Shown here: piece after piece, positions 1 through 64,000 of the stretch
Numbering within the stretch: the stretch's first letter is position 1
Layout: every line of letters begins with the position of its first letter
Source: Patellaria atrata CBS 101060
Taxonomy: Eukaryota > Ascomycota > Dothideomycetes > Patellariales > Patellariaceae
Assembly (NCBI GenBank): GCA_010093705.1
Contig: MU006092.1
Span: 564,623 to 628,622, forward strand
Length of the DNA: 64,000 bases
Direction: 5' to 3'
The notes under the pieces: model-generated
Database searches by the model: none
What the model saw: the letters and a program-made list of their open reading frames with translations, nothing else
Told to the model about the DNA's origin: nothing
Translations under genes and position numbers: made by a program

Positions 1-476
1 AACGCTGATGAGTATACCATGGGGCTCGGATACAGCAGTTGTGCCTTCGAATCCTGCATAACCAGCAAATAACGCCTAAGCCTTTCAGTCCCTTATTACG
101 CTAGTGATCAAGCATCTTACGGACTTCGGATACAAAAGCTTGACGATCAAGGTCAGGGGAGTTCTTAAGCCAGTCGATCCACTCAGCCGGGACAATAAAT
201 CTGGATCCTGGGGTCGTGATGATGCGAAATGGTCCATTGAACTACAGTTACCGTCAGTTGAGGCTACTTCTCTGCTGGGAATAGGAATCCACATACCCTT
301 CGAAAGCCTTCGATGATCAAACCGTTTGCGTCTTTCAGGAAAGCCTCATGGGCCTTCTCACGAGTCCAATCCCAAGGGTAGGCATTGATGACGGGGATAC
401 TGTCCGTCCTAGAGAAATTAAGGAATATAAGACTGAGAACAAGGCTCGAAAAAGAAACTAGTAGAGCGATCTTGAA
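1..476 (-). CDS. Cytochrome P450, N-terminal part (runs off left edge)
   Basis: Partial membrane-anchored monooxygenase. Reading leftward on the minus strand, exons 297..476, 121..241 and <1..53 join across introns 242..296 and 54..120 (GTATGT..TGTAG and GTAAGA..TGCAG). The first exon gives a hydrophobic segment (ALLVSFSSLVLSLIFLNF) and then INAYPWDW. The second gives FNGPFRIITTPGSRFIVPAE and WIDWLKNSPDLDRQAFVSE, and the third FEGTTAVSEPHGILISV. A membrane anchor followed by an F.I.T..G...VP..W block is the usual start of fungal secondary-metabolism P450s. The heme-binding Cys would lie beyond the window. The start is unresolved: an in-frame stop precedes position 476, so an upstream exon is missing or the 5' end is damaged. 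Substrate unknown. It is divergent from the aldehyde dehydrogenase. Confidence 0.72.
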
Positions 477-1565
477 CTAGGTAAGTAATTTAGGGCATAA
501 AGTGTTTCCTATCAGCTCAGGCATCATGATAGTAGGAGATTCAGCTATATTATTTGGCTTCTTATCTCAAATATAGCTGGCAAACGAGGAACCTTACTCC
601 ATCTTATAGAGTACAGATTCATAGGTATTGTGTTGATACTTAGACGATTGGATGAACTGGGCTATTTGATTAGTTCGAGTTGATGATTCAAGACAGCATC
701 ACGATGAACCATCACTTTCTTCCAATACTATTGGCCGAGTCACCACCAAGACCCTCGAGCATTTTGACAAGTACAAGGGTGTTTGTTTCTGGTGAATGTC
801 AATTTGGACTACCTAGATTTCACACTTTGATATCATTCAGTGGAAAATAAACCAAAAAAGCTATAGTCATCTTCACCGCCCTCCACAGACCACATAGCAT
901 TTGAGAAGACGATGTGCCTGTAAGGCCACCAGTGTCGCACATGTCCTTTCTAACATATGCGGTTAGAACTAGATCTACATAGTACTTCCGCACTCTTAGG
1001 CAGTTCCCACTCATTCATCTTTTGGGATTCTTCCATTCTTCATATTTATGAGCTCTAGGGTCACGATATACTACCGATCAATCTGTCTAATTCCGGATAC
1101 ACTAGGTAATAACTTGTTGGACTCCGTACAAAGCTTCTACTGTAGTCCCTAGTTCTCCTGGTGCATTAGAACTAGTCTAGAGTTCGGTTCGTCATCCTGG
1201 ATCCCCCTCCAACCCTTCTCCCGTCCCAAGTTGCTTCCCACCACCACCACCACCACCACCATCACCATCACCACTACCGCGATAGGGGTCGGAAATAGTA
1301 GAAGCATAGGAAGATATAGCGCCGCAATTCACCTACAGTAGTCGAAGCTAGAGATGCATAGAACTATGCAGTTCTCCCTTCCCGACTGTCGCCACGAGGG
1401 CGGGAATCCTGTCCGACAGCACCTCGTCTTCGATCGATTCCGTTGATTCGTTGCGCAAAACGCCTTCTCCTGTCGCCGAGAAAGAGTAACGCAGAAGTTC
1501 TTTTTCAGGTTGGCACATCAGCAGCCTAAAGAACGGTAGATGCATCCGTCTCACCCTCGGGTCGG
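477..1565. other. Intergenic, no supported gene
   Basis: Lies between the divergent P450 and aldehyde dehydrogenase genes. Short open frames occur but none shows a family pattern or plausible splicing. It contains the CAC microsatellite noted separately. Confidence 0.5.
1239..1276. repeat. (CAC)n microsatellite
   Basis: About twelve CAC triplets, the later ones interrupted by CAT and CAA-like steps, in non-coding sequence upstream of the aldehyde dehydrogenase. Confidence 0.9.
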
Positions 1566-1573
1566 TATATAAA
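1566..1573 (+). promoter_or_regulatory. TATA box of the aldehyde dehydrogenase gene
   Basis: A perfect TATATAAA lies about 145 bp upstream of the ATG at 1715. That leaves room for a roughly 110 nt leader. Confidence 0.5.
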
Positions 1574-1714
1574 GTATGCTGTGCCTCTCGGATACAGTAG
1601 CGATACATTGTTGCGCCATTGTTCGTTAAACAAGACTATAATACCCGTCTTGATTTATTTCCTTACTCTGAAAGAAATTTGAACTACAGAGAACAATTCG
1701 AAGAATACTACGAT

Positions 1715-3640
1715 ATGGCCCCAGTTGCTTTCAATGACAGCGGTAGCGTCAATGGTCCTGCAGACCTTGATTTCACCAAATTTTATAATGTTATCAATGG
1801 GAAGTTAACATCAACTAAAGTCACCAGACATGGTGTCAATCCTGCCACACTTAAAGATCTTCCAGAAGTTCCAGTTTCTACACGGGAAGATGTAGATGCT
1901 GCTATGAAGGCTGCGGAAGCGGCTTTTAAGCCCTGGGCAACCACATCCTACGATGAACGGAGAAAACTTGTACTTGCCTTCGGTGACGAGTTTGAGAGAC
2001 AGATTGGATCTTTCGTCAAGTTTCTTACTAAGGAACAGGGGAAACCTGTGAGTATCTGGAATATAACTCATCACAGTCCTCACATTGTCCCATATAGTTA
2101 CTGTTGTCCCTGTCTGAGTCTGAACGTAAAGTCCAAATATGAGCAGTCTGTAGAATATATTATATCGATCTATACATGCTAACGTTACGCTATTACAGAC
2201 TCACCTTGCCCGGCTAGAATGCGGTGCTGTCCAAAAATGGATCAAAGCCCTCTCCGCCCTTGACTTCGAAGAAGAACTAATCTCAGAGACCGAAGAAAGA
2301 CAAACAATCATCCGCTACACCCCGCTCGGCGTCGTGGTCGGCATAGTCCCCTGGAACTTCCCCGTGCAGCTCGCAGTCGGCAAGATCGCTCCCTCCCTCT
2401 TAACCGGGAACCCGATCATCATCAAGCCCTCCCCATTCACCCCCTACTGTGGGTTGAAGCTAGGCGAACTAGCGCAGAAGTTCTTCCCTCCGGGTGTGGT
2501 GCAAGTGTTGAGCGGTGACGACAATTTGGGTCCTTGGTTGACGGCTCATCCCACACCTGCTAAGGTCAGCTTTACGGGGTCTTCGGCGACGGGGAAGAAG
2601 GTCATGGAGAGTGCAAGTAAAACTCTGAAGAGGGTGACGCTTGAACTGTAAGTCTGCGTATCTATACCACCTTATCCCATCCATCCCTTACCCATTGCGA
2701 CACCCCTCGCCTACCGTGAGCTCGCCCAAATATATCTTCAAGCATACAACACANNNNNNNNNNNNNNNNNNNNNNNNNNNNNNNNNNNNNNNNNNNNNNN
2801 NNNNNNNNNNNNNNNNNNNNNNNNNNNNNNNNNNNNNNNNNNNNNNNNNNNNNNNNNNNNNNNNNNNNACCCCAGCGGCGGCAACGATCCCGCCATAATC
2901 TGCCCCGACATCGACATCGCCGCCACAGCCCCCAAAATCGCCTCCCTCGCCTTCCTCAACTCCGGCCAAACCTGTGCAGCTATAAAACGCATCTACGTCC
3001 ACTCGTCCATCTACGCCGCCTTCCTCGCCGCCATGGTGGCCTTCACGCGCACCCTCCGCGTCGGGCCCGGTACTGAGGACGGCGTTGCGCTTGGCCCGAT
3101 ACAAAATGCTGCGCAGTATGAGAAGGTGCGGTCGTTTTTCACGGACTTGGAGAACGATGGGTCGAAGATCGCTGTTGGTGGGGATGGGGATGGGGAGGGG
3201 GAGGAGGGGAAGGGGTATTTTGTTAGGCCTACTATCGTCGATAATCCTCCCTCGGACGCGAGAGTCGTGGTTGAGGAAGCGTTTGGTAAAAACTCTTTCC
3301 TAAACCCCCCCCCCCTAAAAAAAAAACCGTCACTTCTAACACCCGAACCCCAGGCCCCCTCCTCCCCCTCCTCCCCTGGACGCACGAACGCTCCGTCATA
3401 GCCCGCGCCAACAGCTCTAAGATGGGCCTCGGCGCCTCCGTCTGGTCCCGCGACGTGGAGCGCGCGAACCGCATCGCACGCCAGCTGGACGCCGGCAGCG
3501 TGTGGGTGAACGCGCACCTGGCGCTAGACCCGCGCGCCCCGTTCGGCGGACACAAGGAGAGTGGGATCGGGGTCGAGTGGGGTGTTCAGGGGTTGAGGGG
3601 GTTTTGTAATTGTCAGACGCTTTATTTGGGGAGGGTGTGA
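1715..3640 (+). CDS. Aldehyde dehydrogenase (NAD(P)+ dependent)
   Basis: Oxidises an aldehyde to the acid; substrate not predictable. Exons 1715..2047, 2199..2647, 2876..3285 and 3354..3640 give 492 aa, the normal family length. The frame is open to 1619, but that codon is TTG, and the first ATG is at 1715 (MAPVAFNDSG). The cofactor-binding block VVVGIVPWNFPVQLA is followed by FTGSSATGKK. The catalytic general base is Glu260 in LEL|GGNDP, split by the second intron. The nucleophile is Cys294 in NSGQTCAA. The motif EEAFGPLLPLL spans the third intron. There is no targeting peptide, so it is probably cytosolic. Intron 2 (2648..2875) holds an assembly gap, but both splice sites survive and the reading frame is intact. 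The third intron has C and A homopolymers. Confidence 0.93.
2754..2868. other. Assembly gap (115 N)
   Basis: A run of N entirely inside intron 2 of the aldehyde dehydrogenase (2648..2875), so no coding sequence is lost. Gap length may be an estimate. Confidence 0.98.
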
Positions 3641-3902
3641 TGGTTCTTTGATGGGTTGGGATGGGGATGGAGTCTGATCTTTTTGGTTCTATGGGGACTC
3701 GTACAGTGCAGGAGGATGGATTGAGATGGAAGGAAGGTTATTCAGCATAGAGAGCTAATACGGTATCTAAAGGAGCGACGATGCAATAAAGAAAGTAAAC
3801 CCCACGGGTAAGAAACGAGCAACACATCTTACCCCTTATCCCAAAATCCATGCAGTCAAAGATTCTCCTCCTCCTTCCGTTGACCCCTTTCCCCATCCCG
3901 CT

Positions 3903-6900
3903 CTACAGAAAAGCCACACTATCCCCCTCACCCGCTCCACCCCAACCCCCCCGTCCCCTCAAACTCCCCCACCGCCCCTCATTCTCCACACTAACAACCT
4001 TCTTTCCGCGTCCCTCACCCATCCTGATCCCGCTCCCTCCCCTCCCCGCACCATCCTCTCTACTCCCCGTACTCGCATTACTGATCACGCTAAGGGGCGT
4101 CCTCCCCCTGCGGCCCCGGACCCTCAGACTATCATAACTCTTCCGATTCTCCAGCTTCGAGCGTCTCGCTTGCGATATGCGTCCGCTTACCGCGATGGCT
4201 ACTTCCTCGATCGTCGGCTCCTCGAGGACGCCGTAGCCGGTGACGTTGCCGGTGGCGTCGCGGTGGAGCGTCGGTGTCGCTGCTGCGTTGTCCTTTCGGT
4301 GGTACAGACAGAGCTGCTGCTGCGGTTGTTGCTGCTGTTCTTTGAGGCGGCGGCGGCCGGTGCGGGTGAGAATTGGTGGCGGGCCCGGGAGGACGAAGGA
4401 GTCTTCGTCCCTCGTGACGGGTCCTTCTTCTACTTCCTCTAAGGTGGAGGTGTAGGACTCATAGTCATCGTCGTTGTCGTCTGGGAGGATCGTGATTTCG
4501 TGATCGACGCTTTTGGACGGCGAGGAGTGTTGAGAGTAGATACTCGAGACCTCTGTCGCGCTGCCGAATTGGCGGCTGCTTTTTGCAGTCGAGGGTACTG
4601 AACAGGGATATCCCTCGGCGTGGCTGAGGAGACGCTGGTGCCATCTTTTGCGAGGTCGGGATGAAGGTTCAGCTGATGATGCCGTACAGGTCGTCGCTAC
4701 GCTCTTTTGCGTTCGGTGTCGGCGCAGACTATCGGGAAATAAGGGGTTAGGTTCTAGTACGGATGTGGATGCCAGGCCAGGTGCTTGGTGGACCCCGGAG
4801 CTGGCGCGTGACGAGCCTCCCCCTGCAGCGAAGAAAGGAGAAGTGCGTGAAGCGCGGTTCTTGATGAACGAGTCTCGCTTCTCTTGGATAGACCGGCGGT
4901 CAGGGCCACCATCGGGTGTCGCAGAGAGCATGCGAATGCTTTTATATCTACGATCTAGTGGAAGAGATTTATGCCCTAGTCCCCTCAATGAAGACCTTGG
5001 AGGGGGAACGAGTAGAGTACTGGGAGCCCTCGAAAGCATGTCAGTTGATTGTGTATCATAAGTGCTGACACTATTGCAGTGGCATCTATGAGGAACATAG
5101 ACACTGCTCATGCTACTGCGTAGCCCTCGCACAGGTGAACCGTATGTTCCTCTGCCGTGTCCCAATCCTGAAAGGCGTCTGTTAACAGGGAGCCCGATAT
5201 TTCTCGTAATGGATGTGCGTGTGCTCTTTCTGTAATGCTGTGGACGGCTCTTAGTTAGAGTTGACGACTCAGATACGCGAGACATTCGTGCAAGTTCCGT
5301 AGGGATCTTCATTGATTCGCTAGGATTATGTCTGTGAGCAGTTACAGAATCCCCGTATGAACGATCAAAATCTTTAAGTATTGCTGCCTCATTATCGCCA
5401 AGCGATATTGCTAATGAATTCGGTCTATCTTTTAACTCACGAACAGACTTCATGGGTAGTACAATATCGATCTGTGGAGGGCGTTCCGGTGTTCTAATTA
5501 CCACCTCTTGAGGACCCTTTTCCAAATCATCTCCATTCCCATCCAGGTTATTGTTTGGCCATTGATCTACCTGGATGATTGGTCTTGAGATCTCAGGCTT
5601 TTTTATACCCCTGTTCTTTCTTCTCCAGCTAATCGGACGTCGACAGAATAGAATAGAGAGTACTAAAGCAAGGATAGCAACAACGATACATGGTACAGTA
5701 GCCGCGATGATTGTAACGATCTTAGATTTTGAATGGCCGTTGTGGGAATCCTCATCGCTACCTGACTCTGAAGAGGACGCTTCATTCTTTGACGAATGGT
5801 CATCTGTCGTATCGATCCCTTGATCAAAAGCTGTAGGGTCAACAGAATGGACGTTGATCTCAAGAGCTTGAGATTCTCCAGAGGAAGAGTTCGGTTCGGT
5901 AGCTATTATCGAGCCAGTAATAGTTCCTGGTTTCACATCCTGAGGGACTTCACCGTAGATGGTAAGAGACTGCGGGTCAAAATGAAGCCATTTGCCAGTA
6001 TCACCCAAAGATACTGTAATATCGACATCTGGTCTACTGAACATGGCCCTATCGATCGTATAATTAAAGTGCTGTCCTTGAGTTACATTTAAAGGCTCTA
6101 GCTGGTGATGGAAAAAACCACCATGCAAGGCCAAATGAATGGTAGTAGTAGCAGTATGTCCGTATACATCGTGCACCGTTACCTTGATTACATTCAACTT
6201 ATTGTCTTCCGCTAATGTACCGGTAATAGAAAGTGTGCCTGGATCGAAGGAGAGCCCGGAGGGGAGTTCCGCACTGGCACTCTGGATATCACTATCCTTG
6301 CATTTTTGGCCATTCAATAATATCTGATCTCGAAGTGAACTGAAGTGAATCGAAGCACCCTTCTGAACGTTCAGGTATTGGTCTTGCTTCTCAAACGCAA
6401 GCTCAGTACTGATCACCGTGACATTAAAGGAGAACCAAGCTGAAGCGAATCCAGGTATATCCGATGCGATCAACATTAACCCAAAAGTTCGTGGTAGATT
6501 GTTCATACTGGGAACTTTCCCAGAGAAGCGTAAGGCTTTTGAATCGAATGAGATCCACGAAGGGAGAGGAGTGTGGTCCTCCATGGTCGAGTAATAGGAC
6601 AAACTCTTCCCATTTCCATCGAATAGATTGGAAGGAAAAGATATTTGAAGGTCTGACATCGCAAATGCTGAGACGCTATTGGATCCTGTCGCAGGTCCAT
6701 CCTTCTCAAGCACATCCTGAACGTTCACGGTCGCCGAAGGAGCCGCATCTGCAACTACGACGAGTGTGGGTTGTAGTACGGCAGCTCCACTGGAATCTGC
6801 AGCGGTCAGAGTGAACGAAGTAGTTCCAAGGTCGCTCGTTCCAGGGGTACCCCACAATGTGCGAGTAGCGCTATCAAGAGACAACCATGCTGGTCCTCCC

Positions 6901-7079
6901 GAGATAGTATACTGGATATTGTTTGAAATAGGCGCAAACGTTGCTAATGGGAATTGAAACCAAAAAAATTGTCCGACTCGAGCCACAGGAGGCACTTGAG
7001 AGTTCAGAGGAAGCGCAACTTGAAGTGCTAGTGCTGTCACGTCGCAAAGCAGGAAGAAGATGAGAGCGACTTGAAGCAT
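3903..7079 (-). CDS. AXL2: Axl2-like cadherin-domain polarity receptor
   Basis: Single-pass plasma-membrane protein related to yeast Axl2/Bud10, which marks the axial budding site and interacts with septins and Bud4. The gene has one coding exon and encodes 1058 aa. Residues 1-19 are a signal peptide. About 430 extracellular residues follow, made of repeated cadherin-like (CADG) modules, each ending in a pattern such as PAWLSLDSATRTLWGTP, PSWISFDSKALRFSGKVP or LPSGLSFDPGTLSITGTL. They carry several N-glycosylation sites. A helix at about 451-476 is followed by basic CRRPISWRRKNRG. The roughly 580-residue cytoplasmic tail is rich in Ser and Arg, with a Gln/Pro run near its end. This architecture matches Axl2 homologues of filamentous fungi, where the role is in septation and conidiation (family knowledge). 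The final ~90 residues are low-complexity Gly/Arg-rich. Confidence 0.88.
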   Translation of the reverse strand: MLQVALIFFLLCDVTALALQVALPLNSQVPPVARVGQFFWFQFPLATFAPISNNIQYTISGGPAWLSLDSATRTLWGTPGTSDLGTTSFTLTAADSSGAAVLQPTLVVVADAAPSATVNVQDVLEKDGPATGSNSVSAFAMSDLQISFPSNLFDGNGKSLSYYSTMEDHTPLPSWISFDSKALRFSGKVPSMNNLPRTFGLMLIASDIPGFASAWFSFNVTVISTELAFEKQDQYLNVQKGASIHFSSLRDQILLNGQKCKDSDIQSASAELPSGLSFDPGTLSITGTLAEDNKLNVIKVTVHDVYGHTATTTIHLALHGGFFHHQLEPLNVTQGQHFNYTIDRAMFSRPDVDITVSLGDTGKWLHFDPQSLTIYGEVPQDVKPGTITGSIIATEPNSSSGESQALEINVHSVDPTAFDQGIDTTDDHSSKNEASSSESGSDEDSHNGHSKSKIVTIIAATVPCIVVAILALVLSILFCRRPISWRRKNRGIKKPEISRPIIQVDQWPNNNLDGNGDDLEKGPQEVVIRTPERPPQIDIVLPMKSVRELKDRPNSLAISLGDNEAAILKDFDRSYGDSVTAHRHNPSESMKIPTELARMSRVSESSTLTKSRPQHYRKSTRTSITRNIGLPVNRRLSGLGHGRGTYGSPVRGLRSSMSSVYVPHRCHCNSVSTYDTQSTDMLSRAPSTLLVPPPRSSLRGLGHKSLPLDRRYKSIRMLSATPDGGPDRRSIQEKRDSFIKNRASRTSPFFAAGGGSSRASSGVHQAPGLASTSVLEPNPLFPDSLRRHRTQKSVATTCTASSAEPSSRPRKRWHQRLLSHAEGYPCSVPSTAKSSRQFGSATEVSSIYSQHSSPSKSVDHEITILPDDNDDDYESYTSTLEEVEEGPVTRDEDSFVLPGPPPILTRTGRRRLKEQQQQPQQQLCLYHRKDNAAATPTLHRDATGNVTGYGVLEEPTIEEVAIAVSGRISQARRSKLENRKSYDSLRVRGRRGRTPLSVISNASTGSREDGAGRGGSGIRMGEGRGKKVVSVENEGRWGSLRGRGGWGGAGEGDSVAFL

Positions 7080-7085
7080 TGTGTC

Positions 7086-7138
7086 CTAAACCCGGATTCT
7101 GTCAGCCGAGTACTGAGGTTCTGCTAAGATATACTCAC
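7086..7138 (-). other. Probable 5'-leader intron of the AXL2 gene
   Basis: On the minus strand a GTGAGT donor, a GGCTGAC branch-point-like sequence and a GTTTAG acceptor frame 53 nt that end six bases before the AXL2 ATG. Confidence 0.55.
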
Positions 7139-8196
7139 CTGTCTAACTAAAAGTACTCTATCGCCCCTGATATACTCAACAAGATCCTGCTGTTATAGAA
7201 ATTTCTGCCAGATATAATACATGAATTGTGAAGAGATTTTTTTTTTTTGATACAGATGAAAGAAACGGAAATGAACTGAAGTAGCTTGGAGTACGGTAGC
7301 AGGCCAATCTACGCGTATTTCGCGGCCTCATCGCGTACATATTTGCGTGATACCAGCCCTGGGGAGGTTGGCGTGCCATTGGAATGTAAGAATGAATAGC
7401 CTGCCTTTGAGCTCAACCGGGCAATATCGCAAGGGGTGTAATGAGAACATTACCTACCCGCCTCCTTACCACATCTTAAGAATGTTAAGTCTGAGCATCT
7501 ATGAAGGAGTTGAGTCTATGTAAATACAGTGCGGAATATGAAATAGAGGACTCTATGGATAGCGCATGACGCTATAGAAGACTAACAACTACAGAGAGTG
7601 TCAACTTAATACTAACTGAGATCTCAACATCTAATAACAAATATTAGATCATTAATTGAGTTTACGTCCTCGTCCTTTGAATTTCCAGGCATTGTACGGT
7701 ATGGTACTTCATTCGAGGTACCAGGAAACGAATCGTATTTCATTGAGATACAAGGTGATAAATCATCAAACACGTTGAGTCCACTATTAGCCCATTAAAC
7801 GCTCAAGTGATATCTGGAGAATCACTGTTGGATACGACTCTGATGGATGGAGGTGAGACGAGGGTGTCGGGATGAGGATGAGGTCGAAGATTTCCGCAAT
7901 CTTGGCAGTGTCCTGGCAACTACAGTGTATTTTTGAATGAATTTCGTCCGGGATTGAAATCTATGTGAGTATAATTATTGATAATGTTGGATGTAGTCGA
8001 CACCTACTAGATTTTAGAAATTATTCTCTGCTATACTTTCCCATAATGCGTGACTGCTTTTACTCTCAGGTAATGAAGGGTTCAGAGGAATTTCATCATA
8101 TCATACTGTATCATTCAAAACGCTATCAAACCTAATATGTACAGGGTGTCATCTGCGTCTTAAACTCATACAAACTCATACTCCTTATTTAATAGT
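7139..8196. other. Intergenic, AXL2 upstream and GDH 3' region
   Basis: AT-rich sequence with a poly-T run near 7239. No protein-like frame, RNA gene or repeat was recognised. Confidence 0.55.
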
Positions 8197-9868
<1,672 letters not shown>

Positions 9869-11088
9869 TGTGGATGGTAGACAACAAAGTACAAATATCA
9901 ATTGGGTATCAAACAAGTTTATTGGTAGAACAGACTGTAGTATAGACCGAATTAAAGTGAGATGAAGGAAAAAGGATGGGCGTGAGGCCAGAGATATTTA
10001 TCAACAGAGGAAAAGCAATGCTACAAGAGATGGCGGATTAGAACTAGCATTGAAGAACGTCACCCCTCAGGACCGTTCTCGCGCTTCCCCCCAGATCCCC
10101 GGCGGGGCGAAGGTTGTCCGCCAGGTGAGATGTAGCTGTAATTGGTCGAGAGGCATTTTCGCAGGTGTTTAGGAACCTTTAGGGTGGCCGTATCTCGAAG
10201 AAAGTCGGGACCGAGGAGACATTGTTAGAAGCTCTTGTGTGATACCTTCAAGAGAGACTTTCTTCATCCTTATCTTATCGCTGTAATAACATTGGATGGA
10301 TGAAACCGGAGGGGAGTTTGTTAGATATCGTTGGAAATCGTAACCACTTATCCAATCATTGTTAGAACCTGCCCATCAGTTTCTCGCCTTGAGTATTCTC
10401 ATTGCCAATTCGTCAGGGTCATCACCGAAAGTCGCTAACAGTTCTCATTACTGAAACTTAACTGAACCCGTGGGAAGCGAAGAGTTTTTTAAGCAGTCTT
10501 TTAGAGCCTATGCCGCGCCGTGCGGTTTCGCACCGAACCTTTTGGGTAATTCTTTACGTACAATAGTGAAGCCACCTAGTTTTAGGGCACGGGAGGTTTA
10601 CGATGAGAATGTGGGATGAGGGGAATAATAAAGAGGGACATTCTCTCCGTGGGAGCCTGTGAGGGAGTCCAGAGGAGCTGGAAGTGGCTGGAAGCTATGG
10701 CCCCTCTAGACCCTCGATTAAAGACGAGAAATTTTGCACCCACCGATAACCTTTTGCATGATGGGCTCTCACTCTCCAACACAAGAACATCTCGAAATCC
10801 TACTTCAACCCACCACCCGTGACCGGCCTTTGCATTCATGTACAGAACAGTACAGGGACAGAATATTCCGTCGCCAACATTTCACACCGGGTCACGCGCA
10901 AATGCTCCAGGGGATGTAACTTTCAGCTGGATTTGAGGGCTTGCATGTACCTACAATACTTACCCGACTTGATATCTTGTACGACCGGAGTGCTGGGAGG
11001 AATCGCTTGACTCTCCCGCCTTCCCCCACGACGGATTGACCACGACTTATTGCTATAGAAAATACCACCCTCATGCATTCTCTAGCAT
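9869..11088. other. Intergenic, GDH promoter and 3' flank of aldo/keto reductase
   Basis: No supported gene. It includes a long upstream region of the glutamate dehydrogenase with paired GATA sites and a CCCCGGCGGGG palindrome-like GC block near 10096. Confidence 0.5.
10269..10279 (-). promoter_or_regulatory. Two overlapping GATAAG motifs upstream of gdhA
   Basis: On the minus strand, the gene's own strand, the sequence reads GATAAGATAAG, two abutting HGATAR sites about 400 bp before the gdhA ATG. Closely spaced pairs are the preferred target of AreA/NIT2 nitrogen regulators (family knowledge). Occupancy is inferred. Confidence 0.5.
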
Positions 11089-12282
11089 TCATGGACAGTC
11101 TGTGGGGTCCCAATCTGCAAAGATTTTCACATATCAGCTTAGGAACACACTTCAACCTACATCTCGCACGATTCTCATCCGAGATACGGACCGACTTACC
11201 AGTGACTAGATTCTCATCAAGATTATCCAAGGCCTTCATGTCCTCCTCGTCAATCTCGAACCCGTCAATATCAGCATTCTCGATTATCCGCTGTCTCTTC
11301 ACGCTTTTAGGCAACGGGACATATCCATGCTGCAAACTCCACCGTACTAGAAGTTGCGCAGGAGTGCAATTGTACTTTTTAGAAAGAGAGACGATTTTTG
11401 GATGCTTCATCCGAAGAGCACGGGTAAGGGGCGCGTAGGCCTCTACAATGATTCCGTTCTGTGCGCAGAAGTGCGTTATATCCGTTCTAGTATTGAACGG
11501 ATGGACTTCTATTTGATTCACAGTTGGCATGATACGCGGTTCAGAGTTTATCAACTCCTGCAGCTGTTACACAATGTGTTATCAGTTCACAGAACAGGGT
11601 AGGTAAGTTGGAGGAGAATTTTTTTGTAGCTCACATGCTTCACGCCATAGTTACTGACACCTCCGCTTCTAATCTCACCGTCGTCAATGGCGTCTTCAAC
11701 TGCCTTCCAACACTCAAGTCTGGCTTTCTTTCCTCCGTACGGGCTGTGTAGGAGGAAAAGATCGATGTAACCAAGTCCACACGCATATAGAGATTTCTTG
11801 ATGGATTGGCGTGTAGCGTTGTATGAAGTATTGGATGCTAGTTTCGTTGTAAAATGAACATCTTCCCGAGTGAGTCCTGAGGTGTCTGCCTCGCTCGATA
11901 GAAACGCTGCTATTGCTCGACCCACCTCTCTCTCATTGTGGTACATTTGGGCCGAATCGATACTATTGCACCAGAAGAGGTCAATTAAAATTCAATTAGA
12001 CATTCTGGATAAATATTGATATTCCGAAACGTACGCTCTATATCCGGCCTAATGTTTCGATTTAGCTAGCTAGAATCAATAAGTAGATTGACTCACCTCC
12101 AATGCCGACTTTACTGCTTGAACGGTCTCGTTACCCGAAGTCAGATATACTCCGAGATGAATCTGGGGCATTGATAACCCATTCGATAGCTGAATTCGTT
12201 AGCTTTTTTGTGCAAGCTGTCTTGAGCAACCGTGGATGCTTACTTTGACGCGGGTAGCGAGTGAAAACGACTTTTGTGCCAT
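11089..12282 (-). CDS. Aldo/keto reductase (short-chain alcohol type)
   Basis: NADPH-dependent carbonyl reductase with a TIM-barrel fold. Six minus-strand exons, 12244..12282, 12097..12189, 12035..12048, 11635..11962, 11200..11563 and 11089..11114, give 287 aa, normal for AKR families 3 and 5. Exon 3 is only 14 nt and encodes AGYR; exon 6 is 26 nt and adds WDPTDCP, the usual C-terminal signature. The tetrad is visible: Asp51 and Tyr56 in [10 protein letters not shown], Lys89 in FTTKLAS, His121 in [10 protein letters not shown]. The cofactor segment [17 protein letters not shown] is present. The N-terminus is [16 protein letters not shown]. Substrate unknown; homologues act on alpha-keto esters or glycerol-type aldehydes. 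The next gene downstream is gdhA, same strand. Confidence 0.92.
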
Positions 12283-13586
12283 TGTTGGGCGTTGAATACG
12301 AGACCTTCTATTGAAGGGCGAGTAACGCGAAGTATATTTTGAGGTGCTACAGTAAGGTACTGTTGTCCTACATTGACGAGTTTCTCAGCACTCGTGGGTC
12401 AATCACGATGACGTGCCGGCTCTCTCGCTTCCCATTGCGCCGGGCATTTCCATCCCAACAGTGTGGTTAAGGTCACAGAGGCTTTTCATGTCTTGCAGCT
12501 GGCGACTGTGCACCAGCTCAACTTCTGCCACTAGACTCTTAAAGGGGAATTTCTTCACGTGGCGTATTATCCTACCCTTGGCTAAAGTATTGAACTCCCT
12601 TCCTCTATGAATCCTTTTGGCTTGGAAATATTCCCTCGGAGATGCATTTGTAAAATCCGTCCGGATAGTTCTGTTTGTTAGGGAAAACGGAGAAATTGAT
12701 GTCAGTTACAGCTTCCCCTATTCTCTGACGGTATCACCTGAGAAAAGATGACGAGTCTCAATTGAGCTTTCAGATTGAGCCTTGTTCCTGCACTGCACTA
12801 CTGCTGAAGAATCCGACCTAGACCTTATACCTGGGCACATAATCAGCCATTTTCCTGTAGGAGGGAACCGATTAGAAGGCCCAAGCAGCTAAGGGCGCCT
12901 CCAGCCCAGCAAACGCAATCATCAGGACAATTTCCCATAGCGAAAAGTGTGGCATTCTGTACAGCAGTAGGGAATGCGCCGGGTTCCTTGCAGTTAGTTC
13001 GAGCGTGTGAGTAAGCAATTTGGGTTCAAGAGGTGATTGAACGAGTGAATATGCAGGTTGAGAATCTAGAATTCGGCAAGGGGAATGCTCACCGATGCTC
13101 TCTGATGCTGTAATTCGGTGCTTCCGACGTAGCCGATGCGCCCCAAGCGAAGTAGGCATGAGGCGCAGGCATGCTAGTGGTTGGCTCTAATCCGGGGTAT
13201 AGGTTACAGTTTGTTTTTTGTTTGGATATTCAAGAAAAGTTGTTGACGGCTCAGACTCTTTCGAAATAGAAGCTGTGAATTGCAGACGAACCTTGTCTAT
13301 GCATTTCATTCAGCTGATGCGGGCTCTAATGAGCAAATACTTACTATCTATCCCGTCCCAGGGGGCAAACAAAAAGGACTTCTCAGCTCAGAAGTCAGAA
13401 GACTCAGCATAGGAGATGGAGAGCCTTGATAATCCTCCTTCCAAAAGACCTGGATGGCAAGTATGATTCGTGTACGGAGTATATACAGATGCATATACAT
13501 GTCATTGAACAGTGTCGTAGGGAAACTAAAGGACATGTACGAGTCAATACCTTTTAAAAACCCCAGCGGATGACGATTATCCCGTC
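12283..13586. other. Intergenic, no supported gene
   Basis: Short frames only. One 27-codon hydrophobic frame on the minus strand near 12950 (MPHFSLWEIVLMIAFAG) has no partner exon I could find. Confidence 0.45.
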
Positions 13587-13978
13587 TCAGGGATATCCAG
13601 GGCCATCGCATCGCCAACCGCCAAACTCATCCTCTCTCCCAGTTCGCGGGTCCAGATTCACGGGAGCATCTCCTCTTCCAGAGATTGGATCAAGGATTGA
13701 ATCAAGGGTTCTCTGGGTGCGAAGCATGAGGCGCCGACGCCACATCATGGCCCTGCAGTCGATCATGGCTTTTTCAGAGCCTCGGCGGACTCAAACGGGG
13801 GGTTGACGGGACATATTCACTTCCAGTTCTGAAGGTATTTGATATCATCCTTGCGCCAGAAGTCCAAAAGCATGTTCCTGTTCTCAATAAAGTCACCTGC
13901 AGTCCACGAAAGACCATTCACATACAGAACATGTCTCCCCACAACTCGGATAGGCTCAGGAGTCCGATGCAGGTTCAT
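13587..13978 (-). CDS. Small two-exon hypothetical protein
   Basis: Not recognised. Minus-strand exons 13821..13978 and 13587..13752, with a 68 nt intron (GTGAAT..CTGCAG), give 107 aa starting MNLHRTPEPIRVVGRHVLYV. Exon 1 ends WRKDDIKYLQNWK and exon 2 continues AMMWRRRLMLRTQRTLDSIL, with FGGWRCDGPGYP at the C-terminus. Support: each piece alone is under 60 codons, yet both look protein-like (Trp, Asp, Gly rich, few rare residues), and they join in phase. An in-frame stop lies just upstream of the ATG. No signal peptide or membrane segment is seen. It could instead be the 3' part of a longer gene with further exons upstream. Confidence 0.45.
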
Positions 13979-14365
13979 TTATCAATGCAATTCCACCCTC
14001 GAACTGAGCGTTCTGTAACTATAGTCGTGTTCGTTTAACTAAACTCTACCACCTCCAGTGTGTTTTCGTGTTGGATGTGTCGTGTCGACTTGCGCGAACC
14101 ACTGCAAAGCTCCCTTCGAACCAAACTTTGGTTCGGATTGTACGCTAATCGGCCCGGCTCACCATCGATATACCATCTTTCGAAGCTACTGTAAGCCATC
14201 ACGGAGTACTACAGTTTAAACAGGCAGCAGCGTCGAGCCGCGATACTACGCAACTTGGGTATGTTCCTCAACTTCTACTCTCACTATGGGCACTTCACAC
14301 TCGCTCATGTCTCCGAAGTATGCTGACATCCCTTTCCGGCCTCCGCAGCCCCGCCTTCCCCCATC
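13979..14365. other. Divergent intergenic region
   Basis: Lies between the small minus-strand gene and the plus-strand 246-aa gene, and holds the latter's probable leader with an intron. Confidence 0.5.
14259..14348 (+). other. Probable 5'-leader intron
   Basis: GTATGT donor, TGCTGAC branch point at about 14320 and a CCGCAG acceptor frame 90 nt, ending 17 nt before the ATG at 14366. Confidence 0.6.
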
Positions 14366-15106
14366 ATGTCTTTCGTCGGTGGTCCTAACGGCTTTCTTCC
14401 CCGCGCTGGGCCTTCAAATCCATTTGGTATCCATCAGGGTCCAAGTGAAGCTGGTCCTACCATGATCGGGGACCCTCAGTTTGATATTTTTGAGTGGCAT
14501 CCTGCTTATCAGTCATGCCAACGATACTTCCTCGACCACGCTCAGCATGACGGCACTGTGCAAGCTGTTGCGGCTCTGGTCAACATCACACTGCCCTTTC
14601 AGTGGTCAACAAGCCCAGTGTTCTCAGCGTCAACTACACCCCCGCATTCCACAGGTCCCGCGGCTTATCCTATGCCATGGGCGCCTAGACCTGTCCCTTC
14701 TTCATCTCATCTACCTCGACCCGGTCATCCGTCGTCAGTCATCAACTGGGTTTCCCTCGTACCCTACATCCGTCGACTAGTCGTGACTGGCTTCGACACT
14801 TCGGGCATCCTCCACGGCTTCTTTGGTGACGACTGGCGGAAAGGGATCGGTCCTCTGCAAGAATGCGAGAGGAGGAACTACCTTTTCGCAGCAAAGAGCG
14901 TGGGTTGGGCCAAAGTCAAGTTTCAGTACGACATGAGTCCTCATGAAGCGGTACCCTTCTTAAAGCCTCTGCAGAACGTCAAGCTGGAAGAGATCGAAGG
15001 TGCCGAGAAGACATGGAGCCAGTGGCTCGCGATGGAAGACTGGATGGTTGGACCTCGAGCTCCTGAAACAATGGATGAAGCTCCAGCACCGTCAGTAGAA
15101 GATTGA
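14366..15106 (+). CDS. Hypothetical protein, 246 aa, single coding exon
   Basis: Function not recognised. The start MSFVGGPNGFLPRAGPSNPF follows a probable leader intron. The N-terminal half is Pro/Ser-rich (residues ~60-125), probably disordered. The C-terminal half looks folded, with INWVSLVPYIRRLVVTGFDT, FFGDDWRKGIGPLQECERRN and KSVGWAKVKFQYD. The last ~40 residues are acidic (LEEIEGAEKTWSQWL, then MDEAPAPSVED). No signal peptide or membrane helix. The folded block, with clear codon usage and Trp/Gly/Asp conservation, makes a real gene likely. Cytosolic or nuclear location is an inference from absence of targeting signals. Confidence 0.75.
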   Translation: MSFVGGPNGFLPRAGPSNPFGIHQGPSEAGPTMIGDPQFDIFEWHPAYQSCQRYFLDHAQHDGTVQAVAALVNITLPFQWSTSPVFSASTTPPHSTGPAAYPMPWAPRPVPSSSHLPRPGHPSSVINWVSLVPYIRRLVVTGFDTSGILHGFFGDDWRKGIGPLQECERRNYLFAAKSVGWAKVKFQYDMSPHEAVPFLKPLQNVKLEEIEGAEKTWSQWLAMEDWMVGPRAPETMDEAPAPSVED

Positions 15107-16884
15107 TCATGCTATATGCCAGTCAGTTGTCTCATAGCGGTATAATAGGGACCCTTTATACGGGTATTAGTGAGAGTTTTCACTATAAGGGTGGGGAACG
15201 TCCAGCTTAGCAGATTTAGCATAGGGATAACGAAGGTTTTCATTAAGCGTGGCGTTGGACAATCAAGATCATGAGCTCAGACGGCTATCGTGAGTCTTCA
15301 CATGTATATATGACGGTGTAATTGAGGATGGCTACAATACTGCCCACAGAATGAGCGGAGCCGAGGTTTTCCTTCTTCTTTTTATCTACCTTTATTATTT
15401 ATTTAATCAGCCTATTATCAATGCGGAGCGCGCTTTATGGGTGGATAGTTCAAGTAATTATTTTCACATGTCCTACTCTTCATACTGGAAATATCTATGG
15501 TAACAAAGGTGGTGTCTCTCCTTTCTCGTTATACCTTTTCATTATGAAGTGTACTTTGGCACAGTAGAATATTGAACCATAGTAATAGCGCGAAAGTAAT
15601 TTACCACTTACATTTTCACTTGTACTGTACGATTGACAACAATCACGCATCGAACATTCCACATTAAGCAGGAAATACGATGAAGGATCATATTCCATCT
15701 TCTCTTTCCATAGAATATCAGTCCAAATGGTCAATCAGACGAGATATTTGACTAGAAGAAGAAGAATCATTCGACGCCGCAACAAGGTCGTCATATCGAT
15801 CTTAAAGAACTAGACCCAATAGGCCGCTAAACTGGCGAATATCAATATTGCCAAGGTATTAAGGTTCTCGATAGACAATAATAGCAGGGAACAGTATAGG
15901 AAGTTGTGAATTCAAGAATTTGGCTAAAATCTTGTCGTCAAAGATAAGACATTATCGGACATTGCGTATTAAAGGTTTCAGCCAGTGAAATGGCAGTGAT
16001 TCCTTCAATATCACTCCAGCATATCACCTCAGGGGTAACTCCCACGCTATTCTATATCGATAATCTAATCGCTTAGGTTTTAAGGTTGAGATCTGCATCT
16101 TGCACCGCCACACCTTCTCTACCAGGTACGGTAAACTTCCAAGCTTCAATTTCTCACATCACATCACTCCCTCCATCAGGTTTACTATTGCGACTGACTG
16201 GAACACCTTCATATATGAAATCTTTTTGCTACTTTGTATTTCAGCCTTAACATTTCGTGATTTTGTTTACCGTGAAGCCAACGCTGAACGTGCTGTGTTG
16301 TCACACGGCTTCCATATTCCGACCACGCGGTCGCGTTATACTAACCTTCAAGCCATACAGCGAAACCGGCATGTTTTCTATCATTTTACGCTACCCGTCC
16401 GTGTACGGCGAGCGTATGAAAAAGTAAAGCAGGTATATGGCCAGGTGACTGGTGCAAGAACATGGAAGCGAAAGGGTCAGGGCCGAAAAATTCACAAAAA
16501 ACTTTGGAGATGATTTATCTTGTGCAAATCCACTACATTCCCACATCAAATCCAACATGTAGCAAGCAGATGCACTGCAGATAGGTAGTTCCATCGTAGC
16601 TTTCAAGAAATTGTAAGTCGGATACCTGTACAAGACTCATATTTCACACTTCACGTAGGCAGTGAACGTCAAGCATATTTACGAGACGAGTAAAGAATCT
16701 GTATTCCAAAATCCCAAAACCTGCCTGACGTAAAACTAACGATTGCTAAACTGAATTCGCTCAAAGGCGAGGGTATCCGCGAAAAATTTCATCTCTTCCA
16801 AGTCATTAAACCCACTCGACCAAGTACGCCAGCGAAAGACCCTAGTTTCCCAGAATACGCCAAAGTAAATCATCCGTTCCCAGT
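15107..16884. other. Intergenic, no firm gene
   Basis: AT-rich. A plus-strand frame at 16100..16513 ends in a basic segment (TWKRKGQGRKIHKKLWR). A second open plus frame runs from ~16740 into the duplicated block (KGEGIREKFHLFQVIKP). They may be remnants or exons of an unrecognised plus-strand gene; I could not join them convincingly. Confidence 0.35.
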
Positions 16885-16889
16885 ACAAA

Positions 16890-17235
16890 AAAGAAACCAG
16901 ACATATGCTGTGAAGTGGATTACGATGACGGTGCTAGAGGCTCGCGGCCGAACCGTTTAGCTAGTCCAGCAGGCATACATCGAGTCCACAAGACCATACG
17001 CTGTTACAAAAGATAAACCGACACACAAATTCCTCCGTACAAGAATAATACAGACATATGCCGTGAAGAGGAGGTTGATGACGCTGCTGAACGGCTCGCT
17101 GCCAAAACCGTTTCGCCAATCCCCTACGATGAATATCCGTACAACTGCGAAGTTGGCTAGGAAACCAGAGAGGCTAGTCCAGCGGCTTCGTACATCGAAT
17201 CCCAAGCACCATATGCTGTTACAAAATTTGAATTC
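16890..17235. repeat. Diverged direct tandem duplication
   Basis: Two unequal copies, about 16890-17011 and 17040-17235. Shared blocks include CAGACATATGCYGTGAAG, GAYGACG.TGCT and CTAGTCCAGC, then TACATCGARTCC and CCATAYGCTGTTACAAAA. The second copy carries about 70 extra bases. Several differences are third-position and synonymous in the plus frames that encode YIES..PYAVTK and QTYAVK. Confidence 0.7.
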
Positions 17236-18165
17236 ACCAGGTCTTTCGCCGAAGACACTGGCTACAGAATCCTCACTCACCGCAACCCGAGCGACCCTGC
17301 ATCCGATCCAAAGGGGCGAGAGGCTATCCAGCTCGGTGCTGAAAACCTGTTCGAGATTGACATGTGTTGTCTTCTCGAGCGCGTCGCTATTCGGTGCAAC
17401 ATCGAGGGCCGGAAAGTTATCATGGTGATAAGCATTTCCGGCGTCGATGACGCGATAGCGGCGCCTCCCCCTCCACGCGGTCGGATATTTCTTCATCAAC
17501 AGTGTGTTGTTCAATGATGTACACAATACGACGACGGCAAGAGCACTAGGTTTCAAGGACAGGAGGAGTGCCGGGTGACCAACCGCACCTTCGCACTTGC
17601 GTGCGGCCAAGTTCTGTCCTAAGATGGAATCTTTGGGTACGCTGTTGTTGATGAAGTACAACGCATTGACCTCGGCGAGCTCTGGTGTGAACTCACAACC
17701 ACCCCGTGACTGGGTACTGGTTGCAAATGCGGTGGAGAGCAGGCTGCTCGCTGCTCCTCCGGCCCTCCGAGCCTCCGGGACTTCGTCCTTGGCGACCCAC
17801 TGGATTTGTAGGACCGGCAATGAGTTAGGCAACGGCTGTGTCGTGGCCGCTTCTTCGTTCGGTTTAGTCGGAAGAGGCTGTGACGAGGCCACCTCCGGTT
17901 GAGGATCTGGGCATGGAGTTGCCCCTGAAGAAGCGGCCACGGTCGGTATGGCCGGAGTTTCCACCGATGGAATTGGCTGTGGTGGTGTCGTTGGCGCTGG
18001 TGGACCCACCGTTTTCCTCCAGTCGTTGTTCGCCCACGCTCTCGGTACGTTGCACGGCCTCGTTGCTGGTAAGGGGGCGCTATCTGCTTGGCGCTGCCTG
18101 ATATGCGGCGGTACGTAACACTTGACCCCGATCGGACCAGCCGAATTTGGATTACTCACTGGCAT
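16957..18165 (-). CDS. Hypothetical Pro-rich protein with YVPPHIR motif
   Basis: Not recognised as a family. The start is MPVSNPNSAGPIGVK, soon followed by YVPPHIRQRQ and NNDWRKTVG. A YVPPHLR-type motif near the N-terminus is seen in several RNA-associated fungal proteins, but alone it is weak evidence. Residues ~60-140 are Pro/Ala/Glu-rich and disordered. The next ~110 residues (TPELAEVNALYFINNSV.., then GRRRYRVIDAGNAYHHDNF) look folded. The last ~150 residues overlap the tandem duplication, where the plus strand has an equally good frame, so the C-terminus is doubtful. The frame is open upstream to 18243; I prefer the ATG at 18165 because it abuts a CACC context. Confidence 0.42.
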   Translation of the reverse strand: MPVSNPNSAGPIGVKCYVPPHIRQRQADSAPLPATRPCNVPRAWANNDWRKTVGPPAPTTPPQPIPSVETPAIPTVAASSGATPCPDPQPEVASSQPLPTKPNEEAATTQPLPNSLPVLQIQWVAKDEVPEARRAGGAASSLLSTAFATSTQSRGGCEFTPELAEVNALYFINNSVPKDSILGQNLAARKCEGAVGHPALLLSLKPSALAVVVLCTSLNNTLLMKKYPTAWRGRRRYRVIDAGNAYHHDNFPALDVAPNSDALEKTTHVNLEQVFSTELDSLSPLWIGCRVARVAVSEDSVASVFGERPGEFKFCNSIWCLGFDVRSRWTSLSGFLANFAVVRIFIVGDWRNGFGSEPFSSVINLLFTAYVCIILVRRNLCVGLSFVTAYGLVDSMYACWTS

Positions 18166-21100
18166 GGTGAGAGGTATTGTACAGGCGATCGTATTGACAA
18201 ATGGTGGCCTTGTACAGAGAGGAGAGGAAGAAGTCACTGTCACTTCACCATACAGAGAGGTGGTGATAGTAATGATAGAGGACAGTTATACAGATGGTAG
18301 ATATGATACAGGTTGAGGTGTTGTACGAGGACAGTGAGGGTGTGAAGGGAATTCTAGAGAAGAGAAAGTTAGGATGGGAGCAGAAGAAATTATGTCTTTT
18401 GGAAAACTCACCAGGACCCATCGTACCGTGGATTCTCACGAGAATTGCAAGGAGCATTATGAGCGAGTTTTCAGATTCATCTCGTCGGTACCATAGAAAT
18501 CGACTCCTGAGTTCTGTACCGCTGGTTTCTCGATAGGGACATCTCCACACTAGACTATATTGCAATTGTAAGTAAGTACTCTTCAGTCCAGAACGATCAC
18601 TATGGATGACAGTGGAAGGAGATGGTACCATTGTATAGCTCCCGATTGGCCCTCCCATGATTGACAGGACACTACGGATCAGCATATTGACTGATGATCC
18701 TGTCAGGCTCAGTTCAATATCAAAGAGCAAGGAGGTCAATCCCGAAACAGTAGTATCAACTATGGGACAGGAAATATCTGCAAAATTGGGTAGTGTTGGG
18801 AATAGAAGAGAATTAAGAAAGAGGTCTTCTAGGAAGAGGTGAGGGAGGGTCTTATGATATCCACGGAACCAATCAATCCTGCCCGAGTACGATATGCATT
18901 TTCAAAGGTCAGTGCGATTTTTGCGGAGCATCTATTCGCACTTGCGTACATTATATCAATTTCTACAGCATAACAAGCAAGTCCAATTCAAAGGCAAGAC
19001 TATCCATTTCTACTATAGTCGCTCTATCCAAACCCCAAAACTCATATTTACTATTACCCATTGGACTCATGTCCCCCTGACCCCCCTATTCTTCATTGAA
19101 AATTTGACCGACCTATGGAAGTCTCCCTTAGGACTGTTTACTGCTTCGATATTCTCGAGTGAAGTCTGGTACCTGTTAAATCCAGGGGCAATAGCTCTGT
19201 ACCTTGGTTGACGTCCAAGGCACACACCTGCAACAGTTAAAATCAAAACTTCCATTGGGACAACGCACAGAAGGTACGGATAGCTTCTTCCGGGAGTTTT
19301 TTTTTTTTTTTTTATAGGGGCAATCACCAATTCCGCTTTGCAACTGCAGTTAGGTTCTTGTGCGTCATGGGAGTGCTTCTGTTGTACTTCATTTTCTGTA
19401 GTTTGGTTCTGTTGAGATAAGGAGAGTTGCTACTGTGGATACTCGCGAAAATATGGCATTTCATAATGTCCTTCCCAATGCAATACTCAGATATTAGTTC
19501 AGAAGTCACGTTGTAAATAGTTGTGAGTTGCTACCCGATTAGGCCTCCTTACAGAAGTCACATCCAACAAACAACGAGAGCGACTTCCCACCCACACACT
19601 CGCGAGGAACTGGCCTTCGACGTACGTATTTACAAACAAACCCAGTCGCGAATCAATACAGCAATCGTGTCTGAAGAAATACAAAAGCACCACCTCATCT
19701 AGTTGACCCTTCGTGCGCAAGTTATATTCAGACGGGACAAGCAGCAGGGCATCCGCTTCCATAGTATAAATCGTGAAGGAAATAGAACACCTCATAGAGA
19801 CCGCCCCAAAGACTCATATTCATATCTTCACAGACCACTCAGCCGTCACAGCGACAGCCGAGCAAATCCACTTAATCACCACCACCAGTACATACAAGTT
19901 AAACTTGCGGCTAGCGAGAGCCTCGCAATACGGGAATCTCATCTACCGCCCAGATCACACTCAGCCGATGCCAGACGCGTTGAGTAGGTCTACACGATTT
20001 TGGCGCGTTAGGGGTTGGGTATGAAGTATATGGGTTCAGAAGGTGGAGGATAGGGGAGTGGATGGGTAAGAGCGCGTGTTTGGAAATACTTTGGAGGTTG
20101 ATATAGGCTTGATTGGTGACAGATGGGTGTAGGCAAGTCGGATTTCTAAAGATACCGTGGACATGGAAGAGTCAGGGGATATGTGTGGCCAATCATGTTT
20201 TAAGAGAGTTTATGATATTTAGAGAAGTTTGGATGACAGGTTTGCCACTCGGTTGGGGATGTGGTAAGGATGGCAATGGGGTTTGACTGAGATAGGGGAG
20301 AGTATGTATGTTCCAAATGATGAAGATAACTGTATTGTGTCTGAGGGTATATGATTGTGAAATGCGCTTTGAGAAGGCGACAGTGGGATAATGTAGAGTA
20401 TATTCCACTCTACTACATAAGGTAGATTTTTGAACACTTGGCCTAGGCTTCCGAGGATACGTAGTATAGTGCAGCACTGAGCTCAGATAGTCAAAATCTT
20501 CATGTAACTTGAGTACCCTTCTGGTGCTACATATTTTTGGGAGCATGTCGGGTTAGATCGCTATGTCGACGCTGGTTTGTACTATGGCCTCGGTTTCAAT
20601 ACCCACCTCTCATCAGATGGTTTCTTAAGCTGGACGTCGTAACGGACAAAGGTATGTCTAAAGGTTTCCTTCTGCTTCCTGGAGGGAATCGATAGAAACG
20701 TCCTTGTTTCCAACATCCCTTGTAGACTCTGTGACAGTGATACGAAAATGTAGCAAAGCTTTTGTCTTATAAGCAGTATTCCAGAAAAACAGTAAGCAGG
20801 CCGATCAGTAACGTCCATCTCTTATCACATCCTCCTCCTATACAACTCATATATGAGATCCATACTGTTCTCAGCAGAGGATTAGGTTAAAACTCCATGA
20901 GAGAAACGTAGCCAAGGCATTTGTTCGCAATTATGTTACGGTCTAGATGGATCAATCTAGAGAACGCGGAGCCTCACGATGAATGCGAAACTATCCGTCC
21001 CGCGCTGATCGAGCCCCTTTGGAACGCTGATGCCCGTGACTTGTAAGGAGAGATGACTGTGTGAGACTTTCATTCAACATGAGGGAGGCTGTAACGAAAT

Positions 21101-21454
21101 GCACGTCTGATCCCTTGGCACGAAACCCCCAATCTGCAGCCACCCAGGCCACGAGTCCTCTCCAAACGTTCAAGGGTGCCACTCTCAACACCATCTAACA
21201 TTCGTTCATTTTTTGTGCTTTCCAGATAAACAGCAAAACCACGATAAACGCCCGTTTCTTGTGTATAACCTCCTGAAAAGTGCTTATTATTACCTACAGA
21301 GAGATATTTTCTTTACTGGCTGGGAAATAGGACCACAGGTCCGCCGAGCCACAACCCTTTCTACATTCCTTCGGATGAAAATCTCTCGATGAAATAGGAT
21401 TGCATCCTCTCCCTACGCTTTTGTATCTGGAGTCAGGCTTCTGTCTCTCACTTC
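18166..21454. other. Long gene-poor stretch with a retroelement fossil
   Basis: About 3.3 kb without a supported host gene. It contains the Ty3/gypsy RNase H fragment and a poly-T run near 19298. Frames at 18245..18739 (minus) and 20582..20818 (minus) show no family features. Confidence 0.5.
19773..19991 (+). mobile_element. Fossil Ty3/gypsy LTR retrotransposon fragment (RNase H domain)
   Basis: A short stretch resembles the RNase H region that follows the reverse transcriptase of fungal Ty3/gypsy elements: an IEHLIE-type block, a FTDHSA catalytic block, KLNLRLARASQY, and a closing MPDALSRS. No LTRs, gag, protease or integrase were found nearby, so this is a small, broken and probably old remnant. 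Confidence 0.68.
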
Positions 21455-23501
21455 ATGGGTTCCTTTACCTCCCCGCCGTCTCAACGGCGGAGTTTCAGTG
21501 CGATATCCGCTCTACTGGGGAGTCTCCTACTGTCAACCCTCTGGATACCTACAACATGGGCGCAGGTACCAAAGAAGTCCTCCGCAGACTATTTCATACA
21601 TAGACTTCCAGGACAACCGGATGGACCTCTTCTAAAAATGCATGCTGGGTGAGTGACATGTTCTGGACCCACTGGCTAAGCGTATGCTAACTATGAGGTA
21701 TACAGTCATATCGAGGTCTCGGCTGAGAATAATGGACACCTTTTTTTCTGGCACTTTCAAAACAGACATATTGCGGATAGTCAAAAGACGGTAATATGGC
21801 TCAACGGAGGTCCTGGTTGCAGTTCCATGGACGGTGCTTTGATGGAGATCGGGCCATATAGGGTAGGGCCGGGTGGCAAGTTAAGATACAACAATGGATC
21901 GTGGGATGAGTTCGCCAACGTTCTGTTCGTGGATAATCCAGTCGGAACGGGGTTCAGTTATGTGGATACTAATAGCTATGTGCACGAGTTACCCGAAATG
22001 GCGGAGCAGTTCATTACATTCCTGGAGAGTTGGTTTTCCATATTTCCAGAGTATTCACATGATGAGGTTAGTATACTTGTTGGAATATCTGAACCGACTT
22101 TAATATTTTATTTAGATATACCTTGCGGGAGAATCCTACGCAGGTCAGCATATCCCGTACATCGCAAAGGCGATCCTAGATCGTAACAAGGTTTCTCAAG
22201 AGCCATGGAAACTCTCTGGTCTCCTTATAGGTAATGGCTGGATTGCACCCGGACAGCAATACTACGCATACCTTCAATATGCCTATAAAAGTGGTTTGAT
22301 TCAAGGCGGTACTGATAAAGCAAAAAAGGTAGAAGCACAACAAGCTATCTGCCAGAAAATACTTGAAACTACCGGCCAAGACGCTGTTGAGATTCCCGAA
22401 TGCGAGGAAGTCTTACAGGTCATTCTTCGACTCACTAATGATCGCAGCTCAAATCAGGGGTGCGTAAACATGTACGATATCCGTCTCCGTGATTCCTATC
22501 CCAGCTGCGGCATGAACTGGCCCCCGGATCTTGACCACGTGACCCCATACCTGCGTCGAGAGGATGTTATTCAAGCACTTCATGTTGATCCAGCCAAACG
22601 TTCAGGATGGACAGAGTGTAATGGTGCTGTTGGATCGAACTTCAGGGCCAGAAACTCGAAACCATCTGTTGAACTCCTACCAGACCTTCTTGCAGAGCTC
22701 CCAATCATCCTTTTCTCCGGTGATAAAGACATGATCTGCAACCACATTGGAACTGAAGAGCTCATCAACAATCTTAAATGGAATGGGGGCGTTGGCTTTG
22801 AGCGGTCTCCTGGGACTTGGGCACCACGCCAGGACTGGACGTTCGAAGAAGAGCCTGCTGGTTTCTATCAAGAAGCTCGTAATCTAACTTACATCGTATT
22901 CTACAATTCGTCGCATATGGTTCCATTCGATTACCCCCGAAGGACCAGAGACATGCTTGATCGTTTCATCGGCATCGATATTGGCGATATTGGAGGAGAG
23001 CCTGCCGACAGTCGCATAGGTGGGGAGAAAGGCCCCTTGACAAGTGTCGGTTCGCATCCAAACAGCACCGCCGCCGAAGAAGCCGAGGAGCAGAAACTCA
23101 AGGACGCAACATGGCACGCCTACTACAAGTCTGGAGAGGTTGCTTTAGTCGTTGTCGCTATCGCGGCAGGATTGTGGGGATTCTTTGTCTGGCGAGACCG
23201 GCGCCGGCGTCGTGCAGGATACACCAGTCTTTTCGGCGGTAATCCTCATGATAGTCGTCCGGGATCCAGCCGCGGTGGTGCGGGTCTGGAGGGTTTTAGG
23301 AATAAGAGACATGGAAGGGATATTGAGGCTGCTGATTTCGATGAGAACGAGTTGGATGAGGTGAGTAGTTCAGAGAGCTTGAGGAAGCAGAGTGATAAGG
23401 ATAGGGAGATGGAGAGGGAGAGGTATAGCCTTGGAGAGGATAGCGATGATGAAGAGGTTGGTGGCTCGAGAGAAAAGCTGACGGGCGGTCAACCGCGTTA
23501 A
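21455..23501 (+). CDS. KEX1: Pheromone-processing carboxypeptidase KEX1
   Basis: Late-Golgi serine carboxypeptidase (S10) that trims C-terminal Lys/Arg after Kex2 cleavage. Exons 21455..21648, 21706..22066 and 22116..23501 give 646 aa. A signal anchor follows [12 protein letters not shown]. The oxyanion-hole motif [13 protein letters not shown] is followed by the triad Ser192 in GESYAG, Asp388 in [11 protein letters not shown] and His452 in [10 protein letters not shown] lumenal acidic linker precedes a membrane helix at about 526-545 ([18 protein letters not shown]), then basic RDRRRRRAG and an acidic cytosolic tail, the classic Kex1 layout. Introns of 57 and 49 nt have clear TGCTAAC-type branch points. 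RAD52 follows 429 bp downstream on the same strand. Confidence 0.97.
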
Positions 23502-23929
23502 CATTTGTAAATACTGAGCATTCTTTGCGTGGTGTACGGACGTAGTAAGTTTTGGGTCTTTGGAAGGAGTTTCTAAGGGAAATCGATGTTTTTAGACACA
23601 TAAATCGATTACTACATCGTTTTCATCATTTAGTAACTTATTTAATGAGATTCTACTCACACAAAAATAAACGACTTTCACTTTCCCGTCGTTGTCGAAA
23701 GGGAACGAGAACGTGCGTCACGTGCGCTGAGGCAGAAGCGCGTTTCTTGGCAAGAACATAGTCGCGTCTACGCCATCTGAACCTCATGAAGTACCTCTAC
23801 GGATACAACAACTGCGCAAAATCACGATTTTCACAATTCTACCTTCACCTACTCAACAGATTGCTCCCGGATATATATATCTTGTTAGAATCTAGCGGGT
23901 TTCATGAGCAGTCTCAAAGCCTTCTTAAT
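23502..23929. other. Intergenic, KEX1 to RAD52
   Basis: Holds the KEX1 3' end and RAD52 promoter, with a TATATATA tract near 23872. No gene seen. Confidence 0.5.
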
Positions 23930-25825
23930 ATGCCTTCGTAAGCCGTATCATGTCGCATCATCGATGAACAACAACTAACACTATACAGGCCAGAGGAACT
24001 AAGAAGCATGGCAAACTCTATCCTCAACCCCTTTGAAGCAAGGCCCACACGAATGAGCGAATACACAGCCCAAGAAATAGCCACATTACAAAGTCGACTG
24101 GACAAGCAACTAGGGCCAGAGTATATTTTGACACGAAAAGGACCCGGCAATAGGGATTTACCGTATATTTCCGGGAATAAGGCTATAGAGATTGCGAATG
24201 AGGTTTTTGGGTTCAATGGCTGGAGTAGTGCTGTGCAAAATGTACAGATTGATTTTGTGAGTTCAGATATGATGTCTTGATATGTAGAGTGGCTGATATG
24301 TGATGCGAAGGTCGATGAGAGTCGGAGTTCTGGGAAGATTTCTATGGGGATATCTGTCACTGTCAGGATTACTCTGAAAGATGGGACGTATCACGAAGAC
24401 ATCGGATACGGCCATATCGAGAATTGCGCAAATAAAGCTATGGCGTTCGAAAAATGCAAAAAAGAGGCAGTCACAGATGGTAAAAAGAGAGCACTGCGTA
24501 ATTTTGGAAACGTCTTGGGAAATTGCATCTACGACAAAGAATTTGTCAAGTGGATCTCGAGGGTCAAGCCATCCGCTACAAATATGAGCGAAGTTAATCT
24601 CCTTCGACCTAGTCTCACTGCTGCACAGAGAGAGGCTGTGATTAAGTCACGCCAACAGGAAGAAGACATCAAACTAGAAACGATACCGGCCGTGGAGATA
24701 AAACCCCGCGATGCCGAAATGGACGAGTTTGGAGGAGACTTTTTCGATGAGGTCAACTTTGGCGTTGATTCTGAATTTGTACCAGGCATTGATGACTCCG
24801 GTATCGATATATCAGAAGAACCAGTAGATATGAAGTCGAACCGCCCGACGGGACCACCATCTGGGCCACCGAACCGACAAGCGGTTCCAAGGATACAGTC
24901 AATGCCTGCTCTTAACCAGCAAAATGAAGGCGATCAACCTCAACGACCTGGTCACCATATGCCGCCGCGTGCACCCCAAACTCCAAATTCGAACGCCCAT
25001 GTCAAGACCGAGAATCACCAAGCAAGAATGGGTCCTCCTCAGTTCAACGGGCAGAATCAAGGCAGACCGCAGCATCCACCTCAGGCTAACCATCATCACC
25101 CAGCCCTCCAGAATAATAACGCAAATCAAGGCCAAAACCGATCCAATCCCGTCTCCGCTCCCGGACAACATCACCCTCGAAACATCCCCAACGTCACAAA
25201 ACCAGGTGAGAAGGACTCGGAACAGAACCCTCACACAAACGCACCCCCACAAACCCACGAACAACCGATGGGCTTCGTCGCATCCCGCGCCGCCGACATA
25301 ATCAACAAAGCAGAAGAGGCCAAAGCGCCCCTCCCAGCTAACCTCCCAACCTTCAACCCAAACATCGAAAGTCCTTCTCTCCGCCGCACCCCCGGAATCG
25401 ACTATAAAAAGTCCGCCCCGATCACCAAGCAAGCTTTGAACAGCCGCCTCGCCCAGCAGAGCGGCGCTCCCAATAATCTATCTAACCATCCACACTCGGG
25501 CGCTGTGCCTGGACCGGGACCGCCGATGTCGAGACCGAATTTCGTCAACCCCCAGGCGGATATGAATCGCAGGATCGGTATGCCGAACGCAGGGATGAGC
25601 CCGTTGGCTAATCGAACGAGCTATAAACCCCCGGGACCTGCGGGGGTGAAGAGGGGACCGGAAGCTATGGCTGGGGGGAGGCCAGCGTTAAGTGATGTGA
25701 GTAATGTTAATGGGGGTGCGGGTGTGAATGAGCCTGTTGGACAAGATGGAAAGGGGGATGTGAAGAGGGTTAAGGTCGGGGAGAATGGGAGCGCTGGGGC
25801 GGGGAATGGTGTGAGATCACAGTAA
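23930..25825 (+). CDS. RAD52: DNA recombination and repair protein Rad52
   Basis: Mediator that loads Rad51 on ssDNA and anneals complementary strands. Exons 23930..23937 (8 nt, ATG CCT TC), 23989..24256 and 24311..25825 give 596 aa. The conserved annealing ring domain (about residues 35-205) shows [61 protein letters not shown] and [11 protein letters not shown]. The C-terminal two thirds is Pro/Gln/Asn-rich and disordered. [10 protein letters not shown] segment at about Phe414 resembles the yeast FVTA Rad51-binding motif. The microexon is inferred because both splice sites are good and it supplies the only sensible [12 protein letters not shown] within exon 2 is an alternative start. A 14-bp tandem repeat lies just past the stop. 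Confidence 0.95.
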
Positions 25826-25900
25826 GCTTATTGGAATAGAGATATTGTTGAGCGAGTGAGTTTGCAATTTGTGGAATTAGTCGCATGATGTTTGGTGTTG

Positions 25901-25980
25901 ATGGGTTCGCTATCATGGGTTCGCTATCATGGGTTCGCTATCATGGGTTCGCTATCATGGGTTCGCTATCATGGGTTCGG
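25901..25980. repeat. 14-bp minisatellite downstream of RAD52
   Basis: Five identical head-to-tail copies of ATGGGTTCGCTATC followed by a partial sixth, beginning 76 bp after the RAD52 stop. Confidence 0.97.
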
Positions 25981-28679
25981 ATGGTGGGTCGGTACGGGAG
26001 TTCGAGTCATTAATTTTCACATTTATACGGGACGGAAAGTATGTTCGTTCGGTGGAATATATTCTTGATATCGTATAGACAACGTTTGAGTCGATGCCAT
26101 TCATGTACTCCTGGCTACAAGCTACTTCCTACACCTCAGATGAGGGCCATATCCTCCCCAGCATGCTCTCTATCACCTATCCCAGCACGGCTAGCATTTG
26201 TCAACTCCTATACGCTCGTTGAATGCTTACTGAACCTGTGATTGCCTCGTATGATCCGCATCCCCGTTTACTTGTACTGCACGAGCAAGTGTTACGTACG
26301 GCTGGACGTCATCAGTACATTTAGGCTTCTCTATACGGGAGAGTGTAGGGTACAGTAGACAAGGATGTCGCTTACGAAGGGTTGAGCTGGGTTGTTCGTT
26401 ATCACTGGGAATTGTTCAGATATTTAGTTCTAGATTAGCCCGGGGTTTGTACTATGATGAGTGATATTTGCACGGATCACTAATTTTGGATGGTCCAGTC
26501 ATTTTGTATTGTATCAGCCAGTCATTCTGTACGGGCCAGTCGATTGGGTACAACAACGCAGAGACATACCCAGAGACAAACGGTACCACACAACCATCAT
26601 CTGTACCAACGGAAACTGGGCGACTCTCGTGGCCAGGGTGCAGTATCTAAAGTCTGGAGTGCCCTTATTCTATTCTATAAGGTTCGCTGTCATCATCTGA
26701 GGTCCTTAAGGGTATTGTCTGGAAGACGAAGCAGGTCTCCTTACGGAGTACTCTCTTCAGGCTACCCTGTCTACTCTGAAGCGAGTCATTCACCTGAATC
26801 ACTTGTCAAAGAATCAACTGCTTTTTCTTCGAAGCTACATCATTTGACAGAGTTGGAACATGACAGAGGTGGCGTAGCCGCGCTGAAAAAAAGCTCGGAT
26901 AGGGGCTCCATGATAATGAAAAAACGCTCTGACTACAATTGTAGGTTGAGCTTCAACATAGCGGGAACAGGGTATCGGTTTTGAGTTTTCAACCTCTTCT
27001 TCTCTATCGACACTACACGGGTGATAACGCGGCTTATACGGCCGTAGTATCCAGGCTTGAAGACAGTAAGTGAACGGGAGACCTTATACTTGCCTATATT
27101 GATCCCTATATCGCGTCATTTTCTCGCCCGTATCTTCGCTTACCCTAGCGATGTGTACTGGAGTTATAGAACTACGGTCCGCTCTGACTACCTGTATGTG
27201 CCCCACAACCACATGTCGTACAAACAAACTCATTCTCGGGCCGCTCCAGATCCCCTTCAGGGTCGAAAACGGCCATAAGCTCGTCTTTCTATACCGTAAC
27301 CGGAAGAGCGTGCCCGGATGTGGCAAAGCTTGGCTGACTTGGCATGCCTGTTTCAGCTCCAGCTCTTCATAGAGACAGGAGTTATATGGTCAGGTCTGCC
27401 GGGAATCGCGCGGCTCGGACCCATGTTGATATAGTCGTTATCTCAATTGCCATGGAGATAGTTTGCGCCCAAGAGCCTTATTTTCTTCAATTTGAAAACA
27501 TATTGATAAAAGGAGCTTGGAAGAATTTGTACCCCACGAGGCTGTGACTGCGGGAAATGGTCAAAGAAATTTCACTTACCCACCTCTGAAGGTTACCTAT
27601 ATTATTTCTTCCGTACTGACCGAGCGTAAGGCTGAGACATTAAGGGTCGCTGGCCCTAACACCGAGTCTGGATGATCATCAGTCTGGGGTTAGTGCACCA
27701 ATGTAGGTATTTTCTCCAGAGAAACTCCTGGCGAGGATCAATGCACCATCAAGGAGCAGGGTCTTGGGCCAGCAGCATGTCAGATATGCACTGGGTTTGT
27801 TCTTTGACGCACTCTCTTGTTTATGTACACGTTGTCTTGACTTGGGCCACCAGGGTACGCTTCCTAGGGAGGATCTCTAGACTCTAGTTCCATGGAAGTG
27901 CCATGGCATGACAAGCACAGTACCTGGTCAAATCACTTTTTTCATGGACGAGTAGGTGGTGCTGGGTACGATTTGAGCCTCCGAGCTGCAATAAGACTCT
28001 ACTGTTGACTATGGACGGAAGAAAAGAATAAGACAAGATGGTATAGAGTAGAGACTAGGATTAGTAGGATCCAACTAGATCATTCTGATTACCTCCATCC
28101 ACAATCAACATACTGGGTAGCTGTCACTCTAGTTGACCGCTGTTATCCCTACCACAAAATGCCGATTCCTTTGGTATTGCGGTACGGGGAGCATGAAGTA
28201 TTTCCCTCTTTCAATCATGACTTGAAAACTTTGTGAGAGGTCGAATTTTGAGCCTTGGACTTCTAGAGGTCATCCTTTCCTAAGCTATATCTCGTAGTTC
28301 TTTCAGAGCCACTCAGTGCAAACAGTGATCTACAATTCTTGATTATTCTTCCCGTCTGCAGTCCATCAGCAAATCACAGAGTCCGTTTTCCACTACGTTT
28401 TTCTAAGGTATAAATGAAGCCCGGTACAAATGCTGCAGCTATCATCCAGCGACCAGGGAACGTGGAACTCAGCTCCTGATATTGACGCCACCTGCAGTGC
28501 CATGGTCGAGGTGCATATATAGCCCCCGATAAGTCAACTGCTTAAAAGAATCCTAGACGTGCTAGTTGCCTTCTAAAACCTGACTCGCCTTGTCCTCTTT
28601 AAGCTCTCAAAATCGCCGACCGAATTTGAAATAGAGCATTGCAAATCTCCATCTGCACCTATTCAGCACTAAACACAAG
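25981..28679. other. Gene-poor intergenic region
   Basis: About 2.7 kb. Open frames of 60-164 codons occur on the plus strand at 26461-27372, but their composition is random-looking and I found no motif or matching splice sites. Confidence 0.5.
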
Positions 28680-30893
28680 ATGGAAGACAAAACCTCCAAG
28701 GAGATTACCGCGGTCACGGTTCCATTATTTACTCCGACTCCTATGGAAGAGTCATTCAATCCTCTAGAAGAAGAGACCTCACCCCCTCACGGTGCAAAAC
28801 GGGCTCGAAGCCGATTTCTGAGCATTTTATATCATTTCATCTGTCTGCTTTGGATTGTCCCCATAGTTGCTCTCATTGCTCTCAATGTAACCGGGTATGT
28901 AGTGGGTGCGAGCTTTGGGTGTCCTCTTGGCTGCCAGATCACACCATTAGAACCAACTACCACGACAAGGAGAGCCATGCGGCTAGATGTCGACGACCGT
29001 AATGCACTTGGTGGCCTCCAGTTCGCAGCAAAAGCTCTAGAAATCTGGTTTATCGCAGTCATGGTTGCGTTGGTATACGATGTGACAATGTTTTACGCGA
29101 GGAAAGATGGAGGCGGTCTTCCCATGCAATACCTAATGTCTCCTTTGCAATTCGCTGATCTTCGGCAGTTGTTCTACCCGTCCTTTTGGACGTCTATTTA
29201 CTCCTTAGATGGGAAAGAGCACTGGATATCGCGCAAGAAGTTGATGCTCTACATATATCTCCACTTGTTGATCTTCTGCGGGATTATTTCGAACATTATG
29301 GGTCCTGCAACCGCGGTTCTCCTGTTACCAAAATCAGAATGGGTTGAAAGAGAGGTTTGGTCAGCTAAAACATTCAGTTCGTTCAAATCCAACGAAGTAC
29401 CTACGCCTGATGACTTTGACTTCGGTTGTCAGTCCCTTGTCGACAACCCGGGAGATTACCACTGCGCGTATCCGCTTGACAAATATATGGATCTCTTTCT
29501 GACAACCACATTTCTGGATAATGGGCGTCTTCAACACCTCTCCGAGGAAGATAACCTGTCGTTCGCTCTGAATAACTCAGATACTGGCCTACTGAACCAT
29601 ACAATGCGAGCTCCGAGTCGCCAGGTTCTGAGAGAAGTTCGGTATCTCAGAGACAAGTATGAGACAGCTGCGCAAGCTCCAACTTACCAGAATGCCTCTG
29701 ATATCTTGTCCGCTTACTACCCGGACGATCCAGAGGTGTCCTTCCCGAACTTCCGCCTCTTTCAAAACTCGATACAAGGCCAAATTGTTCATCTAGGACC
29801 CAGCGTGGAGTATGCTTCTGGATGTGCTTTCAACGTCTCTGAGATCGTGGTCTCCTCCGACCGATCCGTTCGATGTTACAATATGCCAAATCCCGATGGG
29901 TTAAATAATGACACTCCGGTACATCTCCCGTATCCAATTTCAGATCCCGAGCTAGATGTTTCCACGATCTGCATCAGAAATGGGTCCGGCTGGGGAGAGG
30001 CTACTGATTATACTCATATGCACGTTACGAACTCTAAACATGGAAATCTCTCAATCAATGTTTATTCAACTGAGGGAGCCATATATCTCGATTCGAAGAA
30101 ATTCGGCTGCGTTACCGGCGATCGGGTTCAAACAGAGTCATCATGCAATTGGGAAGCATGGTTCAACGATGAGATTCCCCAAGAATTTAAAGGAACGCTC
30201 ATGAACTCCCACATAGTCGAGTATGAGATTGACGAAGTAGGCGTCACATGGTGCCAGACGAGTGCATTCCTGAGGTTTTCGAATTATCAGTATGATCTTT
30301 CTAGTCTCACAAACCCCCTTAACCTCGTTGTGTTGGATAACGTTGGACCATTTATTGAAGGACAAGAACCTCTACGGATCCACCCGAGCTGGTTTCGTGC
30401 CGCATGGTCAGTAGGTCTAAACGACGAACCATTAACAGGGGAGAGAGATGCAACGGAGCTCATCGTCGGGGAGACAAAACGGTTGTATCCAACTGAACCA
30501 ATAACAAGATATCATGAAGCAATTATGGGCCAAGTCTTATCAATAATAACCCACGAGCAAGATACACTTAGCAGTTTCCCAACATCACCTCCAGGCGCAG
30601 GCCCGACTCCTCTTCTGAGATCCTTCTTCAGAAGCAGAGTCTGGTCCTATAATTTGGGGAGCCGAACCTCGAAGTTAGGAGTAATGGTCGCGGTTACTGG
30701 CTGCTTTATGGTCTTAATGCATTCCTTCGTAGCATTATTCATAGCTAAAAGGGTCAAAAGAGAGCCTTTAGATCTGGTTGTTGCTGGCCTGCTACAGAAG
30801 CCACCGGGGGGATTCACTGCAAATGCGACTTGGAACAGGGTGCGATTCGAGATGGACAACGAGTTAGGTGCAGAGTTTGTTTTAAGGCGATAG
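28680..30893 (+). CDS. Large fungal membrane glycoprotein, unknown function
   Basis: Not assigned to a named family. Intronless, 737 aa. Three N-terminal helices are visible: about 45-72 (ILYHFICLLWIVPIVALIAL), 118-140 (EIWFIAVMVALVYDVTMFYA) and 186-215 (LMLYIYLHLLIFCGIISNIM). A ~440-residue hydrophilic domain follows, with many N-X-S/T sites and scattered Cys (DFGCQSL, YHCAYPL, GCVTGDRV), consistent with an extracellular or lumenal domain. One C-terminal helix sits at about 664-688 (LGVMVAVTGCFMVLMHSFVA), then a basic tail. A 3+1 helix topology with a large glycosylated loop recurs in uncharacterised filamentous-fungal proteins (general knowledge). Role at the cell surface is inference. Confidence 0.85.
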   Translation: MEDKTSKEITAVTVPLFTPTPMEESFNPLEEETSPPHGAKRARSRFLSILYHFICLLWIVPIVALIALNVTGYVVGASFGCPLGCQITPLEPTTTTRRAMRLDVDDRNALGGLQFAAKALEIWFIAVMVALVYDVTMFYARKDGGGLPMQYLMSPLQFADLRQLFYPSFWTSIYSLDGKEHWISRKKLMLYIYLHLLIFCGIISNIMGPATAVLLLPKSEWVEREVWSAKTFSSFKSNEVPTPDDFDFGCQSLVDNPGDYHCAYPLDKYMDLFLTTTFLDNGRLQHLSEEDNLSFALNNSDTGLLNHTMRAPSRQVLREVRYLRDKYETAAQAPTYQNASDILSAYYPDDPEVSFPNFRLFQNSIQGQIVHLGPSVEYASGCAFNVSEIVVSSDRSVRCYNMPNPDGLNNDTPVHLPYPISDPELDVSTICIRNGSGWGEATDYTHMHVTNSKHGNLSINVYSTEGAIYLDSKKFGCVTGDRVQTESSCNWEAWFNDEIPQEFKGTLMNSHIVEYEIDEVGVTWCQTSAFLRFSNYQYDLSSLTNPLNLVVLDNVGPFIEGQEPLRIHPSWFRAAWSVGLNDEPLTGERDATELIVGETKRLYPTEPITRYHEAIMGQVLSIITHEQDTLSSFPTSPPGAGPTPLLRSFFRSRVWSYNLGSRTSKLGVMVAVTGCFMVLMHSFVALFIAKRVKREPLDLVVAGLLQKPPGGFTANATWNRVRFEMDNELGAEFVLRR

Positions 30894-31311
30894 TTAACTT
30901 GGAAGAGCACAACCAGGCGAGGTGGTGAGAAGGTTACTGGTGTTACTTTATTCCGGCACTAAGGTTTTTGGTGCAGATGTCGATCCAGTTTTAACCTTAC
31001 CGTAGAACTACATATTACGTAGATTAACTCTTATCAAACCTAGTACAAATACCAATGTATGAAATTCGTGTTATCAGCCATAGTAAAGAAAAACGGTATA
31101 TCTATGTATTCAGTTTTGTACCAAACCTAATAAGACACTCAACTAGAACCGCCATAGTAGTAGTAGAAGGTGTTATAGCATATCATGACCTTGCCCCTTT
31201 TGGTCGAGTGATGACATATTTCGCTAAAGCTTGGAGGCCTGAAACAATTTGAATAGTACTGGAAACATTAAATCTGTAACATGTAGTTCTCATAACACAA
31301 TTTTCGTAAAT
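30894..31311. other. Intergenic, no gene seen
   Basis: AT-rich spacer between the membrane glycoprotein and the steroid-reductase-like gene; includes the latter's promoter. Confidence 0.5.
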
Positions 31312-32316
31312 ATGTTACTTATACAAGACTGGTTCCCCCCCTCGAGGGAGAATTGGGAGCTCATCCTCAAGGTCTGGCAGTGGTTTCCAATTGTAAGTCT
31401 TCAATTGAACGGTCTCATAACATTGGATGGAACTTTGCATACTACGGCTCAGTTCTCACCAAAGCTCACAATGCTGTTCTGCAGGTCACAACCCTACAAT
31501 GGGTCCTAGAATGGTACCCAGCCGGCAAAACCTCGAACTCCTCCCCATTGAACCTCCCTGGAAAGTTCGCTTGGGCAGCAATGGAGTCGCCAGGCTTCAT
31601 AACACTCCTTTACATCATGTACACGCTACCTGAGCAAGAAGGCCTCTCATCCCTTCCCTGGCAGAACTGGACAATGGTAGCACTCTTTGTAGGCCTCCAA
31701 CCACCAATCCCAGTTTACACATCTAACCCCCAATTAGACAATCCACTACATCTACCGCGCCCTTTTGTCCCCTCTCCTACTCAACCCCACCATGTCTCCC
31801 ATCCACGTCTCCATCGCCAGTCTCGCAGTTCTCTTCCAGCTCTCCAACGCTCTCTCTCTCGGCGGTTGGCTCGGTGGTCATGGCCCCGTTACCCCCCATG
31901 ACTGGGCCGGCCACCTCCCCTACTTCTTCCTTGGCTTCCTCATCTGGACCCTCGGCCTCGCCCTCAACATCTTCCACGACGAAGATCTACGCGAGATTCG
32001 GCGCGCAGCCATGCGCAAACAACAACGGGTAGCGAAAGAGCAGGGAAAGCCGGTCGAAAGTGTGCAGAAGATATATATGGTGCCAAAGAATGGGCTGTTT
32101 AGGTGGATATTATTTCCTCATTATTTGTGTGAGTGGGTGGAGTGGACGGGATTCTGGATGATGGGGGGATGGCACTGTATGCCGGCGAGGTTCTTTGTGC
32201 AGAATGAAGTTGCGACGATGTTTCCTAGGGCATTGCAGGGGTGGAGATGGTATGTAGAGAGGTTTGGAAGAGAGAAGATTGGGAGTAGGAAGGCGATTAT
32301 TCCAGGGATGTTGTGA
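31312..32316 (+). CDS. Steroid 5-alpha-reductase family membrane enzyme
   Basis: Likely an NADPH-dependent enoyl or 3-oxo-steroid reductase of the ER membrane (PF02544-type C-terminus). Exons 31312..31392, 31485..31688 and 31738..32316 give 287 aa, about the size of SRD5A1/2. It begins MLLIQDWFPPSRENW. Several hydrophobic segments follow. IHYIYRALLSPLLLNP across the last junction matches the family's HY..R.....L pattern. The C-terminal third carries the hallmarks: NIFHDEDLREIRR, YMVPKNGLFRWILFPHYLCE, VEWTGFWMMGG and WYVERFGREKIGSRKAIIPGML. The exact substrate, sterol or polyprenol, cannot be told. An upstream in-frame ATG near 31249 would add 21 residues. Confidence 0.9.
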
Positions 32317-32653
32317 GGGTGGGTGGATTAGAAGAGCAGGTGAAAAATGTCATGAGTTAACAGCGTTGAGTATGAGCATATGCGAAAAATGATGGTAGGG
32401 AAACCAATTCATCTATATGAAAATGTGAACCGTCACTCTGATAAGGACCTCCTATAAAGACGTAGGCGGGCCTCTAACCGGTAAGGCATTATCTATCACC
32501 AAACTTATATTCAAGAAATGGGCAAAACGCCCGTGCCACTGTCCCAATATCTTTTCGCCATTTTATGTACCATTAATACTAAACGACAGCCTGAGTAATA
32601 CTACTCCGATCTCTACCTCCCCATCCTACTTAACCGAGCTGATGTGGAACCAT
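32317..32653. other. Convergent 3' intergenic region
   Basis: Separates two convergent genes; no motif beyond AT-rich 3' ends. Confidence 0.5.
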
Positions 32654-33392
32654 TTACAACGCGGCAAGGATCCCAGCAAAACCCACAAGACCTGCAGCGT
32701 ATTTCCCGGCTCCGTTGATCGCAGCGGCGCCTGTGCCGGTAGGTGTTGCAACCGTCTCCCCCAAGGTGCCCGTCGGAATAACGGTAACAAAACCGCCAGT
32801 AGGCGTCTCAACAGAGGTAATAGTGCCGGTCCTTGTGCATGAGCAGTCCGAGTCAAAGGTTGCAGTGGTATAAGTAGCAGTAGTCGGTTCAGGGGTGACA
32901 GTCATGGTGTGTCCAGTGTGTTCTTCCGTGTCTGTTGCAGTCTCGGAAGCGCTCTCCGTTGCGGTATCTGAAGCTGTCTCAGAGTCCTCATTGGACTGGG
33001 TAACGCGGCCTGTAGAGGAGGATTCTTCAGCTGAGCTGCTAGGACTGGATATGGATGTGGATTCTGGGACAGATGAAGATGACGAGGACAACATACGGAC
33101 GGTGTGCCCTTCGCCCTCGCAAATGGAGACGTAGGCGTCCATTGCGGCGCGCTTGAGATTACCATTGCAGACGCGGTTGATGATACGCTGCATACCAGGG
33201 CTGTCAGAGCCGCAAATGGCTGCGATGTCAGAGGGCTCTTCATGGGTGCTGTTCGATCGGTCAGAATCAAATCATAATTAGAAGTGTGTTTGTTTCATAC
33301 TTGACGGCAGCAAGCAGACAGGCCGGTGGAGTAGCAATAGCCAACTTCGAAACGGCAAGGAAGGCGAAGAAGAGGGTCGACTTAGAGAACAT
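32654..33392 (-). CDS. Small GPI-anchored cell-surface protein
   Basis: Secreted and probably GPI-anchored, 228 aa. Exons 33301..33392 and 32654..33248 join across a 52 nt intron (GTATGA..AACAG). Signal peptide MFSKSTLFFAFLAVSKLAIA is followed by a short Cys domain (PPACLLAAVN, DIAAICGSDSPGMQ, RVCNGNLKRAA, VSICEGEGHTV) with four Cys, reminiscent of reduced CFEM-like domains. A long Ser/Thr/Glu-rich stalk follows, likely O-glycosylated, then a CSCTRTGTITSV patch. The end GAAAINGAGKYAAGLVGFAG plus ILAAL is a typical GPI attachment signal with small omega residues and a hydrophobic tail. Likely cell wall or plasma membrane; binding partner unknown. Confidence 0.85.
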
Positions 33393-35887
33393 GATGATAG
33401 ATGTTTGGTTGGCGCGCCTTGAGTGGTCTTCAATATGTTCCGGAAATTGGCTTTAAAAGAAAAGGGTATCGTTTGCAATGGGAGGTCCAAGAAGGCCGAG
33501 TGAGTGACAGAAAAACAACGAGTGTAAGTTAGTAAAGAAAGGAAATAAGTCTGTAGGTTAGTCTAAAGAATGTATGAAGGGTTGAAGGTGAAAAACAATC
33601 AATCGAGGACTGAGTTGGAGTGCGTAAAGAGGCGTTGAAGAGAAACCATCCCCTGGGCGTTTCGCGCTTGACGGATGAAGTTTAGACTGTTTCCCCTAAT
33701 CGCCATCCCATTTACAGTCTAGCTCACCTTGAGTGATATCTTCACAAAACTCTTCAACCTCACCTCTTCCCGTCAGATACCAAACGAGGTCTCCATATAC
33801 CCTTGGGATGTCATTAACCCGTTGACTTTCCACATTCCCGAGTGACCAAGATACACGAGCCTTTCTAATCCTGGTGATCTCTGATTCTGTGAGGACATCA
33901 GGTTCGCTTTAGGCCTACATACCATCCCCTCCAATTCTACAATTTCTCTTCCGCTTCATCAATTACTTCATTCCATTTGGAGCACTATATTATACACCCT
34001 TAGTCTTAAGTAGTATCAATCATTGTCAATACAGCACGATCGTACCTGCTAAGTGTGAGATTCAGTGAGTATGTTGAATAGACAGGCTCTGAGTACCCGG
34101 TACACCGACGCCAATCCCCCAGCCATGCTCGCCCGTCGCTACCGTAAATGCCAGTCAACCTAACAGAAAATATATTCATTCACTATATGCGTGTCGCACA
34201 TACCATAGGGGATAGAGTTTATCTCAAGGTTAACAGCCACAAGCTATGGGTGGAAAGAGGATGAAGGACGCAGTAAAGCCATCAGACTCAGATGAGGAAC
34301 CATTTGGCACAAGCAATGTACTCAGATGTTTGACAAGACGAGAATTCCTCTTCATAGTGTGCCCCTTGGGTACTTCTCAGCAATCGGAGGGCTGAAGGGT
34401 TTAAAACTCTAACATCAGACGAGAGTCAGGTTTTCAGCGCGATGAGTGGCTAGTATCATTTAACTACCCCTTAAATTCTCAACCTCATTGACATGTCACG
34501 CAGCTTGGACATAAGTCACCGTCCTTCCGCAGATGAGCACGCTAGCCACTTTAAGCTGAAGACGTTGAATCGTCGAACGTCTTAAAATCCAACCTCGCAC
34601 CTCGATTTTAAGCAACTAATCCTATGAACACATAAATGTAATCGTTTTATTCAATAACAACGCTAACAAATAATTTCTCTATGTTGACAAGATACAGTCG
34701 GAATATCCAAAGTCATCCCTCCAAAAACTTGCTATTAATATTTAGAGGAGCAGTAAGTTACTGTTTTTTGTCTCTCGTCTATATATCATCAAGTTCTCCC
34801 AGCTCCTCTCTTCGACTTCGTGGCCGGTTACCAACAAACGAAACAAACTACGTGCTAACCCCCAACCTCGCACCTATATTTTGAAGCATTCAGAACATGC
34901 TGCAGACAAATATAATTGTGCCCGTTCACAGTAACACTTATGTATAGTTTTCGAATGGAATATGTATCAATCAGTGTGCCTGAGTCTGCCTCTAGGAAAG
35001 TGCATGCTCAATTTGTGAGGAACTATGGGTTACGCTTTTCTGCATTCTTATCCACAGTCATCAGCCTTTCACATGCTATCCAGCTTCAACATCGTCATCG
35101 CTCCCCACAAACGAAACAAATAGGACACTTAGCCCCTTTGAGCCGGATACATAAATCGTCGAACGTCTTGACCCTCAACCTCACACCTCGGTTTTGAAGC
35201 ATTTGGCACACGAGCGGCACGATTATATTCGTAAGACCGACCCACGACTGATTTATAAAAAACTATGTATATGCGTCCCTTTATGGGATATACTATAATC
35301 ATCCCTTTAAAATTCAATACCCAAATCTTTAGAAATAGTAGTTTACTGGACTTTGGAGAACGGAGAGGCTTATTTCATACGACCCCTTAACGGAGGGATA
35401 TACCTCCAAACTTTGTACAGTACAAGGAACAACTAAGTCACGTCAAGCAGTTTTCTAAGACTAAAAGTTATGGTGAATTCAATGTTATTATATTCTCCTT
35501 TTGTCTCGAGTTTCTGTTACTATCCACCATGGTTATTTATTACGTATATCTACGCATCTCCCTGGCATTGAGAGCTACGGTTAATGTGGCATTGGTTATA
35601 TCATATGGCGTAGTTCTATCTTGATAATACTCTCGCCTCGGTGTTTTTTGAAGAGCTTCTCAATTCTTTCAGTGGAAAATAGACAATAAGAAGTGTACTC
35701 TATTGATTATAGACCAATATGTATGAATGGTTTCCGCAATTGACCCAATATCAGAATCAAATCCCGTCCTCGGTAGCGCTAACCCCTGACCCCACCACCC
35801 CCCACCATTACCCCTCCACCTTACGTTCTAACATTTCCTATCCAAGATTCAATCATTCTTGACATCTACAAACCCCTATATTTACGG
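33393..35887. other. Gene-free AT-rich stretch with degenerate repeats
   Basis: About 2.5 kb without a supported gene. Its central part contains the ~300-bp-period repeat described separately. Its 3' end is the LTO1 promoter. Confidence 0.55.
34560..35215. repeat. Degenerate ~300-bp-period tandem repeat
   Basis: Three landmarks recur. TCGTCGAACGTCTTRA lies at ~34571 and ~35156. CAACCTCRCACCT..RTTTTRAAGCA lies at ~34595, ~34864 and ~35178. ACAAACGAAACAAA lies at ~34834 and ~35107. Spacing of about 270-310 bp suggests three decayed units. No open frame spans them. Differences include many C/T and G/A changes. Confidence 0.6.
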
Positions 35888-36475
35888 ATGGCCGCCACCG
35901 ATCCCTTTGAAGCTCTTCTCAATCTCGAAGAAACCTACTACAACGAAGGCTATGCCCTAGGCACCTCCGACGGCTCTCGCGCGGGCCGCATCGAAGGCCG
36001 CCTCTTCGGCCTCGAAAAAGGGTTTGAGAAATTTGTTTCTATGGGCACATTGCACGGGAAAGCTACCATTCTAGCCGCAAGATTACCGCGGAAACGCTCC
36101 ACGGAAGAGGAAGGATTGGAAGAGAAGGAGCTAAGTACAGGCAATAAGAGAGGGGGAGAAGAGGTTATGCCGCAGTTAAAAGGTGGCGAGCGGCTGGAAA
36201 AGCATGTGAGGACATTGTATGCGCTTGTCAAACCTGAAAGTCTAGATACTAGGAATACGGAGGATGCGATTGCGGAGTTTGATGCCCGGCTTAAGAGGGC
36301 GCAGGCAAAGGTTAAGGTCCTTGAGAGGTTGATCGGGGAGGGGGAGAGGGATGGCAAGAAGGAAGATTTTGAAGGGACTGGGAGTCCGAAAAGAGTGAGC
36401 AGGGTGAAGGTCACGGCGAAGGTGGAGGCGGGGAGTATGGAGGATTTCGTTGCGCCAAAAGGGCTTGGGATTTGA
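35888..36475 (+). CDS. LTO1: Lto1/Yae1-type deca-GX3 protein
   Basis: Homologue of yeast Lto1 (human ORAOV1), the adaptor that with Yae1 brings the ABC protein Rli1 to the cytosolic Fe-S assembly machinery. Intronless, 195 aa. The signature lies at residues ~15-50: EETYYNEGYALGTSDGSRAG followed by RIEGRLFGLEKGFEKFVSMG, with the repeated G-X3 spacing. This gene is close to other fungal Lto1 in size, with an added acidic/basic linker (RKRSTEEEGLEEKE) and a helical segment (LDARLK-like RLKRAQAKVKVLERL). In yeast the conserved C-terminal Trp of Lto1 serves CIA targeting; this sequence ends KGLGI without a Trp, so that detail may differ here. RAE1 lies convergently downstream. Confidence 0.86.
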   Translation: MAATDPFEALLNLEETYYNEGYALGTSDGSRAGRIEGRLFGLEKGFEKFVSMGTLHGKATILAARLPRKRSTEEEGLEEKELSTGNKRGGEEVMPQLKGGERLEKHVRTLYALVKPESLDTRNTEDAIAEFDARLKRAQAKVKVLERLIGEGERDGKKEDFEGTGSPKRVSRVKVTAKVEAGSMEDFVAPKGLGI

Positions 36476-36981
36476 GATGGAGGTTGAAGAGTTTAAACTA
36501 TAGGAAAGCGGCAAGACGACAGAAATTCTCGCACAGATACCCGTACCGTAGGTATTTGGAAACCCCGGGGTTATGGTTGGTTCCTAAACATGAGTCAAGG
36601 CACAGGAAGCCTTAAGAACTCTTCGGACTCTACAAGGCATCATCTGAGTCACAGAAGCTCATATTCAGACCAATTTGAGGAGTAGATAAGTATATCACAG
36701 GCAAGACGATCACAGTGAAGTATGTTACCAATATTTGGAGGCTATATTTCATTTAACGTCTCTTTAGATAAATAGCCGACTTTCTTCCCTGAATCCTGTC
36801 CTGGAAATCCGTTCACCGATAACCCTGCGATCTCTCATACACACAAACAATCTTTTCCTATGCCGTCTTATTCCTCCTTGAACGCCGTTAAACACCATGC
36901 ATACAATGACTCCGTTAAGACACTCTTAATACATCCTCATGCTGCGGAATTCCCCTAAGTCAAACGAGAAAGCGATGATGT
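36476..36981. other. Convergent intergenic region, LTO1 and RAE1 3' ends
   Basis: No gene, repeat or RNA seen. Confidence 0.5.
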
Positions 36982-38165
36982 CTATCGCTTCTTTGTTCCG
37001 GGTCTAGGCTTGCACTCGTCTCCGGAAACAGGGTGCAACATGATCTTGCAAGGATAATTGGGCTTGTTTTCTGAGTATCCTTTACTCCAGTCGTAACTGA
37101 TGCCATACGCGAAAATGTTGCCGTTCCGGTTGAAAGCGGTTGCCGAGATAGAGCCTCCAACTTCTGGATAACCCTTTAGACGATGTTTTGCGTCTTTATC
37201 CCAGAAGTGGAATGTGCCATCACTTCCGGCAGTGCTAAAGGTACCGTGTACCGGGTGGAACGAGATAGCGTTCACCGAGTAGACTTTCGATACGTCCCGT
37301 TGCGTCGGATCGGTTGCGCGGTGACACTTGAAGGAGAAATTTGAGCTATGGGAAGATCGATTTAGTATAATAGAGCTAATTATTATAATGCATGATGACT
37401 TACGAGGCGTCTTTGTCTTGAACATACTGGATTGCGCATCTGCCCTCAATGCTACCAATAGCAAACCCAGTAGCGTCCGTAAAGCAGCTTACAACTCTCG
37501 TCTGCCACTTTAGGGGACTTTGTACCCTTTTAAACACAGTTTGAGGGTTGCTTAGATCGATAATATTAATATAACGGTCTGCTGTAGCTACGGCGAGAAG
37601 CTTTTCTTTGACGCTCATTGAATACACGCGCTCCTGAACCGACACCGTTGCTGCAGGCGTCTGCTGTCGGATGTCCCAGTACTTGATTGTCTTATCCCAA
37701 GAGCCGGTAACCACCATATTCCCGACAGAAGGTGCGGTGAACATTGCTACGCAACGGATCGTATCGTCGTGTTGGGCAACAACTTGGCTCTGGCCGGATG
37801 CGACGTCAAACATGCGGGCTACTTTGTCTGCACCCGCGCTAACAACCTGCGCACCATCCTATGAATCGATTGATTAGTTGTAGTCTTGGGTATTATCGTT
37901 ATAGTAATCGTACCGGTGACCAAGCGCAGCTTAAAACAGCATTTTCGTGGTTGTAACTCGCTTTTCCTTCTGTAGATCCGTCGGCTTTGATTTCGTAAAT
38001 GCGCGTAGCCTTATCCCATGAAGCAACGGCGAGATAGTCCGCTTGTGGTGAGAAGGCAAGATCAGATACACTGTCAGACGGAGGTTGAGCGACAGCAACA
38101 TCTTTTGAGATATCGCCTTGCGTTGGGTTCGAAGGGCTGCTCGAAGAGCCGAAAAGAGACGACAT
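36982..38165 (-). CDS. RAE1: mRNA export factor Rae1/Gle2 (WD40)
   Basis: Beta-propeller protein that binds the GLEBS motif of nucleoporin Nup98 and supports poly(A) RNA export and spindle function. Exons 37914..38165, 37404..37858 and 36982..37345 give 356 aa, the usual length. WD repeats are visible: VSDLAFSPQADYLAVASWDK, LSCAWSP|DGAQVVSAGADK, MVVTGSWDKTIKYWDIRQ, LAVATADRYINIIDLSNP, FAIGSIEGRCAIQYV and ISFHPVHGTFSTAGSDGTFH. The last blade ends in NIFAYGISYDWSKGYSENKP, highly typical of Rae1. The N-terminus is MSSLFGSSSSPSNPTQGD, short of the first blade. Introns are 55-58 nt. Confidence 0.96.
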
Positions 38166-41100
38166 TGTGGTGGAGGATAGCAGTTAATTTCTTAGAATAG
38201 ATCGTTAGGAGGACAATGATGCGGAGCTGAAGCTTCAAAAGACTTTTTGCAGTGTCGGATGCGAGGACAAGGTTTGGAAGAGTAATTGCCTTTGTATGCT
38301 GGGACTCGAAGTTATATCTACATCCGCATCAGGCAACGCCGCATTTCAGCGCGTTTGCCTAGCGCGCGGTTCGGAGAAACTGACCTACCGACCGACCTTT
38401 CTTAAAGAAAATTCCTCGCCAACTACACGCAACCTTTCTCTTCAACCTCTCATTCATAAGAATCGCAATCAAAGCTCACAAACAGAGAACTTCGTTTCTC
38501 AGATCATGCTTTGGGAGAAAGTCCCCGGGCAACTCTTGACCTTCGTGGTTAAGGGCACTCGTGGTAACACGTCGCCATAGAAGCATTGCGGACCTCTCAC
38601 GCTTCCATCATATCCAACCCGCCTACTCGCCGTTCGTACTCTAGGTCATCGCGTTCTCCTACCACTTCGACTATGTTTGGAAACCATATGGACGAAGATA
38701 TGAGTCCGAGTTCCTAGCAGATGTTGAATGTGAAGGGTGATGTTATGTGCCTGGAGGAGGTGTGTTGGACTGTTCAAAAGCGGTCGGCTATGCTGGGTCT
38801 TAAGCTTGATGAGGATCTTTTCGCCAAGTTGGATAGTTATGCGATTGCCCTTGTCGTCTCTACCTTCGGGTCGAGTATGAGATGGGTAACTCAATGGGGC
38901 TCATTCTTGGAGCGAGAGGTCAATCGCTTTTTTTCAGGGTTCTCAAGGGTACCGCAAACCTTTACAAACTCTCTGTTTTTGGTTCTTTTTTGGGGCGAGA
39001 AGACAGTGCGGCACGCCTATGCTCTGTCAAAGGAGCGGAACCCATGTTATTTTTCGTTCAGGTGATGACACAACAAATAGAGTCAAGCACTGAGGCTTCT
39101 CCAGTACCTTCAGTGGTCTATGAGAGCTAAAGATGCGATCAATTTGTACGACGGTATCTGATGAACGAATCAATAACAATCTGTATGGTAGCTCTTCATA
39201 GTCAATTTGTCAGTTTAAGATGCCATGATTCGTTGAGAGCTTTTCTTCGTTCTTAAATCTGTTCTTTGTTCCAATTCAAATTGTATAACAAAATTATCTC
39301 CAGTGCTCACATTGAAGGATTACTCAAGTACATTTTACTGACAGGTTGCATCCATGAACTATTCCTCTGGGGAAAATTCCGAAAACATTCAATTTCCCAG
39401 TGATGCAATTGGTATGTGACTTCAAGTTTCCTGCCAGATGCACCACGGGGCAATATCAAATTATTACGCAATGACAAACTAGCTATTTCTAATACTGTCA
39501 TAGCTCGATGGTAGTGTTATTATAGTATTTATCACGCTGTGCCCTAGTTGATCCAAATATATCTCTTTTCTCTCAACTTTGGACGCTGTGGTCCATGAAG
39601 GTACTTTGTAGGATTTCTCTGATTTTATACTGATTGATTCGATTGATTTGGGACATTTAAAGCATTTATCGTATATTTCTTTAACTACAACTAACTACAG
39701 CAAGTTCTAGCTCTCATTGACGGCAATTGTAAGCTGCTTTGATTTGTAGAATGCCCCCAGTGAGCGTTCAGCCGACGGTGGTGATTTTCCGAAAGCATAT
39801 AGGAAATTTAGAATCTCCTTCATACCTTACTTAATGAAGGCACATGACTAAGCACATGTTCCACTCGTCCGCTCGACGCGAAAACATCTTTGACTTAATA
39901 TGCGTTATCATCAACCCTAGAACCGAAAGCCCGGCTGGTCGGATCCGACGACTATTTTCTTTCCCGGTTTTCACTTCGGGTTTATTTGGTTTCAGGACTC
40001 CTAGTTTAGATGTGTGATACTTCATGAGCTTAGACTCATTCCTCCAAAGACATAGCTTTAGAGGTGTGATGTCATCAACCGAGACATTGACGCAAATCTG
40101 AGAAAGGAGATAATGATACTCTTGGTAAGCCTCCTGGAAACGTCTTCCCCATGAACAGTTATTGTCGTATTCTATGCTGGTTGATAAGCACCAGTACAAA
40201 CTGTTAAATATAGATCTCCTCCACGATTGGTGGGAATAGACTACTGTTGTAAGAGCTTGTCCAAAGCTGGGTGTAGGCCTCTAACCCTTATCGTACCCCT
40301 ACGTATGGTCCATCAAGAATATATATCTGCAGCAAAAAGGGAGATGTTCTTGACAACAAGCTATTGAAACTCCACCAGTTGAAAAAAAGAAAGGGGGTAC
40401 CTTTCCAGGTTAAAATCAGGATCACGCCGACATAATGCACCGACGACAAAAGAGGAAGAGGCAGAGATACATGTGTAGAGCTCATCAAAGTGCCTTGTAA
40501 TGGTTCTTTTAGAAAGAAGAAGCATCATTGTGAAGAGAGATTTAAGATGTGAACATATACGGACGATCTCGCTTATTTATATCTGGATATCTTCAAATTG
40601 CTTAGATTCGGGTAATCTGTTTAAGAAATTATGAAGAGAAACTTTTTGGGGGATAGGATTTTGATTACAGCATTCCAAACCCTCGAGAGCAAGTCGCATC
40701 GATTGGCATGCTAGTAGATCAGCTTCTCTTTCGTACAGGAGTGTCATAGCGACCTCCACTGGATAGCAAAACAGGAAGTCAAATATTCCACGGGTGGTGA
40801 TTCGTGGATTGTTGATGTAGCGTGTGAACGCTATTTCGGGTATCAAGATACATTTCGCCCCACAGATTGCCATCAAGTTCCGGTTAAGTCTTCAAAATGG
40901 GTCTCGATTCCGAGGGATAAGTGAATAGATTCGGATAATCCAAAGAATGAGTAGACAACAAGCTTGGTTTCAACAAATTTGTTTTCACAAGACTGCCTTA
41001 CCTGGAAGCGCTTCCTGAAGTCACTATATAGATCCCTTTATGGTAACTCTGCGGATAAAGTCTTGGTTTCCACGTTTAAGGCGAGGATTAAGGTCCTGAG

Positions 41101-42159
41101 TAACGGTTGCTTAATGGACTGGATGATCCGGAAGCGTGAATCGCACGTTTACTATCAGGATTCCGGGTTCATGGATTCTCGGAATCGGTAAGACACGTTA
41201 TGAAACGTGAAGGACTGAAGGAGCTGAATGTCTTTATTTCGTTGTTAATGTCTAACTCACCGTTTCTATGGACGTTCTGCTCCTCAGGGCCATTTATTCT
41301 TTTTCTCTTCCTCCTACTTTAAGATTATATCCTAGATTCTGAAGAGTTTAAGGAAGCAATTTATATGCCAGTATGCCATGTGCGGAGTTAGATCCAAGGG
41401 ATCGATTGTGTGATTGAAGAAGTTTATGGTGGTCGAATAGGGAAAGCTTTGGGATAGATTAAAGTTATTGGCGGATAAATTCCCGTCGTGGCCGGCAACC
41501 CATCGATCCACCAAAGTCCCAAGGGTTCCTATGAGCAGAACGCCCAGGAGCCCCAAAACAATCTAAACAGCCCACTAGGCGGCGAATGGATAATTGGAAA
41601 GCCGAGAAAGAGGGGAGATTCTCCTAGATCACAGAAAGAACAATTCCGCGTTGCAACTTCATTCCGAACGTCAGGCCTGCGGCTAAGAGTCGCTCAATTT
41701 GATGCTCTCTCGGCATTGTTCTATGGCCTCCTCGAGCTGTAACATCCCAATTTCTCTGCGTTGTCGATACCTTACTTAATAAGTCAGCTCTCCTGAAGAT
41801 ACCGTTGAGGTTGACATTCCTGCATGACTGTACGCTACCCTTCGGAGAGCATGCCCTCCTGTCTAACAATCAGCAGCAATTCACTTGCTCTACGCTCCGA
41901 TCCAATCCGCACCCCAACCTTGTATCGTATATCTCTATTGTAAATATACCCTCCAGTACCCTGACCACCGGCAACGTAACTGTTAGAAATTGCTCGTCAT
42001 TCCCATCACTGGAAATCCAGGAAGCACTTCAAACATCTTTGGAAATGCGAACAACAGTCGCAGACACCTGTCAGCTGAATACCGCGCGCCGAATTCGCGT
42101 AGAGACTGAACTACGCATCAACGGCTTCAACACGTACGGATAAGGAACGCCGCATTTGC
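38166..42159. other. 4-kb gene-poor region
   Basis: No confident gene. Several mid-size frames exist: 38721..39065 plus, 39831..40199 minus, 40577..40876 minus, 41488..41742 plus and 41805..42143 plus. None shows a recognisable domain. The 40577..40876 frame has the most gene-like codon use and is listed separately. Confidence 0.45.
40577..40876 (-). CDS. Possible hypothetical ORF, 99 aa
   Basis: Not recognised. It starts MMAICGAKCILIPEIAFTRY, includes FCYPVEVAMTLLYEREADLL, and ends LPESKQFEDIQI. Codon choice (TTCACACGCTACATCAAC) resembles real exons, and the composition is not low-complexity. It may be one exon of a decayed or spliced gene extending to the 39831..40199 frame; I could not find a convincing join. 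Confidence 0.22.
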   Translation of the reverse strand: MMAICGAKCILIPEIAFTRYINNPRITTRGIFDFLFCYPVEVAMTLLYEREADLLACQSMRLALEGLECCNQNPIPQKVSLHNFLNRLPESKQFEDIQI

Positions 42160-44196
42160 ATGGTTCAATATACTCAACAATTTCACATGGCGACTCAGCT
42201 GATTAGCGAAATAGCTACACCCACCCGTCTAAAGGGGGGCGAGGTAGTCCAGGTCGAAGAGATTTCTTACTCAGAGAAACCGCGCGTGTGTATCTTGTAT
42301 AATGAGGGTGAAGAGAGCATAGTCGGATTGATAGCGGAGATATTGGGTCAGGATGTGGCACTTGTGAATACTGTTCAAGACGATTGGGACAGCTCAGATG
42401 GAAAGGTTCTAGGTATCCCGGGCATATGTGTGGGGTCACATCTAGAGAAAAGACAAAAAACAAGGACTATCATTAACACTCACTGTGTGGACGGCGACTA
42501 CACTCGAAATGAGTACCTCAGCAATAGCTCAGACTACGAATACCTTTACACACGGAGCCCGTACCTGAGGAGAGACCTAACTAGGTTCCTGTCGTTCATC
42601 TTAGGCCAGAATAACCCTCATCGAGACCTAACCAATAAGACTAGGACAACACTGATATCGACCACCTTTCCAGATGTCCATGCAGCGTTACCTAACCTTG
42701 ATATTCTCTCCGTTGGTGCCGATGCGGTCGAAATCCGCGTCGATTTGTTGAAAGAGCCGCTCCCAGATGGCTCCATGAGCCAGGTCCCTAGCATTGAATA
42801 TGTTGGGGAGCAGGTTATGATTCTGCGGCAACGGACCGAGCTGCCTATCATTTACACGACAAGATGTACCAACGAAAACGGCCGATTCCCTATGGAAGAT
42901 CCGCAGTTATTTCTGAAATATCTCTTCAAAGCAATCCAGTGGGGCTGTGAGTACGTCGATGTCGAGCTTTGGTTACCAGAAGATATTAGACGAACCTTAG
43001 CAGAGCGTAAAGGCAACAGTAAAATTATTTCTGCATTCCATGACTTTTCTGGAACCTTCAAGTGGACCTCTGGCGAAGCTCACGAGCTTTTCAAAAAAGG
43101 TGCCGTCTATGGAGATGTCGTTAAAATGATCGCACTTGTTACTTCAACTCAGGAAAACTACGAACTGGAGTATTTCAGGTCTTTAGTTCAAGCACACTAT
43201 AAGCACCCCCGATTCTCTGGCCTAAATATGGGTCCTATGGGTCAATTATCCCGAACCGTTAACAAGATCTTCACACCAATAACGCATCCGCTTCTCCCGA
43301 TGATAGCTGCTCCAGGTCAACTCAGCGCTGCAGAAATCAACCAAGCTCTTCATACTATGGGTCAAATGCCCAAACTCTATATCTATGGAATTGGCAGCTT
43401 CCGAAAAGCAACACAGGGAATGTTCTTTGAAAAATGCTTCAACGAATTGAGTCTTCCTCACCAGTTTATATACGTTGAGAAGGGACCAAAAGGCTCAGTT
43501 GACTTACTCATGAAACGACCAAATTTCGGCGGTGCATATATCAACCCACCAGTATCAGCAGCAACGGCCCCTTTACCTAATTTGTCTGAGGCGGCTAGAG
43601 CTATCGGTCAAGTCGACACCGTTTTGCTTCGCTCAGATTCAACGCAGCCATCTTTCATCGGGGATAATGCTACATGGAAGGGCATCAGGGCCACTTTGAG
43701 TCGGGATTTTGTTCCGTCTGCATATTCAGGCCGCGCTGCCTTGATACTGGCCAACGCAGAATCTGATGCCGCCGCTGCAATTTTCGCTCTGAAAAGCCTT
43801 GGCATCGGTCCCATTTACACCATCGGGTTCAAGACTCAGGGATACCTTGCTTCCGAAGTACAGCCAGTGAGATTAGTAGAGGACGCGAAGATGCTCCAAC
43901 ATCCCTTCGTAATTATATCTGCATTGCCCGCAGAGAAGTCGATGCTTGTGGGACCTTTACTGAAACACTATAGCGATAAGAAGAGCCCTCCAGGTTCTGG
44001 TGGAAAGGTCTTCGTTGACTTAGCTTCGGGATCTAGAAAGGTTGATATCTTATCGACAGCGGCCCTCGCAGGTTGGACAGCATACGGGATCGCGGATGTG
44101 ACAGCATGGACAACGGTTGAAACTATGAGATTGCTTGTCGGACAGAACGTGCCATATGATTTCGTACGATTGGCATCGGGTCGAAGTCTGTACTGA
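42160..44196 (+). CDS. Quinate/shikimate repressor-like protein (QutR/Qa-1S family)
   Basis: Intronless, 678 aa, related to the C-terminal domains of the AROM protein, from which the fungal quinate repressor QutR/Qa-1S is derived. Residues ~35-155 occupy the shikimate-kinase position but lack any GxxGxGK[ST] P-loop. Residues ~162-385 match type I dehydroquinase with its key residues present: Glu in EIRVD, His294 in SAFHDFSG, Lys322 in GDVVKMIAL and Arg in GQLSRTVNKIF. Residues ~400-678 match shikimate dehydrogenase, but the catalytic Lys position of GASVTxPxK reads GAYINPPVS (Ser466) and the Asp of GDNTD reads GDNAT (Thr505). That pattern fits a sensor or repressor rather than an enzyme. No quinate catabolic genes are adjacent. 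The family is typically ~900 aa, so this is short at the N-terminus. Confidence 0.85.
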   Translation: MVQYTQQFHMATQLISEIATPTRLKGGEVVQVEEISYSEKPRVCILYNEGEESIVGLIAEILGQDVALVNTVQDDWDSSDGKVLGIPGICVGSHLEKRQKTRTIINTHCVDGDYTRNEYLSNSSDYEYLYTRSPYLRRDLTRFLSFILGQNNPHRDLTNKTRTTLISTTFPDVHAALPNLDILSVGADAVEIRVDLLKEPLPDGSMSQVPSIEYVGEQVMILRQRTELPIIYTTRCTNENGRFPMEDPQLFLKYLFKAIQWGCEYVDVELWLPEDIRRTLAERKGNSKIISAFHDFSGTFKWTSGEAHELFKKGAVYGDVVKMIALVTSTQENYELEYFRSLVQAHYKHPRFSGLNMGPMGQLSRTVNKIFTPITHPLLPMIAAPGQLSAAEINQALHTMGQMPKLYIYGIGSFRKATQGMFFEKCFNELSLPHQFIYVEKGPKGSVDLLMKRPNFGGAYINPPVSAATAPLPNLSEAARAIGQVDTVLLRSDSTQPSFIGDNATWKGIRATLSRDFVPSAYSGRAALILANAESDAAAAIFALKSLGIGPIYTIGFKTQGYLASEVQPVRLVEDAKMLQHPFVIISALPAEKSMLVGPLLKHYSDKKSPPGSGGKVFVDLASGSRKVDILSTAALAGWTAYGIADVTAWTTVETMRLLVGQNVPYDFVRLASGRSLY

Positions 44197-45439
44197 GAGG
44201 GCGCCGGTTGTATAGTGTCCCGGTTTCGGTGCATGGTTCACTGTCCCGGCAGTCTGCATATGCTTCTTTAGATGGGAATTCCAGTTCCCTGAATTGTTTT
44301 GCTAGCAGGTTTGCAGATAATATCTAGCTACATTTCTCAGTTGCGTGCTCAGTTGCGTGATACAGCGCAATAAACACTTTATAGACAGTTCCGGATCGTT
44401 TCAGGCATTAACGCCTCAGTCTCAATTAAAGCACACACAGGTAGGTTTGCGATGCAGTTGCATTCGTACATAGTACGGGACGGCGGCTTCTTCAGATTTC
44501 TCGATGCATTCCATATTTCTAGATTCAATCATTAGTCTCTACTAGTTCAGTGCAGCCCCGTACAAGTGAATGTTAGTTTTATTCTCCGCACACACTACTG
44601 TATCGCGAGCGGACATGACCCCGTTATAGGATCAACTAGCAAAGAGTAAAAGAGATAGTCAGCAGCAGCCGACTCACTAGACGATCTCGGGGCACATGTC
44701 GCCCACGCTGTACCAGGTATCGATTGCGGCGACGATGCATACGGACATCCACTTGATAGGACGAGAAGTGATAAGCTTTGGTCTGCGAGTCGTAAGTCAC
44801 TCGTAACACAAAGAAAATCATAAGGGGCAACGAACAAGGTGTAGACACTGCGTCAGATGTCAGATGAGCTTTTGCAATTACCTGGTAGACAACGCCAGTT
44901 ATCTGCACGATGCAGTATACGAACGGTAAGGGTCTTGCTTTTGGCGCACTTTTGCTTTCGTACTACTGGTTGATACTTTGTGCTGTTGGACAAGACCCTA
45001 TAGACGAATGCTTAGTGTACTCTGTAGCATCTTAGGCTTGTATGGAGTAGTTCTGCGGGCTCAATGATTGCGCTCATACACTAGCACACTACAAGTCTTC
45101 TACCAGGTCAAGGTTAGGCATCCTCACACCCCCCCCCCCCTTGACCCCCCTTGCCCCCAGGCCTTCCCCGGGCTTCCCCACATCTAATTTAGACGTAAGT
45201 CCTCGGCACCGGGACAGGCGAAACTACTAACCCAGAAATGACTTGCCCAATGCGCTGCACTTTATACTTCTACCTTTAGAACCTTTTGAAAGCCTGCTCA
45301 CCTGCCTCTCACTATGGCTATTTGAATCTTCCCCATAACCAAGACAGTCCCACCTCAAAGCAAAGACTTGCCATGTTCTTGCCCTCTCGAATCTACCTAG
45401 AGGACGGCGTGCTGCACCATCTGCAGCGCCTGGCCAGCT
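44197..45439. other. Intergenic, no gene seen
   Basis: Contains a poly-C run near 45129. Minus-strand frames at 44595-44908 look random. Confidence 0.5.
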
Positions 45440-48210
45440 ATGTCAAGACCGCAAATAGGTATTGATCGTCTTCCTCAACGACGGATGAGTAACAATGAAC
45501 CACGAGAGTCTATGAATTGCAAAAGCTGTCGGAAACGAAAGGTAGACAATCCTATCAGGTTCTTGCCAAAGTAAATCACTCAGCCCAGCTAATAACTTGA
45601 GTATAAGATCAAATGCAATCGTTTACGGCCATGCGAAGCCTGCCAGGTGTTTGCATGTCCATGTGTATACGGTATGTCATCGAAGCCGGAAAAACTCAAA
45701 CACCACTGGAAAATTTTGGTTAATTGATTTTGTTCAAGATGCCGTACCAAAGAAGAGAGGTCCTAAGACGGATGTGCTAGAAGCGCTTCTTAAACGTGTG
45801 GATGGCTTGGAAAAGCGCCTCCATACGGAAGGGAAATCAGATTCCCCTCCCGAAAAAGAACAAGAACACATTGAAGACTTCAACGATCCTCCAAAGAGCG
45901 CTGAATCAGTCCCTCAGAGACCTTTACTCGAAATCGCTCCAAATCCAGACCAAGCGCCTACAATCCTCTCACCATCGGATCCGAGGTAGATCATCTTAAC
46001 GGCACAATTGAACCGTCCTTAACTTACATTCCATACAGTAACTCTGCGCAGATTCCTCCCACTCCAGGTATTCATCCTGGTGTATTGCTAGACATCTATT
46101 TTGCTCGAATTCACGGGAAGCCGTATCACATCTTCGATGAGAATACGGCTCGGCAACGAATTCAGAGCAATCAGCTTCCAGAACACTTGACTTGCGCCAT
46201 CTATGCTATAAGTGCACGGTAATGGTTAAATATTCTCCCATTCACTAGCTACTCGTCTGATCGTCAATAGTTATGCTTCTCAATTCGGTGGTTTCAGCGC
46301 CTCTGTGGAAACAGGCCTCGAATATGCCAACCGTGCTCGCATGGAACTTGACGTTGAGCAGCCATCAATTGAGGGTCTACAAACCCTCTTGCTCTTGACA
46401 CAGGCTTACTTTCAGATGGGTAAAGGAAAGAAAGCGTACATGCTATTGAGTAAGTTCAGAAGCGATCATATATGGAATTTAACTAAAGCATATCCAGCAT
46501 CTGGTATAAGCATGGCCTTTGCGCTTGAGCTTCATCGCGAGTTGCCACAATCCATAAAAATTCACTCTGCGGAAAGAGAGGGAAGGAGAAAGCTGTTTTG
46601 GTCGTGTTACCTATTAGATCGATTTGCAGCATGTGGCTCGAAACGACCCTCCTTAATAACGGACGAGTCCATTGTGTTACGTCTTCCATCCTGGAACATC
46701 CACCCTGGATCTGTACTCATTCAGGGAGACTATTTCCCAAACGGTTCAAACTTGCAGTACATGGGAGGACCTGACACTCGGAATCAAGGTGGTGCTGCGA
46801 TGCTCATAGGAATCGTTAGGATCTTGGGTATCACTAATCGGTATCTTGCTGCCGGTGGTGTTAAGGGAGATTCTCACTTCCCATGGCATTCTCTGTCCAA
46901 CTTATCGAAGATCCGACAAGAACTCGATATCTGGATATCAGACACCCAAGAGACCTTCGCATCACTGGAGACCCTCTTTGGACAACCTGATAGTACCGTT
47001 CTAGTTCTAAGTAAACTCATTTATCACTTGATACACTGTCTTATATATCGACCGTTTTTACCTATTGATCTCACAGAACTAGCTGGCACTGGACAACATC
47101 AATCCTGGCAGATCGAATCTACCAACCTTTGCTTTCTTCACGCAAACGCAATCGCTGAGCTTGTCGAGATTGGTAAGGCTTCTGCATCTATCCCAGATTG
47201 GCCTGCTTTCGTTGCCTATTGTATCTGTACGGCCGGTACCATTCACGTCCATGGCGCATACTATCGAGGTCGAGAAGGAGAGGTCTTTTCCGCTAGTGCA
47301 GAGTTTCTGGCAAGGGAGATGCAACAGCTTATGGATCTACGTTTCACTTGGGCTGGTGTTCAACACCAACGTGATACTCTTCAAAAGATTTACTTGTGTC
47401 ATTCTGAGCTAGTCAGAGCTCTCACTGCAAACCCTGTGCGGTTCTCACCAGGTTTCCAGTTGGAAGATTTCTTTGATCGATATCCAGGACAATCATTCAA
47501 TGCAGCGCACGTCATATTCTTTGACGTCGTAACGGATCCGCTACTTGAAAGGTAAGTCGACCATGGCCTCAGAATATAGATCTTCCTTAGCTAATTGCCG
47601 TAGTCCGTCATACAACGTGGAGTCTCGCAGTAACATCTACAGAGGCCCAAATGTCAGCAATATCCAAACCCAGGCCCAACCCCAAACTCATCCGACTTCC
47701 GTTCCACAACAGCGACCAGTAAAACCATTACCCTCGTCAGACGGTACTAGAAAACGCCGAGGTACAAAAACTGCACAAATAGCTATCCCTCCTACCCTCA
47801 AGCAATTTGCCACAACGAAAGCACTAAATAGGGACGTATCAGAACCGCTTTCGGGCCTATCTCAGCAGAATTCGCAACCAAAACAAGAGCATCTCTCACT
47901 CAGTACGTCTGAATCGCATGAACTTTCACTCCCAGCGGACTTTCCAGCCTTACCACCATTTTCGCCTAACTTTGCCTTGACCGGTCTCGACACAGATACG
48001 GTCGGCCAAGGCGATATCGGGGATACTCTGGTCAACGTTAGTTCAGCGTACGAGCAGCAAGGTACGCCCGGTGCGGCGAGCGCCTCGGGGTCTGCACACA
48101 CTGAGCCTGACAAGGATCCTTTCCTCAGTCTCCTGGAACAGCTGGCGGAGAACGAACATTCGCAAGGCGGGCCGAGCGAACTGGATTTCTTCCTTGGTGG
48201 CCAAACATAA
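45440..48210 (+). CDS. Zn2Cys6 fungal transcription factor
   Basis: DNA-binding regulator, 826 aa from six exons: 45440..45541, 45608..45671, 45739..45985, 46039..46218, 46271..47551 and 47604..48210. The binuclear cluster spans exons 1-2: [27 protein letters not shown] (C-X2-C-X6-C-X5-C-X2-C-X6-C). It is followed by a basic linker KKRGPKTD and a short coiled coil ([15 protein letters not shown]). The fungal-specific middle homology domain runs from about residue 150 ([20 protein letters not shown]) through [22 protein letters not shown]. The C-terminal ~200 residues are Gln/Pro/Ser-rich, with an acidic end ([12 protein letters not shown]), a likely activation region. The target pathway is not evident. 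It lies 1.2 kb from the quinate-repressor-like gene, same strand, but does not resemble QutA. Confidence 0.92.
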
Positions 48211-49802
48211 AGGGTATCTTACCAGTCGTCAGACCTAGGGTCTGCGTCTACTTCACCTTTGTATCCATATTCTTCTTCGACCCTTGTATATCAACCAGGA
48301 CAATTTGGGGGAAAAGCCAAAAGCGTTCGGGGATAGGATGTGCAGCGTTGGGATGGGAATTCGGCGTTCAGCGGGACTGATGATTGTTTATCATGATGAT
48401 GAAGTGTTACTATCGTTCAGTGGTGTTCTGGGCCGAGGAAAAGAAAGGAGGAAGCTGAAAGGGATGTGCGTTTACGATGCTTTCACTTGAGTGAGCGGAA
48501 GGTGTATCGACAATATATTGGTAGCGCTAGGGAGCGGATATGATCGTTTGCATGACTAGATATCAGCTAGTGTGAGCTGGAATGAAGGCCGAAAGAACGT
48601 CCTATGGTTAGTTGAACATGATGTTGTTTACTCAGCTATGAGCCTTCCATTCCGATCATTCATACTTCAGCCATCCCTCCTCTCTCTCTCTCCCTCCCTC
48701 TCTCTCTCCATTCTCTTCCCAAAGCCTCACCCTCCCGTCCGTATTCCATCATTTAGTAAAGGTAAAGTGAGACGTCAAGCAACCCAATCAGGTTAAAAAG
48801 CTCAAATTGCTCAATTGCTATGCTGAAATATTAATCCTAGCTGCGGGATAATAATCCTCGTAGTAAACAACAACCATACAGCAAACACAGATAAGAAGTG
48901 AACAAACCGGCCTATACAGTACCGTTCCTATCCCACTCCAATCCCCCGTAAACTCCGCTCCACACAAAACCCTATTTCCCTCCCATTCACATATTTCCTT
49001 AGCACTTCGGGTTTTTTAAATGGAGCCTCTTTTCTTGTTAATATTTTTTTTTGACCTTTTTGATTGGCAGGTGTAGCTAGGTTTATACGGTGTAACGACA
49101 TGACATATCAAAACTATGTAAGAGTCAATTTTGTACATATCGAACTCGCCAAAATCATCAATATCAAACATCAATGCTCTTCGCTCGAACAAAATATATC
49201 AAGGGAATCAAACCCGAACCTGAGATATAATCTACCCCATATCAACATCCTTCACTCTTCTTCTAAACTCGTAAACGGATCTCTAGAACTACTAATTGTG
49301 TATTTGGTTTGCCACGGTTCGATAATTCGGTGTGGAGAGAGTTTCTATGAATAGGAGTGTGTGTTCGTAACAGCACAAGCATAAGGTAGCGCGTGCAAAA
49401 GGGGTAAGGTGTGGCTTGCTTCAGCTCCCAAGTGGGCTGCACAATTGCACAATATCCACGATAATGTCCTCTTTCGGCGCTTTATGCACACCCACATTCG
49501 TGTTTGGACTCTCTTCGATCGGGATTCCAACCAATGACTGTACAGTTAAGAAACTCCCTAAATTTCCTCCCGAGAGCCACGGGGTGGGTATCGTGACTCG
49601 TGAAATTTATATGAGCGCCGAACCCCAGCGCGTTCGTGGATTTTTGGTTTCTACTTCTTCAAGTCTCGACTGTTGCAATACTGTAGTACCCATCACTCGT
49701 TCTGGGTTGCTTTATAGTCACTTTCTATATATCTAATAATTATCTAATTCTCTACGCTCGCTCACCTTTTCTTTGTCTTCGGCGTGATATATCAAATCCA
49801 CC
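48211..49802. other. Intergenic with CT microsatellite
   Basis: No supported gene. A polypyrimidine (CT/CCCT) tract lies at about 48675-48709, and poly-T and AT-rich tracts near 49045. Confidence 0.5.
48675..48709. repeat. CT-rich microsatellite
   Basis: Imperfect (CT)n with CCCT steps in non-coding sequence. Confidence 0.85.
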
Positions 49803-50442
49803 ATGCGTTTCGCTGCTACCGTTTTCCTCGCATCAGTCGCCGGCTTCGCCGCCGCGCAGACTTCCACGGCCCCTGCTACTTCCCCTCAAACTACTTCAGA
49901 ATGTCTAGCTCAGAAGTGAGTAGAATCGAGAAACGAGGATAGACAGCGCCATCATACTCACATGTCCCCAGCATCGTCGACGCCTGTCTCGCCGGCCAGC
50001 TCGCCCAAGCCGACACCTGCGAAGCCAACGACTGGATCTGCCTCTGCGAGAAATACACCAACGTCCTGATGTACGTATCCGATCGCTACCCCATCAGAGG
50101 AGAATAGGGACGGGATGCTTACACAGGAAACGATAAAGCTGCTTCGACAACTGCCCCGGCTCCCCCGACCGCTTCGGCTACTCTCAGCAGAAAGTCTCGT
50201 ACTGCAACGCCGCCGCTCCGCTTCTAGCTGCGAGCAGCGCGTCCCGTGCCAGCGCCCGCAGGACCGCTTCTTCGACTATGGAGACAGCGGCTGCTACGAC
50301 GACGGAGAGCGAGGCGAGCGAGACCGCGTCGACTACTGAGAGTGCGGCGGCTGAGACTTCTACCGGCGCTGCGAGCCTGAGCTTGGTCGTTCCGGCTGGT
50401 GGGCTTTTCGCGCTCTTTTTGGGTGTCGTTGGGGCTCTGTAG
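49803..50442 (+). CDS. Small secreted Cys-rich GPI-anchored protein
   Basis: 171 aa from exons 49803..49915, 49972..50070 and 50139..50442. Signal peptide MRFAATVFLASVAGFAAAQ is followed by a compact Cys domain with seven Cys: ECLAQN, VDACLAGQLAQADTCEAN, WICLCEKYTNVL, CFDNCPGSPDRFGY and VSYCNAA. A Ser/Thr/Ala/Glu stalk and the hydrophobic C-terminus LVVPAGGLFALFLGVVGAL predict a GPI anchor. The first acceptor is clean (CCCAG). The second acceptor used here is AAAG|C, chosen because the more canonical ACACAG leads to an immediate stop; that junction needs transcript evidence. Likely a wall-associated surface protein, similar in design to the minus-strand protein at 32.7-33.4 kb. Confidence 0.8.
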
Positions 50443-51780
50443 GGGCTCTGTAGGGCTGAGGTGATGGGATATCAGAGCGCCTCGGATGGGTGTAGGGTAC
50501 GGACTTTAGGGGGAGAGAGAGGGGGTATGGAGAAGGAATTGGGGGCGCCCGTGGTAGATATGTTTCAGGCCATTTGGCTGCGTTCAGTATGTAGTGTCTA
50601 ATTGGATCATACCTTAAGCAAGTGCACAGATGTCTCGTAAAGTTTGATATTCTCCGGGCGACAAAACGTGGGCCTTGAGCTGGCTGGACCCGTTGGAGCT
50701 GTGTTGAGGTCCCACCACTAAACTCAAAGACTATAGCGGCTTAAGCTTTTGGTGCTGACGTTTGGGGAATATGATGGTTTTCCGGCGCATATCTATCTTG
50801 GATGGTAGGTGCTGGTCGTCCGAAGGAACCTAAGGAGCGATGGGAGTCCGCTGAGCTGTGACGGAAAGTCGGATAGAGTAGAGTGCTCTGGCTAATAAAG
50901 CATAGCGCATTCGATGCGAGGTTACTCGAGTATTCAGCCAGATGTTTTGAAAACCCGAAACATCTGTCGCCCGAAACAGTGGAGAGACAACAGAAAACGG
51001 GTTGAGATGGAAGTTTTGTGGTTCAGGTTGTCAAACATCCGGATGCCTCGACCACGACGTCGGTTTGGAGGCCTTGAAGGTTTGTTCCAACGAGTGCCGG
51101 TAACCGAATTCCTCTTCCAGCAAGGTCATGACTTTAGCAAAGCTCTACCTTATTAGCTGATTGACAATCTTGCTGCTTAAAGCCCGAATCTACAATTATG
51201 ACGGCGCCTGACAGTTACTCCACCCCCAAAACCAATCTCGAGCTCCCCGATCCTCCCGCCGTCATTGGCCCCTTTGGCCCCCCAAGGCACCTTTTTCCCC
51301 CGCCCAACGTAAAAAGAGGTCAAAAGTGAAAGTCCCGTAGGATTTTGGCAAATCACCATCACGAGCCCAGATCTGGGATTTGCGTCCCTTAGTTTAGATA
51401 GCGGATCGATTGCTTTTAAGCCGATGTCACAGCCATGTCCGGATCCCAACTCTTGGGGAATCCATAGCCGCGATCCTCTGTCATTTCTACCTTAGCTGGC
51501 TTCTGTACCTCTCCGCGCTTTTGCTGTGCGCTGCTTTGCCATCTTTACCTCGAGTCCGTCTTGCGTGATAAGCCCTTCCTGGGAAAGCTATGTATCTGAC
51601 GCAGTGAGGAGTGACGCAGTGAGGAGTGACGCAGTGAGGAGTGACGCAGTGAGGAGTGACTCAGTTCCTGTCCTCTCGAACCTTCAATTGCTGCGCCTAC
51701 AAGGGGCCTGATCCAGCTCGTACACCTCCATTTCATAGCAATGGGCTGGACTTCCACGCCGCCGTACTGCGAAAACTACC
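50443..51780. other. Intergenic, promoter of the rhodopsin-MFS fusion gene
   Basis: No supported gene. Contains a 15-bp tandem repeat 115-180 bp before the next ATG. Confidence 0.5.
51598..51665. repeat. 15-bp tandem repeat, 4.5 copies
   Basis: Four identical copies of GACGCAGTGAGGAGT plus GACTCAGT, located 116-183 bp upstream of the ATG of the fusion gene, so in its promoter or leader. Confidence 0.97.
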
Positions 51781-54543
51781 ATGGAGTCGACTGACGAGGG
51801 TTCCGAGTCGAGACAGGATGTAGTCCTCGCCGTGACAATCGCTTTCTTGGCTTGCTCGACTGTTTTTGTGACTTTGAGACTCATATCACGCTTTGCGATT
51901 GTGCGCAAAGTCAATTGGGACGACTATTTTATGATATTTGCATGGGTAGGTTGAGACCCTGTTCTACGGTGGTGAAAATGATGCTGATATGTCCTCTAGT
52001 TGATATCGTTTGGACTATCTTTTGCCATATGTTATGGGACCTCTAAAGGCCTTGGACGACATCAGTATGATGTTCCGCATGAGTGGAACGCAGCTTTACG
52101 ACGATCTGAATATACATTTTCTGTTCTTTATGTCAGTCCTTTCTCATGTCCTGTCTCCCATTGTTTGACCCCTACTAATTCTCCGCAGAATCCAGCCTTG
52201 ATGGCAACGAAGACATCAATTCTAATCTTCTTTTTGTCATTGTCCAAGTCTCAGAGGATCTTCCGATGGGCCACGTATTCTACCCTCGTCGTCGTCAATG
52301 CGGCCGGGTTCGCCCTGACGATACTCAATATAATCCAATGTAGGCCACTTGGTGCTGCATTCAAAACACCAATCCCAGAATCTGCGACCTGTACAGATAT
52401 AGTTACTTTATACCTTTCCTCCGCCCCTGTCAATATCATTACTGACTTGGCAATCCTAATATTACCGATGCCTATCTTAACTAGTATGAGATTACCGAAG
52501 AAGCAAAAGGCAATCTTAGTAGTCACGTTTGGATTTGGTATCTTTGTAGCAGTGGTGGATGTCGTCCGAATAGCCTATCTCCAACAAGCTGCCGAACTTC
52601 GACTGAGGAACATCCAGGACATATCCTCTAATGGTGACACGAAGAACGCGGAAAGGAACGACTTTTCGTGGTACGCATCCTACACTTTTATGTTTTCCGC
52701 TATTGAGGTACATGTCGGTATTATGTGCGCCTGCGTTCCTGCCATGAAACCGCTATTTTCCAGGTATATGCCTCGACTCATTCGCGATGATAGCGATCCA
52801 GAAACTTCCTTTGGCAGCGCGTTTGGACCCGCAATGGATTCGATCAAAGCTGCTCAACGGAGGTCTCCCCCTGATCTTGACCCGATACCTAGTCCAGAAC
52901 CTACTCGTGGCACCAATACGGAAGACCAGGTAGATATGGTCGATTTTCTAACAACACCCGATATGCAGACTCTACCACCCGTGTTTGACTCGACCCAAAC
53001 ACAAAGGACAAACACGACTAGACTTACTATGACGGAAACACCGACTTTCTTCGATTTCGTTAATGTGAAAAAGAGGAAGAGCATGTTGCAGATGACCAAC
53101 AAGGAATCCTACTTTCCGGTTGCGATGGTAACTATATTATTCTTCGTCTGGGGCTTTGCGTACGGCCTCTTGGATGTTCTCAATTCTCAATTCGTGACAG
53201 TTTCACATATGTCGGTTGGTCAGGCCATCGGAATCCATAGCTCCTACTTTGGAGGGTATCTTGTCGCCTGCTTAACTTTCGGACGACTGGTACTCAAGCA
53301 TTGGGGGTTCAAAGCATGCTATATTGTCGGTCTTTGTGTATACGGATGCGGAACTTTGGTATTTTGGCCTTCTGCGGTTCTCACATCCTTTCCGGCATTC
53401 CTTGTCTCAAACTTCATTGTGGGTATGGGCCTTTCAACGTTGGAAATCTCCGCGAATCTTTTCATTACCTTGTGCGGACCTCCTCAATGGGCTGAGGTAC
53501 GGCTCAACATTTCTCAAGGAATTCAAGCAATCGGGACGGTCGTATCACCGTTGCTTGCACAGAAAGTCCTATTCAAGGCAGATGCATCATCTCTTATCCA
53601 AGTCCAATGGACCTACCTCGGTATATGCTTCTTCACCATCCTGTTAGCCCTGGGATTCTACTACGTCCCCCTCCCAGAAGCCACAGACGACGAATTAGAA
53701 CGCAGCGCAGACCGATGCGACGGGGCAAACACAGCCCGCATTGGTGGTGTCCAGGTGGTCACGATATCACTCGTTCTCGGGGTGATGAGCCAATTCCTCT
53801 ACGTCGGTGGCCAGGAAGCCATTTCCACTTCTTTCTCCGAATATCTCGCCGTCGTGAAGCCATCCATCAACCCCGTTAATCACCAAGCAATCGGCCACTC
53901 CGTCTTCGCTATCAGCCGATTCATCGCCGCCGCCTTGAATCTTTGGTTCCTCCAGCGCCACATCCTCACCTTCTTCTACCTTGGCACCATCGCCTTTGCG
54001 GCCGCAGCGATGAATTTTAAAGGAGATATCCCCGCCGCGATGGTCATTCTGCTGTATTTCTTCGAAGGTCCGATATTCATTCTGGTCTTTGCGATGGCGA
54101 TAAGAGGACTAGGTCGGCGGACGAAGGATGGCAGCGCGTGGCTTACGGCCGCGATAAGCGGTGGTGCGTTTATTCCTCCGATCATGCATGCGGTTAGTGA
54201 GAATAAGGGGGTCCAGTATTCGTACTGTGTTGTTGTGGCGGTTTTTGCGTTTGGTAGTTTACTGCCGTTGTATTATCAGGTGGTGCCGAGGGCGAGGAAG
54301 TTGGTGGATGATCCGCCCTTGGCCGGGGATTGTTATGAGCATGGGATGGAGGAGGATGCAGCAGCTGAGGAGGGAGAGGGTCGGGGTCAGGAGGAAGTGG
54401 AACAAATAAGGGATGAGGATGAAGCGCCCAGGTCGCCGGCGAGTGATAAGAGATTCATGAAGATTGTGCACACCATCTCGAAGAGGAGGAAAGATACGGT
54501 GTCCACAGAGCTAGGGGAGGGGAGTTCTTCCGGGCACAGTTGA
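51781..54543 (+). CDS. PTH11-like rhodopsin domain fused to FucP-type MFS transporter
   Basis: 883 aa from exons 51781..51945, 52000..52131 and 52189..54543. Residues ~14-290 form a seven-helix fungal rhodopsin (PTH11-type GPCR-like) domain. Helix 1 is VVLAVTIAFLACSTVFVTLR, WDDYFMIFAW|LISFGLSFAICYG opens helix 2, and NPALMATKTSILIFFLSLS is helix 3. CTDIVTLYLSSAPVNIITDL, LILPMPIL and SAIEVHVGIMCACVP follow. A ~110-residue hydrophilic Pro/Thr linker leads to a complete MFS of the L-fucose/sugar permease class at ~403-800, starting SYFPVAMVTILFFVWGFAYG, with LLDVLNSQF and later EISANLFITLCGP. A charged ~80-residue tail ends the protein. The junction lies inside exon 3 with no stop or splice site needed. 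Both halves would meet in the cytosol, so topology is compatible. Ligand and substrate unknown; a receptor-transporter role is inference. Confidence 0.9.
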
Positions 54544-55963
54544 GTCTTTATTTTTAGCAAGGGAATAGCGTGGTGTTAGGAGTTTATGCATGCGAGGAAA
54601 ATACATGGGACTGGCGGCTTTGTTTGTCTTGCTGTTTATGTGGTGGATGAGATGTACATAGGCTTTGATACCCTGTATGTATGGAAGAAGAGACGCTGTG
54701 GAGTAGAGTGTGAATAGATTATTGCTTCTGACTACTGTACACCAATAAGAATTTATATATTGATGTCTAGCTCAACAGCAAAATACTAATGTCCTTGAGT
54801 CCCCTTTCTAGTAATTTTGGGGTAATCCTATGAGGTCTTGCTAGACCTTACTTCTGTAATTTTATTCTAACCTCAACGCTTGATTCACCTTTCACCGCAA
54901 ATCACACTTAAATTCGGGTCTAGAGGAATCCAACAAAAGAGATGCCAATCATTCTACCGACTCGATTAAAACGAAAAAAAAAGGGAGCTGTTATGTTGAC
55001 AACCCCTTCCCCCTAAACAAGTGTCTTCCACTTGCGGGTTATGAACAAACAAACCGTAACTGCTTTCTATATATCCCAGAGATCCGTGACCTAGTGGTGA
55101 GAAATTTCCACCACACTGATCAGACTATAGAACCAACCGGTCCAGAGATGGTCGAACCTGAGAGAGGGGGATAATGCCCTCAAGCAGAAGTACCACACCG
55201 CTCCATGGATCTTGATTCGTGGGGAGCGGGTGGGAACTGTTTTGCTTTTTAAATTCTTATTTTTTTGTTTTTGTTACTTTTTTAAAAAGCTTTTTAGGAA
55301 CTTTTTAGAAAAGGGCGTCAAGGAACGGGGTTGTCAAAATAACAACTCCCCCCCCCAAAACAAAAATAAAAAAAAAAAAAAAGTCTTGACGCAAGATATT
55401 TCCATTTTTCTCACCTGGAGTCATTACAAATCAAATATTTCTTCGGTGTTAAACAGTTCTCTTCCACTAAATGAGCGATAATTCTATTTCCCGTTCGAGT
55501 ACTCCATGCGAATTATTTTCTAGTAGTCTGGTAAGTTAAAGTAAAGGTCAGCATGTGCGACGTCCTGGAGATATGGGCTCTAGCAGGCCGTGTATGAGGA
55601 TGTCACGATGACGGATATGTAGGGTTCTATATCTCCGGAGCTTCGTCTACACTCGACTACACTCCTTCCATCATTATTCTCTTGACCAAGGAAGGTGATG
55701 AGGCGGATATACGGCTGAGGGTAGGTTTTGACTGTTTCGGGGATGAGTTGCAATATCCGAGGAAGATATGATTTCTTCATTAGATGACGAAAGTATATAA
55801 AGAAAAGAGCTAGGGCACAAGGTTTAGATATCAGCATCATTATTTCTTTCGTGGTCATTGAGTCTATATAAACATAATCACCGTATCTTCTTACAATACT
55901 GATTGCTATATATCAACCATCGCTGCATCTTTGTCTCTTGAACTTTCGTATATCCACCACGAA
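54544..55963. other. Intergenic with MITE
   Basis: Apart from the inverted-repeat element, no gene. A TATATAAA lies near 55795, about 170 bp before the next ATG. Confidence 0.5.
54983..55350. mobile_element. MITE-like non-autonomous DNA transposon
   Basis: A 24-bp terminal inverted repeat: left GGGAGCTGTTATGTTGACAA then CCCC (54983-55006). The right end (55327-55350) is its reverse complement with two mismatches. The 368-bp interior has no coding capacity and includes T- and A-rich hairpin-prone tracts. Flanks are A-rich on both sides, so target-site duplications cannot be defined by eye. Superfamily not assigned. Confidence 0.75.
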
Positions 55964-57192
55964 ATGTCTCCCACACTCCCAACCCGCCGTCTAGGCAAGA
56001 ATGGCCCTTTGGTTCCTGCGATGGGATTAGGCCTCATGGGACTGAGGTACGTGGATCACCCCTTTCCACCCATTCTCCATTCTTCGAGGATTCAAAATAA
56101 TGATTACAGCGCCTTCTATGGGCCTCCGAAACCAGATAATGAGCGCTTCGCCCTCCTGGATGCAGCGTATGACCGTGGAGAGCGATTCTGGGATACTGGT
56201 TCGTATCCTTTCTCCATTCCTCCTTTCCCCTCTCCTTCCCATCCCCCCTATCCCCAACGCTACCACCACTCTTCGAAAGTCCCTAACCAACCCCCCCCCC
56301 CAAAGCCGACATGTACGCCGACTCCGAAGACCTCCTCGGCCGCTACTTCACCGCCCACCCTCAAAAGCGCGCACACATCTTCCTCGCGACAAAATTCGGC
56401 AACAAGCGTGCCCCCGACGGGACCACCAGCATCGACAGCAGTCCCACCTACTGCGTCACCGCCCTCGCCAACTCCCTCAAGCGCCTCAACCTCCCCGCAG
56501 TAGACCTCTACTACGTGCACCGCCTCGACGCCCGCACGCCAGTCGAACACACAATGCGCACCATGGCCCGCCTCCGCGACGAGGGCAAGTTCAAATACAT
56601 AGGCCTGTCCGAATGTTCCGCCGCCTCGCTCCGGCGCGCGAGTAAAGTCGTTCATGTCGATGCCGTGCAGGTCGAATACAGCCCCTTCGCGCTAGACATC
56701 GAGACCGAGCAGACCGGGCTCCTGGCCGCGGCCCGCGACCTCGGTACCGCGATCGTGGCTTACGCGCCCCTGGGACGCGGTATGTTGACCGGGGCACTCC
56801 GCTCGCCGGATGAGTTCGCGCCAGACGATTTCCGCGCTTTCGCGCCGCGGTTCTCGCGAGAGAATTTCCCGAAAAATGCTGTGCTGGCGGAGAAGATTGC
56901 TGATGTCGCAAGGAGGAAGGGGGTTTCGCCCGCGCAACTGGTGCTGGCGTGGGTGATGAAGCAGGGGGAGGATGTGATTCCCATCCCTGGGACGACGGAT
57001 GTGGGGCGCTTGGAGGAGAATCTGGGGGCGCTTTGGGTGGAGGTTACGGAGGGGGAGGAGGAAGAAATTAGGAGGGCGTGTGAGGAGGTTAGCGTTGTGG
57101 GGGAGAGGTATCCGAAGCAGTTTTTAGATGCTTTGTTTGCGGATACGCCTGAGGAAGAGGAGATGAAGAAGAAGAAGGAGGAGGGGGAGTGA
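55964..57192 (+). CDS. Aldo/keto reductase (YakC/AKR13-like)
   Basis: NADPH-dependent aldehyde/ketone reductase, 352 aa from exons 55964..56046, 56110..56198 and 56306..57192. The start MSPTLPTRRLGKNGPLVPAM leads into GLGLMGLS. Tetrad residues are Asp56 and Tyr61 in FWDTADMY, Lys87 in FLATKFGN and His129 in DLYYVHRLDA. Further family blocks are KFKYIGLSECSAASLRRA, VQVEYSPF, VAYAPLGRGMLTG and the cofactor motif VIPIPGTTDVGRLEENLGAL. It ends in a Glu/Lys-rich run. The third exon is much richer in G and C than the introns. The second intron contains a poly-C stretch. Substrate unknown; AKR13 enzymes reduce various aldehydes and pyridoxal. It converges on the M4 peptidase gene 117 bp away. Confidence 0.93.
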
Positions 57193-57309
57193 ATCTGCAA
57201 TATAGGCAGGTGAAAAACCGTGTGATTTGTAGTGAATAGGGAGAGAATGTAGCTACTTCATTTCCCCCGTTTTCGATGTCTACCCCTGATACCCAACCTA
57301 TCCCCGCAT

Positions 57310-58569
57310 TCACCTCCCAGCGTTCGCACTCGTCAAGACCCCCACCTTCTCCCACGCCCCCTTAACGCTCAAAGCAACAGACTCCCCATAAAGCATCCTC
57401 GCCATCTCCACCGTGACCTTCGCAAACCCCGCAAAATCCACCCTCGACCCGATCTTCCCCCCGGTAAGCGTCTTATACCAAATCTGTCCGGGCTTCTCCC
57501 AGCTATTCCCCCCCAACGCCATAGCAACGAGGTAAAACGCATGATTCGGGATGCCGGAATACAGATGGACGCCGCCGTAATCGTTATCCGCGTCGTCGGG
57601 GAGGGGCCTATACCCCGCCATAGTAGCGGGCTGGGGATCCCTTCCCAGGATCTCATCATCGTACGCCGTCCCCGGGGCCTTGAGACTGCGCAACGCGGCC
57701 CCCCTTCTCGCGACGGGAAATAGCGTCTGACCTAGCAACCAATCCGCGGTGGCCGACGTCTGACGAAAATGCCACTGCTCGGCCATGCACGCGAAAACGT
57801 CGGACACAGACTCGTTCAGGGCCCCGCTCTGCCCGCTGTACTCGAGCCCCGCGGTATACTGCGTGACGGCGTGGGTGAGCTCGTGGGCGACGACGTCGAG
57901 GGAATCGGTGAAGGCGTCGAAGTAGATGCCGTCGCCGTCGCCGAAGATCATGCGCGTGCCGTCCCAGAGCGCGTTGTTGAAGTTGCGCTCGTAGTGCACA
58001 CTGCCGAGGAGCGCGAGGCCGTTGTTGTCGAGGCTGTTGCGCCCGAAGACGCTGAGGTAGAAGTTGTATGTGATGCCGAGGGCGTCGTAGCAGTTGTTGA
58101 TGGAGCGGTCGACGACGCGGGCGGAGCCTTCGCGGCGGGCGAGCGTGCCGGGAAGGGAAGACCGGTTGTTGCAGGTGTAGATTGCGCGGGTTAGGGTCGT
58201 GGTTTTAGTTGCGGCGGCGAGGATGGATTGTTCTTTGCGGGCGTTGCGGACGTCTTCGGCGAGGTGGAGGGCTTCTGTTGCGCGGTCTTTGACGCTTTGA
58301 GGGGCTTTTGGCGCTCTTGCTACGTGGGAGAACACGTGTGGTGGGAGGAATCCCGATGCTGGGTTGATTGGGGAAACGACGGTCTTGCGGAAGGTATGGA
58401 CACCGTGAGCTGCGTTCAATGCTGCTTGAGCTCCAGCGCGGGTATCGTCATGTGCGTTAGGAGCATTGGCAATGTTCACGAGAGTGAAAGGAGCGATGAA
58501 ACCACAAGAACGTCCTGCGTGGCTGCAGGACTGTGAGGGGATTGAGATATCTTCGAAAGAGGTAGACAT
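57310..58569 (-). CDS. Protealysin-like M4 metallopeptidase
   Basis: Zinc endopeptidase of the thermolysin family, intronless, 419 aa. The N-terminal ~90 residues match the short protealysin-type propeptide (CGFIAPFTLVNIAN, then ALNAAHGVHTFRKTVV). The catalytic domain has AIYTCNNRSSLPGTLARREG. The zinc site is His229 and His233 of HELTH with catalytic Glu230, and third ligand Glu253 in GALNESVSDVF. The proton donor is His335 in YGGVHLYSGIPNHAFY. No signal peptide precedes the propeptide, as for bacterial protealysins. The ORF is markedly GC-rich compared with its AT-rich upstream flank. The frame is open to 58758; the ATG at 58569 is chosen because the propeptide fold starts soon after and the upstream part is atypical. 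M4 enzymes are mainly bacterial, so ancient horizontal transfer is plausible. Confidence 0.93.
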   Translation of the reverse strand: MSTSFEDISIPSQSCSHAGRSCGFIAPFTLVNIANAPNAHDDTRAGAQAALNAAHGVHTFRKTVVSPINPASGFLPPHVFSHVARAPKAPQSVKDRATEALHLAEDVRNARKEQSILAAATKTTTLTRAIYTCNNRSSLPGTLARREGSARVVDRSINNCYDALGITYNFYLSVFGRNSLDNNGLALLGSVHYERNFNNALWDGTRMIFGDGDGIYFDAFTDSLDVVAHELTHAVTQYTAGLEYSGQSGALNESVSDVFACMAEQWHFRQTSATADWLLGQTLFPVARRGAALRSLKAPGTAYDDEILGRDPQPATMAGYRPLPDDADNDYGGVHLYSGIPNHAFYLVAMALGGNSWEKPGQIWYKTLTGGKIGSRVDFAGFAKVTVEMARMLYGESVALSVKGAWEKVGVLTSANAGR

Positions 58570-59208
58570 TGGTAGGTGAATGGTAGTGGAAATATGCTCG
58601 TTATACAGATTTAGGTAGGACGAAGGCTGGAAGTATGAATACAATATAGTGATACAGAAGAGTATGGAGATGTGAAGAAGCGATTTTACAGAATTTGAAG
58701 GAATCGACTTGATATAGGAGAGTAGTCCTTCTTCCAATGGCCTTTCTACTACTATCAATATAGTAGAGGTAGGTACTGTACAGCTGACGGACAGCAGGAG
58801 TAGTTCCCTGAACCTGTAATAAAGTCCCTCGAATACAGCGACTCCTGGAAATATGATATGACTTTCTACCTACGTTCTGCCTCAACCTAACAGGTTCGCT
58901 CCTGAAACCCTATAAAAGGTGGAATCTCGATGTGCGGATTGCTCCTGCATATTTGAGTCTTCATCCTATGCCCCGGGAAACTATGTCCTCGACCTCTCGA
59001 GTTTGGGTATATCGCCTGTTGCCCTCCAAAGTAGACCAGAGAGGTAGATCAATCCCAAAATAGAACAAGTCTCCTCCCACCACCTTAGGAGATACCCGTA
59101 GTAGTGTACTTGGAAACGGTGCCTTCGAGAAGAACTGCATCAAAAATATGGATGCAAGTAGACATTATGCCGTAGATAAATTGAATATATCTAATCCGAA
59201 CCTCAACC
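58570..59208. other. Intergenic, peptidase promoter and COX18 3' end
   Basis: No supported gene. A TATAAAAG (plus strand) is present near 58911 with no clear partner gene. Confidence 0.45.
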
Positions 59209-60231
59209 TCAAGATTTCGGTAAGACGGGTGCTCCTTTACAAGGTTTAGGTGGCATATGAAGTGGTTGAAAAGTATCCAATAATACATTGATCAGAAACG
59301 CAGATGTCGTACTAGACAGCCAGTATAGCATGATACCACTTGGAACATTCAGAGTCAACCCTGGAATGCATACTGCAAAGCCTAGCATGCCATTTCTTAT
59401 TACTCTAGCCAGGAATGGTAATTGGTAGTTGGGATCGTTCTTCTGAAGGGCTCGGTGGGAGCCAGTTCCCACCCAAATGGTAAGAAATGTCATTACGCCT
59501 ACGGTTACTGGTAATATAGAAGTTGGATCTGCTTCTATGAGATTCTCAAGCCAAAGGATTTGTTCCGTAGCCAAACCGGGCTCGATCCAAGATTCTTTAA
59601 GTGCTGCTATAGCCGTCTCTGGGTTACCATCGAGATACTGCTGCGCTCTCGGGGATATCTTTTCCGCCATCAAACCCAATAAACTTGACCCACTACCGAT
59701 CATCCGTCTGATCGTCTCTGTCAAGGTAAGGAATATAGGTAATTGAAGAAAGTGAATGTTCGTTCGCCAGAATTGGAACCCCCAGTCTTTAGCCATCTTC
59801 TTTTGCATTTGTCTTCGCATGGTGAGCGCCGCTTTCTTCATTTGCAGAGGCTTATCAGCCAAGGGAGATTTCTTGAGCCTCTCGTTGTAGTTCCGACTCC
59901 TAGCTTGTATGATCGGTTGCGCATCTAACTGGCGCTGTTGCGCAAACCGACTAGGGAGAGTAAGAAAGGGAAGGACAATGAGAGACCGGACTATGACTGC
60001 GCTTAAGGGTAGGATAAAGGCCCAAGAAAGGCCCGAATTGTGTGCGCTATCAAATAGGACCTGGATAGTAGTACACTGAGCATCCAGAAGTTGCGTTGCG
60101 GAGGGGAGATTGGAGCGAGGGGAGACATGAAAGCTGCGATATCTAATTTTTGAACACTTGAAGGGAGTCTGGCGGTAAAAAGGAATACTAGAGTGGAATT
60201 TAAGACAATTATAAGTTCGACTTGAAAACAT
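59209..60231 (-). CDS. COX18: Mitochondrial inner-membrane insertase Cox18 (Oxa1/YidC family)
   Basis: Needed to export the C-terminal tail of Cox2 across the inner membrane during cytochrome oxidase assembly. Intronless, 340 aa. The first ~40 residues are Arg/Ser/Phe-rich without acids (MFSSRTYNCLKFHSS.., KCSKIRYRSFHVSPRS), a mitochondrial presequence. Helices follow at about 68-90 (LSWAFILPLSAVIVRSLIVL), a basic matrix loop (KKAALTMRRQMQKKMAKDWG), FWRTNIHFLQLPIFLTLTET, ILPVTVGVMTFLTIWVGTG, and LTLNVPSGIMLYWLSSTTSA, the YidC/Oxa1 core pattern. The C-terminal tail is short, unlike Oxa1 with its long ribosome-binding tail, which favours Cox18. Divergent with the RRM gene, 202 bp apart. Confidence 0.92.
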   Translation of the reverse strand: MFSSRTYNCLKFHSSIPFYRQTPFKCSKIRYRSFHVSPRSNLPSATQLLDAQCTTIQVLFDSAHNSGLSWAFILPLSAVIVRSLIVLPFLTLPSRFAQQRQLDAQPIIQARSRNYNERLKKSPLADKPLQMKKAALTMRRQMQKKMAKDWGFQFWRTNIHFLQLPIFLTLTETIRRMIGSGSSLLGLMAEKISPRAQQYLDGNPETAIAALKESWIEPGLATEQILWLENLIEADPTSILPVTVGVMTFLTIWVGTGSHRALQKNDPNYQLPFLARVIRNGMLGFAVCIPGLTLNVPSGIMLYWLSSTTSAFLINVLLDTFQPLHMPPKPCKGAPVLPKS

Positions 60232-60433
60232 TGGGACAAAAGAAAGTCAACGGGACGCAGATAACGCAGATGTTGTTGGGAATGCTTCCTACACTTTATC
60301 GAATCTGAAGCTGGAGCTCCGCCGGCGGAAGATCTTCGGCAAGCGCGAGTGTTCAAGAAAAAATAGTTCAAAATCACAAAGATTCTTGAACTGATAGCCA
60401 ACTTTCGACCTTACCCAGCCATAACGCAACACA
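60232..60433. promoter_or_regulatory. Shared divergent promoter, COX18 / NIFK-like gene
   Basis: Only 202 bp separate the two start codons, so the genes very likely share regulatory sequence. No TATA box is evident. Confidence 0.55.
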
Positions 60434-62090
60434 ATGGCTGTAGAGTCAAAGTCCAAGAAGCGCAGGGGTAAGTACTCACTGCGACTCCATCTTCAATAAC
60501 TTCTAACTAATTCTGCTAGGCGCTGAACCTCCTGTCGAAGAAAAGAAGAAGCTCAAGAAGAGCACCGAAGCTACAGCCGCGCCTGAAAAGGTTTCTAAGA
60601 AATCGAAAGCTGCTCCCCCCGAAATGTCCGGAGCTATCGTTGGGCTAATCAAAGACAAGAAGCATTCGAAGAAACGCCCCGCAGATGTTTTGATTGAAGA
60701 GCGTGAAGCGAAAATCGGGAATGGTGTAGAGGAAGCCCAGCCGAGTAGCAAGAAAGCAAAGAAGACTAAGAAGTCTGCACCTGAAGACAAAGTCGAGGTG
60801 GAAGCCAAAGATATCAACGGGGCAGCAAAAACTCAGCCGAATGGCAGGAAGGCAAAGAAGTCTAAGAAGACTGTCCCAGAAGAGGTTGTAGTGGTAGCGG
60901 AAGAAGTTGTTGTGAAGCAGCCCAGGAAGGAAAGGAAGAAGACGTCTGCGGCGGAGATCGAGGATGAAAAAATAACCGCACTCTCTAACGGCGCCACCAA
61001 GGAAGCTGACGTTGAGGACGAGGAAGAGGACGAGATCGACGATCAAACTGCAGCTCTACTCAAAGGTTTCGAGACCGACTCAGACGAAGACAAAGGCGAA
61101 GTCCAAAACCCAGATGCAGACGCTGTAGCAATCGATAAGGTCCCCGATATCCCATCCAGCAAGAAACTCCGCAAAAAACTTGATGCAGTATCTTCAGATG
61201 AAGAACCTGGTGTCATCTATATTGGGTAACATTTCCCCAATGCCCCCTTTACTCCATAAAATCACTGATATGTTTTTTTTAGACGTATCCCTCACGGCTT
61301 CTATGAACATCAAATGCGCGCATACTTCTCCCAGTTCGGCGAAATCCTCCGTCTGCGTCTGTCCCGCAACAAGAAAACCGGCCGCTCCAAACACTACGCC
61401 TTTGTCGAATTCGCGAATTTGTCTGTCGCGAAGATCGTCGCTGATACCATGAACAAATACCTCTTGTTCGGACATATCTTGCAAGTGAGGATGATCCCCA
61501 AGGATCAGGTGCATCCGGAGTTGTTCAAGAATGCAAACCGCCGCTTCAAAACGATCCCGCGAGCCAAGATTGAGGGACGCAAGCTCAGGTTGGGTATGGA
61601 GAGGGAAGGTTGGGAGAAGAGGGTCCAAAGGGAGTCGGAAAGGAGACAGAAGAAGGCGGAAAAGCTCAAGGAGTTTGGGTACGAGTTCGATGCACCAACG
61701 CCGAAGGGTGTTGATACCGTCCCAGTCCGTGAACAGAAGAGCTTAGAAAATGGTGGTGACGTCAAGTCGATCACCGAAGCGCCGGAAATTATTGAAGACG
61801 TTGTGAACGAGCCTGAAACCAAGAGGGCGAGGAAGCCAAGGAGGGCGAAGGCTGAGGCTAAGTCCATCACCGAGGCTCCGAAGGTGGTTGAGGAGGTTGT
61901 AACAAAGGTTGTGAGCGAACCTGATGCGGTGACCGTCGCAGAAGTCAAGAGCTCAAAGAAGGAGAAGAACGCCAGCAAGGGGAAGAAAGAGGAAGCTCCT
62001 AAGGTAGCAGAGGAGACTACCCAGGTTGAGGAGGTGACCAAAGACGGCAAGACGAAGAGGACGAAGAAGTCCAAGAAGGTCGTCGCTTGA
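60434..62090 (+). CDS. NOP15: Nucleolar RRM protein, Nop15/NIFK-like
   Basis: RNA-binding factor for 60S subunit assembly (yeast Nop15 acts in 27S pre-rRNA and ITS2 processing). Exons 60434..60467, 60520..61225 and 61283..62090 give 515 aa. The first ~240 residues are Lys/Glu/Ala-rich with repeated SKKAKKTKKS-like nuclear and nucleolar targeting clusters and an acidic patch (DVEDEEEDEIDDQ). One RRM lies at ~242-320: VIYIGRIPHGFYE carries RNP2 and KTGRSKHYAFVEF carries RNP1. It is followed by the family's KDQVHPELFKNANRRFK and PRAKIEGRKLR. A C-terminal basic/acidic low-complexity tail ends KKSKKVVA. It is larger than yeast Nop15 because of the N- and C-terminal extensions. Confidence 0.9.
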
Positions 62091-62602
62091 AGAATGTCTC
62101 CAAACTGTTCTCATGCCACTGCTATGACTGATGTCTTCACGGGATTGTTGATGCATTAGCGTCCAGCGGTCATATTAGCTTCGACTTGGGGAGCTGTTGC
62201 AGCCTTTCTAGGAAAATGTAATGTATGATGAGATTCCCCAGCGAATTTTCCGAGATACCCCCTACATTCGGGTTTATTTCAGCAGCGTGAAGTAGTTAGT
62301 TGCGAAGGTATCTCCCTCTTTGGGGAACCCGTACTGCATATAATGAAATGAATCAAGAACAAATTCTCCTGCAAAACATAGTGACACTATCATAATTCTC
62401 CCTTGTCATAATTGCCTAAGCGTGTTGTGGTTAAAACCATCCTCATTTTGATTATCCTACTTCTGTATTCAAGTACGGTATCCTCCCCATAATTTTCTAC
62501 TTTGGACACTCCGATTCCCTAGTTACATCTACTCCGAGCCCTCTCAACTCCTCTCTCATGCCCCAAACGCCACACCTATGCAATAAGGGTCCATCCAAAC
62601 AT
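62091..62602. other. Convergent intergenic region
   Basis: Between the 3' ends of the RRM gene and the UBX gene; nothing recognised. Confidence 0.5.
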
Positions 62603-63532
62603 CTATCTCACGATGAGGGCCGCACTTGGCACCATACCAGCCTCTTTCAGCGTCATACCAAAGTCAGTAGAATCGAAGACCTTCTTCGGAAAGTTCTGCG
62701 TGAAACTCTGCACCTCGAGTCCCGACTCGCTATTCAGAGCGTGGGCAACCTCGAAAAGAGTCGTCTCAACAGGGAAGTTCTTCATGACCGTCCCACTCGG
62801 AGTCTGCAGTCTAAGTCTCGTCTCGGTATACGCGGAAGCGGGTTTCGATGTCGTGGGCCCGTGAGACGTGGGACCGGTAACTTCAGGCTGCGGCGGAGGA
62901 GCGATCCCAGCCCGCGCAGCTTTCTCAGCGTCTGCCTTACGCTTCCGCTCCATCTTATCGGCTTCGATCTTCTCGAGGGCACGTTTACGGGCGTCGGCTT
63001 CGGCCTTCTTCTCCATCTTTGCTTTTTGCGCGTCTTTCAGTTGCTCCCTCTTGCGTAGATCCTCCTTGATGTCCGCCGACTCCTTTGTCGCCTTCCGTCT
63101 GATTTCCTCGTTTTTCTTCTTGTCCAGCTTGTCCTGTTCGCTACCCTCGGCCCGCTTTGCCGCCAGACGTGCCCGTAGCTCTTCCAGCTTGGCCTTCTTC
63201 TCCTCCTCGGTAAGTGGTGCGATTATCTCCGTGCTCTGCGAGAACTCATCGTGGCCGGACTTGGTGGCGTGGAACTGGGCCTCGCTCGCGTTGCGGAACT
63301 TCTTGCCGCACACGTCACACTGGAGACTGTTTGCTTGGGCGTCGGGATCGACTTCGGGGATGTTGGAGGTTGAGGACTCGGCGGCTTGCTCTTCTTGCAG
63401 CTCTTCAAGGGACTTCTCTTGGTTCTTGTCCAGCCAGTCGATGGCGGAGGTGAGGTTGCCCGAGGCTTTGAGCGCCATTTGCGCCCGCTTCTCTTCGAAG
63501 CCCATGTCGAGGAGATTTTGGAGGTCGGTCAT
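62603..63532 (-). CDS. UBA-C2H2-UBX domain protein (UBXN1/SAKS1-like)
   Basis: Cdc48/p97 cofactor that links ubiquitin to the AAA ATPase. Intronless, 309 aa from MTDLQNLLDMGFEEKRAQMA. Residues 1-40 form a UBA domain (LLDMGFEEKRAQMALKASG). A C2H2 zinc finger follows with Cys72, Cys75, His88 and His94 (CDVCGKKFRNASEAQFHATK). A long Lys/Glu/Ala/Arg coiled coil runs at ~105-215. The UBX domain is at ~235-309 (TETRLRLQTPSGTVMKNFPV, LFEVAHALNS, FPKKVF, MTLKEAGMVPSAALIV). An in-frame ATG 18 nt upstream would add MQRSPK; I prefer the downstream one because UBA domains normally begin at once. In yeast and mammals such proteins take part in ER-associated degradation. Confidence 0.93.
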   Translation of the reverse strand: MTDLQNLLDMGFEEKRAQMALKASGNLTSAIDWLDKNQEKSLEELQEEQAAESSTSNIPEVDPDAQANSLQCDVCGKKFRNASEAQFHATKSGHDEFSQSTEIIAPLTEEEKKAKLEELRARLAAKRAEGSEQDKLDKKKNEEIRRKATKESADIKEDLRKREQLKDAQKAKMEKKAEADARKRALEKIEADKMERKRKADAEKAARAGIAPPPQPEVTGPTSHGPTTSKPASAYTETRLRLQTPSGTVMKNFPVETTLFEVAHALNSESGLEVQSFTQNFPKKVFDSTDFGMTLKEAGMVPSAALIVR

Positions 63533-64000
63533 TTTTGGCGACCTTTGCATTTGTGTGAGGCTAGTACCTGTAGATCTGATGGATCGGAGGAAGTCAGTAT
63601 GTTGTGGTGGGGAAAATGTTCGAGGTAGACCTTATATTGGGAGAAATCGTTGTGGAAATTTGGAGAATTTTGTTAAAGATTTACGTAGAGTTAGAAAGCT
63701 TACACTTACAGGGTTGTCAAGAGTTCCGTTCTATTCCCGAACGATGGTTGAATAAGTTGTGTTGTTGGTAGACATTTTCGATAAAGCTGTCGACAGCAGG
63801 CAACGAGGGGGAAACGGGGGGAAGATGCAAAACGTCAGAGGGAGCTGACTTGACGGACGGAGCGAGTGCAACTAATCCAAACCAAACCAGCCTCCTCCTA
63901 GATACCTCCGCCCTCACACACGAAGCCTGCTTTGGGATTATACTGCCTTGATACTGGAATAGCTCGGTGTAACGTACACCATTTCTAAGTTTCACCTCGA
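63533..64000. other. Right edge, UBX gene promoter
   Basis: Upstream region of the UBX gene. A 92-codon minus frame at 63717..63995 shows no domain; the next gene is not reached. Confidence 0.5.

Follow-up and report, generated by a model that had tools for sequence, protein, structure and literature searches.

Gene structure of the locus

The window, i.e. the whole stretch of 64,000 nucleotides of Patellaria atrata CBS 101060 DNA that was analysed, contains at positions 51781-54543 (+) a gene encoding a single chain of 883 residues. The chain is composed of a PTH11-like seven-helix transmembrane (7TM) half (residues 12-292; 51814..52767, a span including the introns), a predicted cytosolic linker of about 110 residues (residues 293-402; 52768..53097) and an entire FucP-type MFS half with twelve helices (residues 403-805; 53098..54306), all on the + strand. 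Neighbours of the fused gene encode a dehydroquinase-domain protein, a fungal transcription factor and an aldo/keto reductase, and no sugar-pathway cluster was recognised around it.

Exon 1 (51781..51945, +) encodes residues 1-55 with the N-terminus, TM1 and the start of TM2, and exon 2 (52000..52131, +) encodes residues 56-99 with TM2 and the start of TM3. Both are supported by the reading frame, by GT-AG junctions and by agreement with the deposited gene model P0001. Exon 3 (52189..54543, +; 2355 bp including the stop) is an open frame which covers the remaining 7TM half, the linker, the MFS half and the tail. Removal of intron 1 (51946..51999, +; 54 nt, GT...AG) keeps the frame and yields residues matching P0001. 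Intron 2 (52132..52188, +; 57 nt, GTCAGT...CCGCAG) also has GT-AG borders, and 24 of 355 homologous proteins start immediately 3' of its site. Upstream of the ATG at 51781 there are in-frame stops without an in-frame ATG between. By eye, a 15-bp unit (roughly gacgcagtgaggagt) is repeated in tandem about four times at 51598-51660, in the 5' region of the gene.

A preliminary description of this DNA had placed both domains in one frame and their junction inside a 2.36-kb exon, with no stop and no need of splicing. This is what we find. The stop-to-stop ORF 52000-54543 (+) of 847 codons passes the Pfam cut-offs for PF20684 and PF07690, and the junction lies within exon 3 with neither a stop nor an intron, the two short introns being located upstream. 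P0001, the P. atrata protein of 882 aa in the database, is also fused and shares residues 1-835 with the window protein without a difference. The two diverge only in the C-tail (54286-55310), where P0001 has predicted splices after residue 835 to pieces near 55134, 55209 and 55301, while the window DNA is open to 54543.

Distribution and history of the fusion

Searching with the full chain retrieved 1387 proteins at E <= 0.001. The best 120 of these 1387 all carry PF20684 and PF07690 and share 52-98% identity with the query along 80-100% of its length. The covalent chain of a PTH11-like and a FucP-type domain proposed in the preliminary description is thereby borne out, both domains being over their cut-offs and fused in 120/120 of the homologues listed. 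With a relative from Aspergillus sclerotialis as query, 115 of the 120 matches listed (query included) have both domains; of the other five, four are fragments lacking PF20684, and for P0346 precomputed Pfam annotation gives PF20684 alone. Among the matches listed, named fusions belong to five classes of Pezizomycotina. Dothideomycetes (the class of Patellaria), Lecanoromycetes (Pleopsidium), Candelariomycetes (Candelina) and Geoglossomycetes (Geoglossum) hold the fusion, as do Aspergillus, Penicillium, Paecilomyces, Rasamsonia, Thermoascus and Elaphomyces, which we take to be Eurotiomycetes. In the deposited Geoglossum model P0146, the linker and the MFS half are preceded by a portion of the 7TM half. 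Database names of these proteins are automatic, e.g. "Rhodopsin domain-containing protein" and "MFS monosaccharide transporter-like protein". One fusion, P0115 (Pleosporales sp. CAS-2024a, 1024 aa), has an additional PF00462 domain in precomputed Pfam, presumably a glutaredoxin, and is perhaps a model merge.

In total, 355 distinct proteins from many genomes and metagenomes were retrieved and compared with profiles of the 7TM half, the linker and the MFS half. The profiles were built from the best 120 homologues and the window protein, and those 120 match by construction. The database search suggested by the preliminary description reveals a conserved architecture: 7TM, linker and MFS sequence are found in 297 of the 355 proteins. 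The remaining 58 comprise 34 proteins which start inside the linker and continue into the MFS half and 24 with MFS sequence only. Unfused orthologues were searched for with the MFS core alone (396 aa) as query and with length limits favouring unfused proteins. Precomputed Pfam annotation assigns both domains to 39 of the 120 proteins listed in this search and PF07690 alone to 81. According to our own profiles, the same 120 proteins split into 62 with 7TM sequence, 34 starting in the linker and 24 with MFS sequence only.

Many of the 24 MFS-only proteins are fragment-like, with a starting methionine within TM1 or shortly ahead of it, or with a start in a tail resembling the linker. A few of them may be truly separate genes, e.g. 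P0131 (Elasticomyces elasticus, 450 aa). Protein starts are concentrated in TM7, within the linker and directly after the intron-2 site, as expected for ORFs cut by introns; the 24 of 355 proteins which start right after the intron-2 site run from the 7TM half into MFS sequence. Orthologues which always occur as two separate neighbouring genes had been named as an observation against the fusion. No such picture emerges, as 297/355 are fused and 34 of the other 58 start in the linker.

For residue conservation we used an alignment of 93 fusions. It was derived from 94 representatives (<78% identity) of 218 near-full-length fusions by leaving out P0052, P0115 and P0144 and adding P0110 and P0249. 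Pairwise distances of the 7TM half and the MFS half correlate with 0.90, a value reached by 0/999 permutations, and the trees of both halves set apart 31 sequences of the Aspergillus query with a support of 1.0. Judged from their sequences, the two halves have one shared history. The data fit one old fusion and vertical inheritance since before the split of Dothideomycetes and Eurotiomycetes.

The two halves and the linker

In the frame 52000-54543, PF20684 (Fung_rhodopsin) scores 154.5 bits (cut-off 27; E 4.5e-45), and in four other full-length fusions 180 to 204 bits. Seven helices are predicted at residues 12-292 by AlphaFold2 (AF2), with the N-terminus outside and the C-terminus inside according to loop charges. 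Loop charge and helix order agree with the earlier expectation that both domain ends at the junction are cytosolic. C150, C167, N181, D185, D223, R226 and E272 are invariant in 93/93 fusions. The mean frequency of the majority residue is 0.71 in the 7TM half as compared to 0.77 and 0.61 for the MFS half. No Pfam match to a CFEM domain was obtained in 4/4 full-length fusions scanned; Pth11-like receptors without CFEM are recognised (PMC13308352). Sequence comparison of the 7TM half with solved structures revealed no credible relative (best E 5.6), and in fold searches with the full chain the rows listed were all taken by matches of the MFS half. A reading as retinal photoreceptor is not favoured. 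By eye, TM7 of the window protein contains no lysine, and fungal microbial opsins are assigned to another Pfam family, PF01036 (PMC12842992).

The repertoire of PTH11-like sequences in P. atrata is large, with at least 76 PF20684-matching stretches in the 28.3-Mb genome (a lower bound, exons being counted separately). Among these 76, the fused gene is the only match reported in an open frame of more than 480 codons. P. atrata is not known as a pathogen.

The MFS half passes the PF07690 (MFS_1) cut-off of 33.4 bits barely, with 35.3 bits (E 7.8e-9; frame 52000-54543). Escherichia coli FucP accounts for the sole PDB sequences matched at E <= 10, namely 3o7q (E 8.3e-31) and 3o7p (E 1.4e-30). FucP D46, kept in 91/93 fusions, and E135, kept in 93/93, are taken by us to be the proton and substrate residues; Q159 is also kept. 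N43 is replaced by G and N162 by Q in 93/93 fusions. The relationship to the FucP sequence, the twelve-helix fold and the retained D46 and E135 fit the FHS/FucP family. The cut-off of the fucP equivalog TIGR00885 was missed in 4/4 proteins scanned (148 to 168 versus 280.4 bits), and therefore we do not file the MFS half as an L-fucose permease.

Two unfused FucP-like MFS genes are present in the P. atrata genome, at C29:220580-221953 and C19:101437-102490 (-), intron-split. They are natural outgroups for the fused MFS half. The C29 paralogue carries the same WGFAYGLLDVLN stretch as the fused MFS half. None of the 76 PF20684 matches lies on contigs C29 and C19.

The linker varies in length, the stretch from P287 to F417 spanning 94-174 residues (median 135) in the 93 fusions. 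Two motifs stand out. Motif 1 lies at residues 347-359 (DMVDFLTTPDM...; 52930..52968, +), where its core DFLTTP is conserved with D in 68, F in 88, L in 90, T in 72, T in 59 and P in 83 of 93 fusions (F352, L353 and P356 in the window protein). In Eurotiales it is worn down to FL..P. An [ST]P pair within DFLTTP is found in 65/93 fusions; that the motif serves as a phosphodegron or docking site is a guess. An in-frame ATG (52936), of fair context, is also located within motif 1, and methionines occur there in many relatives. Motif 2, together with the juxtamembrane stretch, occupies residues 385-407 (TFFDFVN...NKES; 53044..53112, +), and its core FFDFV is conserved in 90, 92, 92, 93 and 91 of 93 fusions, respectively. 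Inspection by eye showed no motif 2 in the N-tail of the C29 paralogue. On average, the majority residue reaches a frequency of 0.59 and 0.66 within the regions of the two motifs as compared to 0.35 and 0.37 in the surrounding linker. Since the two motifs are nearly fixed in 93 diverse fusions, which a merge would not explain, we conclude that the junction is translated and under constraint.

AF2 was run with the deposited Patellaria chain and the alignment of 93 fusions. The resulting model (mean pLDDT 83.2, pTM 0.81) consists of seven helices at 12-292 and twelve helices at 403-805. The linker is of very low confidence and disorder-like at 306-392, apart from a small helix predicted at 349-354 in motif 1. 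By our own estimate a pTM near 0.5 would be expected for two halves without a defined mutual placement, and the higher value of 0.81 hints that they may be packed directly. A second run was restricted to Eurotiales-query sequences (n=85, a less diverse set taken from the 115 proteins first met with the Aspergillus query). It gave the same helix order with a pLDDT of 69.6 and a pTM of 0.65.

Possible function and comparison with known systems

What the sequences show is the fusion itself, its conservation in five classes of Pezizomycotina, a constrained linker and hallmark residues kept in both halves. We propose, with a probability of roughly 0.5, that the protein is a single-chain sensor-transporter, a transceptor by gene fusion, in which a proton-coupled sugar porter would be regulated by, or report through, the PTH11-like module. 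The N-terminal module of seven helices (N outside, C inside) would be receptor-like and lie beside the porter. The cytosolic linker with its two conserved motifs would offer control points, and the C-terminal FucP-class half would be a proton-coupled porter that is active on a sugar or deoxysugar. The halves would be coupled such that a ligand on one half alters activity, signalling or turnover of the other; either half may command. Among these parts, the active porter appears most probable, followed by the receptor-like nature of the 7TM module and, last, by the coupling of the halves. At somewhat below even odds, we consider the narrower possibility that the PTH11 module directly gates or reads the attached sugar porter via the two-motif linker. 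Nutrient flux would then be tied to receptor signalling in an old and widely kept class of proteins.

Several observations weigh against a sensor-transporter. The halves of any fused gene are inherited together, which does not establish coupling, the AF2 run on Eurotiales was the weaker one, and motif 1 is reduced in this order. In addition, the FucP positions N43 and N162 are altered throughout and the fucP equivalog was missed.

The 7TM half might instead be a passive partner which only aids folding, trafficking or membrane-domain placement of the porter and neither senses nor gates. Receptor roles of PF20684 members have mostly been assigned by analogy, and the packing suggested by AF2 is equally expected of a structural partner. 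However, invariant residues, polar ones and ones in loops, are numerous in the 7TM half (seven of those counted are invariant in 93/93) and the half is as conserved as the MFS half, whereas drift would be expected of a mere anchor. We regard a passive role as rather unlikely.

Unlikelier still is that linker cleavage or an internal start releases a free MFS protein as well, so that the fusion would mainly be an expression unit. The long, disorder-like linker and the ATG at 52936 within motif 1 are compatible with two products. The same might be said of the 34 of 355 database proteins starting in the linker, though gene prediction from DNA cut by introns explains these. Against two products stands the junction free of stops and introns. 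Moreover, motif 2 follows the ATG of motif 1 and would be retained in an MFS product started there; the N-tail of the unfused C29 paralogue, judged by eye, lacks it.

In yeast, Snf3 and Rgt2 bind sugar without transporting it and provide a signalling receptor with its ligand-binding part. The MFS half of the fusion could be such a sensor only, and the changes at the FucP N43 and N162 positions in all 93 fusions would suit this role. D46 and E135 are nevertheless kept, and the unfused C29 paralogue shows the same WGFAYGLLDVLN, which makes a sensor without transport improbable. Automatic gene models can merge neighbours, but a local assembly or gene-model merge is rejected here in view of the open frame without an intron at the junction, the recurrence of the architecture in many genomes and metagenomes (297/355 proteins) and the conserved linker motifs; no assembly with a stop or frameshift at the junction came to light.

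The single-chain sensor-transporter can be compared with several known systems. RhtA of Aspergillus niger is an L-rhamnose transporter (TC 2.A.1.7) and according to its authors the first functionally validated eukaryotic member of the fucose:H+ symporter family (PMC5161314). By description rather than by sequence, it is a fungal FucP-domain MFS protein of the same kind as the MFS half, but a seven-helix half is not mentioned in the excerpts of that paper (PMC5161314). PTH11-like receptors (class XIV) share PF20684 and the predicted N-out/C-in topology; those described in the excerpts of two papers end after receptor and tail, some with CFEM in front, whereas here a whole transporter follows (PMC13308352, PMC12842992).

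Fusions of receptors to effectors are known, and the new element is the transporter as fusion partner of a receptor-like half. GPCR-bigrams of oomycetes and other protists likewise join an N-terminal seven-helix half to a C-terminal effector, but the accessory domains covered in the excerpted accounts are catalytic (kinases, cyclases, phosphodiesterases), while the C-terminal domain of the fused gene is an MFS transporter (PMC6033456, PMC5784254). For the yeast transceptors Gap1, Mep2 and Sul1/Sul2, transport and receptor roles have been proposed in one polypeptide, as far as the excerpts describe them; there the transporter itself signals, whereas the fused gene has a separate predicted receptor-like module. 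Bestrhodopsins are natural fusions of a microbial rhodopsin and a bestrophin channel and are light-gated. They resemble the fusion in that a seven-helix sensor is joined to a membrane transport protein, but the families are unrelated.

The preliminary description knew of no system of this kind. Correspondingly, no description of a PTH11-like/MFS fusion was found among the best matches in the open-licence PMC literature, and none is given in the excerpts of PMC2526178, PMC3569664, PMC13116585 and PMC8409312. As far as we found, the fusion sequences are public but apparently undescribed. A fungal GPCR survey of 1357 species kept only proteins of six to seven helices with >75% coverage of query and hit (PMC12842992), and an oomycete GPCR inventory kept proteins of five to nine helices and discarded transporters (PMC5784254). 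The fusion has probably been missed by surveys because of helix-number filters or the removal of transporters. With 19 predicted helices the whole chain fails the 6-7-helix rule of the 2025 survey and is regarded as a PTH11-like domain inside a larger protein.

PTH11-like receptors are reported to be the most abundant class of fungal GPCRs (29.6%; PMC12842992), and no ligand is known for the Pth11-like receptors that have been studied during infection (PMC13308352). A PTH11-like member tied to a sugar-type porter offers a ligand hypothesis, namely the porter substrate or a compound of the same pathway. Nature also provides in the fusion a construct with which the gating of a transporter by a receptor of the same polypeptide can be addressed, and the fusion is present in the genetically tractable genera Aspergillus and Penicillium.

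Other genes of the window include a frame at 42103-44196 (+) with a type I dehydroquinase domain (PF01487) in the middle of the protein and long flanks, which we take to resemble a quinate-repressor-type protein. The fungal transcription factor upstream of the fused gene (46230-48210, +) consists of two overlapping frames, with PF04082 in 46230-47552 and none in 47533-48207. A frame of 519 codons at 57310-58869 (-) contains the two domains of thermolysin (M4) peptidases, PF01447 and PF02868. Peptidases of the M4 family are not common in fungi, and this gene was possibly acquired from bacteria.
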